From positions 1 to 57,328 of the forward strand of contig CAIXGR010000032.1 in the NCBI GenBank assembly GCA_903919075.1: a DNA stretch of 57,328 bases. Reading direction: 5' to 3'. The translations under genes were made by a program, and so were the position numbers. The stretch comes from an uncultured Bacteroidota bacterium. GTDB taxonomy: Bacteria > Bacteroidota > Bacteroidia > Chitinophagales > LD1. Positions 1 through 57,328 of this stretch are shown one piece after another (within the stretch, counting starts at the first letter, position 1; each line of letters begins with the position of its first letter). The notes below the pieces were generated by a model, which did no database searches, was not told the origin of the DNA, and was given only the letters and a program-made list of their open reading frames with translations.

Positions 1-1628
1 AACAATTTCCAATTGGTTTCCATATCGGGCCGGTTCACTTCTTCCATAGCATTAAAGGTGCACCATATAGATGCGGCACTTAACACACTGCTGTTTTCTT
101 TGGCACCGGTAGCCTGGTTCTTTGCTTTTACCGGTAAGTATGTTAACGGGTGAATATCGGCGGCACTATACTTGGCGTGAAAATTACTGAAATGATTGAG
201 TGTTCGCGCCATGCTGGCGTACATGCCTGCCATATCCCACATACTTCCCTCCGCCCCTCCTAATATAATGGACAGGCCGTAATGGTCGGACGGTTTATTT
301 AAAGTGGTCATGCCTAATTTCTTCAACAAAAAATTAAATTTTTCGGTGCCGTAGCTGCGTAGCATACGCACTGCGGGAATATTGAGCGAACGCTCTAAGG
401 CACGCTTAGCGGGTACAGCCCCATCAAAATCTTTGCTAAAATTTTGTGGCGAGTAGCCCGCAATTTGTGTGGGAATATCGGGCACTAATGTGTTGGGCAA
501 TATTTCGCCCTCGTTCAACATAGCCGAATAAAGAAAGGGCTTTAAAATACTACCGGTACTACGTGGGGCGGTTACCACATCAACATCGCCCTGCTCTTCG
601 GGCTGTATGGTTGAATAAATATTACCAACGTATGCCAGCACCTCACCGGTCTCCACATCGGCTACTATGGCGGCTGCGTTGTGTATGCCGTTACCCTTCA
701 ACTCTTCGTGGTGGCGAAGCACAATGTTATTTACCTGTAACTGCAAATCTTTATTGATAGTAGATTTGGCAACGGTAAGCGCATCGGCATTTTTTCTGAA
801 TTTTTCTACATACAGGCGCGTCATTAAATGCGGGGCGTATTGTGGCAGGGGCACCGGTTTATCGAGTAGCTGTTCAGCTTTGGCCAACATGCAGGTGGTG
901 GCATCAATTATTTTTGCGGCGCACAATTTATCCAGCAACCGGTTGCGTTTATTTTTCAGCAATACAAGATTTTTGCCGGGGTGGACAAGCGAGGGGCTGT
1001 TAGGCAACACAGCCAATGTAGCGGTTTCGCCCCACGATAATTGTTGTTGATTTTTTCCGAAATAGCGCCAGGCGGCAGCATCTAAACCAACTACGTTAGT
1101 GCCATAGGGTGCGTGCGAGGCATAAAGTGCAAGAATTTCTTTTTTAGAATACGAACACTCCAACCGGAGCGCCATAATAATTTCAATTATTTTTTCGCGA
1201 ACGTTGCGCGGCTCGTTGTTGCGCATCAGGCGTATTACCTGCATGGTTAAGGTGCTGCCGCCGCTGCGCACCTTGCGGTGGGTGATGTGAGACCATATAG
1301 CACGAAACAATGCAGCAGGATCAACACCGGGATGGTGGTAAAAGCGCCCGTCTTCAAATTGTGTAATACATTTTTTGAATTTGTCTGACACGTCAGCATT
1401 ATAAGGAAACCTCCATTGCCCATCGGCGGCTACCTGCGCATCCAGCAGTTCTCCTTTTCTATCCAGCAATACGGTTGAGGTGCTTTGCGTAAAAAGCTTT
1501 TTAGGCAGGCAAAACCAAAATGCAATCAGCATTATAATTACACATGAAAGCAATGCGATTACCAGCCGCCTTCGCGATAATTTTAGTTTTGATAATTGTT
1601 CGCCCAAACCTGCCAACATACTTTTCAT
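1..1628 (-). CDS. pbpC: Penicillin-binding protein 1C, 3' end beyond window
   Basis: Bifunctional peptidoglycan glycosyltransferase/transpeptidase anchored in the inner membrane; 542 codons are visible and the C-terminus lies outside the window. After a basic N-terminus comes one membrane segment (about residues 20-40). The GT51 domain shows FEDGRFYHHPGVD with catalytic Glu92 and GGSTLTMQ, followed by KEILALY and APYG. The transpeptidase domain has the nucleophile in SILK (Ser360, Lys363) and SLN (Ser414). The start is the ATG of MKSMLAG, just before the basic and hydrophobic segment; no better start lies upstream. It follows the alpha-2-macroglobulin gene on the same strand after a 132-bp gap that holds a repeat. 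In many bacteria these two genes form an operon, the macroglobulin trapping proteases while PBP1C repairs the wall. The family C-terminal BiPBP_C domain cannot be seen here. Confidence 0.95.
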   Translation of the reverse strand, partial: MKSMLAGLGEQLSKLKLSRRRLVIALLSCVIIMLIAFWFCLPKKLFTQSTSTVLLDRKGELLDAQVAADGQWRFPYNADVSDKFKKCITQFEDGRFYHHPGVDPAALFRAIWSHITHRKVRSGGSTLTMQVIRLMRNNEPRNVREKIIEIIMALRLECSYSKKEILALYASHAPYGTNVVGLDAAAWRYFGKNQQQLSWGETATLAVLPNSPSLVHPGKNLVLLKNKRNRLLDKLCAAKIIDATTCMLAKAEQLLDKPVPLPQYAPHLMTRLYVEKFRKNADALTVAKSTINKDLQLQVNNIVLRHHEELKGNGIHNAAAIVADVETGEVLAYVGNIYSTIQPEEQGDVDVVTAPRSTGSILKPFLYSAMLNEGEILPNTLVPDIPTQIAGYSPQNFSKDFDGAVPAKRALERSLNIPAVRMLRSYGTEKFNFLLKKLGMTTLNKPSDHYGLSIILGGAEGSMWDMAGMYASMARTLNHFSNFHAKYSAADIHPLTYLPVKAKNQATGAKENSSVLSAASIWCTFNAMEEVNRPDMETNWKL

Positions 1629-1639
1629 TCAAATTTGCA

Positions 1640-1745
1640 TTTCCTGTTGCCTCACCCGGCCTTGCTTCGCTCGGCCACCCTCTCCATTGCATGGAGAAGG
1701 AAACAGCCAAATATTTTTCTTCCAGTTGACGTTGCCGCCAACCGG
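1640..1745. repeat. Intergenic repeat, copy 1 (hairpin type)
   Basis: A block of about 50 bp at 1650-1700 matches 7774-7827 closely: CCT.ACCC, then TTGCTTCGCTC, then ACCCTCTCCA, a 5-base loop, and TGGAGAAGG. The TCTCCA and TGGAGA arms can form a short hairpin. Immediately to the right, CCGCCAACCGGAAG (around 1728-1745) is the reverse complement of CTTCCGGTTGGCGG found beside copy 2. The element sits between the macroglobulin and pbpC genes. It looks like one of the interspersed palindromic repeats common in Bacteroidota intergenic DNA; no coding function is seen. Confidence 0.6.
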
Positions 1746-1760
1746 AAGAAAATCTGCTTT

Positions 1761-4700
1761 CTACTTCGTACTTAATTTTACGCCTTCGCGCCGCACGCTA
1801 ATCCATTGCCCAGCCTGTCTTGCAGTGATAGATGCATCGTACATAGCCTCGGCATATACCGGTGGCAAAAAGAAATTGCCCAGGTATGTTGCATTTAAAT
1901 AAATGCGGAAGGTTTTGGTTTCGTAGGGGCGCAAATCGAAATAAGTATACACCCTGTCGTCGCGAATATCCTGATATTGCGGTTGGGCGAGTTTGGTAGT
2001 TTCCTCTGTCCTATCAAGCCGCGAGCTAAGTATTTCCCAACCGGAAGGGAATATTTGATTGATGGCCATCTCATCGTATTTTCCGCGCAGGCCGGGGTTG
2101 ATTACACTTACATCCACATAAAAATCGGTACCCTGTTCTATGTTAGCTGGGTCAATGGATTCGCCACCGGCTTTGTGGTATTCAACTTTTAAAATCAAAT
2201 TGCTTTGCAGGCTTTTTTCATCGCCTACTGCCGGTATGCCTTCTTCAATAATGCGGGCGTAAAGTAAATTGCGACCGTTGTTTTTTACATTTACAGTGCC
2301 CGGTGCAGTGCCTTTTACCGGTACATCAATTTGCTTGACGGCGCTTTGGGTGTTTTTATTTTGCGCAGCCCCGCTATTGATTTGATAATTGAAATCCATA
2401 AACGACTGGCTTGATGCCTTGCCAATAAATTTCGACATGGCTAACAGTGAGTAAGCTGTGGTTTGCGTGCTCATCCATTCATTTCCTGAAAGCGCGGCTG
2501 AAACTTCTTTCAACAACGGTGCCGCTTTATCGCGCTTGCCCATTGCTGTTAATGCTTCCAGCATAATTGCTTTATCTCTTGTTTCGCAGCCAAAGGTACC
2601 TGACAGTTCAAAATAAGGCTTTACCGACATAGGCAAATTAGCTATCATTTGATTAGCCACTTCTGGCTGTCCGGCTAATTGATAAGCTGCTGCCAAACTC
2701 CACCGGGCAATTACCGGCAGGTCGCGGTTTTCTTTTAACCTGTTCATACTTCCTAAGTCGGGCGATTTGGCAAGGGCCAGTGTAAACAGGCGGTATGCCT
2801 GTGTAAGGTATGCTTCCTGGTTCGAGCCTGAAAACGTACCGGCTTTATTGCGCTGGTATTTTTTCCACTGCTCAATATATCCTGCTGGCAGTGCGTAGCC
2901 TTTCATTTCGGCTTCAACTAAAAAGTGGCCGGCGTAGTTGGTACCCCATGCGCTTTCTTCGCCATCGCCGGGCCAGTACGAAATACCACCGGATGGCAAT
3001 TGGAATGCGCGTAATCTTTCAATACCGGCTTTCACATTTTTTTCAATCTGCAATTTTTGGTCGGGTGTAATATCCAGCAAATCGGATAAGTATAACTGCG
3101 GGAAAACCGAAGAAGTAGTTTGCTCGACACAACCGTAGGGGTAATGTATCAAATACTCTAACCGGCGGCCCAGGTTTAAAGGCGGAACGTTCGAAACTTC
3201 GAGCGTAACTTTATTGGTACCGGTAATGCCCACCGGTTTGTAAGTTGGGTTCCAGGTTTGCGCGGGGTTAATTACGGTTTCTATTACCTCGGTAACCCGC
3301 TGGTTAGGGTTGCGAACATCTAACTCGATAGAAGTTTCGGCACGCTCCTTTCCGCTGGTGGCAATAATTTTTACGCGTGCTATACCCAATTTAGGATTTA
3401 CTTTAAGCTTAAAGCTAACCACATCATCGCCCGGCTCGGAAAATTTTATGTTTTGTGTGGCGGGGCCGTCAACTTCTAAAAAATCATTAGGTATTATTTG
3501 AACGCTTACCTCTTTCACCTGTTTTTCCATGGCAAAAACGCTAATAGGCAGGTCAACTTTTTCGTTAGGGCCGAGCACGCGCGGCAAGGTTGCCAATACC
3601 ATTAACGGCTTGCGCACCGGTGTGGCTTTATCGGCCAACCCATAGGCGGCATCCTCACCGGCTACTACCATAGTTTTTACCGAGCCTACGTACTCGGGCA
3701 TTATAAACGATTGCGTTTTTGATTCGCCTTTGTTTAAATGGTACGGACCCATAAATTTTACCACCGGTTTAAAGCGATTGGCTTTTTTGCCGTCCTTAGG
3801 TTTATTAATGCCCTCATCGCCGCCAATAGCCAGTATGCGTTCCAACTGCGCACCCCAGGCGCCAATTACCAAATCAAACATATCCCATGTTTTTACGCCC
3901 AGTGCTTCGTGGGCATAAAAAGCATCCCAGGCATTGGGTGTTTGAAAGTGGGTAAGGTCCAGCAATCCCTCATCTACCACAGCAACGGTGTAGGTCATGG
4001 ACTTGCCCTTTTCTTCGCTTACAGTTATTTGCACCGGTTCGTTAGGGCGCAACACATCAGGCATTTTTATAATGGGTTTTAAATGCGTTTCAGGATTTTC
4101 GACACCCACAGGAATAACACCGTACAGGCGCATAGGCAAATCGTTTACCGTTTGTGCGTGTGGCTGTAACAGGGTAACGCTTATATAAATATTAGGCGCC
4201 ATCTCGGCAGTTACCGGTATTTTAAATTGTGTTTTTCCCTCTTTAGTTTCTAACCAATAATCTTTCAACACCTTGCTGCCCGATTCAACAGTAACCAGGG
4301 CGCGGCCACCTTTGCCTGATGGGATGTTAAGCTTTATCTCCTCGCCTACTTTGTAATTATCTTTATCGGAAGAGAAATTGAGCATGGTGGCACCACCGGC
4401 AGCCTGATCGTGTTGCGGACGGCCTTCCCATTCGGGCCACTCCAAATAAAATGTTTTGCCTGCTGCATGGCCCGATACCGAATCGATTACGCGCAATAAA
4501 AAGCGGCCCCATTCCGGGTAGGAAAGACGTAAATTCCAGGCGCCTTCGCCGTTTGTGGTTTCGATAGTTTGCGAAGTAACCAGCTTGTTGTAGTACCGGT
4601 TGTTGTAATCGGTCAGGTTTTCATCGCTCATATCCCACCACCAGCGCCATTCAACCGAATACAATTCGATTTTTACTTTGCGCTTACCCGTGGTTGGGTT

Positions 4701-5015
4701 GCCATCTCTATCTACCGTAACAATGCGTACCTGATGGTTACTATCGGCCAACAGCATGTTGTGCGACTTATCGCTACCGGGAATGTGTAAACCTGCATAT
4801 ACATTGTACGGATGGTAAGGAATAGTGAACCTATCGGTACTAAATGCACCACCGGGCTCGAAAACTTTGGTAACAAAGTTGGCCTGCAATACACCGGGTG
4901 CGGCGTCGCTTACTTTAATATCAACCGGTACGGTGGCCTTGCCGGTTTCGTCCAACGCTTTATCAAATACCAGTTGCTTATCGGCACTAAACTTGCGGGT
5001 AGGGTCATCAAATTC
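1761..5015 (-). CDS. Alpha-2-macroglobulin, C-terminal part (after frameshift)
   Basis: C-terminal 1,084 residues of a bacterial alpha-2-macroglobulin (YfhM/YfaS type), a periplasmic protease trap. The bait/MG10 region is followed by the thioester motif GCVEQ (Cys at 3129-3131, residue 629 of this part), the CxEQ signature of thioester-active members. A helical TED-like domain with GGISYWPG and WGTNYAGHFL follows, then a C-terminal beta-rich region. The reading frame is open up to a run of A5T5 at 5016-5025, where it meets the N-terminal part in another frame: removing one base there joins ...YKNF to EFDDPTRKFS without a gap. An internal ATG at 4955 is the first Met after the break but cuts into a domain, so it is unlikely to be a genuine start. 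Read as one broken gene with the upstream part, or one gene with a sequencing error. Confidence 0.9.
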   Translation of the reverse strand, partial: EFDDPTRKFSADKQLVFDKALDETGKATVPVDIKVSDAAPGVLQANFVTKVFEPGGAFSTDRFTIPYHPYNVYAGLHIPGSDKSHNMLLADSNHQVRIVTVDRDGNPTTGKRKVKIELYSVEWRWWWDMSDENLTDYNNRYYNKLVTSQTIETTNGEGAWNLRLSYPEWGRFLLRVIDSVSGHAAGKTFYLEWPEWEGRPQHDQAAGGATMLNFSSDKDNYKVGEEIKLNIPSGKGGRALVTVESGSKVLKDYWLETKEGKTQFKIPVTAEMAPNIYISVTLLQPHAQTVNDLPMRLYGVIPVGVENPETHLKPIIKMPDVLRPNEPVQITVSEEKGKSMTYTVAVVDEGLLDLTHFQTPNAWDAFYAHEALGVKTWDMFDLVIGAWGAQLERILAIGGDEGINKPKDGKKANRFKPVVKFMGPYHLNKGESKTQSFIMPEYVGSVKTMVVAGEDAAYGLADKATPVRKPLMVLATLPRVLGPNEKVDLPISVFAMEKQVKEVSVQIIPNDFLEVDGPATQNIKFSEPGDDVVSFKLKVNPKLGIARVKIIATSGKERAETSIELDVRNPNQRVTEVIETVINPAQTWNPTYKPVGITGTNKVTLEVSNVPPLNLGRRLEYLIHYPYGCVEQTTSSVFPQLYLSDLLDITPDQKLQIEKNVKAGIERLRAFQLPSGGISYWPGDGEESAWGTNYAGHFLVEAEMKGYALPAGYIEQWKKYQRNKAGTFSGSNQEAYLTQAYRLFTLALAKSPDLGSMNRLKENRDLPVIARWSLAAAYQLAGQPEVANQMIANLPMSVKPYFELSGTFGCETRDKAIMLEALTAMGKRDKAAPLLKEVSAALSGNEWMSTQTTAYSLLAMSKFIGKASSQSFMDFNYQINSGAAQNKNTQSAVKQIDVPVKGTAPGTVNVKNNGRNLLYARIIEEGIPAVGDEKSLQSNLILKVEYHKAGGESIDPANIEQGTDFYVDVSVINPGLRGKYDEMAINQIFPSGWEILSSRLDRTEETTKLAQPQYQDIRDDRVYTYFDLRPYETKTFRIYLNATYLGNFFLPPVYAEAMYDASITARQAGQWISVRREGVKLSTK

Positions 5016-7353
5016 AAAAATTTTTATATTTTGGAAATGCCGTACTACCGGTGGTTAATGACACCTCTATACTGGTTTTAAGATTATGCGCCGTAACACC
5101 GGTTAGCCAGTGTACTTCCATTTTACCGGCATCGTTGGCACCCTTAGCCAAATATTTTTTAGCGAAATCGAATTTTATTTTTAACCGGTTGGGCATTACG
5201 GTTTCAATACGCAGGCTTTTAGTAAAGGTGGCGTTGCCCACTTTTACCTGCGCTATCCAGGTACCGGTGGGTGCTTCGGCATCGGTAAAGGTGTTGAAAG
5301 AATAGAAACCATTTAAGCCCTGGTTTTTCATTATCTTTTTTACCAATTGCCCGCGCGGATTAAAAAGCTCGAACAGCACCGGATAAGATTCGGGCAGTGT
5401 TTTCTGTTTATCTTCTAATATAAATGTAAGGAACAACGAATCGCCGGGGCGCCACACACCGCGCTCGCCATAAATAAACCCTTTAATACCGCGCTGCACT
5501 TTTTCGCCCGATACATCAAACATGCTTAGCGATAAGGCGCTGCCATCATCCAGCTTTAAGTAGCCACGCTGGCTTCCTTTTTTGGCAATAAGCAGAAAAG
5601 GCTTTTGCTTTACATTAATTTCGGCTAACCCCTCGCCGTTGGTTTCCAGTTTTTGTAAAAGCTGCTGTTGTAAATTGTAAATCTCGAGCGTAACACCGGC
5701 TTGCGGGTTAGTGGTTTTCAAATCAGTAACGGCCAATAGCATGGAGCCTTCGCTACCACGTTTAACTATAAGCCCTAAATCTGAGGCCAGTATATTGCGG
5801 GTAATAAAGCGCTGCGAAGAATAATACGAATGCTTGCAGGGGTTTTCGCGGTCGTTATAATTGTAGTCGCCGTCGTAATAATAGTTTTCTACATAATCCC
5901 AATTGCCTGCTTCGTACTCATCGTGCATATCATCCCAATTGCCTGCTTTAAGCACATCATCATCTTCATTCATTTTTCCGGTGTCGGGTTCGGTACACCG
6001 GTATGTTGAATATTTTTTGCGGAAGCCTATACTTACTCTATATATGGCACCGGGGTCGACTTTTATAAACTCGCTTAAATCGAGCGCGTAGCGGTTCCAG
6101 CGGCTGTTATCGGCTTTTTTAATGGATGAGAGCTTAATGCTTTTTTGAAACAGCACCCTGCCTACGCGCACCAGCTCCTGCTCGCCATCTAAATTATTTA
6201 CCTGCAAAAATTGTGCAATGTTGTTTTCGTATATTTTTACAATGCGTACATCAACCGCATTTAAGCTAACAGCCTCGAACGGAAATATTAAACCGTTAGA
6301 ACTAGGCAGAATAACGCCTTTGCCCACCAAACGCAGGGCGGGCCTTAGTTCTTCAAACAACACTTCCTGCGTAATATCGGCTTTTAAACTTTTGCCCATG
6401 CCGTTTTTAACCGCCGATGAAATGAACAGTGTTAAGCTGCCCGCCTGCCTTTGAGGCGGATATACGCGCACTGTGTTGCCATCAATAACATATTTTAAAT
6501 CGTTTACACCGGTAAGTGTTATAAGGCCGTGCAGGTTTAAGGTTTCGAGTAATGGATCGGAGAAGGTAAGAAGCAGGTATTGGTCGTTTTGATCTTGCAC
6601 TACTTTTGAATCGAGCAAAATAAAATCGCCCAATGCCGGTACATACACTTGCCTGCTGCCCCTAAGGTTTACCTGCATGGGCGCTCCATCCCAGGTAAGG
6701 GTAACGCTTGATGAATCTTTGCCGCGAATGATACTATCTACGGTAAAGGAGTTGGTAAGCCTATCGGCCTGGTGCACCCACCGGATAGACAGCATGCGTC
6801 CGTTTTGCGATGCGGTAAGCACCTTCTCGGTTATTTCTCCATCTTCCACATCGGCGGTGGTTAAATCGCCTAACAGCATTTGCCGGTCGAAATGCTGGTT
6901 GTTTAAGGCGCGCAAACCGGCAATGCTTACATCAAACGATTGTTTGGTGATATTAAAATCGAAAACAAACTGGTCGAATTTTTTAGGCACCTGCATTACT
7001 TTGCCCAGCTTAAATGTGCAGCTGTACTCCTCGCCCGATTTCATTTTTTCGGTGGGGCGAAACTCGATGGTGCGGGTATCAATCCAAAAAGCATTGCCTT
7101 TAACCGATGGCGAAAACTCGAACAGGTTTTCTTTAACGGCGGTGTTTACCTCGTTTTGCTTAATTACTTCGGTCGATAGCTGAATGCGGATGTTGGCCTC
7201 GCGGGATATAGTGCCGGAGGTGTAGGCGGTAATGTAGGCTTTAAAGGCGGGGTCGACAAGATGCTTTTTGTGGCCTGCAATAGCAATGTAACTTACAATT
7301 AGCAGCAAAGCAATAGCCATTATACCGGCTATCAGGTAGTCTCTCTTTTTCAT
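5014..7353 (-). CDS. Alpha-2-macroglobulin, N-terminal part (before frameshift)
   Basis: N-terminal 779 residues of the same alpha-2-macroglobulin; the two parts give about 1,863 residues, the usual size of the large bacterial forms. It begins MKKRDYLIAG with a membrane segment (residues 7-27). No lipobox cysteine follows, so it seems held by an uncleaved anchor rather than a lipid, unlike E. coli YfhM. MG-type beta domains follow, including GFIYGERGVWRPGDSLFLTF near residue 635, typical of the MG2/MG3 region of this family. An acidic Tyr/Asp/Asn-rich insertion lies near residues 475-515. It ends at TGA (5014-5016) right after the A5T5 run. First gene of the macroglobulin-pbpC unit; the upstream 600 bp hold only repeats. 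Confidence 0.9.
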   Translation of the reverse strand: MKKRDYLIAGIMAIALLLIVSYIAIAGHKKHLVDPAFKAYITAYTSGTISREANIRIQLSTEVIKQNEVNTAVKENLFEFSPSVKGNAFWIDTRTIEFRPTEKMKSGEEYSCTFKLGKVMQVPKKFDQFVFDFNITKQSFDVSIAGLRALNNQHFDRQMLLGDLTTADVEDGEITEKVLTASQNGRMLSIRWVHQADRLTNSFTVDSIIRGKDSSSVTLTWDGAPMQVNLRGSRQVYVPALGDFILLDSKVVQDQNDQYLLLTFSDPLLETLNLHGLITLTGVNDLKYVIDGNTVRVYPPQRQAGSLTLFISSAVKNGMGKSLKADITQEVLFEELRPALRLVGKGVILPSSNGLIFPFEAVSLNAVDVRIVKIYENNIAQFLQVNNLDGEQELVRVGRVLFQKSIKLSSIKKADNSRWNRYALDLSEFIKVDPGAIYRVSIGFRKKYSTYRCTEPDTGKMNEDDDVLKAGNWDDMHDEYEAGNWDYVENYYYDGDYNYNDRENPCKHSYYSSQRFITRNILASDLGLIVKRGSEGSMLLAVTDLKTTNPQAGVTLEIYNLQQQLLQKLETNGEGLAEINVKQKPFLLIAKKGSQRGYLKLDDGSALSLSMFDVSGEKVQRGIKGFIYGERGVWRPGDSLFLTFILEDKQKTLPESYPVLFELFNPRGQLVKKIMKNQGLNGFYSFNTFTDAEAPTGTWIAQVKVGNATFTKSLRIETVMPNRLKIKFDFAKKYLAKGANDAGKMEVHWLTGVTAHNLKTSIEVSLTTGSTAFPKYKNF

Positions 7354-7731
7354 GAAGGGGTTGGTTTGAATGTTAGTGGTAGTTAAATGTAGAAAAAATC
7401 AATATCGGTAGTTATTTATTTTTCGTAATTGCCATGCAAAAACCAAAAATTGCATAAAACAAGCTGCCAGCTAATGAATTTTCTGAGGTAAGATCAATTT
7501 GGGGACAAGAACCGAAGGCCGGCCCCTGCCTTTCAGGGAGGGTAACATTCAAAAAAAACTTAAATACCTTTTTAAACCTGTTGTTGATTGCCTCAAACCA
7601 ATGCATTCATTCTTTAAAACGCACAAATTTGATAGGAGGAAAATTTCTTATATCATATATTTACAGATAAAAACGCGGGCTTATATGCGATATTGTTCGG
7701 TTTTTGAAAATTATTTTTGGGGGTGGCTTCC

Positions 7732-7830
7732 GGTTGGCGGGGACGCCAACCTGGGGGGGTATTTCACATAGCCTTACCCCGGCTTGCTTCGCTCGCCAAC
7801 CCTCTCCACTTTGTGGAGAAGGGAATACAA
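7732..7830. repeat. Intergenic repeat, copy 2, with GGTTGGC hairpin
   Basis: GGTTGGCGGGGACGCCAACC (7732-7751) is a perfect 7-bp stem with a 6-base loop; the same element with one base changed occurs at 26316-26335. It is followed at 7774-7827 by the block shared with 1650-1700 (TTGCTTCGCTC, ACCCTCTCCA, TGGAGAAGG). The order of the two modules relative to each other differs between copies, so they behave as separate units that tend to occur together. Confidence 0.6.
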
Positions 7831-7893
7831 CTATTATGGGATTGGTGAGAATGCCTGAATGTTTGTTTAAGTGTGCCGAACAGCCACCACCCC

Positions 7894-7936
7894 GTCCGCC
7901 GAAAAGGCGGACACCCCTCCTTAAAAAAAGGAGGGG
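7894..7936. terminator. Two tandem perfect hairpins 3' of the response regulator gene
   Basis: GTCCGCC-gaaaa-GGCGGAC (7894-7912) and CCCCTCCTT-aaaaa-AAGGAGGGG (7914-7936) are adjacent perfect stem-loops directly downstream of the minus-strand response regulator gene. There is no T-run after the stems on the minus strand, so termination is inferred from position only; they may equally be repeat elements. Confidence 0.4.
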
Positions 7937-7957
7937 ATAAATTTTATTCAAATTGGT

Positions 7958-8389
7958 TTATTCAGTAGGCTGGTCGCCCTGGCTAAGGTAGTGGCCTAGT
8001 TGCGAAATAGCTTCGGTAAAAGCGTCGAACCCGATGGGTTTTACAATGTATGCTTTGGCGCCAAGTTTGTAGCAGGCATCTTTATCCGAATCGAGCGATG
8101 ATGAAGAAAGCACAACTACCGGTATGTTTTTGGTAAGCTCATTCGATAGTAATATCTCTAACACTTCGATACCGAAAATTTTAGGCACTTTTAAATCGAG
8201 CACAATCAGTTCGGGAAGAATGTTTTCACGTTCGGCGTATTTTCCTTTTCTAAAAATAAAGTCAATGGCTTCGGCACCGTCTTTAACGTGTACTATATCT
8301 TTAGCCATGCCCTGGCTTCGTAATACCTTAATGGTTAGCTCGGCATCGGTAGCGTTATCTTCTAACAGTAACAAATCAATTTTCGACAT
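7958..8389 (-). CDS. Single-domain response regulator (Rcp1/CheY-like)
   Basis: A 143-residue receiver domain with no output domain. Acidic pocket Glu10-Asp11, phosphoacceptor Asp65 in VLDLKVP, Ser95 in VVLSSS and Lys117 in IVKPIG are all present, so it should be phosphorylatable. The length and the insertion before the DLKVPK motif match the Rcp1-type regulators that partner phytochrome-like kinases. Its start overlaps the end of the kinase gene by 14 bp, so the two are very probably cotranscribed and translationally coupled. Without an output domain it must act by protein contact or as a phosphate relay; the downstream target is not in the window. Confidence 0.92.
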   Translation of the reverse strand: MSKIDLLLLEDNATDAELTIKVLRSQGMAKDIVHVKDGAEAIDFIFRKGKYAERENILPELIVLDLKVPKIFGIEVLEILLSNELTKNIPVVVLSSSSLDSDKDACYKLGAKAYIVKPIGFDAFTEAISQLGHYLSQGDQPTE

Positions 8390-10550
8390 AACTATCGTTC
8401 TTTATATAAGGCAATGAAAAATAAAATGTGGCCCCCTGATTTACTTTGGCATCGGCCCATACGGTGCCACCATGTTTTTGAATAATGCGCTGAACAATGG
8501 CCAGGCCTATACCGGTTCCTTCAAAATCTTCTTCGGCATGCAGCCTTTGAAAGGGCAGAAATAATTTATCTATGTATTGCATATCAAAACCGGCACCATT
8601 ATCTTTTACGAAGAAAATCATTTCGTCGTTATCCTGATAAGAATCGAACAGAATTTTTGGGGCGTTTGTGCGCGAAGTATACTTAAAAGCATTGGAAAAG
8701 AGGTTTTGTAACAGCAGTTTCATTAATGCAGGGTCGCATTGAATGGTTTTGGCATTGCCAATGGTGATGTTGGCTTTTATGGTTGGGTCGGTAACTCTTA
8801 ACTCGTCGATAACCTTAGAAGCTAACGCTGTTATATTGGTTTGGGCAAGCGAAAGTGTTGTTTGGCCTATGGTGGCATATTTTAATAGCGAATCGATAAG
8901 TTTGCCCATGTTCTGCGCATTGTCATCTAAAATGCCCAGAAATCTTTTTCCCTCTTCGTTAAGGCCAGTTGCATGTTCGCTTTGCAATAAAGTTGCAAAG
9001 GCACTTATAGCACGCAACGGCGTACGCATATCGTGCGCTACCGAGTAAGTAAATATTTCCATTTCTTTATTGGCCTCTTTTAAATCGCTGATGGTTGTTT
9101 CAAGCTGTTGGTTTAGGGCCAAAATAGATTCTTCATGCAGTTTACGTTTGGTAATATCGCTGCGAATAGCTACGTATTGAAAAGGTTTGCCAACAAGATT
9201 TAAAAAAGGAACGATGGTGGTATCAACCCAATAATAGGTACCATCTTTGGCTTTATTTTTCATTTCGCCGCGCCACACCTTTCCGCTGGCAATGGTGGTC
9301 CATAAATTTTTGATAAAATCTTTTGAATGATAGCCGGAGTTTACAATGCGGTGGTCCTGCCCGATTAATTCCTGCGTGGTGTATTTAGATATTCGGCAAA
9401 AGTTATTGTTAACATGTATAATTTTTCCGGCTTGGTCGGTTACGGCAATAATGGCCGATTCATCGAGGGCATATTGGTAATCGGTTACGGCTTTCATTTT
9501 TTGCTGTAATTCCTCATTCATTTTCCTGATAATCTCTTCTTTGCTTTTGCGGTCGGTAATATTAATACCGATGTTGCATACGTAATTTACTATCCCCTCC
9601 TCATCGCGAACCGGAAATGAAACTGAAAATATGGTTTGTGTTAAGCCATTAACGGTTAGGGTATTTTCGGCTTCGCGCTTAATGTTGGATTTGAGTACTT
9701 CTAAATCTTTAAGTTTTATTCGTTCGGTTTCGGCAGCTGGCAAAAAATCTGAAATGTTTTTTCCTTTAACCTGCTCGGTAGTTAAACCGAAAGACTTTAA
9801 TAAAGCATCGTATATAATAATGATATTTCCTTCGGCATCGCGTACTGATATAGCTACCGGTGCATTTTCAATTAACCCGCTTAAAAGTGTGGCTGTTTGG
9901 GTTAGGCGGGCCTGTGTTTTATAAAGGGCCCGAAACCCCTTGCGCATTAAAATAAAAACAGCCAGCAGAATTAGTGGCACCAATACCGCCCTAAGGCCAT
10001 AGGTAAATACAATAGTTTTTTGCTGGCCTTTTAATACCTGCTCTGATACTGCCATTGAAGATTGCTCGTCTTCCTTCATTTTATCAATCATGGCTTCAAT
10101 TTTTGTAATTAAAGCCACTACTTCGCCAGATTCAACAAATTGCACTGCCTTATCTTTTTTGCCTTCTTTTACCAAACTGTTCATGTACACATTTCGCTTA
10201 GCAGCCATTTGGCCAAGCTTAATGGTGCTATCAAGCAATACAAGTTGCTGCTGTTCGCCGACAAGTAAATTACGCAATACATTTCCGCGCTGATAGGCCG
10301 AATCAATGGTGCGGGATGTAACTTTGAAAAATTCGGTATCGGAAGTAATAATGTAAGCGCGCGAATAGCTTTGAATGGTAATTATTTCTCTTTTCAGCGA
10401 TTCGAGCTGATATAATACCCGGTTAGATTTAGATAACTCTTTTCCGGCTTCAATTATTTCTTTATTGGTACTGTATGTTAGAAAAGTTCCGGCTACATAT
10501 AGCAGAACAACAACTATAAATCCAATATTAATATACCGTTCAATGCGCAT
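8376..10550 (-). CDS. Sensor histidine kinase, CHASE3-PAS-PAS-HisKA-HATPase
   Basis: Membrane-bound sensor kinase of 724 residues. A transmembrane helix (about 8-26) and a second (about 183-202) enclose an extracytoplasmic helical CHASE3-type domain. Then come a PAS domain (about 220-335), a second PAS/PAC (about 355-470, with WRGEMKNKAKDGTYYWVDTT), a short coiled coil, HisKA with the phosphoacceptor His506 in SVAHDMRTPLR, and the ATPase domain with Asn616 (N box), DNGAGF (650-655) and GTGIGLAI (678-685). The H-D-M-R-T-P-L-R box is of the phytochrome-like kinase type. It overlaps the response regulator gene downstream. The ligand sensed cannot be told from the sequence. Confidence 0.94.
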   Translation of the reverse strand: MRIERYINIGFIVVVLLYVAGTFLTYSTNKEIIEAGKELSKSNRVLYQLESLKREIITIQSYSRAYIITSDTEFFKVTSRTIDSAYQRGNVLRNLLVGEQQQLVLLDSTIKLGQMAAKRNVYMNSLVKEGKKDKAVQFVESGEVVALITKIEAMIDKMKEDEQSSMAVSEQVLKGQQKTIVFTYGLRAVLVPLILLAVFILMRKGFRALYKTQARLTQTATLLSGLIENAPVAISVRDAEGNIIIIYDALLKSFGLTTEQVKGKNISDFLPAAETERIKLKDLEVLKSNIKREAENTLTVNGLTQTIFSVSFPVRDEEGIVNYVCNIGINITDRKSKEEIIRKMNEELQQKMKAVTDYQYALDESAIIAVTDQAGKIIHVNNNFCRISKYTTQELIGQDHRIVNSGYHSKDFIKNLWTTIASGKVWRGEMKNKAKDGTYYWVDTTIVPFLNLVGKPFQYVAIRSDITKRKLHEESILALNQQLETTISDLKEANKEMEIFTYSVAHDMRTPLRAISAFATLLQSEHATGLNEEGKRFLGILDDNAQNMGKLIDSLLKYATIGQTTLSLAQTNITALASKVIDELRVTDPTIKANITIGNAKTIQCDPALMKLLLQNLFSNAFKYTSRTNAPKILFDSYQDNDEMIFFVKDNGAGFDMQYIDKLFLPFQRLHAEEDFEGTGIGLAIVQRIIQKHGGTVWADAKVNQGATFYFSLPYIKNDSYVEN

Positions 10551-10679
10551 TTACAACTATTAATTCAAAATATTAATCTGAAATAAAGGTATGCGAATTT
10601 TAATGGCAAGCTATGCACTTATTCACAACTAATGTGTTGGTTTCTTATTTGTGCAGTTATTAATAAGGTAGCGGTGCTT

Positions 10680-11144
10680 TTACTCTTCAATGAAGGGCTT
10701 CATAATTTTAAGTAAAAGCCGGTTTAATTGTTTTGCTTCTTCGTTGGTAATATTAGATACCGGTTTTTTTAAATCCATTTGCCGGGCAATACGGTCGAGC
10801 GTATCATAGCCGTGCTCGGTTAGCGATATGCGATAAGCCTTTACACCACCTTTTGGTTTTTGCTGTTTTGCAAAACCGAGTTTTTGCAAACGCATAATTA
10901 AACGCGGCACATCGCTTTTATGATCATGGATGTTTCCACGTATTTGCTGAACTGATAAACTATCGGGATAAGCTTTAAGCAAAACGCGCAATACCTGGTA
11001 TTGATGAACGGTAAGATTAAACGGAGCTAAAACTGCTTCGTAATTTTCATTTATTAAATGGGCCGCAATACTAATGGCCATTACTGCCCGCTGCTTTTCG
11101 CTGTACTGCGATTCATCACTAATAATCTCTTCAAGTTTCGCCAT
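10680..11144 (-). CDS. MarR family transcriptional regulator
   Basis: Winged-helix regulator of 154 residues from the start chosen here. The DNA-binding core includes LTVHQYQVLRVLLKA, SVQQIRGNI and the recognition region KSDVPRLIMRLQKLGF, then the wing GVKAYRISLTEHGY; flanking helices form the dimer interface. MarR proteins bind small palindromes as dimers, usually as repressors released by small ligands. The start at 11144 (MAKLEEII) gives the usual MarR length; an ATG at 11168 would add eight residues. It is divergent from the giant adhesin gene, and two identical palindromes lie between them, so autoregulation and control of the adhesin are plausible but inferred. Confidence 0.88.
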   Translation of the reverse strand: MAKLEEIISDESQYSEKQRAVMAISIAAHLINENYEAVLAPFNLTVHQYQVLRVLLKAYPDSLSVQQIRGNIHDHKSDVPRLIMRLQKLGFAKQQKPKGGVKAYRISLTEHGYDTLDRIARQMDLKKPVSNITNEEAKQLNRLLLKIMKPFIEE

Positions 11145-11280
11145 AATATGCCCACTTAATATTATCAAATGTAAGGAAAAAATTTAATGCAATACCCATC
11201 ATTTAATCAGGTTTTCGCACTATTTCCCTTCTTACTTTTAATAATTGAACGCATTTTAACATCAATGGTTTCAAGGCGTT

Positions 11281-11292
11281 TTGTTATAACAA
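11281..11292. promoter_or_regulatory. Palindrome TTGTTATAACAA, site 1
   Basis: Perfect 12-bp palindrome, about 140 bp upstream of the MarR start. It belongs to a longer match with site 2 (T-TTGTTATAACAA-x-GTAT). The size and symmetry suit a MarR dimer; the assignment as operator is inferred from location. Confidence 0.5.
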
Positions 11293-11450
11293 CGTATCTT
11301 TTTCAAAGTACAAAATTATAGTGCAAGCCAGACAGCTGTGCTTACATATATTCCTTTGTAAAAACCACCGGTTTTAAAAAAAATATGCTTACGATAATTG
11401 GGTATTACAATTTTAGCATTGTAAATAATAGGATAAAGGTTGAAACTTGT

Positions 11451-11462
11451 TTGTTATAACAA
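11451..11462. promoter_or_regulatory. Palindrome TTGTTATAACAA, site 2
   Basis: Second identical 12-bp palindrome, about 100 bp upstream of the adhesin start codon and 170 bp from site 1. Its right flank continues AAGTATAAAC. The pair brackets the divergent promoter region, so one regulator could act on both genes. Confidence 0.5.
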
Positions 11463-11559
11463 AGTATAAACATGCTATTAGGACATACAACGCGAGATAA
11501 GTTTTTTAAAAGTAAAAGTGGTTCGGTTCGGTGAAATTAATAATGCTGTTTGTGAATAT

Positions 11560-14500
11560 ATGAGAATTATGAGAAAGAGATTCACTTTTAATTGCCTACT
11601 GGTTTGCAGCTTTATGTTAGTTGCTTTTACCGGATATGCTACCAATTACACATCGGCGGTTGCCGCAGGTAACTGGAGTACACCAGCAACGTGGAACCCG
11701 CTAGGTATACCCGGTAGCGGCGATAACGTAGTAATACATGGTGGAAACGTAGTAACGGTTGACGGAGCCTATACCTGTAATAACCTAGACCTTGGCGATG
11801 CTACCGCAGGTACCACTACTTTAAGCATTGCACTTGCCGGAAATAGTTTAACCGTTAACGGCAATTTGCGTATTAACCCCAACAGTACGGCAAATATTTA
11901 TACCCTTAATGCAGGCCCCGGTGCCATTAATATTGCGGGTACCTTTAATACCTGGGGCACCGCCGGTACCGATGCTATAAAATTAAGCACCGGTTCAATT
12001 ACCTTTACCCCTGCTATAGCAATTACCAATGCCAACCAAAGTATAGCCTTTACCGGTGCGGGTACGGTTAACTTTAATTCATCTTTTACCGATAACTATA
12101 ATAAGCTTACACTTTTTGCGGGGGCAGTAGTTAACTTTAGCAGCTCGTACACAGTGGGCACTACTAATGCCAGCTGGGCCGGGCTGGGCACTGCCAACTT
12201 TACCGGCAGCAGTTGCAGCATAATAGCCAACAGCAATCTTAATTTATTTAATATACAGGTGCCTGCGGCGGAATCGCTAACGCTTACATCGGGTACCGGT
12301 GCAGTGGTAATAGGCGGGGCCTTAACAATAGGTGCGGGCTCAACTTTTACAGCTAATGAAAATTTTGAAATAGACGGTAACTGGACCAACAACGGAGGCG
12401 TTTTTAACGGAGGCAGCAATACAGTTACCTTTAATGGAACTACCACCCTTACCGGCGCAACTGCTTTTGGCAATATTCAACTGGGAAATACGGTAACCAG
12501 CGTTATTACTGCATTAACTATAAATAATAGTGTTACCTGTACCGGCCTAATTTTTAACGGTTATAATAAAGGACGGACTTTAACTGTATCGGCCGGCGAT
12601 TCATTAATTATTAACGGAAACTTATTTTTTAACCAACCCACTGCGGCTGTAATAAATACCCTTGCTATTAATACCGGCACCTGTATTATTACCGGTAACC
12701 TTACTTTTTTGGGTACTTCGGCCACCGCCGGGTATGCTTCAAAAGCTATGGTTACTACCGGTTTGCTTAGCGTGGCAGGCACAGTAAGTTACGATGCTAA
12801 TACCACAGCCGCTAACCAGGTTATAACAGCCACTACCGGTACGCTTACTTTTAGCCAACCTGTAAACCTGGCCTACGGTACTTTATCAATAACCAGTACC
12901 GGTATAATAAATTTTAACGGCAGCTCGCCTTCATTTACCTTAGGCGGCGCCAGTAGCCCCGTATTTACTACTACTGCCGGTTGCGCTATTAACATAAAAA
13001 ATGGTTTTATTAATAATACCAATGCCATTGTTTTTAATGCTACCAGTACAACTACTTTAACAGGTAATGGTGCCATAACGCCTAATGCCAATATTACTTT
13101 TGGCATAGTAAAAAATAATGCTTCAACAAACGATACTTTAAAGGCAGGGGCCGGTAATGTTATTATAGCCGGTGCATTTACCCTGGCGGCTGGTTCAAAC
13201 TTTACGGCATATAATAATTTTGAAGTGGATGGCAACTGGACCAACAATGGCGGAACGCTAACCGGTGTAAACGATACCGTAATTTTAAACGGTGCGGCAC
13301 AAACTATTGGCGGAACATCATCAACCACTTTCCCCAGTTTGCAATTTGGCACTTCGGCATCAGCCATAACTGTGGCCTGCACTATGAATAATAGTAACTG
13401 GTGCACCAACTTAATATTTAATGGCTTTACAAACAGCCGTACCTTAACACTGGCCGCAGGCACTACATTAACGGCCACCGGAGATTTTACCATGAATCAG
13501 CCCACTGCAGCTTTGGCAAATACGCTGAACGTAAATACTGCCGCCTTAAACGTTAGCGGCAACCTTAACTTTGTGGGCACCAACAACACGGCCACATTTA
13601 TTGCTAAAAATGCGGTTACTACCGGTTCGTTTACATTAGGCGGCACTATCAACTGGATGAATAACACCGCTGTGACTACCGAGGTAATTACAGCCACCAC
13701 CGGCACCCTAACTTTTAACAGCCCCATTACCATGAGCAGCGGCAGTGGAACTTTATCGGTAACCGGTGCCGGTACTATTAACTTTAATGGCACATCATCT
13801 ACCTCGTTTACGTTTGGCGGTGTAGCCACCAGCCCGGTATTTACTACCGCTGCTGCGTGCCTACTTAATTTTGCAAACGGCTTTACCAATAATACCAACG
13901 CCCTTGTTTTTAATGCTACCAGCGTAACTACCTTAACCGGCAATGGCTCTATTACCCCTAATGCAACTATTACTTTCGGTATTGTAAAAAATAATGCCTC
14001 AACGTACGATACTTTAAAAGCAGGCGCCGGTAACGTAATTGTAGCGGGTACATTTACATTGGCTGCCGGTTCAAACTTTACAGCTTATAATAATTTTGAA
14101 GTAGATGGCAACTGGACCAACAACGGTGGAACGCTAACCGGTGTTAATGATACGGTAATTTTAAACGGAGCCGCACAAACTATTGGCGGAACGGCATCAA
14201 CAACTTTCCCCAGCTTGCAAATAGGAAGTACGGCCAGCGCGGTAATTGTAGTAATAACTATGAACAATAGTAACTCGTGCACCAATCTTATTTTTAACGG
14301 GTCTACTAAGGCCCGCACGTTAACACTTGCTGCCGGTACCACATTAACGGCCACCGGAGATTTAACTATGAATCAGCCTACTGTTGCGGGTTCAAATACG
14401 CTAAATGTAAATACCGCAACTTGCAGCATAGCCGGAAATTTAAACTTTGTTGGCACCACCAGTACCGCTACATTTATTACTAAAATTGCTGTTACCACCG

Positions 14501-15354
14501 GTGCATTTACATTAGGCGGCACCATTACATGGATGAGTAATACATTAGTGGCTACCGAAGTGATTACAGTTACTACCGGCACCTTAACTTTTAACAGCCC
14601 CATCAGCATGGGCACAGGTAGCGGAACATTATCGGTAACCAGCACAGGCACTATCAACTTTAACGGAACCACCGGGCCTTCATTTACTTTTGGCGGTGCG
14701 GCTACCAGCCCCATATTTACTACTACCGCAGGCTGTGCTATTAAATTTGCTAATGGCTTTATTAATAACACTAACGCTATTGTTTTTAATGCCACCAGCG
14801 TTACTACCTTAACCGGTAACGGGGCAATTACACCCAATGCCAATATTACTTTCGGCACTTTGCAAACCAGTGCTTCAACCCGCGATACTTTAAATGCAGC
14901 AACCGGTACGGTTATTGTAGCAGGGCCGCTTACCCTGGCAGCGGGTTCAAACTTTACAATTAATCAAAATATAACCATTGCCAGTAACTGGGTAAACAAC
15001 GGCGGAACAGTAAGCAGCGGCACCTACGCCTTTATGATGAACGGCGCTGCGCAAACTATTGGCGGCACATCATCTACAGCCTTTGGTATTCTGCAAATTG
15101 GCAGCCCGGTTAGTGCCGTGGTGGTAAGCTGCACCATGAATAATAATAATACTTGCAGCAGTTTAGTTTTTCATGCCGGTAGCACGGCGCGTACCTTTAC
15201 ACTTGCCAGCGGTACAACCCTGGCCGTAAGTAACGATGTTACCGTAAACCAACCGGCTGCGGCGGGTACCAATACTTTTGCCATAAATGCAGGCGCTTGT
15301 ACTATTGGCGGCAACCTTATTTTACCGGTGTTACCAACACTACCACTTTTATAG
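11560..15354 (+). CDS. Giant T9SS repeat adhesin, N-terminal part (before frameshift)
   Basis: N-terminal part of a very large secreted protein. A signal peptide (MRIMRKRFTFNCLLVCSFMLVAFTGYA) precedes a domain starting NYTSAVAAGNWSTPATW with GDNVVIHGGNVVTVDG, a beta-helix-type opening found in Bacteroidota surface proteins. Then come near-identical units of about 285-292 residues whose NWTNNGG markers lie near 12380, 13240, 14110 and 14985. Each unit contains GNLNFVG, VTTG.FTLGGTI and GTINFNG. Composition is rich in Thr, Asn, Gly and Ser and poor in Cys. The ATG at 11560 or 11569 starts the signal peptide; a GTG upstream at 11518 is less likely. The frame breaks at CTTATTTT (15316-15323): GGNL should continue into NFTG as in the other units, which needs one more base. 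The last few residues before the stop at 15354 are out of frame. Confidence 0.85.
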   Translation: MRIMRKRFTFNCLLVCSFMLVAFTGYATNYTSAVAAGNWSTPATWNPLGIPGSGDNVVIHGGNVVTVDGAYTCNNLDLGDATAGTTTLSIALAGNSLTVNGNLRINPNSTANIYTLNAGPGAINIAGTFNTWGTAGTDAIKLSTGSITFTPAIAITNANQSIAFTGAGTVNFNSSFTDNYNKLTLFAGAVVNFSSSYTVGTTNASWAGLGTANFTGSSCSIIANSNLNLFNIQVPAAESLTLTSGTGAVVIGGALTIGAGSTFTANENFEIDGNWTNNGGVFNGGSNTVTFNGTTTLTGATAFGNIQLGNTVTSVITALTINNSVTCTGLIFNGYNKGRTLTVSAGDSLIINGNLFFNQPTAAVINTLAINTGTCIITGNLTFLGTSATAGYASKAMVTTGLLSVAGTVSYDANTTAANQVITATTGTLTFSQPVNLAYGTLSITSTGIINFNGSSPSFTLGGASSPVFTTTAGCAINIKNGFINNTNAIVFNATSTTTLTGNGAITPNANITFGIVKNNASTNDTLKAGAGNVIIAGAFTLAAGSNFTAYNNFEVDGNWTNNGGTLTGVNDTVILNGAAQTIGGTSSTTFPSLQFGTSASAITVACTMNNSNWCTNLIFNGFTNSRTLTLAAGTTLTATGDFTMNQPTAALANTLNVNTAALNVSGNLNFVGTNNTATFIAKNAVTTGSFTLGGTINWMNNTAVTTEVITATTGTLTFNSPITMSSGSGTLSVTGAGTINFNGTSSTSFTFGGVATSPVFTTAAACLLNFANGFTNNTNALVFNATSVTTLTGNGSITPNATITFGIVKNNASTYDTLKAGAGNVIVAGTFTLAAGSNFTAYNNFEVDGNWTNNGGTLTGVNDTVILNGAAQTIGGTASTTFPSLQIGSTASAVIVVITMNNSNSCTNLIFNGSTKARTLTLAAGTTLTATGDLTMNQPTVAGSNTLNVNTATCSIAGNLNFVGTTSTATFITKIAVTTGAFTLGGTITWMSNTLVATEVITVTTGTLTFNSPISMGTGSGTLSVTSTGTINFNGTTGPSFTFGGAATSPIFTTTAGCAIKFANGFINNTNAIVFNATSVTTLTGNGAITPNANITFGTLQTSASTRDTLNAATGTVIVAGPLTLAAGSNFTINQNITIASNWVNNGGTVSSGTYAFMMNGAAQTIGGTSSTAFGILQIGSPVSAVVVSCTMNNNNTCSSLVFHAGSTARTFTLASGTTLAVSNDVTVNQPAAAGTNTFAINAGACTIGGNLILPVLPTLPLL

Positions 15355-15790
15355 GCAAGGTGGCAGTAACCACCGGTTCGCTTTCAATTAGCGGCAACGT
15401 AAACTGGATGGCCAATACAGCCATAGCCACCGAGGTAATTACGGTAAGCACCGGTAGCATATCTTTCGGCAATTCTCTTACTATGGGTACCGGTAGCGGA
15501 ACCCTTTCGGTAACCGGTGCCGGTACTATTAACTTTAACGGCAGTGCTGCACCTTCGTTTAATTTTGGGGGCGCGGCTACCAGCCCTGTATTTACTACAA
15601 CTGCCGGTTGCGTACTTAATTTTAAAAACGGCTTTACCAATAGTTCGGTGGCATTAACGCTTGCATACCCCAGCACTACTAACTTTAGCGGAAGCGGAAC
15701 GATTAGCAGCGCGGCAGCCATCACTTTCGGTGATATTGCAATTAACCCGGGCGATACGCTTACCCTTGGGGGTAATATTTCTTTAAAAGG
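12361..15790 (+). repeat. Four tandem protein-coding repeats of about 855-876 bp
   Basis: Equivalent positions in successive units (start of the NFE[IV]DGNW codons) fall at 12361, 13216 and 14092; the fourth is degenerate (about 14968) and a fifth, shorter relative begins near 15780. Units 2 and 3 are close to identical in DNA over long stretches. Such tandem units expand and contract by recombination and are prone to misassembly. Confidence 0.8.
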
Positions 15791-18700
15791 AAATTGGACC
15801 GATAACGGAACATTTATACCGGGCACCAATACGGTAACATTTGTGGCTACCAGCCCCAATATTCAAACCATTACAAAAACCGGTGGCGAAACATTTTATA
15901 ATCTTATTGCTACTACTGTTGGTACAACTTTGCAGCTGGCAAATAATATAACTGTTACCAATGCACTTACTATGAGTGGCGAAAATATTAACCTGAACGG
16001 AAATACGCTTCAACTGGGTAATGGGGCTGCCGCAGCACTTACCCGCACTGCCGGTATTGCCTACGGTGGAACATGGAAGCGCTGGATACCGGTGGCTGCA
16101 ATTACCAGTGCATCGGGCTCTAATTACGGATTGTTTCCAATTGGAACAGCAACTGATTACAGACCGGTGGCCATAAATTCGACTGCTAACCCAACTACTG
16201 CCGGTTACATTATGGCAACACATACCGATGCGCTTTCAATAACCTTAGTAACCTATACAGATAATGCAGGCAATACCATACAGGATATTTCTGATATGAG
16301 TTCAACGCTTACCACCTCGGGTTTGGCTGGCGGCACGTATGGCTTAACCGTTAGTTTTACCGGCTTTGCCAACACCGGTGTAACCACCGACCTTAAACTT
16401 GAAACCCACACCGGTGGCACTATGGGCTCGGTTGGTACGGTTGGCGTTACCGCGGGTACGGTTATTAATCCTAACGTTATCCGCACGGCGCTTACTGCAA
16501 CACAACTTGCCAACGTTTGGGTTATAGGCAGTAAAAACATTGGCACTACTCCCCTACGCCAGTTTTATTACTCGCGAAAAAGCGGTAATTGGGATGATGT
16601 AACTGCGGGTAACAGCACGTGGTCGTACACCTCGGGTGGTGCCGGTACAAGTTGCAACTGCACGCCTTCGAGTACCAGTTATGTAATTATTAATAACGGG
16701 CATACTGTAACAGTAGACCAGAATTTTTCGGCAGATTATGTTGATGTAAATAGCGGCGGCACTTTAAATGATAAAGTGGGCATGGCTTTAACCGTAAATA
16801 AAATTTTCAACTTATATGGCACCGGTACATTTGCCAATACCGGCAACTGGGTGATAACACAGGGCTTAACGCTTTCTTCTTCATCGTCCACAACTGCTTC
16901 GGGTAGCTTAACAGTAAACGGAAAAACAACTATACCCACCGGTGCATTGCATACACAAACTGCGGGCACACTTAATTTAAGCGGCGATGCAGCCATATCA
17001 GGCACACTGGCAATAGGTTCGGGCAGCAGTAATATTAACGGCAGCAATAGCGTAATTAGCGGTACCGGAAATATTACCAGCAATACCGGTGGCACTTTAA
17101 CTATTACTAACGATAAAATTATTTCATCGGGTACTAACTTAACTATTGGTACCAGCGCTAAACCGGTTACCGTGGCTATAAGCGGCACATCTAATATAAC
17201 CAACAACGGTGCGGTTAAAATATACGGCGACCTTACCGGTAGTGTATCCGGCTCAACCTGGACCAATGCACCTAATTCTTCATTGCAGGTTACCGGTGCT
17301 ATATTAGCCACCGGCACACTAAGCGCATCTGCAAGCCCCGATACGGTGATATACAATGGCAGCGGCGCACAAAACATAAAAACACCTTCATCGGGTTATT
17401 ACGACCTGGTTTTGGCAAATGCGGGTACCAAATCATTAACGGCCAGCACTACAATTGCCGATGCAATTAGTATTCGCGATTCGGCAACGTTGGATGAAAG
17501 TACCTATGCACTAACCGGAGCCGGAAATTTAGTTATGAATGGCACCGGTGGCCTTAAACTACAGCGCAGCACCAGCGGTAATTACCCTGAACTTAGCGGT
17601 GCTTATTCATTAACCGGCGGCACAGTTACCCTTAATCAAACTGCTGGTACTGCTACGGTTGCCAACCAGGCATTTTACAATCTTAAATTAAACGGTACGC
17701 AGCCGTACGATATATCGCTGGTAAGTAACATTAACAATAATCTTTATATACAAAACTCTTCCACCATTACTAATAACAGCGCTTTAACCGTAGCCGACAG
17801 CTTTATTTATGCCAGCACCGGCAGCTCGGTATTGAATGATGATTTAAGTGCAGGAAGTTTTACTTTATCATCGGGCGCTATTGATGATGGAGGAAATACC
17901 ATTAACGTAACCGGAAGCGGCGGCTGGAATTACAACGGCGGAACTTTTACCACCACCGGACTGGTTAATTTTAACGGAACAACCGCTCAACAAATTAAAG
18001 GAAGCCACGCTACATCTTTCAATTACCTGGCCATTAATAACCCTACCGGTGTAACGCTTAATTTAAATCCTGCTGCGGCAACGGTGGTTACCGGTTCGCT
18101 ATCGCTAGGCACCGGGGTACTTACTACGGATAATCAAAATATTCTTAAAGTAGCCAACGGCGCTACGGCCAGCAGCGGCTCAGCGTTAAGCTATGTGGCA
18201 GGGCCTATGATAAAAGTAGGAAATGATGATTTCGTTTTCCCGATAGGCAAGGCAGGAAAATGGAGAAGAGCAGCCATTTCAGGAATTGTTGATTCGCTTA
18301 CTGAAATTACTGCGGAATATTTTCCATCGGCTTATACCAATATGCTACCAGTTACCGGTAACCTAGTTAAAGTAAGCGGTGTTGAATACTGGACCCTTAG
18401 CGAAGCGGTAAGCACAGATCCCTTAGTATTAAAATTTTACTGGGAAGGCGCTGCAACAAGCACTATACATGATTGTTCGAAAATTACTATCGGGCACTGG
18501 TTAGCCAATCAATGGATTGAAGAACCGGCAACGATAAGTGCGGGCTCATCATGCGCCGGTAACGGAAACGGCAGTTTGCAAACCAATAGTGCGGTAAGCA
18601 CTTTCGGCGCCTTTACATTTGGTGGAAAAACCAATAATTCGTTACCCATTGAATTAATTTCGTTTGATGCGATACCGGTGGGCAATACCGTTGAAACAAA

Positions 18701-19190
18701 TTGGAGCACAGCGCTTGAAATAAACAATGCCTTTTTTACCATTGAAAGAAGCGCCGACGGCACTAATTTTGAAGAAATTGGCAAAGTAGATGGCGCCGGT
18801 AACAGTTCGGCCACAATTAATTACAGCTGGACGGATGACTTGCCATTGCAAAAAGTTTCATACTACCGGTTAAGGCAAACCGATTTTAACGGCAATACTT
18901 CGGTTTCAAATATTAAATCGGTAAATTTTGGTGTGCAGAGCCAAATTAAACTATACCCCAACCCCGCCCACGATAAAATTTTTATTACCATTTCGGACCC
19001 GGCTGAGCAGGTGAAGGTGCAATTGTATGATATGCAGGGGCGCGAAATTTATGTTACCAACTTTGCTGGCAGCAATGGCAATGCGAAGCAAACATTTACT
19101 GTTCCGGTTTCGGGCGTTTTGCCGGGCATGTATATGGTAGCGGGTTGGTCGGGGCAAAATGAGTTTAAGGAAAAACTGGTAATTAGATAA
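15321..19190 (+). CDS. Giant T9SS repeat adhesin, C-terminal part (after frameshift)
   Basis: Continuation of the adhesin in the next frame, 1,289 residues. It begins inside a repeat unit (FTGVTNTTTFIGKVAVTTG) and finishes that unit near 15790. A second opening-type domain follows at about 16560 (YYSRKSGNWDD, IINNGHTVTVDQNF), then long Ser/Thr/Gly-rich beta-repeat regions. A module near 18200-18500 has FPIGKAGKWRR and a transition to ELISFDA, as seen just before T9SS domains. The last 80 residues are a type A sorting domain: LYPNPAHDKIFI, VQLYDMQGREI, and GMYMV near the end. The domain sends the protein through T9SS for attachment to or release from the cell surface. The whole product would be about 2,540 residues. 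Confidence 0.88.
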   Translation, partial: FTGVTNTTTFIGKVAVTTGSLSISGNVNWMANTAIATEVITVSTGSISFGNSLTMGTGSGTLSVTGAGTINFNGSAAPSFNFGGAATSPVFTTTAGCVLNFKNGFTNSSVALTLAYPSTTNFSGSGTISSAAAITFGDIAINPGDTLTLGGNISLKGNWTDNGTFIPGTNTVTFVATSPNIQTITKTGGETFYNLIATTVGTTLQLANNITVTNALTMSGENINLNGNTLQLGNGAAAALTRTAGIAYGGTWKRWIPVAAITSASGSNYGLFPIGTATDYRPVAINSTANPTTAGYIMATHTDALSITLVTYTDNAGNTIQDISDMSSTLTTSGLAGGTYGLTVSFTGFANTGVTTDLKLETHTGGTMGSVGTVGVTAGTVINPNVIRTALTATQLANVWVIGSKNIGTTPLRQFYYSRKSGNWDDVTAGNSTWSYTSGGAGTSCNCTPSSTSYVIINNGHTVTVDQNFSADYVDVNSGGTLNDKVGMALTVNKIFNLYGTGTFANTGNWVITQGLTLSSSSSTTASGSLTVNGKTTIPTGALHTQTAGTLNLSGDAAISGTLAIGSGSSNINGSNSVISGTGNITSNTGGTLTITNDKIISSGTNLTIGTSAKPVTVAISGTSNITNNGAVKIYGDLTGSVSGSTWTNAPNSSLQVTGAILATGTLSASASPDTVIYNGSGAQNIKTPSSGYYDLVLANAGTKSLTASTTIADAISIRDSATLDESTYALTGAGNLVMNGTGGLKLQRSTSGNYPELSGAYSLTGGTVTLNQTAGTATVANQAFYNLKLNGTQPYDISLVSNINNNLYIQNSSTITNNSALTVADSFIYASTGSSVLNDDLSAGSFTLSSGAIDDGGNTINVTGSGGWNYNGGTFTTTGLVNFNGTTAQQIKGSHATSFNYLAINNPTGVTLNLNPAAATVVTGSLSLGTGVLTTDNQNILKVANGATASSGSALSYVAGPMIKVGNDDFVFPIGKAGKWRRAAISGIVDSLTEITAEYFPSAYTNMLPVTGNLVKVSGVEYWTLSEAVSTDPLVLKFYWEGAATSTIHDCSKITIGHWLANQWIEEPATISAGSSCAGNGNGSLQTNSAVSTFGAFTFGGKTNNSLPIELISFDAIPVGNTVETNWSTALEINNAFFTIERSADGTNFEEIGKVDGAGNSSATINYSWTDDLPLQKVSYYRLRQTDFNGNTSVSNIKSVNFGVQSQIKLYPNPAHDKIFITISDPAEQVKVQLYDMQGREIYVTNFAGSNGNAKQTFTVPVSGVLPGMYMVAGWSGQNEFKEKLVIR

Positions 19191-19227
19191 AAAAAAATAA
19201 CCCTCAAAAAATAAAAAAACTATTATT

Positions 19228-19476
19228 ATGATCAAGGTTCACTTACTGGAATTGAATGCAATCAACCAGGAAGACTTAGTAAGCAACGGATACGGGCAAG
19301 CTATTCGCGATAAAATTGAACGCCAGGTAAGCAGTAAATACCGCACCTGTCCTGTTCATGGTATGGACGGCTACGGCACCATTTTTGTTAAGGTAAAACC
19401 AGGCACAGAACTGGATATTGCCAAGCAAAGTTTTTGTTGTAAAGAAATGGAGGAGATTATTGTGCTTAAAATTTAA
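19228..19476 (+). CDS. Small Cys/His-containing protein of unknown function
   Basis: An 82-residue protein starting 37 bp after the adhesin stop on the same strand. No signal peptide or membrane segment. It contains CPVHGMDGYG (Cys41, His44) and FCCKEME (Cys70, Cys71), a spacing that could bind metal or form disulfides; the N-terminal half is charged and helical. ATG with an A-rich leader. I do not recognise the family. Its position suggests cotranscription with the adhesin, but a terminator-like hairpin between them was not found, so this remains an inference. Confidence 0.65.
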   Translation: MIKVHLLELNAINQEDLVSNGYGQAIRDKIERQVSSKYRTCPVHGMDGYGTIFVKVKPGTELDIAKQSFCCKEMEEIIVLKI

Positions 19477-19623
19477 TTTATCTATGCACTGGGTTTTAAA
19501 TTGAACGTAAATACAATTTCCCTTCAAATAATATTCTCTGTCAATCCTAGTTACAGATTCGCACCCATTGCTGCATCCCAATTTTAAAAGTTATTCCGCC
19601 AAAAAAGCTGAACTTAGAAAACA

Positions 19624-19657
19624 TAAAAAAGGCAGCCGGTAAAGGCAGCCCTTTTTT
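19624..19657. terminator. Bidirectional terminator hairpin
   Basis: AAAAAAGGCAGCC and GGCAGCCCTTTTTT form a stem with an A-A mismatch and one bulge around the loop GGTAAA-like centre, A-rich on one side and T-rich on the other. It lies between convergent genes (19228-19476 plus, 19676-19993 minus) and suits termination from both sides. Confidence 0.75.
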
Positions 19658-19675
19658 ATGTTAAACTATTTTATA

Positions 19676-19993
19676 CTATCTTTTTCTTCCTGAACCTCTC
19701 CAACTTCCGTTTACCCAATGGTTACCGTGCTCTCTATCATGGCTCCAATGTCCGCGGCCCCATCTGTCGCCTTGGTGTGGTGGCGCATCCCAATGGCCGC
19801 CACTGTATCTGTAACTACCTCCATCACTATTCCACTCCTCACCTATCCATACATGGGCCGAACTTGGCCTTTCGGTTCTAACAATTACCGGTGCTATAGG
19901 GCGCACCCTTACATATATCTGCGCCGAGGCAGACCAATATGCCCCTAAAAAAAGGGCAGAAAACAGCATAAATTTTACAAACGTTTTTTTCAT
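19676..19993 (-). CDS. Small secreted WXXGXW-repeat protein
   Basis: A 105-residue protein with a cleavable signal peptide (MKKTFVKFMLFSALFLGAYWSASA|Q). After a short stretch VRPIAPVIVRTERP, the mature part has the aromatic pattern of the YXWXGXW/BcpO-type repeat: WIGEEW, YSGGHW, GRGHW, NHWVNGSW. It is rich in His, Gly, Trp and Arg. These proteins are exported and of unknown role, sometimes linked to stress. It is divergent from the Thr-rich secreted protein at 20223; an inverted repeat lies between them. Confidence 0.8.
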   Translation of the reverse strand: MKKTFVKFMLFSALFLGAYWSASAQIYVRVRPIAPVIVRTERPSSAHVWIGEEWNSDGGSYRYSGGHWDAPPHQGDRWGRGHWSHDREHGNHWVNGSWRGSGRKR

Positions 19994-20087
19994 GATTAAA
20001 TATTTTAATTGATGAATTAGAATAATGTATTCTACAGCAAAGGTGTGTGTATTAAAGCAGCGCCCGTTACACTATTCGATTTATAAA

Positions 20088-20147
20088 TTACATAATTCAC
20101 ACATCTGGGCCAAAATATTGATAGCCAAAAATGTGTGAATAATGTAA
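20088..20147. promoter_or_regulatory. 17-bp inverted repeat in divergent promoter region
   Basis: TTACATAATTCACACAT (20088-20104) is the inverted copy, with one mismatch, of ATGTGTGAATAATGTAA (20131-20147), 26 bp apart. It lies between divergent starts at 19993 and 20223, 76 bp before the latter. It could be an operator pair or a stem-loop; no regulator can be named. Confidence 0.45.
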
Positions 20148-20222
20148 ACTATATGCAAAATTATGTAACGCTTATTTTGCTAAACATGCGCACTTTTGCA
20201 GCTCACTTAAACCAAAACAGGT

Positions 20223-20504
20223 ATGAAAAGCTTAAAGATTACAGGATTATTATTTGCAGGATTATTTTTAATGTTGGGTGCCTCGGCACAAACTACGCCA
20301 ACAAGCCAATCGGGCACCAGCCAAAAAAGCACTACAACAAACCCCAGTGGTGCCAGTACCAGTACTACCGATAACACTAAAAGTAAAACTAAAACAATGG
20401 TAAGAAAAGAAAAGACTAAAACAACCACTCATCCCGATGGTACTTCAACAACAATAACTAAATCGAAACCCACCAATAAATCTGACAATACAAAAACTAA
20501 ATAG
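20223..20504 (+). CDS. Small secreted Thr/Lys-rich low-complexity protein
   Basis: A 93-residue protein with a signal peptide (MKSLKITGLLFAGLFLMLGASAQ). The mature part is almost only Thr, Ser, Lys, Pro and Asn, with a slightly ordered middle (VRKEKTKTTTHPDGTSTTITKSK). Net charge is strongly positive. Such proteins are common and poorly conserved in Bacteroidota; a role in the periplasm or outer surface is likely but unknown. A strong terminator follows directly. Confidence 0.7.
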   Translation: MKSLKITGLLFAGLFLMLGASAQTTPTSQSGTSQKSTTTNPSGASTSTTDNTKSKTKTMVRKEKTKTTTHPDGTSTTITKSKPTNKSDNTKTK

Positions 20505-20525
20505 TTATTTGGTTTAAATTAACAG

Positions 20526-20558
20526 GCAAAAGCCGCGGTGCAAACTGCGGCTTTTTGC
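20526..20558 (+). terminator. Rho-independent terminator
   Basis: GCAAAAGCCGC, a 10-base loop, then GCGGCTTTTTGC: a perfect 11-bp stem with a T-run in the right arm, 20 bp after the stop of the Thr/Lys-rich protein gene. Confidence 0.85.
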
Positions 20559-20677
20559 TTTTACAGAAGGTTCAATGCTGAATAGCAAACTTTTTAAGAA
20601 ATATGGCACAGTAAAATCAGATAATAGTTTTAACTTAGTTTTATAATACATTTATTCAGACCATAAATCAATTTACC

Positions 20678-21790
20678 ATGAAAATAAATATCCTTTTTGC
20701 CACATTAAATTTTATAATTATAGCTGCTTTTGCGCAGGTACCACCTGTATTAAACTACCAGGGTGTGCCGCGCAATGCATCGGGCCTGCCCCTGCTTAAT
20801 TCAAGTATAGCTGTACGCATCAGCATTCACGATGGCTCTCCATCGGGCGGTATAGTATATTCTGAACGCGATACCGCCACTACTAATGCTGTGGGAATTT
20901 TTACCACCAAAGTTGGCGCGGGTAATGTAATTAGCGGTACTTTTTCAGCTATCAATTGGGCCGTTGGCGATAAATACATGCAGGTTGAACTTGATGCCAC
21001 CGGTGGAAGCAGCTACACCGATATGGGCACTACGCAACTGCTAAGCGTGCCCTACGCGTTGCAGGCAGGCAGTACTTATGTAGCCGATACAGTTCTGCAT
21101 CTTCCGGCTACTGCATCGGGTTTGTGGCTGGCTTCAAGCAATGATATTTATAATTCGAACAGCGGCAACGTGGGTATAGGTACCGTTTCGCCAGGCTCCA
21201 AATTAGATGTTGCCGGTACCGGTAATTTTACCCAGCTTGTAAACATGAATAACGGATTAGATGTATCGGGCACTAACGCCGCTTACGTGCTTAATGCTAC
21301 CTGTACTATTTCAGGCGGAAATGCGGTTACAGGTGAGGCTGATTATGGCACTTCGGCGTATGCTGTATCGGGCATAAGCAGCAGCGGATGGGCAGGGCAC
21401 TTTTCCGGTAACCTATATTACTCGGGTACATTAAGCGGGCCATCAGATGAGCGGCTAAAAGAAAACATACAACCTTTAACCGGTGCTTTGGCAAAAGTAA
21501 TGCAGCTAACACCCGCTACATATAATTTTAAATCGGAATATAGCAAAATGAATTTGGCGAAAGGAAACCAAATGGGCTTTTTGGCGCAGAACTTAGAAAA
21601 AGTATACCCCGATTTAGTTGTAGATAATTACGATAAGCAAATGAATCCGGGTAGTTTGTTTCAGTTTAAATCGGTTAATTATATTGGTATGATACCGGTG
21701 CTAACCGAAGCCATACAGGAATTACAAACCGAAGTGGAATTACTAAAACAACAAAATGCCGAGTTAATGAATAAGATAAACAACAGGTAA
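20678..21790 (+). CDS. Secreted tail-fibre-like protein with Peptidase_S74 chaperone domain
   Basis: A 370-residue protein with a signal peptide (to about residue 20). The N-terminal region (VLNYQGVPRNASGLPL, ... TTQLLSVPYALQAG) matches a module common in Bacteroidota surface proteins, followed by NSGNVGIGTVSPGSKLDVAG, a beta-prism-like repeat. The C-terminal 115 residues are an intramolecular chaperone of endosialidase type: GPSDERLKENI with the self-cleavage pair Ser256-Asp257, then MGFLAQNLEKVYPDLV and IGMIPVLTEAIQEL, ending in a coiled coil. In phage fibres this domain helps trimer folding and then cuts itself off. Here it probably helps a secreted trimeric fibre to fold. No phage genes are nearby. 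Confidence 0.88.
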   Translation: MKINILFATLNFIIIAAFAQVPPVLNYQGVPRNASGLPLLNSSIAVRISIHDGSPSGGIVYSERDTATTNAVGIFTTKVGAGNVISGTFSAINWAVGDKYMQVELDATGGSSYTDMGTTQLLSVPYALQAGSTYVADTVLHLPATASGLWLASSNDIYNSNSGNVGIGTVSPGSKLDVAGTGNFTQLVNMNNGLDVSGTNAAYVLNATCTISGGNAVTGEADYGTSAYAVSGISSSGWAGHFSGNLYYSGTLSGPSDERLKENIQPLTGALAKVMQLTPATYNFKSEYSKMNLAKGNQMGFLAQNLEKVYPDLVVDNYDKQMNPGSLFQFKSVNYIGMIPVLTEAIQELQTEVELLKQQNAELMNKINNR

Positions 21791-21812
21791 GCAATATTGC
21801 AAACCATACAAG

Positions 21813-21840
21813 AAAAAAGCAGGCTTACAGGCTTGCTTTT
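21813..21840 (+). terminator. Terminator hairpin after the S74 protein gene
   Basis: AAAAGCAGGC and GCTTGCTTTT form a stem with one G-T pair, 20 bp after the stop, with a T-rich right arm. Confidence 0.7.
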
Positions 21841-21966
21841 CTCTTGTACCGAAGAGGGGAGTCAAACCCTGACATTATTTAATTCGCGCAGGATTTTAAT
21901 TTCAATGCCATCCGGAAAAGAGCATCAACTACGTTGGGTATACACATTTAAAGTTATATTAGTGTA

Positions 21967-22638
21967 ATGAATAAAGAAATTTACCTGCTTCGCGGAAAAG
22001 ACGATGAAAGCTATGCGCAATTTAAAGAGAGAATTTCCGGCATTGTATCAAAACTTACAGCAGCGTTAAATCCGCAGGCCATAAAATTTACCCTTACCGA
22101 AAAAGCGCCACCTGCTTTATCTATTATTCCTTTTAGTAAAAAGAAAATGAGTGCCATTTCGGTTTGCAATCCGCAACCGGGCAATATTGAATTTATTAAA
22201 CTGGAACCCGGTTTTTGCGGCAGCTACCGGGTAACCGAAGCCATACCGGTAGCCTATAAACCCGATTGGAAAACGGGCCAAGCCACCCCCGGCGCCTGCT
22301 TGTTTACTTTATTCAGCAAGAAAAAAAATATTGATTACCCTACTTTTATTCACCTGTGGCAAAATATACATACCCCTCATTCGCTTCTTATACACCCACT
22401 GTGGAATTATGTAAGAAATGAAGTGACTAAAAAAATCTATGAAGATTCAATTTCGTTTGATGGTATTGTTGAAGAACAGATGCGCGAAGAGCGCAACCTG
22501 CTTAACCCTTTCAGGTTTTGGGGCAACCCCTTGGTAATTTTACCGCGCATGCTAAAAGAGCTTTATGATACCAAGTCGTTTATAGATTATAGTAGTATGG
22601 AAACTTATTTGGCGGCTGAGTATTTGGTTAAAGTTTAA
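21967..22638 (+). CDS. EthD-type dimeric alpha/beta barrel protein
   Basis: A 223-residue cytoplasmic protein without signal peptide. The second half contains YPTFIHLWQNIHTPHSLLIHP, the His/Trp pattern of EthD-like ferredoxin-fold proteins, which form dimeric barrels and often bind or convert hydrophobic substrates in degradation or biosynthesis pathways. The first half (KFTLTEKAPPA, FIKLEPGFCGSYRVTEAIP) looks like a second, diverged copy of the same fold. It is tail to tail with the SDR gene, overlapping by 4 bp, and may serve the same pathway. The EthD assignment rests on a weak motif. Confidence 0.65.
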   Translation: MNKEIYLLRGKDDESYAQFKERISGIVSKLTAALNPQAIKFTLTEKAPPALSIIPFSKKKMSAISVCNPQPGNIEFIKLEPGFCGSYRVTEAIPVAYKPDWKTGQATPGACLFTLFSKKKNIDYPTFIHLWQNIHTPHSLLIHPLWNYVRNEVTKKIYEDSISFDGIVEEQMREERNLLNPFRFWGNPLVILPRMLKELYDTKSFIDYSSMETYLAAEYLVKV

Positions 22639-23663
22639 GCCTGTACCTTTGCGCCATCTACCATGGCCTTATTAAACACAACCCCATGCTTAGCCAGCAA
22701 TTCCTCTGAAAGCTGCCAGAGCTTCTGCCCGTTTTTCTCATCCGTTGTTTTTTCGTCCATTTCCTTTCTGCTCAATAAAAACAGATAATCCATAGATTTG
22801 CCGTTTACCTCTTTCGAAGTAGCAAAATATACCAGCGGCCTTACCGCCACCGCCGGCGACCTGAAAAATAAAGCGAAAACCAATTTCAACACCGGTTTAA
22901 AAACCACCGGTGCCTCGCGGGCAATATTAGTATTTACCGGCCCCGGACAAAGCGCGAATACCGAACAATTAATTTTACCCGCGGGGTTCAACCTTCGCGA
23001 TAATTCATTGGCGAAAGTACCGAGCAGCAATTTGTAATAACCGTAGTATTCCACCGTTTTACCGGCGGTAAACTCCTCGTATTTTCCAAAGCCTTCCCAA
23101 TCAAAATCTTTCGGGTTTCGGTGGCTTTCCGATGCTACAAAAATTATGCGGGGTGCTTCTCCCCTGCCGGTGTTCATTAAATCATTTTCAAACAGCAGGC
23201 GCACCAACATATAGGTGGCCAGGTAGTTTACCATAAACATTTCTTCTAATCCCTGCTTGGTTTTCCGGCTTTTTAAAGGCACCACGGCGGCATTGCAAAC
23301 CAGTATATCTAATTTAACCTGTTGCGCTTTCAAAGTATTTACAAGTTTTACAATAGAATCCATATCCGATAAATCTACCGGTAACATTTCCACCTTGCTG
23401 CTGCCCGATAATTGTTTCACCAACTCTCCTTTCTGCGGTATGCCGCTGCGGCAGGCCATATATGCCTTACCGCCACGCTTTGCCAACTGCACTGCTGCTT
23501 CAAAACCTAAACCCGAACTGGCACCGGTAATCATTATATTTTTACCGGTAAGCTTATCTTCATCATTTATAGTAACCACATTCTTCTGTTTACGGAAAAG
23601 GTCCAGAATGCCACTTAGTGTAGCGGTAAATGCGTTGGAATATCTTTCTTTATGTTGCTCCAT
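22635..23663 (-). CDS. SDR family NAD(P)-dependent oxidoreductase
   Basis: Short-chain dehydrogenase/reductase of 342 residues, longer than the classical 250. Rossmann motif TGASSGLG (46-53), CNAAV (Asn124), Ser178 in VASES and the catalytic pair Tyr207...Lys211 in YYGYYK are intact. The extended N-terminus (residues 1-38) and C-terminus resemble the human DHRS12/retinol dehydrogenase-like branch, which act on lipid-like ketones or alcohols. The gene is third in the minus-strand unit DUF1214-sulfotransferase-SDR, starting 2 bp after the sulfotransferase stop, so cotranscription is nearly certain. The substrate is unknown. Confidence 0.9.
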   Translation of the reverse strand: MEQHKERYSNAFTATLSGILDLFRKQKNVVTINDEDKLTGKNIMITGASSGLGFEAAVQLAKRGGKAYMACRSGIPQKGELVKQLSGSSKVEMLPVDLSDMDSIVKLVNTLKAQQVKLDILVCNAAVVPLKSRKTKQGLEEMFMVNYLATYMLVRLLFENDLMNTGRGEAPRIIFVASESHRNPKDFDWEGFGKYEEFTAGKTVEYYGYYKLLLGTFANELSRRLNPAGKINCSVFALCPGPVNTNIAREAPVVFKPVLKLVFALFFRSPAVAVRPLVYFATSKEVNGKSMDYLFLLSRKEMDEKTTDEKNGQKLWQLSEELLAKHGVVFNKAMVDGAKVQA

Positions 23664-23665
23664 AA

Positions 23666-24913
23666 TTATTGTTGCAATGTTTTTACAAAATCAGTGTAGA
23701 ACTGAACTGCCTTATTTACTTCTGCCGCTGTAAGATTAAAATCTTCGAGTTTATAAACATGTTTACCGAAACGGTTGATGGTGTTTTGCTTTTCGGTATC
23801 CAAAAATCTCTGGCGCAGTTCAGCGGAAATTGCGCCGTTGTTCCGGTATATTTTTTCAACAACGTTCATCGGTTCGGCCACTAATTCGTTATAAAATATA
23901 TCAGTAAACTTTTCACCGGGATTAGCCTTTCGGAATTCAATACCCTTTGAGAGCATATAAGCTGTTTTCTTCACCCAGTGCTTTGCTACTTCTTCTAATG
24001 AAACTTCATTACTAAAAATACTTCGACCGTGGGCTACCATGCTTAGAAACGAGGGAAGACTTTCAGAAATATTCCTGTGTGTCCAGATATAATGCACGTT
24101 GCCGAAATTCTTTTTAATAAGACCGAGAAACTCCATGTGATGTGGTGTTTTTAAAATCCATCGTTTGGCTGGTCGCTGCCATTGCAAAAATTTTAGCAAC
24201 TTAACTACATATTCATACGCCGGCGATTGATCGGTTTGTTCCAACCAGTTAGCATAGCTTGGCACGTGCATGGTGGCCTCGGCAGTGGTGCTTAAAAATG
24301 TAGTGTCGAGTAACAGAATATCCTCTTCGGGTTTTTCAAACTCAACCGGATGGATAGAAAAGAAACCCGGTGCCATTACCTGTAAAGCCTTCTCGCTTAA
24401 CCGGGCTGCATCTTTGCGCATTTTTATTTCCGCGGGGTGCTCGCTTAATGGCACGGGGTTTAATGCTTCCCAACTAAACAACACGCGGTTATCGGGGTCG
24501 GCGGAGAGCAGCCGGTGCAGTTTTGTGGTACCGGTGCGCTGCAACCCGCAAATTACGGTTACTGGATATAACTCCTGTTCCAAAATTTCGGGATGCTTTT
24601 TAAACCATTGCTCGGCTCGCAACCTGGTGTTTAAAAGACTCACAATTCGTTTTTGAGAAATAAACCTGCCTATGGGGTGCAGTCGAGATTCTTCATTTAC
24701 ACTGGCTATCAGCCGCTCTAAAGGTTCTTCCCAAAAATCTTCGCCGAACGATTGGAGGCCCGATTCGGTGCGTGCCAGTTTTATAAGGCGGTCTTTACTC
24801 AACTCAATTTTGGTTCCCACAAAATAAGTACCCCGCCAAACCTTGTTGATGGCATTAAACCACGCAGGCATGTTGTTGAAATTTTGGGCTGTTACTATTT
24901 GCTTGGTGTTCAT
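23666..24913 (-). CDS. Sulfotransferase family protein
   Basis: A 415-residue protein of the Sulfotransferase_3 type. The PAPS-binding loop GLQRTGTTKLHRLL spans residues 123-136, and a 3'-phosphate-binding region is suggested by WTHRNISESLPSFLSM. Members transfer sulfate from PAPS to hydroxyl groups of small molecules or carbohydrates. The ATG follows the TAA of the DUF1214 gene with no gap, and the SDR gene follows after 2 bp, giving a tight three-gene operon. Related sulfotransferases are found next to SDR and DUF1214 genes in other bacteria such as mycobacteria. No PAPS synthesis gene is in the window. Confidence 0.9.
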   Translation of the reverse strand: MNTKQIVTAQNFNNMPAWFNAINKVWRGTYFVGTKIELSKDRLIKLARTESGLQSFGEDFWEEPLERLIASVNEESRLHPIGRFISQKRIVSLLNTRLRAEQWFKKHPEILEQELYPVTVICGLQRTGTTKLHRLLSADPDNRVLFSWEALNPVPLSEHPAEIKMRKDAARLSEKALQVMAPGFFSIHPVEFEKPEEDILLLDTTFLSTTAEATMHVPSYANWLEQTDQSPAYEYVVKLLKFLQWQRPAKRWILKTPHHMEFLGLIKKNFGNVHYIWTHRNISESLPSFLSMVAHGRSIFSNEVSLEEVAKHWVKKTAYMLSKGIEFRKANPGEKFTDIFYNELVAEPMNVVEKIYRNNGAISAELRQRFLDTEKQNTINRFGKHVYKLEDFNLTAAEVNKAVQFYTDFVKTLQQ

Positions 24914-26095
24914 TTATTTAAGAGATGTAATTTTAACTACGCTGCAATCCGGCACTTCCGTTTTAATATTTTCCTTTAACCGGTACCAGCGCAGGCACAT
25001 GGTTCCTTCATTGTGATGACAGCTGTCAATCCAATTAGGAGTGCCGGGGTTGTTTTTCGATACAATTATTTTCACACTGCCATCAGCAGCCGGTATGGCG
25101 GAATGCTTATTAATGCAAACAGGAAAGTACCGGTAATCAAGCGACTCCATCCAATAGTTGTTCAACTGAAAATTCCAGCTTTCGCAATCCGGTGGGGTAA
25201 AGCTAATTACCAGCACTTCATCATCCTGCAATTTCCAATAACTGTGGTGGTAAATAATGCTGGCATCGCCACCCGCCGCGTTCGATACCTCTGGACTAAA
25301 AATGGGCAACTGGTTAGCGTGCTTTTTAAACCCGTCGGCCCACTTGGCAAACAGCATCGGTGCACCGGCTACAAACAACGCGGCAGTATCAAGGCCCTTA
25401 TCAACTTTTTCGGCGGTAAGCGGGGCGGGGGCTTTTTGGCCGTTCATGTTTTCAATTTTAAGCGCAGCCGGTGTTTCGTTGGCCCGGTTAAAAAAAGTTT
25501 GGCGCACAATCAACAGGCTCGATGCCTCCTCAATCTTCAACCAGTTTTTGCCCTGGCGCTCGTTACTCATTATTATCTCGAAAGTGCCGTCTGGTTCCAG
25601 TTGCAGGTCTTTACCTTCCAGCTTGCCGCAGGGGGCCATGCCGCCCGGTTGGCCGTAAACGCCGTTCTGTGTAAAAAAACCTATGTAATCAATCGTATTG
25701 CGGCTACCGGTAATGCGGTACTGGTACCGGCCGCTTATTTGGGCGTTTAAATAATAATTATCGGGGTTATCGGCGCCCAGCTTTATGGTTTCGTGCACCA
25801 TACGGCACAACTCCGGAAACTCCACATCGCCATACTCCACATAGGCCTCTAAGGCTGCGCGGGTAAGGCGCGAAAGATAGCGCACGCCCTCGGCCTGGTT
25901 AAAAGCATCGCGCGGGGTGCCGGGGTATAGCAGCGCGGCACCTGCGGCTTTAAGATGGTCGCAAAACTCGTCCCAGCTTTTACCGGTTACTATTCTTTGC
26001 GCGTGCACATCGGCTTCGGCTTTACCGGTTATGCGCCACCACAGCAGACGTATGCCCTTTAATAGTTTTAAAAATGCGAATAAAATTTTTCCCAT
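24914..26095 (-). CDS. DUF1214 domain-containing protein
   Basis: A 393-residue protein. A hydrophobic N-terminus (about residues 3-20) may be a membrane anchor. The conserved DUF1214 block lies in the C-terminal half: WKLQDDEVLVISF, CESWNFQLNNYWMESLDYR and GTPNWIDSCHHNEGTMCLRW. The N-terminal half contains RYQYRITGSRNTIDYIGF and DGTFEIIMS, typical of the longer forms. The biochemical function is unknown; homologues cluster with sulfotransferases and dehydrogenases. It is the first gene of the operon, and its stop abuts the sulfotransferase ATG. Confidence 0.88.
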   Translation of the reverse strand: MGKILFAFLKLLKGIRLLWWRITGKAEADVHAQRIVTGKSWDEFCDHLKAAGAALLYPGTPRDAFNQAEGVRYLSRLTRAALEAYVEYGDVEFPELCRMVHETIKLGADNPDNYYLNAQISGRYQYRITGSRNTIDYIGFFTQNGVYGQPGGMAPCGKLEGKDLQLEPDGTFEIIMSNERQGKNWLKIEEASSLLIVRQTFFNRANETPAALKIENMNGQKAPAPLTAEKVDKGLDTAALFVAGAPMLFAKWADGFKKHANQLPIFSPEVSNAAGGDASIIYHHSYWKLQDDEVLVISFTPPDCESWNFQLNNYWMESLDYRYFPVCINKHSAIPAADGSVKIIVSKNNPGTPNWIDSCHHNEGTMCLRWYRLKENIKTEVPDCSVVKITSLK

Positions 26096-26198
26096 AAATA
26101 TCCCTTAGTTAAACCAACCATTACACTATGCCCGAAACTAATTTATTAATTTGATTGGGAATAGTGGAATTTGTTTTTTTGAAAGCTATAAACACCAG

Positions 26199-26340
26199 GG
26201 CGTATCCACCGAGGCGGTGGCCGCGCTATTACTGCAATCTTTTTGCGCCTCGCAAGGAGCCATGTAGCAAAAAGGATTTTCGTTCTATCGCTTACGCGGG
26301 GAAAAAAATGCTTACGGTTGGCGGGGATGCCAACCGCGAT
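26199..26340. repeat. Interspersed GC-rich repeat, left flank of the nuclease gene
   Basis: Modules GGGCGTATCC, GGCCGCGCTAT, ACTGCAA and CGTTCTATCGCTTACGC occur in this order (26199-26297), the same order as in the reverse complement of 27965-28065. A GGTTGGCGGGGATGCCAACC hairpin follows (26316-26335), as at 7732. It resembles a family of interspersed intergenic repeats; no coding capacity is seen. Confidence 0.65.
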
Positions 26341-26360
26341 AGAAAAGTTTAGAAGGTTCT

Positions 26361-27599
26361 CTATTGGGGTAAATGAAAAAATTGAACTGCTAATTTAATT
26401 TCTTTATTCCTATCTGTTGGTAAACAAAATATATAGTTAAACCAACCTTGATCATTTTTTTGCAACTCTTTTATAAAATGTTTATGGCCTATTGTTGCTT
26501 GTTTTACAGTTTCAAGAACGGGAATTATTTCCTTGTTTCGAACAAAAATTATTACAGCTGTCTTTGAATCCCGCCAAGTTAAGTAACCAAGAAGTTGGTC
26601 GATTGTTTCTAAAAAATTCTTTTCACCTGACCAAAATTTGCACTCTGCAATAAAAACTACAGAACTATCATATCTCAGCTGAATATCTGTCTTACCGCTT
26701 TTATTAAATGTTTCACCGCTTGCACTTCCAAGTTCAAAATTGGGATCAAGAATCATAAGAATGTGATCACGCAAATCTTCTTCTTTTTTGCCTGCATAAA
26801 CGCTTGGCATCCTTTCAAAATTCTTACCTACATCATTTATAAACTTGAGAATTTTATGATAATTTGCGTCATCAAGTGTTGGTTCTGCTTTAAAACTTTT
26901 TTCATGAACGATGGGTTTTATAAATATTTTTTCTCTCAATTGGGGTTTTGGAATTGCAAATGTTGTAGCAACATTGTCCTTTTTTCTTAATGGAACGCCT
27001 AACGACGAAAGAAAGTTATTCTTACTTAATAGTTTTTGCTTTCGGCGATTAAGAAATATTACGATTTGATCTTTTAATGTATTATTAAACTTATCAATAT
27101 CATTTTTTAACGAATTATAGATACCATGAATACGATTTGCATGCTTTTCATAATTACCCGTAATTTCGTCTGCCTTGTTTGAAAAATTAACAAATTCTAT
27201 TACTAGTGTATCGTCTCGAATTTCGAAATTTGCCCTGCTTCCATACATCATAGAAGCAGGACAATATCTCAAAAGATTAATATCGCCAGAACAAGGAATG
27301 AAGAATCGAATTATTTCCCTTTTGTAAGTCTTTCCTGGATATACATCAAAACTAATTGGGAAACGTTCTGCTTGCACATCACCCTCATAGCTATCTACAC
27401 AAAATTGATCAAAATGTATTTCAGGAACTTTCAACTGGTACTGAATTTCTAAATGATTTATATAATCTGTTTCATTTACGCTTAAAATGTAATTTTCGCT
27501 TTCCCGCTCAATAGAAGATTGAATGTTTTCATAGGCTCTTGTAAAAAGTTCAGAAATTCTTTCTCCACTGAAAGCAATTGAATTATTTCCACTACGCAT
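26361..27599 (-). CDS. Orphan PD-(D/E)XK nuclease-like protein
   Basis: A 412-residue protein with no signal peptide. The C-terminal part (about 260-355) has the layout of a PD-(D/E)XK nuclease: Glu273/Glu274 in a helix (KKEEDLRDHI), Asp305 in GKTDIQL, the E-x-K pair Glu319-Lys321 in FIAECKFW, and Gln335 in IDQLLGYLTW. This is close to the Mrr-like restriction fold. The N-terminal 200 residues (VPEIHFDQFCVDSYEG, then a beta-rich part and helices around 150-190) match no family I recognise. The gene stands alone, is more AT-rich than its neighbours, lacks the ACCGGT motif common around it, and is flanked by inverted repeats; transfer is likely. A role in anti-phage defence is possible but not shown. 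Shedu (DUF4263) was considered and not supported. Confidence 0.75.
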   Translation of the reverse strand: MRSGNNSIAFSGERISELFTRAYENIQSSIERESENYILSVNETDYINHLEIQYQLKVPEIHFDQFCVDSYEGDVQAERFPISFDVYPGKTYKREIIRFFIPCSGDINLLRYCPASMMYGSRANFEIRDDTLVIEFVNFSNKADEITGNYEKHANRIHGIYNSLKNDIDKFNNTLKDQIVIFLNRRKQKLLSKNNFLSSLGVPLRKKDNVATTFAIPKPQLREKIFIKPIVHEKSFKAEPTLDDANYHKILKFINDVGKNFERMPSVYAGKKEEDLRDHILMILDPNFELGSASGETFNKSGKTDIQLRYDSSVVFIAECKFWSGEKNFLETIDQLLGYLTWRDSKTAVIIFVRNKEIIPVLETVKQATIGHKHFIKELQKNDQGWFNYIFCLPTDRNKEIKLAVQFFHLPQ

Positions 27600-28101
27600 T
27601 ATTTTTTTTATTTCAAAAATAAAAGCTTTTTCATGAGGTTTATAGAAATTTCAAAGCTACCATTCCCGCTAACTCTAGACCATTTCAGCAGCATCCCGCT
27701 TCGCTCGCCTAAGCCGGTAAACTCTGTCTACAACCATTAAAAAGTTACGTACCTACGGCACGCCATTTTGCTACCTGTGTGTTTACTACAAAGCTTAAAT
27801 CGCTACGCGATAAATACATAACGGCACCGGTGCCGTTACCCGTTGCTCCGCGCAGCCTCTAACTCCCAAAATGGAAGAACCGCTCCCCTACTTACTGCAT
27901 TTGGCTTTGGTTTCCCAGCTTCAGGTGTAATTAAGATTCCTCATTATCGCTCGGAACGAAAATGGCAACTTGCGTAAGCGATAGAACGGAAAGCCCGGAG
28001 CGCGGCCCTGCGAGCGAGGACTTGCAGTGATAGCGCGGCCCGAGGCTTTGCGAGGGATACGCCCAGTACGCCGTTCCTTTTGGCATTACCAGGTATATGC
28101 C
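27600..28101. other. Repeat-rich spacer without genes
   Basis: Between the nuclease and a transporter remnant. It holds short repeat modules (CCCGCTTCGCTCGCC near 27700, AAATCGCTACGCGAT near 27797), the perfect palindrome GGCACCGGTGCC near 27823, and the right-flank copy of the inverted repeat at 27965-28065. No open frame has a convincing protein. Confidence 0.55.
27965..28065. repeat. Interspersed GC-rich repeat, right flank (inverted copy)
   Basis: In reverse complement it reads GGGCGTATCC, GGGCCGCGCTATC, ACTGCAAG, then CGTTCTATCGCTTACGC, the module order of 26199-26297. The two copies therefore face each other around the nuclease gene. The middle segments differ, so it is not a recent exact duplication. 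It overlaps slightly with the 3' side of the transporter remnant region. Confidence 0.65.
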
Positions 28102-28389
28102 TCAAATTATAAAGGCTACGCCCAACAGGCGGGTGGTATCGATGGGCCTTACGGCGGAGTTGAACCAGCCGAATTGGTCGATAAGTACGGCGGCAATTAT
28201 TTGTCCGGTTAACATAAGGCCGATGCGGGGTGTAATAATGGTTATCATAACCACGTAGGTAGGCACTATTAAGCCACCAAGATACCCGTACCAGGGCGCC
28301 GCAGCAAACGAGCTAACCGGAGCCCGAGCACCGGTAATAAGCGCCAGTGCAAAGAAGATGTAATTTCCGTTTTTTATGTTGTATGTATT
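28102..28389 (-). pseudogene. DMT-family (DUF606/YdcZ-like) transporter remnant
   Basis: An open frame of 95 residues with no start codon, running from a stop at 28390-28392 to TGA at 28102-28104. It shows three hydrophobic segments: NYIFFALALITG, PWYGYLGGLIVPTYVVMITI and LMLTGQIIAALLIDQFG. The motifs GGL.VP.YV and LGLM.TGQ..A.L.IDQFGWF are typical of the DUF606 small multidrug-type transporters (usually about 140-150 residues). The N-terminal third is missing and the upstream sequence shows no homology, so it is a truncated relic lying in the repeat island. Confidence 0.75.
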
Positions 28390-28794
28390 TTATTGCATAT
28401 ATAGTGTAAGCGCTCAACTACCATAAAAACAAACAAATAAAATATAGCTAATTTTGTTACTTTTGTAATATATTGCCGTTTACAAAAATGTATTTGGGAA
28501 AAGTGAAAGGCGCTGTAATATGTTGGTGTTTGATTTAGGGTTGACAACGGTTGACACTTTTGCACTATAATTGTCTGATTATCAATTGTTCGATTTTTAA
28601 AGTGTCAACTGTCAACCATGTTTTTGTGCAGAAAACCCTTTTAGCGGAGCAGAGCGTGTCTTGCAGCGTAAAGGACAAGCGAAGCCTGAAGTTGTGAGTA
28701 GATACGCCCGATTGTATGATGCCTTAAAATATTATTTGCATGAAAAATATATTTTCATATCTTTAAAAACATTAAAATATTATAATATTACAAC
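28390..28794. other. Spacer with inverted repeat and repeat relics
   Basis: About 400 bp between the transporter remnant and the next gene. It holds the inverted repeat at 28539-28617, a repeat-like GC-rich stretch at 28635-28700 that ends with GATACGCCC, and an AT-rich promoter-like region (28735-28794) with a near-palindrome TGAAAAATATATTTTCA at 28740. No gene seen. Confidence 0.5.
28539..28617. repeat. Inverted repeat, GGTTGACA...GTTGACACTTT type
   Basis: The left arm (28539-28560) reads GGTTGACA, acg, GTTGACACTTT; the right arm (28599-28617) is AAAGTGTCAACTGTCAACC. The arms match except for a 3-base insertion in the left arm and enclose about 38 bp. It might form a stem-loop or be the two-sided site of a DNA-binding protein, or a small mobile-element remnant. 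Confidence 0.55.
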
Positions 28795-29316
28795 ATGAAA
28801 AAAATTTGGTTTATTCCGGTTATTACAGTCGCGTTATTATTGTCAAATTTAAGCTATGGGCAAACAAGCTGGACTAAGTACAGCAGCAGCCTGGGCTCTT
28901 TTTCGATAAACTTTCCGGGGGCCTATGAGGAAAGTACACAAATGGATACTAGCGATGCTGGCAAGCCGTTTAAAATACACTTTGCCAGCTACACGCCTAA
29001 CGACGATGTTGTATATATGGCCGGTTGGATAGATATGTATAATATTTACCCGGCTGATAAATCGCTAAAGCAAATACTTGAAGACAGCCGCGATGGTGCC
29101 ATGGAATCGTTAAAAGCCACCAATATTAAAACCCTTAACACCAGCCTGGTGGGTGAGCCATATATTGAGTTTACTTTTGGCTCGGAGGATATGGTAGGCA
29201 AGGAACGTATTTATTTAATTAATAAATTTCAATACTCCATTATTACACTGTTTGCCAAAACCAAAGTATTGCCTGCCGATGCAGATAAATTTATTACTTC
29301 GTTTAAGCATTTGTAG
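28795..29316 (+). CDS. Secreted protein of unknown function
   Basis: A 173-residue protein with a signal peptide (MKKIWFIPVITVALLLSNLSYG|Q). The mature part has FSINFPGAYEEST near residue 42, then VVYMAGWIDMYNIYP and ERIYLINKFQYSIITLFA, and ends KFITSFKHL. This alternating beta pattern resembles the PsbP/DcrB-like fold seen in many small exported proteins, but I cannot name a family. ATG is preceded by a very AT-rich leader. It stands alone, with 72 bp to the next gene. Confidence 0.7.
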   Translation: MKKIWFIPVITVALLLSNLSYGQTSWTKYSSSLGSFSINFPGAYEESTQMDTSDAGKPFKIHFASYTPNDDVVYMAGWIDMYNIYPADKSLKQILEDSRDGAMESLKATNIKTLNTSLVGEPYIEFTFGSEDMVGKERIYLINKFQYSIITLFAKTKVLPADADKFITSFKHL

Positions 29317-29388
29317 TACCTGTGCTGCTGTATTTGCAACGTTGCACTGCTGTATTATATTTGTAAATGGTTACAAAAACATAATGCT

Positions 29389-29982
29389 ATGGCCAACAGC
29401 GGAATGAACCCCAGCGTAGATTTTTATTTTATAAAAGCCAAAAAGTGGCAGCCCGAATTAGAAAAATTACGAACCTTGGTGCTTGACTGCGGCCTTACCG
29501 AAGAATTGAAGTGGGGGTGCCCCTGCTATACCCTTGGTAAAAATAATGTGGTTTTAATACATGCGTTTAAAGAATATTGTGCGCTACTATTTTTTAAAGG
29601 CGCTTTGCTAAAGGATACTGAAGGTATTTTGATACAACAAACCAAAAATGTGCAGGCAGGGCGGCAAATAAGGTTTACAAGTGTTAAAGAAATAACTAAG
29701 CTTGAACGTACTTCTAAGGCCTATATTTTTGAAGCTATAGAGGTTGAAAAAGCCGGTTTAAAGGTACCTATGAAAAAAACTGAGGAGTATGAAATGCCTG
29801 AGGAGTTTAAAACTAAACTAAATAAAAACGCAGCCTTAAAAAAAGCTTTTAATGCATTAACACCTGGCCGCCAAAGGGCTTATCTTTTTTATTTTTCGCA
29901 AGCCAAGCTACCTAAAACCCGCCAAGACAGGGTTGATAAATACATACCTAAAATACTTACCGGAAAAGGATTGGAGGATTAG
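29389..29982 (+). CDS. DUF1801/YdeI family protein
   Basis: A 197-residue cytoplasmic protein. The first 120 residues form a DUF1801 domain (LKWGCPCYTLGKNNVVLIHAFKEYCALLFFKG), a fold also found in the FRG/iron-chaperone-like group. The C-terminal part (ALTPGRQRAYLFYFSQAKLPKTRQDRVDKYIPKI) is the YdeI/OmpD-associated helical segment. The E. coli relatives were linked to stress or bacteriocin protection; the molecular role is not settled. No operon partner is clear, since the next gene starts 100 bp downstream after a hairpin. Confidence 0.85.
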   Translation: MANSGMNPSVDFYFIKAKKWQPELEKLRTLVLDCGLTEELKWGCPCYTLGKNNVVLIHAFKEYCALLFFKGALLKDTEGILIQQTKNVQAGRQIRFTSVKEITKLERTSKAYIFEAIEVEKAGLKVPMKKTEEYEMPEEFKTKLNKNAALKKAFNALTPGRQRAYLFYFSQAKLPKTRQDRVDKYIPKILTGKGLED

Positions 29983-30001
29983 CAAGGGATACGCCCTGCC
30001 A

Positions 30002-30055
30002 CCATACAATAAAAACGAGTGGTGCACGTCTAAATAATCAGTCGTAATTGTATGG
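30002..30055 (+). terminator. Possible terminator/repeat stem
   Basis: CCATACAAT (30002-30010) pairs with ATTGTATGG (30047-30055), followed by CGTATTTTTT. The 36-bp loop is long for a terminator, and the GATACGCC nearby also appears in the repeats near 28065 and 28695, so a repeat relic is the alternative. Confidence 0.35.
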
Positions 30056-30081
30056 CGTATTTTTTATAATCTTGGCAGGCT

Positions 30082-30696
30082 ATGATAATGAAATTTAAAC
30101 CAAAGGTTGCTATTTCGTTTTTTTTGTTTTTTGTGTTGCTGCAAATGCGCGCCTATGCAGGTACCGAAACTATACACTTTAATGTGTTGTTGTTTGGCGA
30201 TAAAATTGGCGATATGAATGTATCGCGCGAGGATAAGGGCGAGGGCACGGTGTTGTATGTGCTGGAGACAAAATCGAAGGCGAAGGTTTTGTGGATTGAT
30301 AAAGAAAATTTTACCCGCTACGAGGTTACTTATAAAAATGGCAAGCTGGTTACATCGACCCACAAAGAAATTGAAAACGGTAAGCTGAAACACTGGACGA
30401 ACGTACGTTGGGATGGCAGTAAATATTTGGTGGAAAGCTACCGGGGCAACCGCACATTTACAGAGGCACCGGTGTACTCGATAGCCAATATTTATTTTGA
30501 CGATATTACTAACGTAAAAAAGATTTTTTACGAGGCCGAAGCTGATTTTAGCCCCATGCAGCACCCTGAGCCTAATACCTGGGAGTTTAAAAGCAGCGAT
30601 GGAAACCGCAATATTTATCATTTCGAGAACGGAAAGATAAAGGACATGGAGTTTAAGGTATCGATAGCTACAGTAAAAATGGTGCGTACGAATTGA
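30082..30696 (+). CDS. DUF6134-like secreted protein
   Basis: A 204-residue protein with a signal peptide (MIMKFKPKVAISFFLFFVLLQMRAYA). The mature part is all beta: IHFNVLLFGDKIGDMNVSRED, YVLETKSKAKVLWI, and a C-terminal NGKIKDMEFKVSIATVKMV. This resembles the DUF6134 family of periplasmic or outer membrane-associated proteins found in Bacteroidota, with antiparallel sheet like lipid-binding barrels. The role is unknown. It is convergent with the SNF2 helicase gene, 16 bp apart. Confidence 0.65.
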   Translation: MIMKFKPKVAISFFLFFVLLQMRAYAGTETIHFNVLLFGDKIGDMNVSREDKGEGTVLYVLETKSKAKVLWIDKENFTRYEVTYKNGKLVTSTHKEIENGKLKHWTNVRWDGSKYLVESYRGNRTFTEAPVYSIANIYFDDITNVKKIFYEAEADFSPMQHPEPNTWEFKSSDGNRNIYHFENGKIKDMEFKVSIATVKMVRTN

Positions 30697-30712
30697 GCTG
30701 TTAAACAAAAAA

Positions 30713-33568
30713 TTAATCGAACAAGAAATTAATATCTTCCTGGGTAAGGGTTTTTACAAAGCCTTCCTCCTCGCCTACCAGTTCGGTTGAAAGTTGCTTT
30801 TTGCGTTCTTGCAGGGTGATGATTTTTTCTTCGATGGTGTTTCTACATATTAATTTATAGGCAAATATGTTTTTGGTTTGTCCTATGCGGTGTGTGCGGT
30901 CTATAGCTTGTTGCTCTACGGCGTTGTTCCACCAGGGGTCCATTAAAAATACGTACTCAGCGGCGGTAAGGTTAAGGCCGGCGTTACCGGCTTTTAAGCT
31001 GATCAAAAAAACTTTTTCGGACGAGCCTTCGGTTTGAAATCTTTCTACCATTGCCGCACGTTCATTAAGCGGTGTGCTGCCATCGAAATATAAAAATGGA
31101 ATGTGGTGCGTCTTGCATTGCTGTGCTATCATTTCCAACATACCCAGGTATTGCGAAAACACCAGCGATTTGCTGCCCTGTGTATTCAACTTTATTTCTT
31201 CCATTACCACATCAAGCTTTACCGAACCGATGGCTGTTATTTCTTCATCTTTAAGCAAGGCAGGCGAGCAGCATATTTGCCGCAGTTTCATAATGCCTTG
31301 TAATATCGAAAACTTGGCTTTCGAGAAACCATCTTTTTCGATACCCAGAAAAACGTTGGCTTTTATTTGCGCTTTTATTTTTTCGTAAGCCTCGCGCTGC
31401 TCCGGTTCCATTTCGCACCACAATACCGATTCGGTTTTGGCGGGCAAATCTGCCGCTACCTGTTTTTTGGTTCGGCGAAATACAAACGGTGCGGTTATTT
31501 TTTGAAGGGCCACAGTTTTATCGGCACTCATATCTCTATCAATAGGTATGGCGTATTCGCGTTTAAAAAACTCGGGGCCGCCCAGTAAGCCCGGTAGTAA
31601 AAAATTAAGCTGCGAATAAATATCGAAGGTATTGTTCATTACCGGTGTGCCGCTTAGGGCTATGCGGTTATTGGCATTAAGCTTATACACCGCTTTGGTA
31701 ATTTGCGCGGCAGGGTTTTTAATGTTGTGGCTTTCGTCAATTATTACGGTGTCCCATTTTATAATACTCAGCTCATCAATAGTGCTGCGGGCGGTGCCGT
31801 AGCTGGTAATCATTACACAGGTACCCGATTCAGTAAAGGCCTGCAAATCGCGCGTACCCTGATGAAAAACATACACCGATAAACCGGGTGCAAATTTTTC
31901 AATTTCTTTTTTCCAGTTAAACACCAGCGATAGCGGGGCTATAATTAAATGCTTGGGGCTGCCGTTTTGCTGTTGCCGGTATAGTAAAAAGGCAATGGCC
32001 TGCAAGGTTTTGCCCAGCCCCATATCATCGGCCAGGCAGGCACCGGCGTTTATTTTTGATAACAGAACCAGCCACTCGAACCCTTTTTGCTGGTAGGGAC
32101 GCAGGCTTGCATTTAACCCCAGCGGACAGGGTATTACCGGTGTATCTGATGTTTGCCACATTTCCCACTCGGCCCACCATTGTTTTTCAATTACCGGTTG
32201 TAGTTCTTTACTTTGGTGTTTATCATCAATACCCAGCAATATCCATTTAGGCACAATCAGCTCGTGCTTTTGAATTTTGCCGTGTTTAAATATGGAGCCG
32301 TATTGTTCGTACCACTCATCGGTTATTACGCCAATGCTGTTATCTTTTAGCAGCACAAAACGCTGTGCATTAAAAAGTGTTTTTTGAATGTTCAACAACT
32401 CTACCGATTCATCGCCAAATAATATTTTTACGCTAAGGTGTACGGTGTTATCAATAGTTCTTAAAATGGTAATTTGTGTTGCAATACTATAGGGCGAGTA
32501 GCGGAAATGGCGCAGCATATCCATACCCACTATCTGCACGTTTTCGGCCAGCAGTTGCTGGTATACTTTTAAAAACCAGTGTTTCTTTTTTGCCTCATCA
32601 AATGATAAATAAAATTGCCCGTTGCGTTGTTTTTCGAAACCGGGGTGCAGGGCGCGCAGCTTTTCTACAAAGGCAAGCTCTTCATCTTTGAGGCGTATAA
32701 TGCGGTAAATACCGCCATTGCGTATTTCTTCTTTTACATCTTCATCAAAGCCTTCTACTACAAAGCCGTCGTAATCCCACCGGGGGGTAAGCATTAAAAA
32801 GGTTTCGCTTATCTCGCTTAAATAAACGGCGTTTACTGGTACCGGGTCAACAATAGTAATGTTATACACGGCTTCTTTATCTACCTCGTAATCTTTTTCG
32901 AGAACGGTAATAATTTTATCGGCAAAGGCTTCGGGATTATTGCTGTATTGTTCGGGCTGCGCTTTTTTAAGCCAGTCGAGGGTTTGCAGGTCTTTTATAC
33001 TAAGCAAATAATATACAGCATCTTTTTCCAACAAAAAATTGGACGTGGCAAAATCATTAAGGTTAAATTGTTTGCCCTCAATTTCAATTATGGTGTTCAG
33101 CAAAATTTCCTGCTCCGGTGTTTTCTCAACCGCAAATTTTAACACCGGTAAGCCGTTGCTAACGGTGCAGGGCGCTACTTTGTAGTTACCGGTTTCTTTA
33201 TTTTTAACCCGGTGATAAATTTTAAGCTGAGGCGCAAAACCAGCCAGGGTTTTAAACAGGCCGTGAAAAAACCGGGGCGCAGCCCTTTCAATATATACAT
33301 CCATCGATATACCCGATTTTTGCTTGGCGTGCGCTTTTTGAATAATGATAAGCTGGTCATCGATATAATCGCCATCTAAATTTTTTATAAGGCGAATAAT
33401 GTTTTCATCATTGCCCTGATATATGGCTTTAATGTTGGCTTTAATGCGGCTATCGAACGAGAAACTTGATTTATTATTAATTTTTAATTGATGGATAACT
33501 CTGAAAATATCAAAGTAACCACCTGTATACAGCGCCTCGGGATTTATAAGCAAAAAACTATTATCCAT
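30713..33568 (-). CDS. SNF2-family DEAD/DEAH box helicase (ATPase)
   Basis: A 951-residue protein. The ATPase core occupies about residues 490-945: motif I DDMGLGKTLQA (near 520), motif II DESHN (near 612), motif III LSGTPVMN, and in the second lobe FDGSTPLNERAAM and QAIDRTHRIGQTK (motif VI). The N-terminal 480 residues are beta-rich and typical of the bacterial SNF2 group without a SWIM domain. Such enzymes are ATP-driven DNA translocases that remodel protein-DNA complexes; bacterial ones are often linked to defence or repair. Alone here, with no methyltransferase or nuclease next to it, so a housekeeping role is more likely than a restriction system. Confidence 0.93.
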   Translation of the reverse strand: MDNSFLLINPEALYTGGYFDIFRVIHQLKINNKSSFSFDSRIKANIKAIYQGNDENIIRLIKNLDGDYIDDQLIIIQKAHAKQKSGISMDVYIERAAPRFFHGLFKTLAGFAPQLKIYHRVKNKETGNYKVAPCTVSNGLPVLKFAVEKTPEQEILLNTIIEIEGKQFNLNDFATSNFLLEKDAVYYLLSIKDLQTLDWLKKAQPEQYSNNPEAFADKIITVLEKDYEVDKEAVYNITIVDPVPVNAVYLSEISETFLMLTPRWDYDGFVVEGFDEDVKEEIRNGGIYRIIRLKDEELAFVEKLRALHPGFEKQRNGQFYLSFDEAKKKHWFLKVYQQLLAENVQIVGMDMLRHFRYSPYSIATQITILRTIDNTVHLSVKILFGDESVELLNIQKTLFNAQRFVLLKDNSIGVITDEWYEQYGSIFKHGKIQKHELIVPKWILLGIDDKHQSKELQPVIEKQWWAEWEMWQTSDTPVIPCPLGLNASLRPYQQKGFEWLVLLSKINAGACLADDMGLGKTLQAIAFLLYRQQQNGSPKHLIIAPLSLVFNWKKEIEKFAPGLSVYVFHQGTRDLQAFTESGTCVMITSYGTARSTIDELSIIKWDTVIIDESHNIKNPAAQITKAVYKLNANNRIALSGTPVMNNTFDIYSQLNFLLPGLLGGPEFFKREYAIPIDRDMSADKTVALQKITAPFVFRRTKKQVAADLPAKTESVLWCEMEPEQREAYEKIKAQIKANVFLGIEKDGFSKAKFSILQGIMKLRQICCSPALLKDEEITAIGSVKLDVVMEEIKLNTQGSKSLVFSQYLGMLEMIAQQCKTHHIPFLYFDGSTPLNERAAMVERFQTEGSSEKVFLISLKAGNAGLNLTAAEYVFLMDPWWNNAVEQQAIDRTHRIGQTKNIFAYKLICRNTIEEKIITLQERKKQLSTELVGEEEGFVKTLTQEDINFLFD

Positions 33569-33893
33569 GAATTTTTATAGCAGGGCGCAAATCTAAATTT
33601 TTATGGGTAAACATGCGCAATTACTATCCACATCTGCATACTTCAATTCACTTATAATGTGATAAGCGTGATAATTACTGAAATGACAACAGTACATCAC
33701 CTCTTACCTACACTATATTGTAAAAATGAAAGGCTTCAATTTCTTAGAATCCTTCATACACTTGTCAAAAATCAGGTGAACTTATCTAACTTTTGAGCAA
33801 TCACAATTTGATCAATTATTTAATTTGTAAATTTAAATTGGTTAAGTTACATTCATTTTAATTAGTGTTGCCTAACCTTTAAAAATAAAAGGC
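33569..33893. other. Divergent intergenic spacer
   Basis: 325 bp between divergent genes. AT-rich, with no open frame and no clear palindrome. The 33800-33893 segment (TTTAATTTGTAAATTT and onwards) is promoter-like for the downstream plus-strand gene, but a defined -33/-7 pair cannot be fixed. Confidence 0.4.
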
Positions 33894-34325
33894 ATGAAAT
33901 ATAAAATAGTATTGTTGTGTATTGTTTTTCTTTCAATGGTTAAGCTAAGCCATGCACAGGTACTTGCAAAAATAGAGAGCTTCAAACCTGCTCCATATCC
34001 GGTATCAGATGATGACGAAAAAGAAACATACGATTACCGCATTGCCTCTGGCAAACCCGTTCCGTCTACCTTTACTGATTTATTTATAGGCGATATATGG
34101 CAACGAATATATAAGGATTTACATCTTTTTATCCCCATAGCAAAGGTTAATGAACCCGCAGTTGACTCAGCTTTTAGTACATACCTAACCAAAGATTGGA
34201 GCAAAATTGCAGGGTACCTGCCATGGACACACTGGAACTTTATAAGAAGCCTTATACCCGAACAAAGAAAAACATTATCGAAAGAAGTAGTGGCATACAT
34301 ATTAAAAAATGGCGTACAAGATTAA
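33894..34325 (+). CDS. Secreted protein of unknown function
   Basis: A 143-residue protein with a signal peptide (MKYKIVLLCIVFLSMVKLSHA|Q). The mature part has an acidic SDDDEKETYDYRIASG stretch, a segment FIGDIWQRIYKDLHLFIP, and ends WNFIRSLIPEQRKTLSKEVVAYILKNG. No family recognised. The DUF975 gene follows 51 bp downstream, so the two may be cotranscribed. Confidence 0.65.
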   Translation: MKYKIVLLCIVFLSMVKLSHAQVLAKIESFKPAPYPVSDDDEKETYDYRIASGKPVPSTFTDLFIGDIWQRIYKDLHLFIPIAKVNEPAVDSAFSTYLTKDWSKIAGYLPWTHWNFIRSLIPEQRKTLSKEVVAYILKNGVQD

Positions 34326-34376
34326 AATAAGTAATACCTATTAAATAATTTCATTATAAAATAAAACCCAAAAAAC

Positions 34377-34988
34377 ATGAATACAGAAAATGAAACTTTA
34401 ATGCGGCAGGCCCGCGAATCGCTTAAAGGTAACTGGCTTTTGGCTGTGGGTACATTTCTGGTTTATTTGCTTATCGCACTTATACCAAGCTCAATAAAGT
34501 ATGTAGGTTTTATTATCTCACTTCTTATATCAGGCCCCTTTGCACTGGGCCTTGCAATTTTTTCGCTGTCAATAGCCCGTGGGCAGGAAGCAAAGATGGA
34601 GCAAATTTTCGATGGCTTCAAATTGTTTTCAAAAGCCTTACTCACATACCTGCTCATGGTGGTGATTGTGCTGTTATGGATGCTATTACTTATTATACCG
34701 GGTATTATTGCCGGGCTTTCATATTCTATGACGTTTTATATTCTGGCCGATGACAACTCGTTAGAACCCATGGCTGCACTTGATAAAAGCAAACAAATGA
34801 TGGATGGCCATAAATGGAAATTGTTCTTTTTAGGTTTAATGTTTTTTGGACTTGCCCTGCTATGTATTTTTACTTTGGGTATTGGCTTTTTATGGTTGCT
34901 TCCTTTTATGCATATAACTATGGCTAAGTTTTATGATGATATAAAGCCAGCCGCAGCCAGCGAACAAAAACATGTTCCAAGTTTCTAA
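34377..34988 (+). CDS. DUF975 family membrane protein
   Basis: A 203-residue integral membrane protein with about five hydrophobic segments (LLAVGTFLVYLLIALIP; FIISLLISGPFALGLAIFSL; LLTYLLMVVIVLLWMLLLIIPGIIAGL; LFFLGLMFFGLALLCIFTLGIGFLWLLPF). It has the DUF975 features RESLKGNWLLAVG at the start, RGQEAKMEQIFDGF, and the P-G-I-I-A.L.YSM.FYILAD pattern with DNSLEPMAALDKSKQMMDGHKWKLF. The function of this family is unknown. A perfect terminator follows at 35013. Confidence 0.88.
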   Translation: MNTENETLMRQARESLKGNWLLAVGTFLVYLLIALIPSSIKYVGFIISLLISGPFALGLAIFSLSIARGQEAKMEQIFDGFKLFSKALLTYLLMVVIVLLWMLLLIIPGIIAGLSYSMTFYILADDNSLEPMAALDKSKQMMDGHKWKLFFLGLMFFGLALLCIFTLGIGFLWLLPFMHITMAKFYDDIKPAAASEQKHVPSF

Positions 34989-35012
34989 TTATAGTCTTTT
35001 TCCATACTACAA

Positions 35013-35044
35013 AAAAAGGGTTTCAATTTCTTGAAACCCTTTTT
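35013..35044. terminator. Perfect terminator hairpin
   Basis: AAAAAGGGTTTCAA, loop TTTC, TTGAAACCCTTTTT: a perfect 14-bp stem, A-rich on the left and T-rich on the right, between convergent genes (34988 plus, 35110 minus), suitable for both strands. A similar stem with a related downstream sequence occurs at 51541. Confidence 0.9.
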
Positions 35045-35109
35045 ATTTATACCCAAGTGGACTTATTGAATGATTTTGAACTTGTTAATTCGGCTCCCAA
35101 ATTAAGTTC

Positions 35110-38100
35110 TTACTGCACTTCAATTCTCGCGCTTTTTACAATACCGTTATCATCATAAATAATTAGCATGTAGGTGCCTACACTCATAGCATTTCGTTTA
35201 AGGCGGTGGGTTTCGCCGGTTTTAATAATGCCTTTAACTATGGTGCGGCCCAGCACATCAGTTACCATATAATTATAACCGGCATCGGGCATATTCTGTA
35301 AGCGGAAATAAGTTTGCTCGGTAAACGGATTAGGTGCAATGGTTAATTGGCCATCATCATAGCCGTTATTAATTACACCGGTTAAATCTTCAATGGTATG
35401 CAAAGTAGTATTGGTATACACCGGTTGATTGTGGTCGAAAAATACAGCTGCCGTATTTTGCAATGCAGTAAGCGGAGCAAGGTTTGATTTCGGTTCAATC
35501 GAAAAATCTACCCAGCCTATGCTTGAGAGCGTATCATAGATTTCGGGCGGAAGCATAATATTCATAAACCGGAAGTAAACAGTGTCGCCGGCAATTTTAA
35601 CATCGCAGGCTCCATAGCTTGAAGTGATATAGCGGAAAGTATGCATATCAAAACCCGGATCTATTATATCGCGTACGGTAATATTTATTGCATCGGCAGT
35701 ACCGGTGTTCTGAAATTCGATATTATACTTTAACACCTGCGAGGTACGAATATAACCCAAAGCACCACGGCCCGCCTGGTTAGCCTGTTTATTATTGGGG
35801 TCGAACGATGCAACCACAATCTGGTGGCATGTATCGGCATTATTAGTAGGGTCGGCATCGGCATTGCCCGCCAAAGTTAGCCCGGCATAATCATAAATAT
35901 CCTGGTTATAAACCTGCGAGGCAGAAGACACACAGCCTACAAACCTGTCAGATGTTCCAAAAGCCTGCACATAATTACTGTGCCAGTTGGCAGTGTTGGT
36001 GCCGTGGTTAATGGTAGCACTATAAGTATATGTGGGGTCGAATGAAAGTGAAGAATCTGCCGTTAATGAATCACTAAATGTTTCGGGGCTACCGGTTAGG
36101 TTAGTTACGTGCATATAATAATAAGATTCCATATCGGGTGTAACCGGCGACACCGGTATTAAATCCAAAGCCAAATCATGAATACCCGAAGGTAATTGAA
36201 GGCCGAAATTTACACTGGTATCCATTACGGTACTAGCCGGTATATTTAAGTTATAGGAGGGCGGCAGTACGGCAGCGTTTGCAAAAAAACCTGATGAATC
36301 TTTACGTACCAAATAAGTTCCCTGGTCAACATAGGCATAGTACGAACCGTCGTTAAAAGTCATTACACTTTGGTTGCCCATATCTACTATTTGGTTCCCA
36401 ATTCCAGCATCACCGGCATCAAAAGTACCGTTGTTGTTATTATCAGCATATACAGTACCGCTAATCAGCGAGTATTCGCTTATCACTCCAAAATCGAAAC
36501 CGCATTGGTGTTGTTGGTCCTGCATAAAATAATAATCATAATATCCCGGCCCTCCATAATCATACAGATATGTATTGGAGTACGTATAATAGCCTGGCAC
36601 ACTAAAAAGCCAACTATCCTGCGCATTCAAATATATTTCTAAAGGCATAAAGAACGACTGCGGAACAATGCACATATAGTACCCGTTCGAATCGGTTTGC
36701 ATAATAAACGGAATTGATTGGTACAACGAATCGCTGAAAGCCATGCAGTATACAGTAACATTGGGCAAGGCCGGCTCCAAACTATCTTGAATGCCATTAC
36801 CGTTAAGGTCAAGAAATACCGTTCCGCAAACCGTATCGCTGTATGGGCTAAGGCTTAGATCGGTACAAAAAGTATCCGAGCAACCATAAAGCGTATCGGT
36901 AACAATTAAGCAGGTACTTAAATTGGCCGCGTTGTTAAACACATGCGTAGGGTAGGTTTCGGTGCTAATGGCGCTATCGCCAAATACCCATAAAAATGTG
37001 GCATTAGTATCAATATAATAATCATTATACAGCAGCATGTTCGGCGAAAATGAAATGGAGTTGCTGGTCACTACGTTGTAAGTAAAAGTCGCATCAAGGT
37101 TGCAGCCTACTGTAACCGGCTTGCAACTGCTGTATGTACTGCAACCGGGGCCGGTAAAATAAAAACAGGTATTATAAGTACCCGCCCCAGGGTAAACGTG
37201 CTCGTCATTATAATAATCGTAATAAGTGGTATCGCTTGTACCATCGCCAAAACTCCATACCACCGTAGGAGTAAAATATTGGGAATATGGATAATTATAG
37301 GCCTGGCTTGAATCAGAAAAAAAATATGCTCCGTATGGAACATTCTGATTGGCAGAGGTTTCGTATTGTGCAAACCCGGGACTGCAACCCACAATATCTA
37401 TATCCAAGCTGCCAATATTGGTACAATGGTTAATAATATTCGAATCAATAACAATCATGCTGTATTCGCCATAGTGCGGGTAAGTGTGTGTTATGCTATC
37501 CGCTGTGGTCGTAACAACCGCACTGCCATCGCCAAAATTCCAGATATGAATCAGGGGGCCTCCGTTATTAAATATCAAATTTTCTATAAAATTATAAGTG
37601 GGGCTTGTAAGCAAAGGTTGGTAGCCGCGGGTTTCGGTAAAAAGATTACAGGTATCGTAATAAAAGCTGTCCACAAATGCTACCCCGTATGTGCTATCGG
37701 CACAATGTTGTACAGTATCTATCGCGCGCAAGCTATATTCATATTCGCCGTATTGCGCATAGGTATGTGTTGGGCTGGCTACACCGGTTTGCGAAGTTCC
37801 ATCTCCAAAGTTCCAAATAAGCTGCAAGTGGGTGTAGCTGGAAATATTACTTGAAAAAGTAACCGTTTTCCCGGTGTCGTGACTGTCGAAAATTTCAGTT
37901 AAACCGGTACAGGTAGGCTGCAAAATGACATGCAGCGTTTGGCAGCTTGAATCGGTGCAGAGTGTAATGCCCATCGAATCCTGGATAGTCATATAGTGAC
38001 AAACTATATGATCGCCCGAGTAGTAAAAATTGAATACCTCAATAGAAGTATAATTGTAAGGATCCTCGTATCCATCCTCTTTCCAAAACTGCGTATAAGA

Positions 38101-38256
38101 ATAGCCTGGTAACTCAGTTTGGTTCGCCTGGCACACAAAATCAGTGCCGTTGGTTTGCCCAACAGTAAAAGTGGCATTGCATTGTGCGTGGCCTATTTGC
38201 GCTAAACATAAAAAAACAGCAATTAAGAAACAGGGGGTTAGGTATGAATGTTTCAT
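35110..38256 (-). CDS. T9SS type A cargo: PKD repeats, SdrD B-like and DUF7619-like domains
   Basis: A secreted protein of 1,048 residues with a signal peptide (to about residue 24, ending GHAQ). Four PKD domains lie in residues 130-460, seen by WNFGDGTSQTG, WNFGDGSAVV, WSFGDGTSDTT and WVFGDSA. Then come two SdrD_B/prealbumin-like modules (VFLDLNGNGIQDSLEPALPN near 475; VYADNNNNGTFDAGDAGI near 610), a DUF11-like stretch, and a region FDPNNKQANQAGRG...LKYNIEFQNTGTADA like DUF7619. The last 75 residues form a T9SS type A domain (IAPNPFTEQTYFRL, DVLGRTIVKG, GTYMLIIYD). It is a surface adhesion or structural protein by layout; Tyr/Asp-rich. The gene is convergent with the DUF975 gene. Confidence 0.92.
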   Translation of the reverse strand: MKHSYLTPCFLIAVFLCLAQIGHAQCNATFTVGQTNGTDFVCQANQTELPGYSYTQFWKEDGYEDPYNYTSIEVFNFYYSGDHIVCHYMTIQDSMGITLCTDSSCQTLHVILQPTCTGLTEIFDSHDTGKTVTFSSNISSYTHLQLIWNFGDGTSQTGVASPTHTYAQYGEYEYSLRAIDTVQHCADSTYGVAFVDSFYYDTCNLFTETRGYQPLLTSPTYNFIENLIFNNGGPLIHIWNFGDGSAVVTTTADSITHTYPHYGEYSMIVIDSNIINHCTNIGSLDIDIVGCSPGFAQYETSANQNVPYGAYFFSDSSQAYNYPYSQYFTPTVVWSFGDGTSDTTYYDYYNDEHVYPGAGTYNTCFYFTGPGCSTYSSCKPVTVGCNLDATFTYNVVTSNSISFSPNMLLYNDYYIDTNATFLWVFGDSAISTETYPTHVFNNAANLSTCLIVTDTLYGCSDTFCTDLSLSPYSDTVCGTVFLDLNGNGIQDSLEPALPNVTVYCMAFSDSLYQSIPFIMQTDSNGYYMCIVPQSFFMPLEIYLNAQDSWLFSVPGYYTYSNTYLYDYGGPGYYDYYFMQDQQHQCGFDFGVISEYSLISGTVYADNNNNGTFDAGDAGIGNQIVDMGNQSVMTFNDGSYYAYVDQGTYLVRKDSSGFFANAAVLPPSYNLNIPASTVMDTSVNFGLQLPSGIHDLALDLIPVSPVTPDMESYYYMHVTNLTGSPETFSDSLTADSSLSFDPTYTYSATINHGTNTANWHSNYVQAFGTSDRFVGCVSSASQVYNQDIYDYAGLTLAGNADADPTNNADTCHQIVVASFDPNNKQANQAGRGALGYIRTSQVLKYNIEFQNTGTADAINITVRDIIDPGFDMHTFRYITSSYGACDVKIAGDTVYFRFMNIMLPPEIYDTLSSIGWVDFSIEPKSNLAPLTALQNTAAVFFDHNQPVYTNTTLHTIEDLTGVINNGYDDGQLTIAPNPFTEQTYFRLQNMPDAGYNYMVTDVLGRTIVKGIIKTGETHRLKRNAMSVGTYMLIIYDDNGIVKSARIEVQ

Positions 38257-38508
38257 TGTGGAGGTTTTAGAATAATTAAATATATATATTTAATTGGAAT
38301 ACTAATAGCAAACGTTAAATTTTACATTAGATTGACAAATGTTAAAAGTAAAGTCGCATTTAGGCATTTCTATGGCTGGTTAACCATTAAAGCATTAATG
38401 AGAAATAGCCTTTAGCGTAGTTTTCGTTTTACCTATTCCCTACGTTTGGCAAGTAAAATTTAAATATATAAAAGGGAATTGAGGCGATCAATGAATATAG
38501 AATGGATA

Positions 38509-39081
38509 TTAGTAACGATAGCAGAATGGTTTTTTTGTAGCTATTCCAAAATTACCTTCCGATATATCATCAATAATGGATTCAGGGGCACGCTTTTCAA
38601 CATCAACTAAAATAGTATCTGCAATAAAATCACCTAATCTCCTGTTGGGGTTTATCAATGCAAACAAAACCTCAACAGGCCAAAACAAAATGGTGGTATT
38701 TCTAAGCATACACCTGCATTCATCGGCAGGCTGATTGGTATATATATTAAGAACCTGATAGCCGAGTAACCTTTTTGCTACGCTTTGTGCTTTAAAGAAA
38801 TCTTTGTTAAGGCAGAAAAAGCTGATTACGGTTAATAAAACTGCAACCGTAAAAAAGAAAGCACGGGCATCCATTAAATCATTTGGGCTGGTCCACGTGA
38901 ATAAGCAAAATAAAAAAAAGCAAACAACGGGCAGCCAACCTATAAGCTGATTGATATAAGAAAAATCTATGGACATAGATTTTAACCGCTTGTTACTAAT
39001 AATAAGTATTTCATTAAAAGCCTGTTTTGAATAAAAATTAAATAATAATGCGCGTAATAATTTCAATCTCATAAAAGGCAT
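38509..39081 (-). CDS. RDD-like membrane protein
   Basis: A 190-residue protein with two strong membrane segments (WLPVVCFFLFCLFTW and FFFTVAVLLTVISFFCL) and a third around ILFWPVEVLFALI. KRLLGYQV, C-terminal RNTTILFWPVEVLFA and NRRLGDFIADTILV match the C-terminal part of RDD transporters, including the RRLGD pattern; the first RDD motif is weak. The N-terminus (MPFMRLKLLRALLFNFYSKQA) is extended and basic. RDD proteins have been linked to ion transport. Weak call; the promoter and terminator are separate from the neighbours. Confidence 0.6.
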   Translation of the reverse strand: MPFMRLKLLRALLFNFYSKQAFNEILIISNKRLKSMSIDFSYINQLIGWLPVVCFFLFCLFTWTSPNDLMDARAFFFTVAVLLTVISFFCLNKDFFKAQSVAKRLLGYQVLNIYTNQPADECRCMLRNTTILFWPVEVLFALINPNRRLGDFIADTILVDVEKRAPESIIDDISEGNFGIATKKPFCYRY

Positions 39082-39128
39082 TTCTGCTGTTTAATTTAAA
39101 TTTACAGATAATTTGTTAGGCCATAAAC

Positions 39129-39160
39129 AAAAAAAGCAGCTCTTTCAAGCTGCTTTTTTT
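39129..39160. terminator. Terminator hairpin
   Basis: AAAAAAAGCAGCT, a 6-base loop, AGCTGCTTTTTTT: a perfect 13-bp stem, 16 bp before the end of the T9SS cargo gene on the minus strand. It terminates that gene and would also block read-through the other way. Confidence 0.88.
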
Positions 39161-39175
39161 GTTTAAAATATATAG

Positions 39176-40150
39176 TTATTTCTGAACAGTAATTTTATTG
39201 CGGAAAATATTTTCGCCGCTTCTTACCTCAACTATGTATATGCCTGCATTCAAACCATCTGCGCTTATTCTTATCGCGCCTCCATCAGCCGATTGCCTTG
39301 CCGAATAAACCATTCGACCTGAAATATCGAATATATCTACTTGCGCATTAGTTATGGTGTTGTCGCTAAATTTTATGATAAAACTTCCGGTGTTCGGATT
39401 AGGATATATGGTAGCTTCTGAAGCATCATTACTTACGCTATTAATTCCAGTAACTTGTATAAAGTCATTAATACTCCTGGGGTTAATATCAAAGCCGGTA
39501 GTATAAGGTGGGTTAAAAGCATACTGGGTAACAATACCACGAATGTTATATATACCAGTATTAATTGGTGCGTGATTGAACATAGCTGCGTTCCTAAACG
39601 AATCTATATAAATATAAAAGCCCGATGCATGAATTGTAAAATAATGTTTGCCTGCTGTTATGGTCCAGCTACCGGAGCCTGTTGCGGGAACAGTTGACAT
39701 ATCAATGCCATCTATTTCTCTTAATAAACCATCATCTGCAGCGCTCAGCACCGGCACTACTGTAGCAGGCAATATGGTTCCTTGGCTAAGATAGATTATT
39801 GTATCTAAAGGATCGGTAGCAACCAAATCAATTTCTGCATTGCCATGGTATCCTGACAAGGTACCAACTACAGTTACAGAATCACCTTCGTTAACCGGGT
39901 AATTGTAACCATGTTTAGCGTATACTTGTATGCCCATAGATGCCCCCCTTAAAAAGAAAGCATCACCATTTGGCGTAGGGTAAAAATTGGGCCCCTCAAC
40001 AATACCACTGGTTTGTATAGTCATCCCGCTATCGGCGGGGTTGCCATCAGCCATTGTTACTCTGGCTTGTTCAATCGTCATAACTGTTTGTGCCTTCGAA
40101 GTAAAAACTACAGCGGCGAACAAGAAAAATAGGAGATAAATTTTTTTCAT
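39176..40150 (-). CDS. T9SS type A cargo with OB-fold-like domain
   Basis: A 324-residue secreted protein; the start chosen is the ATG of MKKIYLLFFLFAAVVF, which gives a good signal peptide, whereas an upstream ATG at 40201 adds 17 residues with Cys and no signal character. The mature part (TVMTIEQARVTMADGNPADSG, FFLRGASMGIQVYAK, EGDSVTVVGTLSGYHG) has the arrangement of an OB-fold domain like those in YhcR-type nucleases and Bacteroidota DUF5689 proteins. The C-terminal 75 residues are a T9SS type A domain (IYPNPNTGSFII, DISGRMVYSAR, GIYIVEVR). The catalytic residues of a nuclease are not seen. Confidence 0.85.
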   Translation of the reverse strand: MKKIYLLFFLFAAVVFTSKAQTVMTIEQARVTMADGNPADSGMTIQTSGIVEGPNFYPTPNGDAFFLRGASMGIQVYAKHGYNYPVNEGDSVTVVGTLSGYHGNAEIDLVATDPLDTIIYLSQGTILPATVVPVLSAADDGLLREIDGIDMSTVPATGSGSWTITAGKHYFTIHASGFYIYIDSFRNAAMFNHAPINTGIYNIRGIVTQYAFNPPYTTGFDINPRSINDFIQVTGINSVSNDASEATIYPNPNTGSFIIKFSDNTITNAQVDIFDISGRMVYSARQSADGGAIRISADGLNAGIYIVEVRSGENIFRNKITVQK

Positions 40151-40357
40151 AATGGTTAGTTTTTTTGCAAATCTAACCATTGCGCACCAGGGGCAACTCA
40201 AAATATGACTAATCGAATGTTAGATATAATAAGATGGATACTTTGCAGTATAACTTTCTAAATATTGGAATTGTTAAAATTTAATCAAACCCCCATGTGT
40301 TTCAAGATTAAGTTAAGTGGAGGTTATGATTAATGAATTTCTTTCTTGATAGCAGGT

Positions 40358-41122
40358 CTATTTAAAAATCACATTTAACAAATGACCCAACCTTAATCCT
40401 CCTTTCAAAAGCTGTCTTTCAATAATTGGTACGGCGCGCTTCTCATATTTTTTGTCTATTTTATTATTCTGAAAATCATAGACAATATCTAAATTAGAAC
40501 GTGAATCATTCATCCATTCTTCAAAATCAATACGTAATATTTTTTTTAACTCCTCCTTGCTAAATTGCGAAGCATTGGTCCATTCTTCTACCGGCGCTGA
40601 AAGAACATTGGCTTCAAGTATTTCTGTATCCCACACTCTGTGTAAATTTGTCAAATTACCTTCATAAGATACTTTAATATCATTCCCGCCTCTATCTCCC
40701 GGATAACCGGTATGCAAAGGCTGATGAAGATCGCCCATTAAGTGAAAAAGGATTTTCAAATCCATAGCAATATGTTCCGTGGAGTATTTTTGCCTTTCCT
40801 TAAGTTCGCCAACTACTTTTTTTAAACCCCATATAATATTAGGCGGCCGAAGGGTGTCAAACGATCCTCCTTTTGTAATATCAAGGTAATGCCATGGAGA
40901 TAAAGAATCATAGTTTGAGTTAGACTTTATCTCATCCATCCAAACAGCAGCTTGCTCAATTGTAGTAAAACCCAAATATTTATTTATCGAATCTCTTGTA
41001 GCGCTATTTAAACGGTTATATGCAATTCTTGCCACTATTTTATGCCCACCTGCTCCCCATGCGCTGCAAATGGAATACATCGTTAAACAAATAAAAAGAG
41101 TTAAGTAAATTCTTGATTTCAT
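40358..41122 (-). CDS. S1/P1-type zinc nuclease
   Basis: A 254-residue secreted nuclease. The signal peptide ends at Ala21 and the mature protein begins with Trp22, the conserved N-terminal residue that binds a zinc ion (WGAGGHKIVARIA, His27). WMDEIK, SPWHYLDI, FHLMGDLHQPLHTG and GGNDIKV...LHRVWDTEI carry the further zinc ligands of the family (three-zinc cluster). Enzymes of this family cut single-stranded DNA and RNA and release 3'-nucleotide phosphate in some members, usually outside the cytoplasm. It is divergent from the TonB receptor gene, which suggests a shared role in scavenging nucleic acid or phosphate. Confidence 0.93.
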   Translation of the reverse strand: MKSRIYLTLFICLTMYSICSAWGAGGHKIVARIAYNRLNSATRDSINKYLGFTTIEQAAVWMDEIKSNSNYDSLSPWHYLDITKGGSFDTLRPPNIIWGLKKVVGELKERQKYSTEHIAMDLKILFHLMGDLHQPLHTGYPGDRGGNDIKVSYEGNLTNLHRVWDTEILEANVLSAPVEEWTNASQFSKEELKKILRIDFEEWMNDSRSNLDIVYDFQNNKIDKKYEKRAVPIIERQLLKGGLRLGHLLNVIFK

Positions 41123-41303
41123 AGGTTATTTTTAAAAATCAATAATAAAACAAAATTATAGCTTACGATTAACAATTCCCACCGTCTCATTTTCATTTAT
41201 CTTATTCTATTCCGCTTATGCACCCAAATCCTTAACATCAACTTCAAACCCAAAACCCTTTATAATAATATTTTTGCCGTGCAACACACATAACCATATT
41301 AGC

Positions 41304-44096
41304 ATGAAAAATATTTTACTTGTTTTCTTCTCAATTATTGCAATTCAATTGTTTGCCCAGTCAGGCAATGTAAAAGGCCAGGTAAATGATGAGTTAAGTC
41401 AAAAGCCCGTAAGCGGAGCGGTAATAAATGTTGTGGGCACCAATCTTACTACAACTACCGATGCAGCGGGCAGTTTTGCTATTGAAAATGTACCATATGG
41501 TAAATATACTATTGAAATTAAAGAGGGTGACCATCAATCCTACACTCAACCGTTAGAGGTAAAATCTGCTGAAACCATAGTTGGCTCGGTTGGCTTGCAT
41601 ATTCATGATTCTGAGATTGAAAAGGAAGTTGACCTTCAAAAAGAGTTAGATGAGAATCCTCAAACCAGTACACTTAGTGAAAATAATTTGGAAGAGATAG
41701 GTTCGCAATCAACCAGCGCAGCAGTTGGATTTAGCGACCCCTTTATTTCAACCGCATCGTATGTTTTTGGCGCTTCCCGCTTCGCAATAAGGGGTGGAAC
41801 ATCCGATCAATTAGTTACTAATATAAACGGGATTCCAATGAATGACCCGCAATATTACGGTGGCGCTCCGCAAGGGTCATGGTCAGGATTGTACCAGGTT
41901 TTCCGGGACAGATCTATCACTCTTGGCCTATCGCCCAATGAAAATTCATTTGGTGGCATATTGGGGAGTGACATACTTGATGGTCGTGCATCCGTTCAAA
42001 GAGAAGGCCTCTCGGTTTCTTACTCACACGCCAACCGCCTTTTCAGTAACCGTTTAATGGCTACTTACGCGTCTGGCATGATGAAAGGTGGCTGGGCAGT
42101 GGTGGCCTCTTTGGTTGGCCGCTGGTCGCAAGAGGGTTATGTACCTGGTACTTTTCAGGAAGGGTATTCGTACTATTTTTCGGTTGATAAAAAATTCGGA
42201 AACAACAATACTTTAAGTTTTTCGACATATGGAACCCCTACTAGAACGGGCAGGGCCTTGGCCACTACCATGGAAGCATACGATTTAGCTGGAAGCCATT
42301 ATTATAACCCCGGCTGGGGCTACCAGAATGGGGTGGTTCGTAATGCTTATGTAACCAACAATTTCCGTCCTTCTTTTATTTTGAACGATGAGTGGAAAAT
42401 TAATGAAAAATCTAATCTTATTCTTGCAGCACAATTCGCATTTGGTAAATTAAAATCTTCGGGCTTAGATTGGAATTCGGCTCAGGACCCGCTTCCCGAC
42501 TATTACAAGAATATGCCAAGTTACGTGCAGGATACTCTGCTTAAGGATGCTGCCCAACGAAAGTTTAGCACCAATGTAAATTCACGCCAAATAAATTGGG
42601 ATAATTTATATGATATTAATATACATGCTTCCGACAGTATTGCCAATGTTAACGGCTCAGGCCAAAATCAACGGGTTAACGATTCAAGATATATTATCGG
42701 TGACAGAGTGCGCGATCAGAAACTATTTACATTCAATACTATCTATAATACTTCTTTTAACAGCCATATTAAGCTTTCTACAGGTTTAACTTACCAGTTT
42801 GAAAGGGTTGAAAATTACAAACAGGTAGAAGACCTTTTAGGCGGCTCATATTATCTTGATGTAAACACTTACGCCCAATTAAGCTATCCGGGAAATGATA
42901 CTGTGCTGCAAAACAATTTGAAAAACCCCAACCATTTAGTAACAGTAGGCGACAAATACAATTACGATTATATTAACACAAGCCATCGTGGCTTGCTTTG
43001 GGTGCAACCACAATTTCATTATAAGCATCTCGATTTCTTTGTTGGAGGTGAGCTAAGCTTTACTTCATTTTGGCGCAATGGTTTATTCCAGGATGGATTA
43101 TATCCTACCAGTTCATTAGGGCGGTCAGCTATGCAAAATTTTATCGACTACGCTTTTAAAGCAGGATTGAAATATAAGTTTAACGCAAATAGTTCAATAT
43201 ATGCTAATGTAGGCTACTCCACTCAAGCCCCTTATATTGATGATGTATTCATGTCGCCAGATACTCGTAACCAGGTTGTAAGCGGACTTAAAAACGCTCA
43301 AATCTTCTCGGCAGAGGCAGGATATATTTATCGCTCTTCAAGAATAAAAGCCAGAGCGACTTTGTTCTATACGCAAATCAATAACCAAACTCGTACTTTG
43401 AGATTTTATGATGATAACTTATATACTACAGTAAACTATTCTATCACAGGAATAAATACCCAGCGCATAGGCGGCGAAGGCGCAATTGATATAAAGATAT
43501 ATAAAGGCTTTAGCGCTCGGGTTGTAGCTTCTTTAGCAAGATATATTTATAGTTCAAACCAATCTGCTACTATTACAGAGGATAATACTTCGGCAGTTGT
43601 TGCTAATAACGAAACCGTTTACGTTAAAGACTTTAACCTTGCCAACACCCCGCAAATGGCTTATTCTTTTGGCCTTAGCTATCATTCGCCCCAGTTTTGG
43701 TATGTGAGCGTTAATTTTAATTATTTCGATTGGATGTGGGCCGGTTTCAACCCTGATCGGAGAACCACTAATGCAGTTGCAGGGCTTGATCCAGGCGCCA
43801 ACTGGAATCAGATAGTAGATCAACAAAGATTACCGTCGCAATATACCATGAATCTTCTTGCAGGTTATTCATGGCGTTTAAATAATGATTTTAAGAGTAT
43901 TAAAGGTTCGCACAAATATTATTTAAAGTTTAACTTAAGTGTAAATAACCTTACCAACAATACCAACAATATTATTTATGGTCAGGAACAATTACGCTTT
44001 GATTATAATAACAAAAATGTAAACACATATCCGCCAAAATATGGCTACATGTATGGAGCTACGTACATGTTAACTGTTGCATTTTTAATGAACTAA
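41304..44096 (+). CDS. TonB-dependent receptor with carboxypeptidase-like regulatory domain
   Basis: Outer membrane receptor of 930 residues. The start is the ATG of MKNILLVFFSIIAIQLFAQ (signal peptide); a TTG at 41274 is an artefact. Residues 21-105 are a CarboxypepD_reg-like domain (GNVKGQVNDELSQKPVSGAVINVVG). A plug follows (FAIRGGTSDQLVTNINGIPMNDP near 160, FGGILGSDILDG), then a long beta-barrel with many aromatic strand ends, finishing LTVAFLMN. It imports substrates using TonB energy; the substrate is not known. The DUF5689 lipoprotein gene follows after 61 bp, a pairing seen in Bacteroidota. No SusD partner is present. Confidence 0.94.
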   Translation: MKNILLVFFSIIAIQLFAQSGNVKGQVNDELSQKPVSGAVINVVGTNLTTTTDAAGSFAIENVPYGKYTIEIKEGDHQSYTQPLEVKSAETIVGSVGLHIHDSEIEKEVDLQKELDENPQTSTLSENNLEEIGSQSTSAAVGFSDPFISTASYVFGASRFAIRGGTSDQLVTNINGIPMNDPQYYGGAPQGSWSGLYQVFRDRSITLGLSPNENSFGGILGSDILDGRASVQREGLSVSYSHANRLFSNRLMATYASGMMKGGWAVVASLVGRWSQEGYVPGTFQEGYSYYFSVDKKFGNNNTLSFSTYGTPTRTGRALATTMEAYDLAGSHYYNPGWGYQNGVVRNAYVTNNFRPSFILNDEWKINEKSNLILAAQFAFGKLKSSGLDWNSAQDPLPDYYKNMPSYVQDTLLKDAAQRKFSTNVNSRQINWDNLYDINIHASDSIANVNGSGQNQRVNDSRYIIGDRVRDQKLFTFNTIYNTSFNSHIKLSTGLTYQFERVENYKQVEDLLGGSYYLDVNTYAQLSYPGNDTVLQNNLKNPNHLVTVGDKYNYDYINTSHRGLLWVQPQFHYKHLDFFVGGELSFTSFWRNGLFQDGLYPTSSLGRSAMQNFIDYAFKAGLKYKFNANSSIYANVGYSTQAPYIDDVFMSPDTRNQVVSGLKNAQIFSAEAGYIYRSSRIKARATLFYTQINNQTRTLRFYDDNLYTTVNYSITGINTQRIGGEGAIDIKIYKGFSARVVASLARYIYSSNQSATITEDNTSAVVANNETVYVKDFNLANTPQMAYSFGLSYHSPQFWYVSVNFNYFDWMWAGFNPDRRTTNAVAGLDPGANWNQIVDQQRLPSQYTMNLLAGYSWRLNNDFKSIKGSHKYYLKFNLSVNNLTNNTNNIIYGQEQLRFDYNNKNVNTYPPKYGYMYGATYMLTVAFLMN

Positions 44097-44157
44097 TAAA
44101 ATCCATTTTTCAAATAAATTTAAAAATCGTATTAGTCATTCAATAAATAATAATTAT

Positions 44158-44985
44158 ATGAAAAAATATGTTTTCAGTTTCCTGTCGCTTCTTCTTGTTA
44201 GTGGCATGTCGTCTTGTATTAAGGAGCATTACACCGGCCCTCCTGCTGGAGGAACTGACCCTAATCTGACTCCGAATACCACTATTGCGGCTCTTAAAGC
44301 AATGTTGCCATCTGGAGGCGGGGCCAACTTTAATCTTTTAATTACACAGAATCTGATGATAGAAGCTGTTGTTGTAGCGGATGACCAATCAGGTAATTTG
44401 TATAAGTCGGTGGCTATTGAAGATTCTACGGGCGGCATTAATCTTTTATTGGATGGCACCTATCTTTATACTAAATACCCTGTGGGCCGCAGATTATTCA
44501 TTAATGTAACTAACCTTCTTATATGCCGGTATAATGGTTTGTATGAGTTGGCTGGATATATTCAACCGGGTGGTAAATTAGGTGGCATACCTTCACCTTT
44601 ATTTAGTCAGTATATTACTGCCGGCAAATGGGGCCAATATATGGCGCCTAAGGTGATTAATGTCGCACAACTAAGTGATGCTTATCAATTCGAATTAGTT
44701 CAATTTAATAATGTGCAGTTTATTTCTGGCGATATGGCGCAGCCTTATGCTGATAGCTATGGATTAAAATCGGTATCGCGTACTCTTGAAAATTGCTTTA
44801 ATGGCATTGATGGACAGACAATGGTAGCTTATACCAGTGGCTATGCAAATTTTGCAAATGTTCTTACCCCTTCTGGCAACGGCACGCTGCTGGCTGTATT
44901 TGATGGCTATTACAATGGCACACCGCAATTGCTGGTACGTGATACAAGCGAAGTGAACTTATACGGCCCTCGTCTTTGTCCGTGA
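44158..44985 (+). CDS. DUF5689 domain-containing lipoprotein
   Basis: A 275-residue lipoprotein: the signal peptide MKKYVFSFLSLLLVSGMSSC has the lipobox GMSSC with Cys20. Spaced Pro/Gly linker after it (GPPAGGTDPN). DUF5689 features: LMIEAVVVADDQSGNLYKSVAIEDSTGGI and the OB-like segment VGRRLFINVTNLLI, ending TPQLLVRDTSEVNL. It sits in the outer membrane, probably as an accessory of the TonB receptor just upstream. DUF5689 is an OB-fold-like module often beside nucleases. A terminator follows. Confidence 0.88.
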   Translation: MKKYVFSFLSLLLVSGMSSCIKEHYTGPPAGGTDPNLTPNTTIAALKAMLPSGGGANFNLLITQNLMIEAVVVADDQSGNLYKSVAIEDSTGGINLLLDGTYLYTKYPVGRRLFINVTNLLICRYNGLYELAGYIQPGGKLGGIPSPLFSQYITAGKWGQYMAPKVINVAQLSDAYQFELVQFNNVQFISGDMAQPYADSYGLKSVSRTLENCFNGIDGQTMVAYTSGYANFANVLTPSGNGTLLAVFDGYYNGTPQLLVRDTSEVNLYGPRLCP

Positions 44986-45025
44986 AAGGCCATGATTCTT
45001 TAACAGGTAAATAGTTATTTAAAAT

Positions 45026-45065
45026 AAAAAAGAGAAGCCCACCGGTAAGGCGGGCTTCTCTTTTT
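45026..45065 (+). terminator. Terminator hairpin of the receptor/DUF5689 unit
   Basis: AAAAAGAGAAGCCC and GGGCTTCTCTTTTT form a stem of 14 bp, extended by CC-GG inside, loop GGTAA. It lies 40 bp after the DUF5689 stop and separates it from the T9SS cargo genes. Confidence 0.9.
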
Positions 45066-45188
45066 ATTGGTAAGACTTATTTTAAACCAGTTATCACACA
45101 TAAAAATGTGCTGCAATAATTAGCAACCGGAGAAAAAGACTTCATAGCTTTGTATTCGAAAAAAATTATGGAAAACAAAATCATTTAA

Positions 45189-46025
45189 ATGCTTTCAATA
45201 ATTCGCGTTAAACTTATTTTTTTGAGAGCAGGAAATAATGGGATTCATTTAGCCAAAAAGCTGTCGCTGCTGTTGTTTTTTGCCATTTCTGGTGCAACTT
45301 CAATAACAAAATGCGTGGCACAGGACGGCGTTACTTGCGACCACAGCTTGTGGAATCATGTTTACCATGCATCTCGGTTTACTATTAACAGAACTTGTTC
45401 TTATGCAATTGGGTACGTGCAGGAAATTTATGCAGAACCAGATGGCGACTATCACATGAGATTGAAGCTTGAACCGGACTTTAAATACATGCTGAATCCA
45501 ATAAACACCAGTAGCCAGGGAGGCGATTTAGTTTGCGAAATTATTTGTGCAAACCAGATTACACAAGCGGATGCAGTGGGTCCGTGCCAGAATTATACCC
45601 AATCGATTTACGTTCCAAATGTTGGAGAACATATTAAAGTAACTGGCCCGTTTGTTACCGATAACGATCACGGATGGAATGAAATACATCCTATTAATAG
45701 TATTGTAATAACCACGCAAATTGATACTATTGCCGATACCACGCACACAACCGGGATACCAACCGTTAACGCTGATAATATTTCTGTAAGCGTATTTCCT
45801 AACCCGGCTTCCAGCTTTATTAATTTTGAACTTAGCGATTATCCTTCAAGTCCGGTGGTCATAAGTATTACAGATGCTGATGGGCGCTCGGGTGGGCTGT
45901 ATCAAATGATGGCCAATCCTAAATTTGCTATTAGTACCACCTACTTCCCTAATGGGATATATTATTACAGTATAATAATGAGTGATAAATTAATAAGAGC
46001 AGGTAACTTTATTGTTATGCACTAG
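45189..46025 (+). CDS. T9SS type A cargo, tandem paralogue family, copy 1
   Basis: A 278-residue secreted protein. The N-terminal extension (to about residue 44) includes LAKKLSLLLFFAISGATS, a signal peptide with an unusually long n-region. The mature domain reads SLWNHVYHASRFTI, YVQEIYAEPDGDYHMRLKLEPDF, LVCEIICANQIT and GEHIKVTG, then WNEIHPINSI: a beta barrel with OB-like spacing and conserved Cys. A T9SS type A domain closes it (VFPNPASSFINFEL, GIYYYSIIM). Copy 2 follows 188 bp downstream. I do not know a named family. The N-terminal ATG is the only possible start nearby. Confidence 0.85.
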   Translation: MLSIIRVKLIFLRAGNNGIHLAKKLSLLLFFAISGATSITKCVAQDGVTCDHSLWNHVYHASRFTINRTCSYAIGYVQEIYAEPDGDYHMRLKLEPDFKYMLNPINTSSQGGDLVCEIICANQITQADAVGPCQNYTQSIYVPNVGEHIKVTGPFVTDNDHGWNEIHPINSIVITTQIDTIADTTHTTGIPTVNADNISVSVFPNPASSFINFELSDYPSSPVVISITDADGRSGGLYQMMANPKFAISTTYFPNGIYYYSIIMSDKLIRAGNFIVMH

Positions 46026-46213
46026 CTAGTTTTTTTCATTTGCCAACCAATTATTACATATCTATTATGGATAATAAATAAAAAAAAATTGGACAAATTT
46101 AATATGGCAAATTAAAATTATATGACAGTATGAATTTCTATTGTTGACTTAACAATACCGGTAACTAAATTTTCTTAAAACTATTTCTGAAGGCATTAAA
46201 AAAGCTGAATATC

Positions 46214-46984
46214 ATGTATATAAAAGTAATTTTTCATTTTAGCAGCCGGATCCGGTTAATAGTGCTGATGTTTTTTACTTTTTACGGCACATTACCAGGT
46301 GCTGCTCAGTGTAATGCCACTTTATGGAATCATGTTTATAACAGTTCCCGGTTTACTGTACATAACCAATGCACTTATGCCATTGGTTATATTCAGGAAA
46401 TATACGCAGAACCAGATGGCGATTATCATATCAGACTGAAACTTGAGCCGGACTTTAAATATATGATGAACGCACTAAATATTAGCAGTACCGGTAGCGA
46501 TTTAGTAGGCGAAATTATTTGTGCAAATAATATTACACAATCAGATGCGGTTGCCCCATGCCATAATTACACTAGTTCGGTATATGTGCCCAATGTTGGC
46601 GAGCATGTCAAAATAACAGGGTCTTATGTTACTGACAATGTGCATGGATGGAATGAAATACATCCTATTACCAGCATTGAAATAACCTCCCAAACAGACA
46701 CTCTAAGCACCGGCATCTCAATAAGTAATGACAATAATATTGTATTTGCAGTATTTCCAAGCCCGGCTTCATCGTTAGTCAATTTTTATCTCAGCGACCA
46801 TCCTCCCACCACTGTATTTTTAACTATTACTGATGCCATTGGCCGTTTGGCAGGGCAGTACCAAATGAAAGAAAATCCGAAATTTGAAATTAATACAACT
46901 TACTTCCCTAACGGGATATATTATTACAGTGCAATCATGAACGATAAATTAATCAGTTCCGGCAAGTTTATTGTAGCTCACTAA
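46214..46984 (+). CDS. T9SS type A cargo, tandem paralogue family, copy 2
   Basis: A 256-residue secreted protein closely related to the preceding gene across the central domain (LWNHVYNSSRFTV, YIQEIYAEPDGDYHIRLKLE, LVGEIICANNIT, GEHVKITGSY, NEIHPITSI). It keeps the Cys pairs in ...CNAT, CTYAIG, CANNIT and APCHNY. The signal peptide is different (MYIKVIFHFSSRIRLIVLMFFTFYG). The sorting domain (VFPSPASSLVNFYL, IGRLAGQYQM, GIYYYSAIM) also matches copy 1. A gene duplication with some divergence; function unknown. Confidence 0.85.
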   Translation: MYIKVIFHFSSRIRLIVLMFFTFYGTLPGAAQCNATLWNHVYNSSRFTVHNQCTYAIGYIQEIYAEPDGDYHIRLKLEPDFKYMMNALNISSTGSDLVGEIICANNITQSDAVAPCHNYTSSVYVPNVGEHVKITGSYVTDNVHGWNEIHPITSIEITSQTDTLSTGISISNDNNIVFAVFPSPASSLVNFYLSDHPPTTVFLTITDAIGRLAGQYQMKENPKFEINTTYFPNGIYYYSAIMNDKLISSGKFIVAH

Positions 46985-47041
46985 AGTATTTTAGCTGTCG
47001 TCTTTCACAGTTATCGGCAACACCCATTTTTGCAACTTAAA

Positions 47042-48217
47042 ATGAAAAAAATGAAAAAGCTTTACCTTAGGTTTAATTCAATCATATTAATATTATTATC
47101 AATATCATCGGCCAATCAAAGTTTTGCTAATGGCAATATTCCAAAGCCCGACCATGTGGTAATTGTTATTATGGAAAACCACAGCTACTCCAATATCATT
47201 GGTTCATCATCTGCACCACACATTAATGCCTTAGCCAGCGATACCGATGCGGCTGTGTTTACCCAATCTTATGGCATTCAACATCCCAGCCAACCTAATT
47301 ATTTAGCTTTTTTTTCGGGTAGTAACCAAGGTGTTACCAATGATAATAAGCCCACTAACTATCCTTTTACAACTGCAAATCTGGCTGCACAACTAATTGG
47401 TGCCTCTTACACATTCACTACTTATTCAGAAGGACTTCCCAGTGTAGGATATGATGGAGCTACTTCAAGTGCAGGCCACTATGCACGCAAGCACAATCCG
47501 GCTGCCAACTGGGTGGGCACCGGTACTAACCAAATACCATCCACCACTAACCAGCCCTTTACGGCTTTTCCTTCATCCTCAAATTATGCAAATCTTCCAA
47601 AGGTTTGTTACGTTGTGCCTAATCTTAGCGATGATATGCATGATGGAACTGTAGCACAAGGCGATACTTGGTTTAATACCAATATGCAATCGTACGTTAC
47701 CTGGGCTAAAACTCACAATAGTTTACTAATTCTTACATGGGATGAAGATGACTTATCATCATCAAACCAAATACTTACCATTTTTGTTGGCCCAATGGTA
47801 AAAGGCGCATCCTATTCCGAACACATCACCCACTATTCCGTTCTACGCACTATTGAGGATATGTACAGCCTTCCTTATGCAGGCAGCGCATCCTCGGCAA
47901 CAACGATAACCGATATTTGGAGATCATCTCAAACTACCGCAGTTGAACAAACTTTGAATGAATCGAATATTTCCGTTGATGTATTTCCTAATCCGGCATC
48001 ATCATCCGTTAAATTTAAAGTCAGTAATTATTCATCGTCAAATATTCCTGAATTATCTATTCTGGATATGCTAGGGCGCACTAAACAGCAATTGAAATTA
48101 GAGGATGAGCCATTGCTTGAGGTGAGCACCGGTTCTTTTGCAAATGGTTTGTACTATTATTATTTAACACAGAATGGCAGTGCAGTTACGTCGGGTAAAT
48201 TTATAGTGGCACATTAA
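47042..48217 (+). CDS. Secreted phosphoesterase (acid phosphatase-like) with T9SS domain
   Basis: A 391-residue protein starting with MKKMKKLYLRFNSIILILL (signal peptide); a TTG at 47030 is not needed. The catalytic domain is of the phosphoesterase family PF04185 (phospholipase C/acid phosphatase): VVIVIMENHSYSNIIGS near the N-terminus, then HPSQPNYLAFFSGSNQG, TWDEDDLSSSNQILTIFVGP and HITHYSVLRTIEDMYSLP, with the metal-binding Glu/Asp/His typical of the fold. A type A sorting domain ends it (VFPNPASSSVKFKV, MLGRTKQQ, GLYYYYLTQ). It is probably released or surface-bound and would hydrolyse phosphate esters. Its place after the receptor and nuclease genes hints at phosphate acquisition. Confidence 0.9.
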   Translation: MKKMKKLYLRFNSIILILLSISSANQSFANGNIPKPDHVVIVIMENHSYSNIIGSSSAPHINALASDTDAAVFTQSYGIQHPSQPNYLAFFSGSNQGVTNDNKPTNYPFTTANLAAQLIGASYTFTTYSEGLPSVGYDGATSSAGHYARKHNPAANWVGTGTNQIPSTTNQPFTAFPSSSNYANLPKVCYVVPNLSDDMHDGTVAQGDTWFNTNMQSYVTWAKTHNSLLILTWDEDDLSSSNQILTIFVGPMVKGASYSEHITHYSVLRTIEDMYSLPYAGSASSATTITDIWRSSQTTAVEQTLNESNISVDVFPNPASSSVKFKVSNYSSSNIPELSILDMLGRTKQQLKLEDEPLLEVSTGSFANGLYYYYLTQNGSAVTSGKFIVAH

Positions 48218-48654
48218 TTCAAGGTTTTTGCTTGTTTTTTGTTAGCTATATAATTGCTCAAACAAATGCTATGAAGTAAAAATTTTGCAAACAAAACCGG
48301 CAAGCTATTTTGTGCAACTTTGCTAATTACGGCATCATAATTTTAAGTTGGGACTATTGGGGGCACCAACGTATCGGCAAAGTTGCAATATGCACTCAAC
48401 CCGATGAAATGCGCTTTTTATAACATAAGAGACGGTGGTATCGGATATCAGAAAACACACTTACTACTTTACCAAAAAAACTATCAAAAGGATATTGCTA
48501 CCTGGGAAAAAGGGGAACTTACAAGGTTGAAGATTGACGATGAATTTTAACGGCTCCCCCGGAAAGTTGCATAAATATTAACTAAGAGGTAAAGATTTGA
48601 TAATGATCATAAGCCATATTGCGGTCTTTAAATACAGGCAAATTTCCGTATTAA
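48218..48654. other. Intergenic spacer
   Basis: About 440 bp between two T9SS cargo genes. A 48-codon frame at 48404-48550 is listed separately. The rest is AT-rich with nothing clear. The promoter of the downstream gene probably lies within 48560-48654. Confidence 0.4.
48404..48550 (+). CDS. Possible small ORF, weak
   Basis: A 48-residue frame from ATG to TAA. The end reads DIATWEKGELTRLKIDDEF, which looks more like a real protein end than noise, while the start KCAFYNIRDGGIGYQ gives no hint. No Shine-Dalgarno. It may be a genuine short gene or the remnant of a larger one; the same kind of A-rich sequence reappears near 51390. Low confidence. Confidence 0.25.
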   Translation: MKCAFYNIRDGGIGYQKTHLLLYQKNYQKDIATWEKGELTRLKIDDEF

Positions 48655-50595
48655 ATGCGCTTATATAAAGCAGTAACAAATTTATTTATTCTTACATATA
48701 TCTGTTTAATTTATACGGATAGGCTTACTGCACAATGCGGCACCACTATTACAACTTTTCCTTACGTTGAGGACTTTGAAACCTCGCAGGGTGGATGGGT
48801 TTCCGGAGGAACATCGAATGATTGGGCTTGGGGAACGCCCTCAAAACCGGTTATCAATCACGCTGGCAGCGGTTCAAAGTGTTGGATAGTAGGCGGCTTA
48901 ACAACTTCGTTTTATAATTACGGTGAAAGGTCATATGTAAAAAGCCCTTGTTTCGATTTTACTAATGTGCAACATCCATATATCCAGTTTTTAATATGGT
49001 GGGAATCTGAATGGCGTTACGATGGCATCAATCTTGAATATTCTTTAGATGTCGGTACGACCTGGAACAACGTAGGCGCTTTTAGCGACCCGGTAGATTG
49101 CATGGACGATAACTGGTACAACGAAAGTAACATTACTTACCTGCAAGGCCTATCCAATCCTAAAAGCGGCTGGTGCGGCAACATTCAGGCCAGCCAGGGA
49201 GGCTGCCAGGGAGGAAACGGCAGTAATGGCTGGAAAACAGCCAAGCACTGTTTATCAGGCCTGGGCGGTATGCCAAGCGTAATGTTTAGGTTCGCTTTTG
49301 GCGCTGGAACAAACTGTAATAGCTTTGATGGCATAGCGTTCGATAGCATTGCTATCGGTAATGCGCCCCCTGTTTCAGGTAGCTTTTCATATCTCTGTGT
49401 TGATTCGAATACTGTAGCATTTTCTGCAACAACTGGCTTATGTTCAAATAATGTCCTATGGAATTTTAATGACCCCGCCAGTGGCGCTGCTAACACCTCT
49501 TCTTCTATTAATCCAACACATATATTTTCAACAGCAGGCACCCACACAATTAGCCTTATACTTAATGGCCCATGCAATGCTCCTGATACTATTACCCAAA
49601 CTTTTAATTGTACAAGCTCTGTATGCAATTTGATCGTAGCCGTTAATGCTCAAAACGGCCTTTGTGGTAACACCGGGTCAATGACTGCAACAGCCACCGG
49701 TGCAGGCAGCACTTACATTTACAGTTGGAGCAATGGAGATAGCAGCCAAAGTATTACAGGCCTTACCCCGGGCACTTACAGCGTTACGGTGTCTGCTTTG
49801 CCAGGTTGTACCGCAACTGATAGCGCCACCATTATCGGAAGCACAAATATTTTAAATGTAACCCATACCACTCAAAATGGAACATGTGGCGGATTGGGTT
49901 CAATCAAAACGCAAATAACCGGTGGAAGTAGTTCTTACAGTTACACATGGAGCAACGGAGCAACTACACAAAATCTTACGGGGCTTAACGACGGCATATA
50001 CAGCGTAACGGTATCCACAGCTGAGGGTTGTTCGGGAACCGACAGCGCAATTATTACCAATGCTACCGGAACGGGCAGTATAACCATAAGTCCACATTCC
50101 GTTACTATTGGTCTTGGTCAAACAACTGTCCTTACTGCAGTTTCAGAAAATACCAACGGAGTTTTTATTTGGTCCCCATTAGATGACATTAACTGCGATA
50201 CCTGTAGCACTATCGTTGTAGGCCCACCGGCAACTGTTATGTACCATGTTAGTGTTGCAGGTAGCAACGGATGTTTGGTCAACGATTCGACATTAGTAAC
50301 CGTAATACCAGATTACTATTTGTATATACCCAATGCTTTTACGCCCAATGGAGATGGCAATAATGATTATTTCCAGGTGTTTATTCGATTTCCTGAAGAA
50401 ATTAAACTATGGACTATTACTGTCTTCGACCGCTGGGGCGAAGAAGTATTTGAATCAAATGATATGAATTTTAAATGGGATGGAATATACAAAGGCAAAC
50501 TTTTAGAGCCCGGTGTATGTGTTTATATAGCACAAGCAGTTTTTTTAAATGGATATGTTCGGAACCTAAAGGGTTCTGTAACCTTACTTAGATAA
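48655..50595 (+). CDS. T9SS type B (gliding motility-type) secreted protein with SprB repeats
   Basis: A 646-residue protein with a signal peptide (MRLYKAVTNLFILTYICLIYT...). An N-terminal lectin-like/MAM-type domain (VEDFETSQGGWVSGG, DWAWGTP, SYVKSPCFDF, CWIVGG) spans about residues 30-235. A PKD-like domain (VLWNFNDPASGAANTSSS) follows, then two SprB repeats (YIYSWSNGDSSQSITGLTPG and YSYTWSNGATTQNLTGLNDG), an Ig-like region, and the gliding motility-associated C-terminal domain (YIPNAFTPNGDGNNDYF, FDRWGEEVFES, WDGIYKGKLLEPGVCVYI), a type B T9SS signal. Surface-exposed, probably for adhesion or gliding. No other gliding genes are nearby. Confidence 0.92.
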   Translation: MRLYKAVTNLFILTYICLIYTDRLTAQCGTTITTFPYVEDFETSQGGWVSGGTSNDWAWGTPSKPVINHAGSGSKCWIVGGLTTSFYNYGERSYVKSPCFDFTNVQHPYIQFLIWWESEWRYDGINLEYSLDVGTTWNNVGAFSDPVDCMDDNWYNESNITYLQGLSNPKSGWCGNIQASQGGCQGGNGSNGWKTAKHCLSGLGGMPSVMFRFAFGAGTNCNSFDGIAFDSIAIGNAPPVSGSFSYLCVDSNTVAFSATTGLCSNNVLWNFNDPASGAANTSSSINPTHIFSTAGTHTISLILNGPCNAPDTITQTFNCTSSVCNLIVAVNAQNGLCGNTGSMTATATGAGSTYIYSWSNGDSSQSITGLTPGTYSVTVSALPGCTATDSATIIGSTNILNVTHTTQNGTCGGLGSIKTQITGGSSSYSYTWSNGATTQNLTGLNDGIYSVTVSTAEGCSGTDSAIITNATGTGSITISPHSVTIGLGQTTVLTAVSENTNGVFIWSPLDDINCDTCSTIVVGPPATVMYHVSVAGSNGCLVNDSTLVTVIPDYYLYIPNAFTPNGDGNNDYFQVFIRFPEEIKLWTITVFDRWGEEVFESNDMNFKWDGIYKGKLLEPGVCVYIAQAVFLNGYVRNLKGSVTLLR

Positions 50596-50764
50596 ATATT
50601 ATTGAAAAACAGAAAATATAAGTGGGCAAAAAACTAAGCCTTTAACACAGAACAAGAAATTACTATCCGGGTTAATTTTTTTTACTTTACGGCTGAAAAT
50701 GGTTATTGAGGTATATTGCCTTAAAAACCCACTGGTATCACAATAAATTTATAAGCGTTTCATC

Positions 50765-51232
50765 ATGAAAAAACTCTTCTTCACTTTATTGCCTGCTGTT
50801 ACGTTTTGTGCAACAATTTTTGCGCAAAAAATAACAACCGATAAAATTCCTTCTTTAATAAGCACAGCATTTAAAACGAAATTTCCTGATGCCAGTGTGG
50901 AAATTTGGGAGGTAGAAAAAAAGGGGATCTATGAGGTAGAATTTTTTAATGAAGAGAAAAGAATGGCTGCAGAGTTTGATAAGAGTGGCAAATGGTTAAA
51001 GACACAATATGGAATTAAACTTACTCAATTGCCTAATGCCGTCACAGAGGCCCTGTCTAAACATTTTCAAGCATATAAACTTATTGGTGCCATACAATTA
51101 ATAACACCTGCCAAAGGTACGACTTACGAACTGGTAACAATGAAAGGTAAAAAGAGGTATCAACTTCAATTTACTATATCGGGGAAATTGCTTGAGAAAG
51201 AAATGGAAAAAGAAAAAGATGGGGACGATTAA
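50765..51232 (+). CDS. PepSY-like secreted protein
   Basis: A 155-residue protein with a signal peptide (MKKLFFTLLPAVTFCATIFA|Q). The mature part has two PepSY-like repeats of helix and beta strands: IPSLISTAFKTKFPDASVEIWEVEKKGIYEVEFF with AAEFDKSGKWLKTQYGI, and TEALSKHFQAYKLIGAIQLIT with TYELVTMKGKKRYQLQFTISGKLLEKE. Bacteroidota PepSY-like (beta-lactamase-inhibitor-like) proteins are periplasmic and of unclear function. Monocistronic by spacing. Confidence 0.85.
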   Translation: MKKLFFTLLPAVTFCATIFAQKITTDKIPSLISTAFKTKFPDASVEIWEVEKKGIYEVEFFNEEKRMAAEFDKSGKWLKTQYGIKLTQLPNAVTEALSKHFQAYKLIGAIQLITPAKGTTYELVTMKGKKRYQLQFTISGKLLEKEMEKEKDGDD

Positions 51233-51683
51233 ATAAAATCTGTCGGTTCTTGTATTAATTATCATATCTACGTATTGCAATTTTTGCGAGAAATTAAAAA
51301 TTGCTTCTTCAGATTAAAATTACAAAAGCCTATCCGCTTCAACCCAGTGCTTTTATGCGGCGTATATTAGGGTGAAGCCGAATATTAAGAAAACACATCG
51401 AACTTACTACTCCATCTTAAGGAGTTTATCCAAATTATAGACGAGAATTTAATCTTTTGTTTGTATAAAACCTCTCAAAAAAATATAGACTCTTACTTTT
51501 ACCCCAGCTTTTACCCATCATCATATTACGACAAAAAATAAAGGGTTTCAGAACCCTGAAACCCTTATCTGGATTGTACCCTTTCAAGGCGACTTATCGA
51601 ACCTTTTGAGTGATTATAAATTGATTAACAATTTGCGGAAAAAACCATGAATATAAGCGCAATACCCTAAGTCCATAAAAAAA
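51233..51683. other. Gene-free spacer with a repeat hairpin
   Basis: About 450 bp between convergent genes. It holds the perfect hairpin at 51541-51566 and a tail related to that after the 35013 hairpin. An A-rich stretch at 51390-51420 resembles 48443-48470. No reading frame is convincing. Confidence 0.5.
51541..51640. repeat. Hairpin plus tail element, second copy
   Basis: AAGGGTTTCAG, AACC, CTGAAACCCTT (51541-51566) is a perfect 11-bp stem. The next 70 bp (GTACCC, GACTTAT, GAACC, TTTTGAGT, GATTAACA, TTTGCGG) parallel the tail after the 35013 hairpin (ATACCC, GACTTATTGAA, TTTTGAAC, GTTAATTCGG). The pair looks like two diverged copies of one element; the tails show remote likeness to a tRNA T-arm but no tRNA can be folded. 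Confidence 0.5.
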
Positions 51684-52130
51684 TTAAATTTTCAATAGAA
51701 AATTTTCTTGGCTAAACCCATGTTCCCGATATTGGAAAGCAGTGGTAACTGCTTTTTCTAAAACCTGTTTGAGGGCATCAAAATCGGATGGCTTAGTGAT
51801 GTAGATGTTTGCGCCATTACGAAAAGCCTCTTCTATGTCTTTTTGGGAATCGGATGTTGAATAAATTGCAATGAAAATTTCTTTTAGTTTTTCGTTGCTC
51901 CTGATTTCTTTCAAACATTGTAATCCGTTTTTGCGGGGCATGTTGAGGTCAAGGAAAAGAAGAAATGGTAACTTTGTATCTTTTGTAGTGAGCAGGCCCA
52001 TGAGTTCTTCTCCATTGTTCACCGTCCGTACAATGCTTTTAATTTTTAATTCTGCAAAGGCTTCAGTGAAAAGAAGGCGGTCTGCATCATCATCATCAGC
52101 AAGTAATATATGAATCGGTGTGTTGTACAT
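51684..52130 (-). CDS. Single-domain response regulator (downstream of the CheB-CheR kinase)
   Basis: A 148-residue receiver without output domain. Acidic pocket Asp12-Asp15 in LLADDDDAD, phosphoacceptor Asp61 in LDLNMPRKNG, Ser91 in IYSTSDS and Lys113 in ITKPSDF are present. The ATG lies 3 bp after the stop of the CheB-CheR-kinase gene, so the three genes probably form one operon. It is a paralogue of the regulator at 56282, sharing LLADDD.AD.LLF.EA, TVNNGE and LNMPRKNG. It probably takes phosphate from the kinase; the output is elsewhere. Confidence 0.93.
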   Translation of the reverse strand: MYNTPIHILLADDDDADRLLFTEAFAELKIKSIVRTVNNGEELMGLLTTKDTKLPFLLFLDLNMPRKNGLQCLKEIRSNEKLKEIFIAIYSTSDSQKDIEEAFRNGANIYITKPSDFDALKQVLEKAVTTAFQYREHGFSQENFLLKI

Positions 52131-52133
52131 TTG

Positions 52134-55100
52134 TTATGCAGGAATATAAATATCGAATGTTGTTCCTTTGTTTGGTTTACTGGTTGCGGTTATAACGCCG
52201 TTGTGATTTTCAACAATTTTTTTTACGATGGCAAGCCCGATGCCCGTTCCTTCGTATTCTTCTTTGTCGTGAAGTTTTTGGAATACTTCAAATATATTTT
52301 CAGCAAATTCCTTTTCAAACCCGATGCCGTTGTCGGAAACAGTGATACGGCAGTATTCTTTTTGTGGTGGAAGATTCGCGATATTTAGTTTACTATATTT
52401 TATGTTGTGGCTCTTTATTATTATATGCGGTGGTATTTTTGGATTTGAAAATTTGAGTGCATTGCCAATAAGGTTATACATAAGCTGTCGAAACTGGAAG
52501 TGGATGATTTTTACGGCGCAAATTTCTTTTATCTCTATGGTCGCATGTTTTTCTGCAATGGCCTCTTTGAATTCTTCTTTTACTTCTTCAATAATTTTGT
52601 TGAGGTAGGTGGTTTCAAACTTTCTATGGGCTGTGTTTAAACGCGAGAAGGACAGCAAATCCTGAAGGAGTGTTTGCATCCGCTGGGCTGCGTCCTGCAT
52701 GAGGTGGAAATAATTTTTTCCGTGGTCGGATAAGTTTTGATTTTCTTTTTCTAAAATCCTTCCTGCAAGGGTTTGTATTTTACGCAATGGCTCTTGTAAG
52801 TCGTGACTTGAAATGAAAGTGAATGATTCCAATTCTTTGTTCATTTTTTTAAGCTCTTCGTTGGATTGCTTTAATTCATTCGTCCTGTTCTCAACTGCTC
52901 TTTCCAATTCTGTGCGTTGTTCTACTTGTTTCTGAATTTCAGTTGCAGCACCAATCCACTTTACTATATTTCCCTTATCATCTTTAATAGCAGTTGCAAG
53001 GCTCAAGTGCCATTTATACTCGCCCTTTTTATTTAAGAGCCGTAATTCCATTTCAAAATTTCTTCCTGTTTTAATGGAATGCTGCCAGCGTTTGGTTATT
53101 TCGGTCCGTTCGTCAGGATGCATAATTTTCTCCCATCCACCATTTTTTAATTCTTCAATACTTAACCCTGAATAGTTCAGCCAGTTTTGATTATAAAAAA
53201 ATACATTCCCCGCCGCATCTGCTTGTGAAATTTTTTGCGGCAGCAACTCCGCCAGTTGCCTGAAGTTTTCTTCACTTGCTTTCATTTTCTTATTGAACTC
53301 AGCTTCAGGTGTTACTTCAATGGCAATTATAGTTACCCCCGAAATAGTTTCGTCTGTTTCTAGATAAGGTTGATAAACAAAATTAAAATACACATCTTCC
53401 ATTTTACCCTTGCGCTTCACCCGGGCAAGTGATTCATTGGCCATGTAAGGAATGCCGGTGGTGTAAACTTTTTGAAGCAAGGCCGGGAATTCCTGGTCTT
53501 TAATTTCGGGTAAAATTTCAATCAATGGCTTGCCTTCTATTTTATTCCCTTTGTCCCACATTTGTTTAATAGCGTCATTAGCCATAGCAACCACCATATC
53601 TTTTCCTTTTAATATGGCAAAGGCAAAGGGTGATTGCATCAGCATCATGTTATACCGCTTATCGCTTTCTTCAATTTTTCTTCTTGCAGCAGCTTGTTCT
53701 GTAATATCTGAAATAGCGAGCAGAATTAATTCTTCGTGATTCATTTTCTGAATAATGCGTCTTGCATTCAGCAGCATTTTTTTTTCGCCGATGAGCGGGA
53801 AGGTATGTGTAATTTCAAAATCGTGGAAGTGAGTGTTTTTGGGAAGTAAGTCTTCCAATAGTTCTCTCAGGCGCGGAATATTCCATTGCTTGTTTCCTAA
53901 ATCATACAACAGTATTCCTTCCGTCTCTTCTTCTTTAACATGAAATATTTTATAGAATGTTTTGTTGGCGGATTTTACACGAAGATTTTTATCTAATACA
54001 AGCATTGGTTCGTGTATAGTGGCAAATACAGCTTCGGAATAACCGTATGCTTCGTTGAGCAGGTCGTTACGGGTTTGCAATTCCTGATTGGTGGTGGTCA
54101 GTTCTTCGTTAGCAGATTCTATTTCTTCTTTTGACGTTTCAAGTTCTTCATTCACAGTTTGCAATTCTTCGTTGCTTGAAACAACTTCTTCGTTGGCGCT
54201 TTGCAATTCTTCAGTATAGGCTTCCTGTTCCTGTGCAATTGCAAGGGCATCAGCGTGCGCTGCTGCTAATTCCTGTTCTAATTTTTTTATCCTGCGGTCC
54301 TTTGCAAGCGAATTATTTTTTCCGCCTTTATCTTGTTGCGAAAATATTTCTGTTTGTTCCTGTTCGCTGAATAGAATTAGGAGCAGGGGTTCATCCGATT
54401 CTATTTTAAGCGGAACCACTTCTACACTTATACTTTTTACGCCCGAATTTATTTTTATTTCAATTCCGCTTTTGCGAATGCGGTGTTTTGTTTTAATTAC
54501 TTTTGAAATGGCATTCCGCAATTCAAAAGCAATTTCGGGCCGTGCCATTTTTAAAATATTAAAAGTGGCTTTGCCTTTTGGGTGGGTGAGAAATAAATCG
54601 GTTGTGCCGCGAAACTGCACAATTTCCATTTGATGATTAATGACTACGCTTGCAGGCATAAATTCTGAAACAAGCACGGCATCAATGGCATTATCAAGTC
54701 CGTTGTGATTAACGAAAGTATTTTTTGGTGCTTTGTTTTTGCCCGCTACCGGAACATTTTTTTCAATTAAAGTTTGTTGCGTATAGCGTGGTAATAGCGC
54801 AGGCAGTGTGCGCGTACCTGAATTTATTTTGCGCGAAAATATTTTATACTTTTTGTTGAAGCCAGTAAAGAGGTTTGTCGACTGGCTGATGTTTTCTGAT
54901 TTGCCGAGCATTAAAAATCCATCATCATTTAAGGCATAGTGGAAAGTGTTGACGGCTTTTTTTTGTGCTGCGTTATCAAAATAAATAAAAAGGTTGCAGC
55001 AACTAATAAAATCAAGGCGCGAAAAAGGCGGGTCGTGTAAAATATTGTGCGGAGCAAACACACACATATCGCGCACTGCTTTGTTAACCCGGAAACTTCC

Positions 55101-56285
55101 ATCCACTTTGGTAAAGAAGCGCTGGATGCGTTTTGGCGAAACGGTTTCCAATTCCTGTTTGGTGTAAACACCAATGCGGGCTTTGCCAATTGCCTGAGCG
55201 CTGAGGTCGTTGGCAAAAATCTGAACGGGTGTGCTGGTTGTCTGGCTTCCCTGAATTTCAAGCAACATCATGGCAATAGAATACGCTTCTTCACCTGTGG
55301 CACAGGCAGGAACCCAAATACGCAACGACTCGCCAGTTTTCTTTCTTTTGAGCAATTTCGGGAAAAGATTTTCTTTTAAATATTTATGTGTGTCGGTGTC
55401 GCGGAAAAAACTGGTTACATTAATCAATAAATCTTGGTAGAGAATATCTATCTCTTCATTTTTTTGCGTAAGCATTTTTGCATATTCACGGAGCGTGGTT
55501 ATTTTATACAACAACATTCTACGGATAATGCGCCTCTTGATAGTGTTCATTTTATATACGCTAAAATCAACACCTGTGGCTTTGTGTAATTGGTTGAGAA
55601 TAATTTTTAAATCGGGATTACTGTTGTCAATCAAATCTTCTTCACCATTTTTTACTCCAATTGTTTTTATAAGAGGATGTTTACTTAGCCGCCCTAATTC
55701 AAGAGCAATTTCTTTTGGCGATAAAATATAATCAACCATGCCCGTGGCAATTGCAGAGTGGGGCATGCTTGCGAATTTTGCAGTGTCGTCCTGCGCAAAA
55801 GTTAAACCGCCTTCCTGCTTAATGTCTTTAATACCGAGGGTGCCATCGCTTGCACTACCCGAAAGAACGATGCCGATAACTCTTTCTTTTTGAGCGTGGG
55901 CAAGGGATGAGAAAAGAATATCAATGGATATAGCCGCGCTGTTTTCTGAACGGGGAATTAATTTTATATGTCCGTCTGTTACTTCAATTCCTTTGTTGTA
56001 TGGAATTACAAAAATATTATCGGGCTTTATTTTATCCATGTCATCAATCTCCTGCACTATCATTTTTGTCTTCTTGGACAAAATTTCAGTCAACATGCTT
56101 TTGTGGTCGGGGCTTAGGTGCTGCACATAAATAAAAGCCATACCCGTGTCGGCCGGAAGATATTTTAATAACTCCATCATAGCTTCCAATCCACCAGCTG
56201 ATGCGCCAATGGCGACTACTGGAAAAGAATTTTCTTTGATTTCTTTTTTGGCAGTAGGTTTTTTTGGGTTCGAAGTTCTTTTCAT
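52134..56285 (-). CDS. CheB-CheR-PAS-histidine kinase fusion
   Basis: A 1,383-residue multidomain protein. CheB-like methylesterase (about 20-205) has the catalytic Ser29 in GASAGG, His56 in VQHLSPDH and Asp147 in GSASDG. CheR-like methyltransferase (about 220-480) has SFFRDTDT, the SAM-binding PACATGEEAYS, and a later CCNLFIYFDNAAQKKA. A Glu/Ala-rich coiled coil (about 670-770, ELQSANEEVVSSNEE) follows, then three PAS domains (roughly 775-1145), HisKA with His1161 in SSHDLQEPLR, and the ATPase domain (NALKFSN, DNGIGF, GTGIGLAI). No membrane segment is seen. Such fusions occur outside chemotaxis in Bacteroidota and Proteobacteria. It is flanked by two response regulators in a tight operon, overlapping the first by 4 bp. 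Confidence 0.95.
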   Translation of the reverse strand: MKRTSNPKKPTAKKEIKENSFPVVAIGASAGGLEAMMELLKYLPADTGMAFIYVQHLSPDHKSMLTEILSKKTKMIVQEIDDMDKIKPDNIFVIPYNKGIEVTDGHIKLIPRSENSAAISIDILFSSLAHAQKERVIGIVLSGSASDGTLGIKDIKQEGGLTFAQDDTAKFASMPHSAIATGMVDYILSPKEIALELGRLSKHPLIKTIGVKNGEEDLIDNSNPDLKIILNQLHKATGVDFSVYKMNTIKRRIIRRMLLYKITTLREYAKMLTQKNEEIDILYQDLLINVTSFFRDTDTHKYLKENLFPKLLKRKKTGESLRIWVPACATGEEAYSIAMMLLEIQGSQTTSTPVQIFANDLSAQAIGKARIGVYTKQELETVSPKRIQRFFTKVDGSFRVNKAVRDMCVFAPHNILHDPPFSRLDFISCCNLFIYFDNAAQKKAVNTFHYALNDDGFLMLGKSENISQSTNLFTGFNKKYKIFSRKINSGTRTLPALLPRYTQQTLIEKNVPVAGKNKAPKNTFVNHNGLDNAIDAVLVSEFMPASVVINHQMEIVQFRGTTDLFLTHPKGKATFNILKMARPEIAFELRNAISKVIKTKHRIRKSGIEIKINSGVKSISVEVVPLKIESDEPLLLILFSEQEQTEIFSQQDKGGKNNSLAKDRRIKKLEQELAAAHADALAIAQEQEAYTEELQSANEEVVSSNEELQTVNEELETSKEEIESANEELTTTNQELQTRNDLLNEAYGYSEAVFATIHEPMLVLDKNLRVKSANKTFYKIFHVKEEETEGILLYDLGNKQWNIPRLRELLEDLLPKNTHFHDFEITHTFPLIGEKKMLLNARRIIQKMNHEELILLAISDITEQAAARRKIEESDKRYNMMLMQSPFAFAILKGKDMVVAMANDAIKQMWDKGNKIEGKPLIEILPEIKDQEFPALLQKVYTTGIPYMANESLARVKRKGKMEDVYFNFVYQPYLETDETISGVTIIAIEVTPEAEFNKKMKASEENFRQLAELLPQKISQADAAGNVFFYNQNWLNYSGLSIEELKNGGWEKIMHPDERTEITKRWQHSIKTGRNFEMELRLLNKKGEYKWHLSLATAIKDDKGNIVKWIGAATEIQKQVEQRTELERAVENRTNELKQSNEELKKMNKELESFTFISSHDLQEPLRKIQTLAGRILEKENQNLSDHGKNYFHLMQDAAQRMQTLLQDLLSFSRLNTAHRKFETTYLNKIIEEVKEEFKEAIAEKHATIEIKEICAVKIIHFQFRQLMYNLIGNALKFSNPKIPPHIIIKSHNIKYSKLNIANLPPQKEYCRITVSDNGIGFEKEFAENIFEVFQKLHDKEEYEGTGIGLAIVKKIVENHNGVITATSKPNKGTTFDIYIPA

Positions 56286-56755
56286 TTCTTATCGGGAATT
56301 ATTATGGAATCGCCTGTAATCATAAATTTTTCTTCGCCCGGCAAAGGGGGATTTTCTTTGGTTATAAGTGTAAGCGCTTCATAAATTACTTTTTTCAGTT
56401 GCGAAAAATCCGCGGGCTTGGAGATGTAATAGTGCGCCGCGTCCCTGTAAACTTTCTTAACAGTGTCAAAATCTGAAGCGGTGGAGAATATAATAACAGG
56501 AAGCTTTTCGAGGTCTGTACTGCGTTTTATTTCTCCTAAAGATGCGAAACCGTTTTTGCGCGGCATGTTAAGGTCAAGGAAAAGAACATCGGGCAGCTTG
56601 TTTCCTTTTTTGGTAATCGCTTCAATCAGTTGTTCGCCATTATTCACTGTGGTAAGACTGGTGGATAGCGGTAATTCTTCCAAAGCTTCTTTGAAAAGAA
56701 GGCAATCGGCCTTGTCGTCATCGGCAAGAAGTATGTTGATGTTTTGTGCAATCAT
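56282..56755 (-). CDS. Single-domain response regulator (upstream of the CheB-CheR kinase)
   Basis: A 157-residue receiver with a 30-residue C-terminal tail (ENPPLPGEEKFMITGDSIIIPDKK). Acidic pocket Asp12-Asp14, phosphoacceptor Asp61 in LDLNMPRKNG, Ser91 in IFSTAS and Lys113 in ISKPADF. The end overlaps the start of the kinase gene by 4 bp (translational coupling). First gene of the operon; the promoter should lie above 56755. The tail beyond the receiver is unusual for this type and may be an interaction motif. Confidence 0.92.
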   Translation of the reverse strand: MIAQNINILLADDDKADCLLFKEALEELPLSTSLTTVNNGEQLIEAITKKGNKLPDVLFLDLNMPRKNGFASLGEIKRSTDLEKLPVIIFSTASDFDTVKKVYRDAAHYYISKPADFSQLKKVIYEALTLITKENPPLPGEEKFMITGDSIIIPDKK

Positions 56756-57151
56756 ATCTGCTAAGGTAAGAATCTACGCATGAAATAGTATTAATACAGC
56801 AGCTAGCCTAAATGGAAGCGTATAGCGTAGAAAGTAACATTTTCGGGCTCTATTCGTTCTTCGCTTCGGCAACCTGTTGTGATATAATCATATTAGTTCA
56901 CTTTATTTCCATTCCCAGAAAAGAACATGTCAAATAATATGCGAGAGCATTATGTAAACATAGGAAATCCTTTGAAACCATGTGCATGTTATGGCGCATG
57001 TATAGAAATGAGTAATGGATTTGGGCAGATTGTTTGTAAACAAAAATAAAATTACCGCTAAAAGGGCCATGCAATTCATTAGACGGGTATAAGTTTTATG
57101 CCTTGCTGTAGAGTGTATGTCTTCAAACCAAAGTGAACTTTTAGAGAGTTT
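56756..57151. other. Spacer between regulator operon and transposase
   Basis: About 400 bp, AT-rich. One short Cys-containing frame (56927-57049) is listed separately. The region next to the transposase end (57105-57151) should hold one terminal repeat of the insertion sequence, but the other end lies outside the window, so it cannot be confirmed. Confidence 0.4.
56927..57049 (+). CDS. Possible small Cys-containing protein
   Basis: A 40-residue frame from ATG to TAA, rich in Cys (PCACYGACIE and QIVCK). Four Cys with spacing C-x-C-x3-C and a later C could bind metal or form disulfides. An AAAAGAAC leader precedes the ATG. No signal peptide; no family recognised. Too short to be sure: chance is a real alternative. 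Confidence 0.3.
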   Translation: MSNNMREHYVNIGNPLKPCACYGACIEMSNGFGQIVCKQK

Positions 57152-57328
57152 TCAATTCAGAGAATTTAAATTTGTGAATGCAAAGTTAGAAGATTTGTTT
57201 TTAAAGTAAATACTTCTTCTGTCATTTAATGTTTTGGCTTTTATTTTTTCCCTCATTTCTATGATTTTGTTAGCCCTGCCATAGTAAGTATCAGCAGGTG
57301 TTACATTGTTTAATGATTCGTGATAACG
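57152..57328 (-). CDS. IS3/IS481-type transposase, C-terminal end (partial)
   Basis: The last 58 residues of a DDE transposase, open at the window edge: RYHESLNNVTPADTYYGRAN and EMREKIKAKTLNDRR. The pattern R-Y-H-E-S-L-N-N-V-T-P-A-D..Y.GR is the characteristic end of the integrase core in IS3 and IS481 family transposases. The stop is TGA at 57152-57154. The extension after DRR (SIYFKNKSS...) is longer than usual. The rest of the element, its terminal repeats and the target duplication are outside or not visible. Confidence 0.85.
   Translation of the reverse strand, partial: RYHESLNNVTPADTYYGRANKIIEMREKIKAKTLNDRRSIYFKNKSSNFAFTNLNSLN

What the first reader, a model, noticed from the sequence alone, without database searches (positions are those of the whole stretch)
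26199..28065. Orphan PD-(D/E)XK nuclease gene between facing copies of a repeat
The 412-residue protein has a restriction-like active site (E274, D305, E319-x-K321, Q335) joined to an N-terminal domain I cannot place. It is AT-rich, lacks ACCGGT, and sits alone in an island bordered by inverted repeat copies (26199-26297 and 27965-28065) with a transporter relic next door. This layout suits a recently gained cargo gene, perhaps a single-protein defence system.
Basis: partly seen in the sequence, partly recalled or inferred. Interest (0 to 1): 0.65.

Follow-up and report, generated by a model that had tools for sequence, protein, structure and literature searches.

The report
Lone candidate phage-defence nuclease gene
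This gene makes a single protein with a probable DNA-cutting domain; it belongs to an already catalogued but, as far as I could find, untested family of bacterial anti-virus candidates that in some other microbes sits inside known defence operons.

Summary
The ORF is real and intact (26361-27599, minus, 412 aa). It is a full-length member of PADLOC candidate family PDC-S54 (E 2e-138); no paper in the held library names that family. E274, D305, E319, K321 and Q335 are invariant in 76 of 76 aligned sequences. The model shows a restriction-endonuclease-like fold at about 244-412, a confident N-terminal domain (1-199) without a convincing solved match, and a conserved, poorly ordered linker. Elsewhere type I RM genes lie in the same stretch in 16 of 101 distinct loci against 0 of 38 control stretches, and the nuclease domain also occurs on another N-terminus near retron genes. 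Here no recognised defence gene is adjacent, and of 60 genomes searched only the host has it. The inverted repeats are real, with no other close copy found in this genome, but a related repeat is scattered in other Bacteroidota. Most likely: a horizontally gained single-protein anti-phage nuclease that works like Shedu but is not of Shedu sequence. Activity is untested. New member of a known, uncharacterised kind.

The parts
26361..27599 (-). PDC-S54 family protein, 412 aa: orphan N-terminal domain, linker, PD-(D/E)XK nuclease domain
   Evidence: PADLOC PDLC05036 E 2e-138; no Pfam or NCBIfam match at E<=10
27003..27599 (-). N-terminal domain, residues 1-199 (alpha/beta plus helix 143-199); no convincing solved fold
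   Evidence: AlphaFold2 pLDDT 92.4 for residues 1-205 alone; best VIA Z 6.0; Foldseek nothing at E<=0.001
26871..27002 (-). conserved linker, residues 200-243
   Evidence: 10 columns with the top residue in at least 80% of rows, against 8 in residues 1-199; mean pLDDT 33-56 in residues 201-240
26364..26870 (-). nuclease domain, residues 244-412, with E274, D305, E319-x-K321, Q335
26198..26297 (+). inverted repeat copy A, outer end GGGCGTATCC
27972..28064 (-). inverted repeat copy B, outer end GGGCGTATCC
28105..28389 (-). relic of a YdcZ-type DMT transporter; first 42 of 140 profile positions not matched
   Evidence: PF04657 43-135/140, E 1.6e-18

Best explanation
A horizontally acquired, single-gene anti-phage nuclease of the PADLOC candidate family PDC-S54. 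The C-terminal PD-(D/E)XK domain cuts DNA; the orphan N-terminal domain with its 57-residue helix senses an infection cue and probably oligomerises; the conserved flexible linker holds the nuclease off until the cue arrives. Shown by calculation: family membership, invariant catalytic residues, nuclease-like fold, domain modularity, patchy distribution, defence context of relatives. Inferred: DNA as substrate, autoinhibition, oligomer, cue, antiviral effect.
For: PDC-S54 match E 2e-138; all 76 aligned sequences match that model at E<=0.01. Catalytic residues in 76 of 76, placed on an alpha-beta-beta-beta-alpha-beta core. VIA-align rows on the nuclease part: BamHI Z 8.5, 4.3 A, 137 aligned; OkrAI 8.3, 3.8 A, 139; McrC 8.0, 4.1 A, 115; Can2 7.2, 3.3 A, 112; NucC 6.8, 3.4 A, 125; E. 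coli SduA 5.9, 4.2 A, 127; B. cereus Shedu nuclease domain 5.5, 4.7 A, 121; Hachiman entry 8zue 5.4, 4.5 A, 136. Type I RM genes in 13 of 83 and 4 of 19 homologue loci against 0 of 38 control stretches (Fisher p 0.0065 with one probably duplicated contig counted twice). HsdS followed by PDC-S54 at gaps of -4 to 8 nt in L008, L011, L046, L059 and L151. PADLOC models matched by sets of 129 proteins: 139 for nearest genes, 180 for genes at least 6.5 kb away, 34 for random control genes. Beside an integrase and a VapE/DUF5906 protein in L017-L019. Nuclease domain on another N-terminus beside a helicase and near retron genes on an E. coli plasmid. Patchy: 20 of 395 phylum genomes, host included; 1 of 60 searched genomes, the host itself; Pedobacter homologue 63.5% identical, same-order G126 homologue 48.8%.
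Against: No recognised defence gene among the window neighbours scanned with Pfam. No paper on the family found. PADLOC counts are lower for the nearest genes than for genes at least 6.5 kb away, so only the region is defence-rich. The Hsd profiles were built from target loci, which flatters the contrast; 85 of 101 distinct loci show no type I gene by these profiles. Z scores are middling, and rows that are not nucleases lie in the same range as SduA (gephyrin 5.8, acetyl-CoA carboxylase 5.2); Foldseek alone gave nothing at E<=0.001. No conserved partner or cue identified.
Confidence: 0.6

Rival explanations
1. A type IV-like restriction enzyme: the N-terminal domain reads modified phage DNA and the nuclease cuts it, complementing the type I RM operons in which some relatives sit.
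For: Near-contact with HsdS in several loci; McrC among the best nuclease matches, Z 8.0, 4.1 A, 115 aligned.
Against: No recognised modified-base reader (no Pfam match); N-domain without a convincing fold match; 85 of 101 distinct loci show no type I gene by the local profiles, although other RM types were not tested that way.
Confidence: 0.2
2. An accessory subunit of type I RM, or of a satellite element, that has come loose here and has no stand-alone function.
For: Gaps of -4 to 8 nt to HsdS in five loci; no recognised partner in this window.
Against: 85 of 101 distinct loci show no type I gene by the local profiles, though many stretches are short; the catalytic set is kept in 76 of 76.
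Confidence: 0.12
3. A selfish or mobile-element gene whose role is spread of the element rather than defence of the host.
For: Integrase-linked copies in L017-L019; partial matches in 2 phage records and matches in 21 plasmid records; inverted repeats around this copy.
Against: No homing-nuclease family matched; type I RM embedding in relatives; the repeat type also occurs scattered in other genomes. Insertion sites were not compared.
Confidence: 0.08

Closest known systems
PDC-S54 (PADLOC-DB 2.0.0, PDLC05036)
   Same: Full-length match, residues 6-411 on 4-407 of 410, E 2e-138; single gene
   Different: No difference found in the protein; this copy has no recognised defence neighbour
Shedu (SduA)
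   Same: Single protein with an N-terminal domain joined to a C-terminal PD-(D/E)XK nuclease; SduA 8ps4 aligns to 256-409 at Z 5.9, 4.2 A, 127 residues. Passages of PMC12904381 describe an N-terminal clamp that binds DNA ends and relief of nuclease autoinhibition
   Different: Window protein matches no Pfam family and only PDC-S54 in PADLOC at E<=10
Nuclease domains of BamHI/OkrAI, McrC, NucC and Can2
   Same: Restriction-endonuclease-like fold, VIA Z 6.0-8.5
   Different: No convincing sequence match to any solved chain; different N-terminal part

Membership tests
PDC-S54 | Full-length match to the family profile | tested here: met
   E 2e-138, 4-407 of 410 positions; 76 of 76 aligned sequences match
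PDC-S54 | Family members embedded in immune operons | tested here: met
   Type I RM genes in 13 of 83 and 4 of 19 loci (16 of 101 distinct), 0 of 38 control stretches; not true of this copy
PDC-S54 | Antiviral activity | not testable with these tools
   No paper in the held library contains 'PDC-S54'; [quoted passage not shown]
PD-(D/E)XK nuclease superfamily | Conserved D, (D/E)xK and accessory residues on the common core | tested here: met
   E274, D305, E319, K321, Q335 in 76 of 76; E274 in helix 273-287, D305 in strand 302-310, E319 and K321 in strand 313-322, Q335 in helix 326-339
PD-(D/E)XK nuclease superfamily | Restriction-endonuclease fold | tested here: met
   Top VIA rows are restriction enzymes and McrC, BamHI Z 8.5, 4.3 A, 137 aligned; middling Z, and Foldseek alone gave nothing at E<=0.001
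Shedu (SduA) | SduA sequence family | tested here: not met
   0 Pfam families and only PDC-S54 in PADLOC at E<=10; that both libraries hold Shedu models is recalled, not looked up
Shedu (SduA) | Homologous N-terminal clamp | tested here: inconclusive
   The N-domain model was searched alone; see Tried and rejected
Transposon with terminal inverted repeats | Target-site duplication | tested here: inconclusive
   None seen by eye in the sequence; no formal search
Transposon with terminal inverted repeats | Transposase between the repeats | tested here: not met
   The only ORF of 80 aa or more between the repeats is the nuclease gene

The most novel reading that the evidence does not exclude
A new sensor class: the 200-residue N-terminal domain is a fold not yet solved that recognises an infection cue and releases a tethered nuclease through the conserved linker; where the gene is coupled to HsdS it acts as a fail-safe when type I restriction is beaten.
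Probability: 0.22. Interest if true: 0.62.

Novelty: new member of a known kind. Interest (0 to 1): 0.38.

Why it matters
PDC-S54 is spread over bacteria and archaea yet has no described mechanism that I could find. The dissection gives exact handles for a first test (E319/K321, a separable N-domain, a conserved linker) and shows the nuclease domain reused on a different N-terminus in a defence setting.

Tried and rejected
Shedu membership: no profile match. N-terminal domain searched alone: Foldseek nothing at E<=0.001; best VIA rows are ribosome recycling factor (Z 6.0, 3.4 A, 80 aligned) and type III secretion chaperones (5.3 and below), taken as no match; no SduA row in that list, which excludes nothing. 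Viral fold library: nothing at E<=0.001. PDB by sequence: only weak coiled-coil or chance-like rows, best E 0.023 with the profile. PHROGs: one family of unknown function, phrog_9664, E 2.7e-05 over 254-366. Pfam on the 76 aligned sequences: no family in more than 6 of them at E<=1, first 25 of 89 families shown.

Repeats as transposon ends: not supported, as above. The search with the whole 121-base copy B found only itself and missed copy A, so diverged copies elsewhere in the genome can have been missed. A wider form of the repeat was found in 6 of 247 phylum genomes and not in the host by that strict pattern. Copy B aligns to the G126 copy at 57 against a shuffle maximum of 25 of 1000, but copy A scores 18 against 28, so A is tied to that family only through B. 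Against five more loci B scored above shuffles in three (L198, L200, L201; L198 is again G126) and not in two (L199, L202); A scored above them in none. My recollection that this repeat type is common in Bacteroidota comes from no call; by these strict patterns it is rare.

Empty site: the left-flank gene order is shared with G420 (four genes) and G426 (three genes), both without PDC-S54, but no right-flank gene matched there, so no exact junction. The flank gene 24914-26095 is itself found in only 3 of 40 genomes, host included; the right-flank gene 28795-29316 matched in 3 of 18 same-genus genomes, host included.

Control caveats: PADLOC figures are numbers of models matched, with many models per system; the random set holds Cas I-E models by chance. 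Near and far sets come from 43 of 83 loci, those with long enough flanks. The 38 control stretches include some short contigs (from 1.1 kb). The 19 phylum loci include half-length or weak matches (L160-L162, L168). Dropped before counts: 3 of 104 loci without an ORF match; 8 of 83 loci not in the alignment because of ORF length, split ORFs or no ORF match. One of the 20 phylum matches (G349) is E 6.9e-4 with two stops inside and may be chance.

Full report
What is there. The ORF 26361-27599 on the minus strand encodes 412 residues. It is the only match in its genome, on G000 contig 32. It has no Pfam or NCBIfam match but matches the PADLOC candidate family PDC-S54 over its full length, E 2e-138. 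PDC names stem from a guilt-by-embedding study: reference 15 of PMC12988326 is Payne et al. 2024, a preprint that I did not read. Of PMC12988326 I saw passages and that reference line; [quoted passage not shown] No paper in the held library contains 'PDC-S54'. Passages of PMC13356809 name other PDCs; 'S54' is not in its main text.

Anatomy. In an alignment of the window protein with 75 homologues, E274, D305, E319, K321 and Q335 are invariant, as are R277, E296 and R343. The AlphaFold model (mean pLDDT 83.7, pTM 0.54) has an alpha/beta N-terminal part ending in helix 143-199, a poorly ordered stretch at about 201-240, and an alpha-beta-beta-beta-alpha-beta nuclease core. Foldseek on the whole model gave nothing at E<=0.001. 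The second-look aligner lists restriction enzymes, McrC, Can2, NucC, SduA, Shedu and a Hachiman entry on about 240-412, Z 5.4 to 8.5, and also rows that are not nucleases, such as gephyrin at 5.8 and acetyl-CoA carboxylase at 5.2. These Z values are middling; together with the invariant catalytic set in the right places I take the fold as a restriction-endonuclease fold. The N-terminal domain alone is confidently modelled (pLDDT 92.4) but has no convincing match. The linker is more conserved than the N-terminal domain: 10 columns at 80% or more in 44 residues, against 8 in 199. That suggests a working peptide, perhaps inhibitory; this is inference.

Modularity. Some relatives hold only one half: an N-terminal half alone of about 205 residues in L102 and L103, and a nuclease half on another N-terminus in L101. 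On E. coli plasmid pEC_CBJ3C a 344-residue protein shares only the nuclease half (35% over 167 columns) and sits next to a DEAD/DEAH helicase and about 5.6 kb from genes annotated as a retron reverse transcriptase and the retron Ec78 effector PtuA. Five of the 20 listed plasmid matches cover only about 238-411 of the query.

Distribution. 196 relatives were confirmed in genome contigs, of which 80 were kept, from Bacteroidota to archaea; 3 in viral contigs; 2 of 50,697 phage records, both partial, and 21 of 72,556 plasmid records. In the phylum sample 20 of 395 genomes match, host included; five of these are split, half-length or weak (G139, G170, G245, G315, G349). In 60 genomes made up of the host and relatives, 17 of them of the same genus, only the host matches. 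The nearest homologue is from Pedobacter (63.5%); the one in the same order, G126, has 48.8%. This is the pattern of horizontal gain, not of a core gene; no tree was built.

Neighbourhoods. Local profiles of HsdM, HsdS and HsdR found type I RM genes in 13 of 83 homologue loci and in 4 of 19 from the phylum sample, against 0 of 38 control stretches (0.69 Mb) from genomes that themselves hold a match. In L008, L046 and L151 the order is HsdM, HsdS, PDC-S54, HsdR, and in five loci (L008, L011, L046, L059, L151) HsdS and PDC-S54 are -4 to 8 nt apart. Pfam confirms N6_Mtase/HsdM_N, Methylase_S and an HsdR in L008. The profiles were built from these same loci, so the contrast is somewhat flattered. 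As a second measure, 129 nearest genes match 139 PADLOC models, 129 genes at least 6.5 kb away match 180, and 129 random control genes match 34: the region, not the nearest gene, is rich in defence models. In L017-L019 the gene lies between an integrase and a VapE/DUF5906 protein, which looks like a satellite or integrative element.

This locus. The Pfam-scanned neighbours are a DUF1214 protein, a sulfotransferase, a short-chain dehydrogenase, a YdcZ relic, a DUF1801/OmdA protein and an SNF2 helicase; two more, 21967-22638 and 28795-29316, have no match. None is a clear defence gene; the window neighbours were not scanned with PADLOC. The two inverted repeats are real, and I found no other close copy in this genome, though a diverged one could have been missed. 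A related palindromic repeat occurs scattered in other Bacteroidota, for example 7 copies on 7 contigs of G126 by a strict pattern; the one on the contig that holds G126's PDC-S54 gene is about 91 kb from it. So the pair more likely marks foreign DNA from a lineage with such repeats than a transposable cassette; this is inference.

Mechanism and verdict. I propose a single-protein, infection-triggered nuclease that works like Shedu (passages of PMC12904381 describe an N-terminal clamp for DNA ends and relief of autoinhibition) but lies outside that sequence family. My confidence is about 0.6 for defence by a nuclease; the cue, the oligomer and the autoinhibition are guesses.

Noticed in passing
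window 1-57328: ACCGGT occurs 104 times against 8.8 expected from base composition, though close to the 100 expected from its inner words.
   Followed up: partly
window 26310-26335 and 7726-7751: A 26-nt stretch holding GGTTGGCGGGG(A/G)(T/C)GCCAACC-type dyads recurs at 92% identity, perhaps a terminator or repeat type.
   Followed up: no
L189:7467-8501: E. coli plasmid protein of 344 aa joins the same nuclease domain to another N-terminus beside a helicase and near retron genes; no near match in the E. coli genome collection.
   Followed up: partly
L017, L018, L019: Shared element: integrase, 244-aa unknown, PDC-S54, 92-aa unknown, VapE/DUF5906 protein in Epilithonimonas, Chryseobacterium and Soonwooa.
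   Followed up: partly
L102:1498-2112, L103:1516-2133: Stand-alone homologues of the N-terminal domain, about 205 aa, without a nuclease half.
   Followed up: no
L188:16299-16379: Scattered palindromic repeat of Bacteroidota related to repeat copy B.
   Followed up: partly
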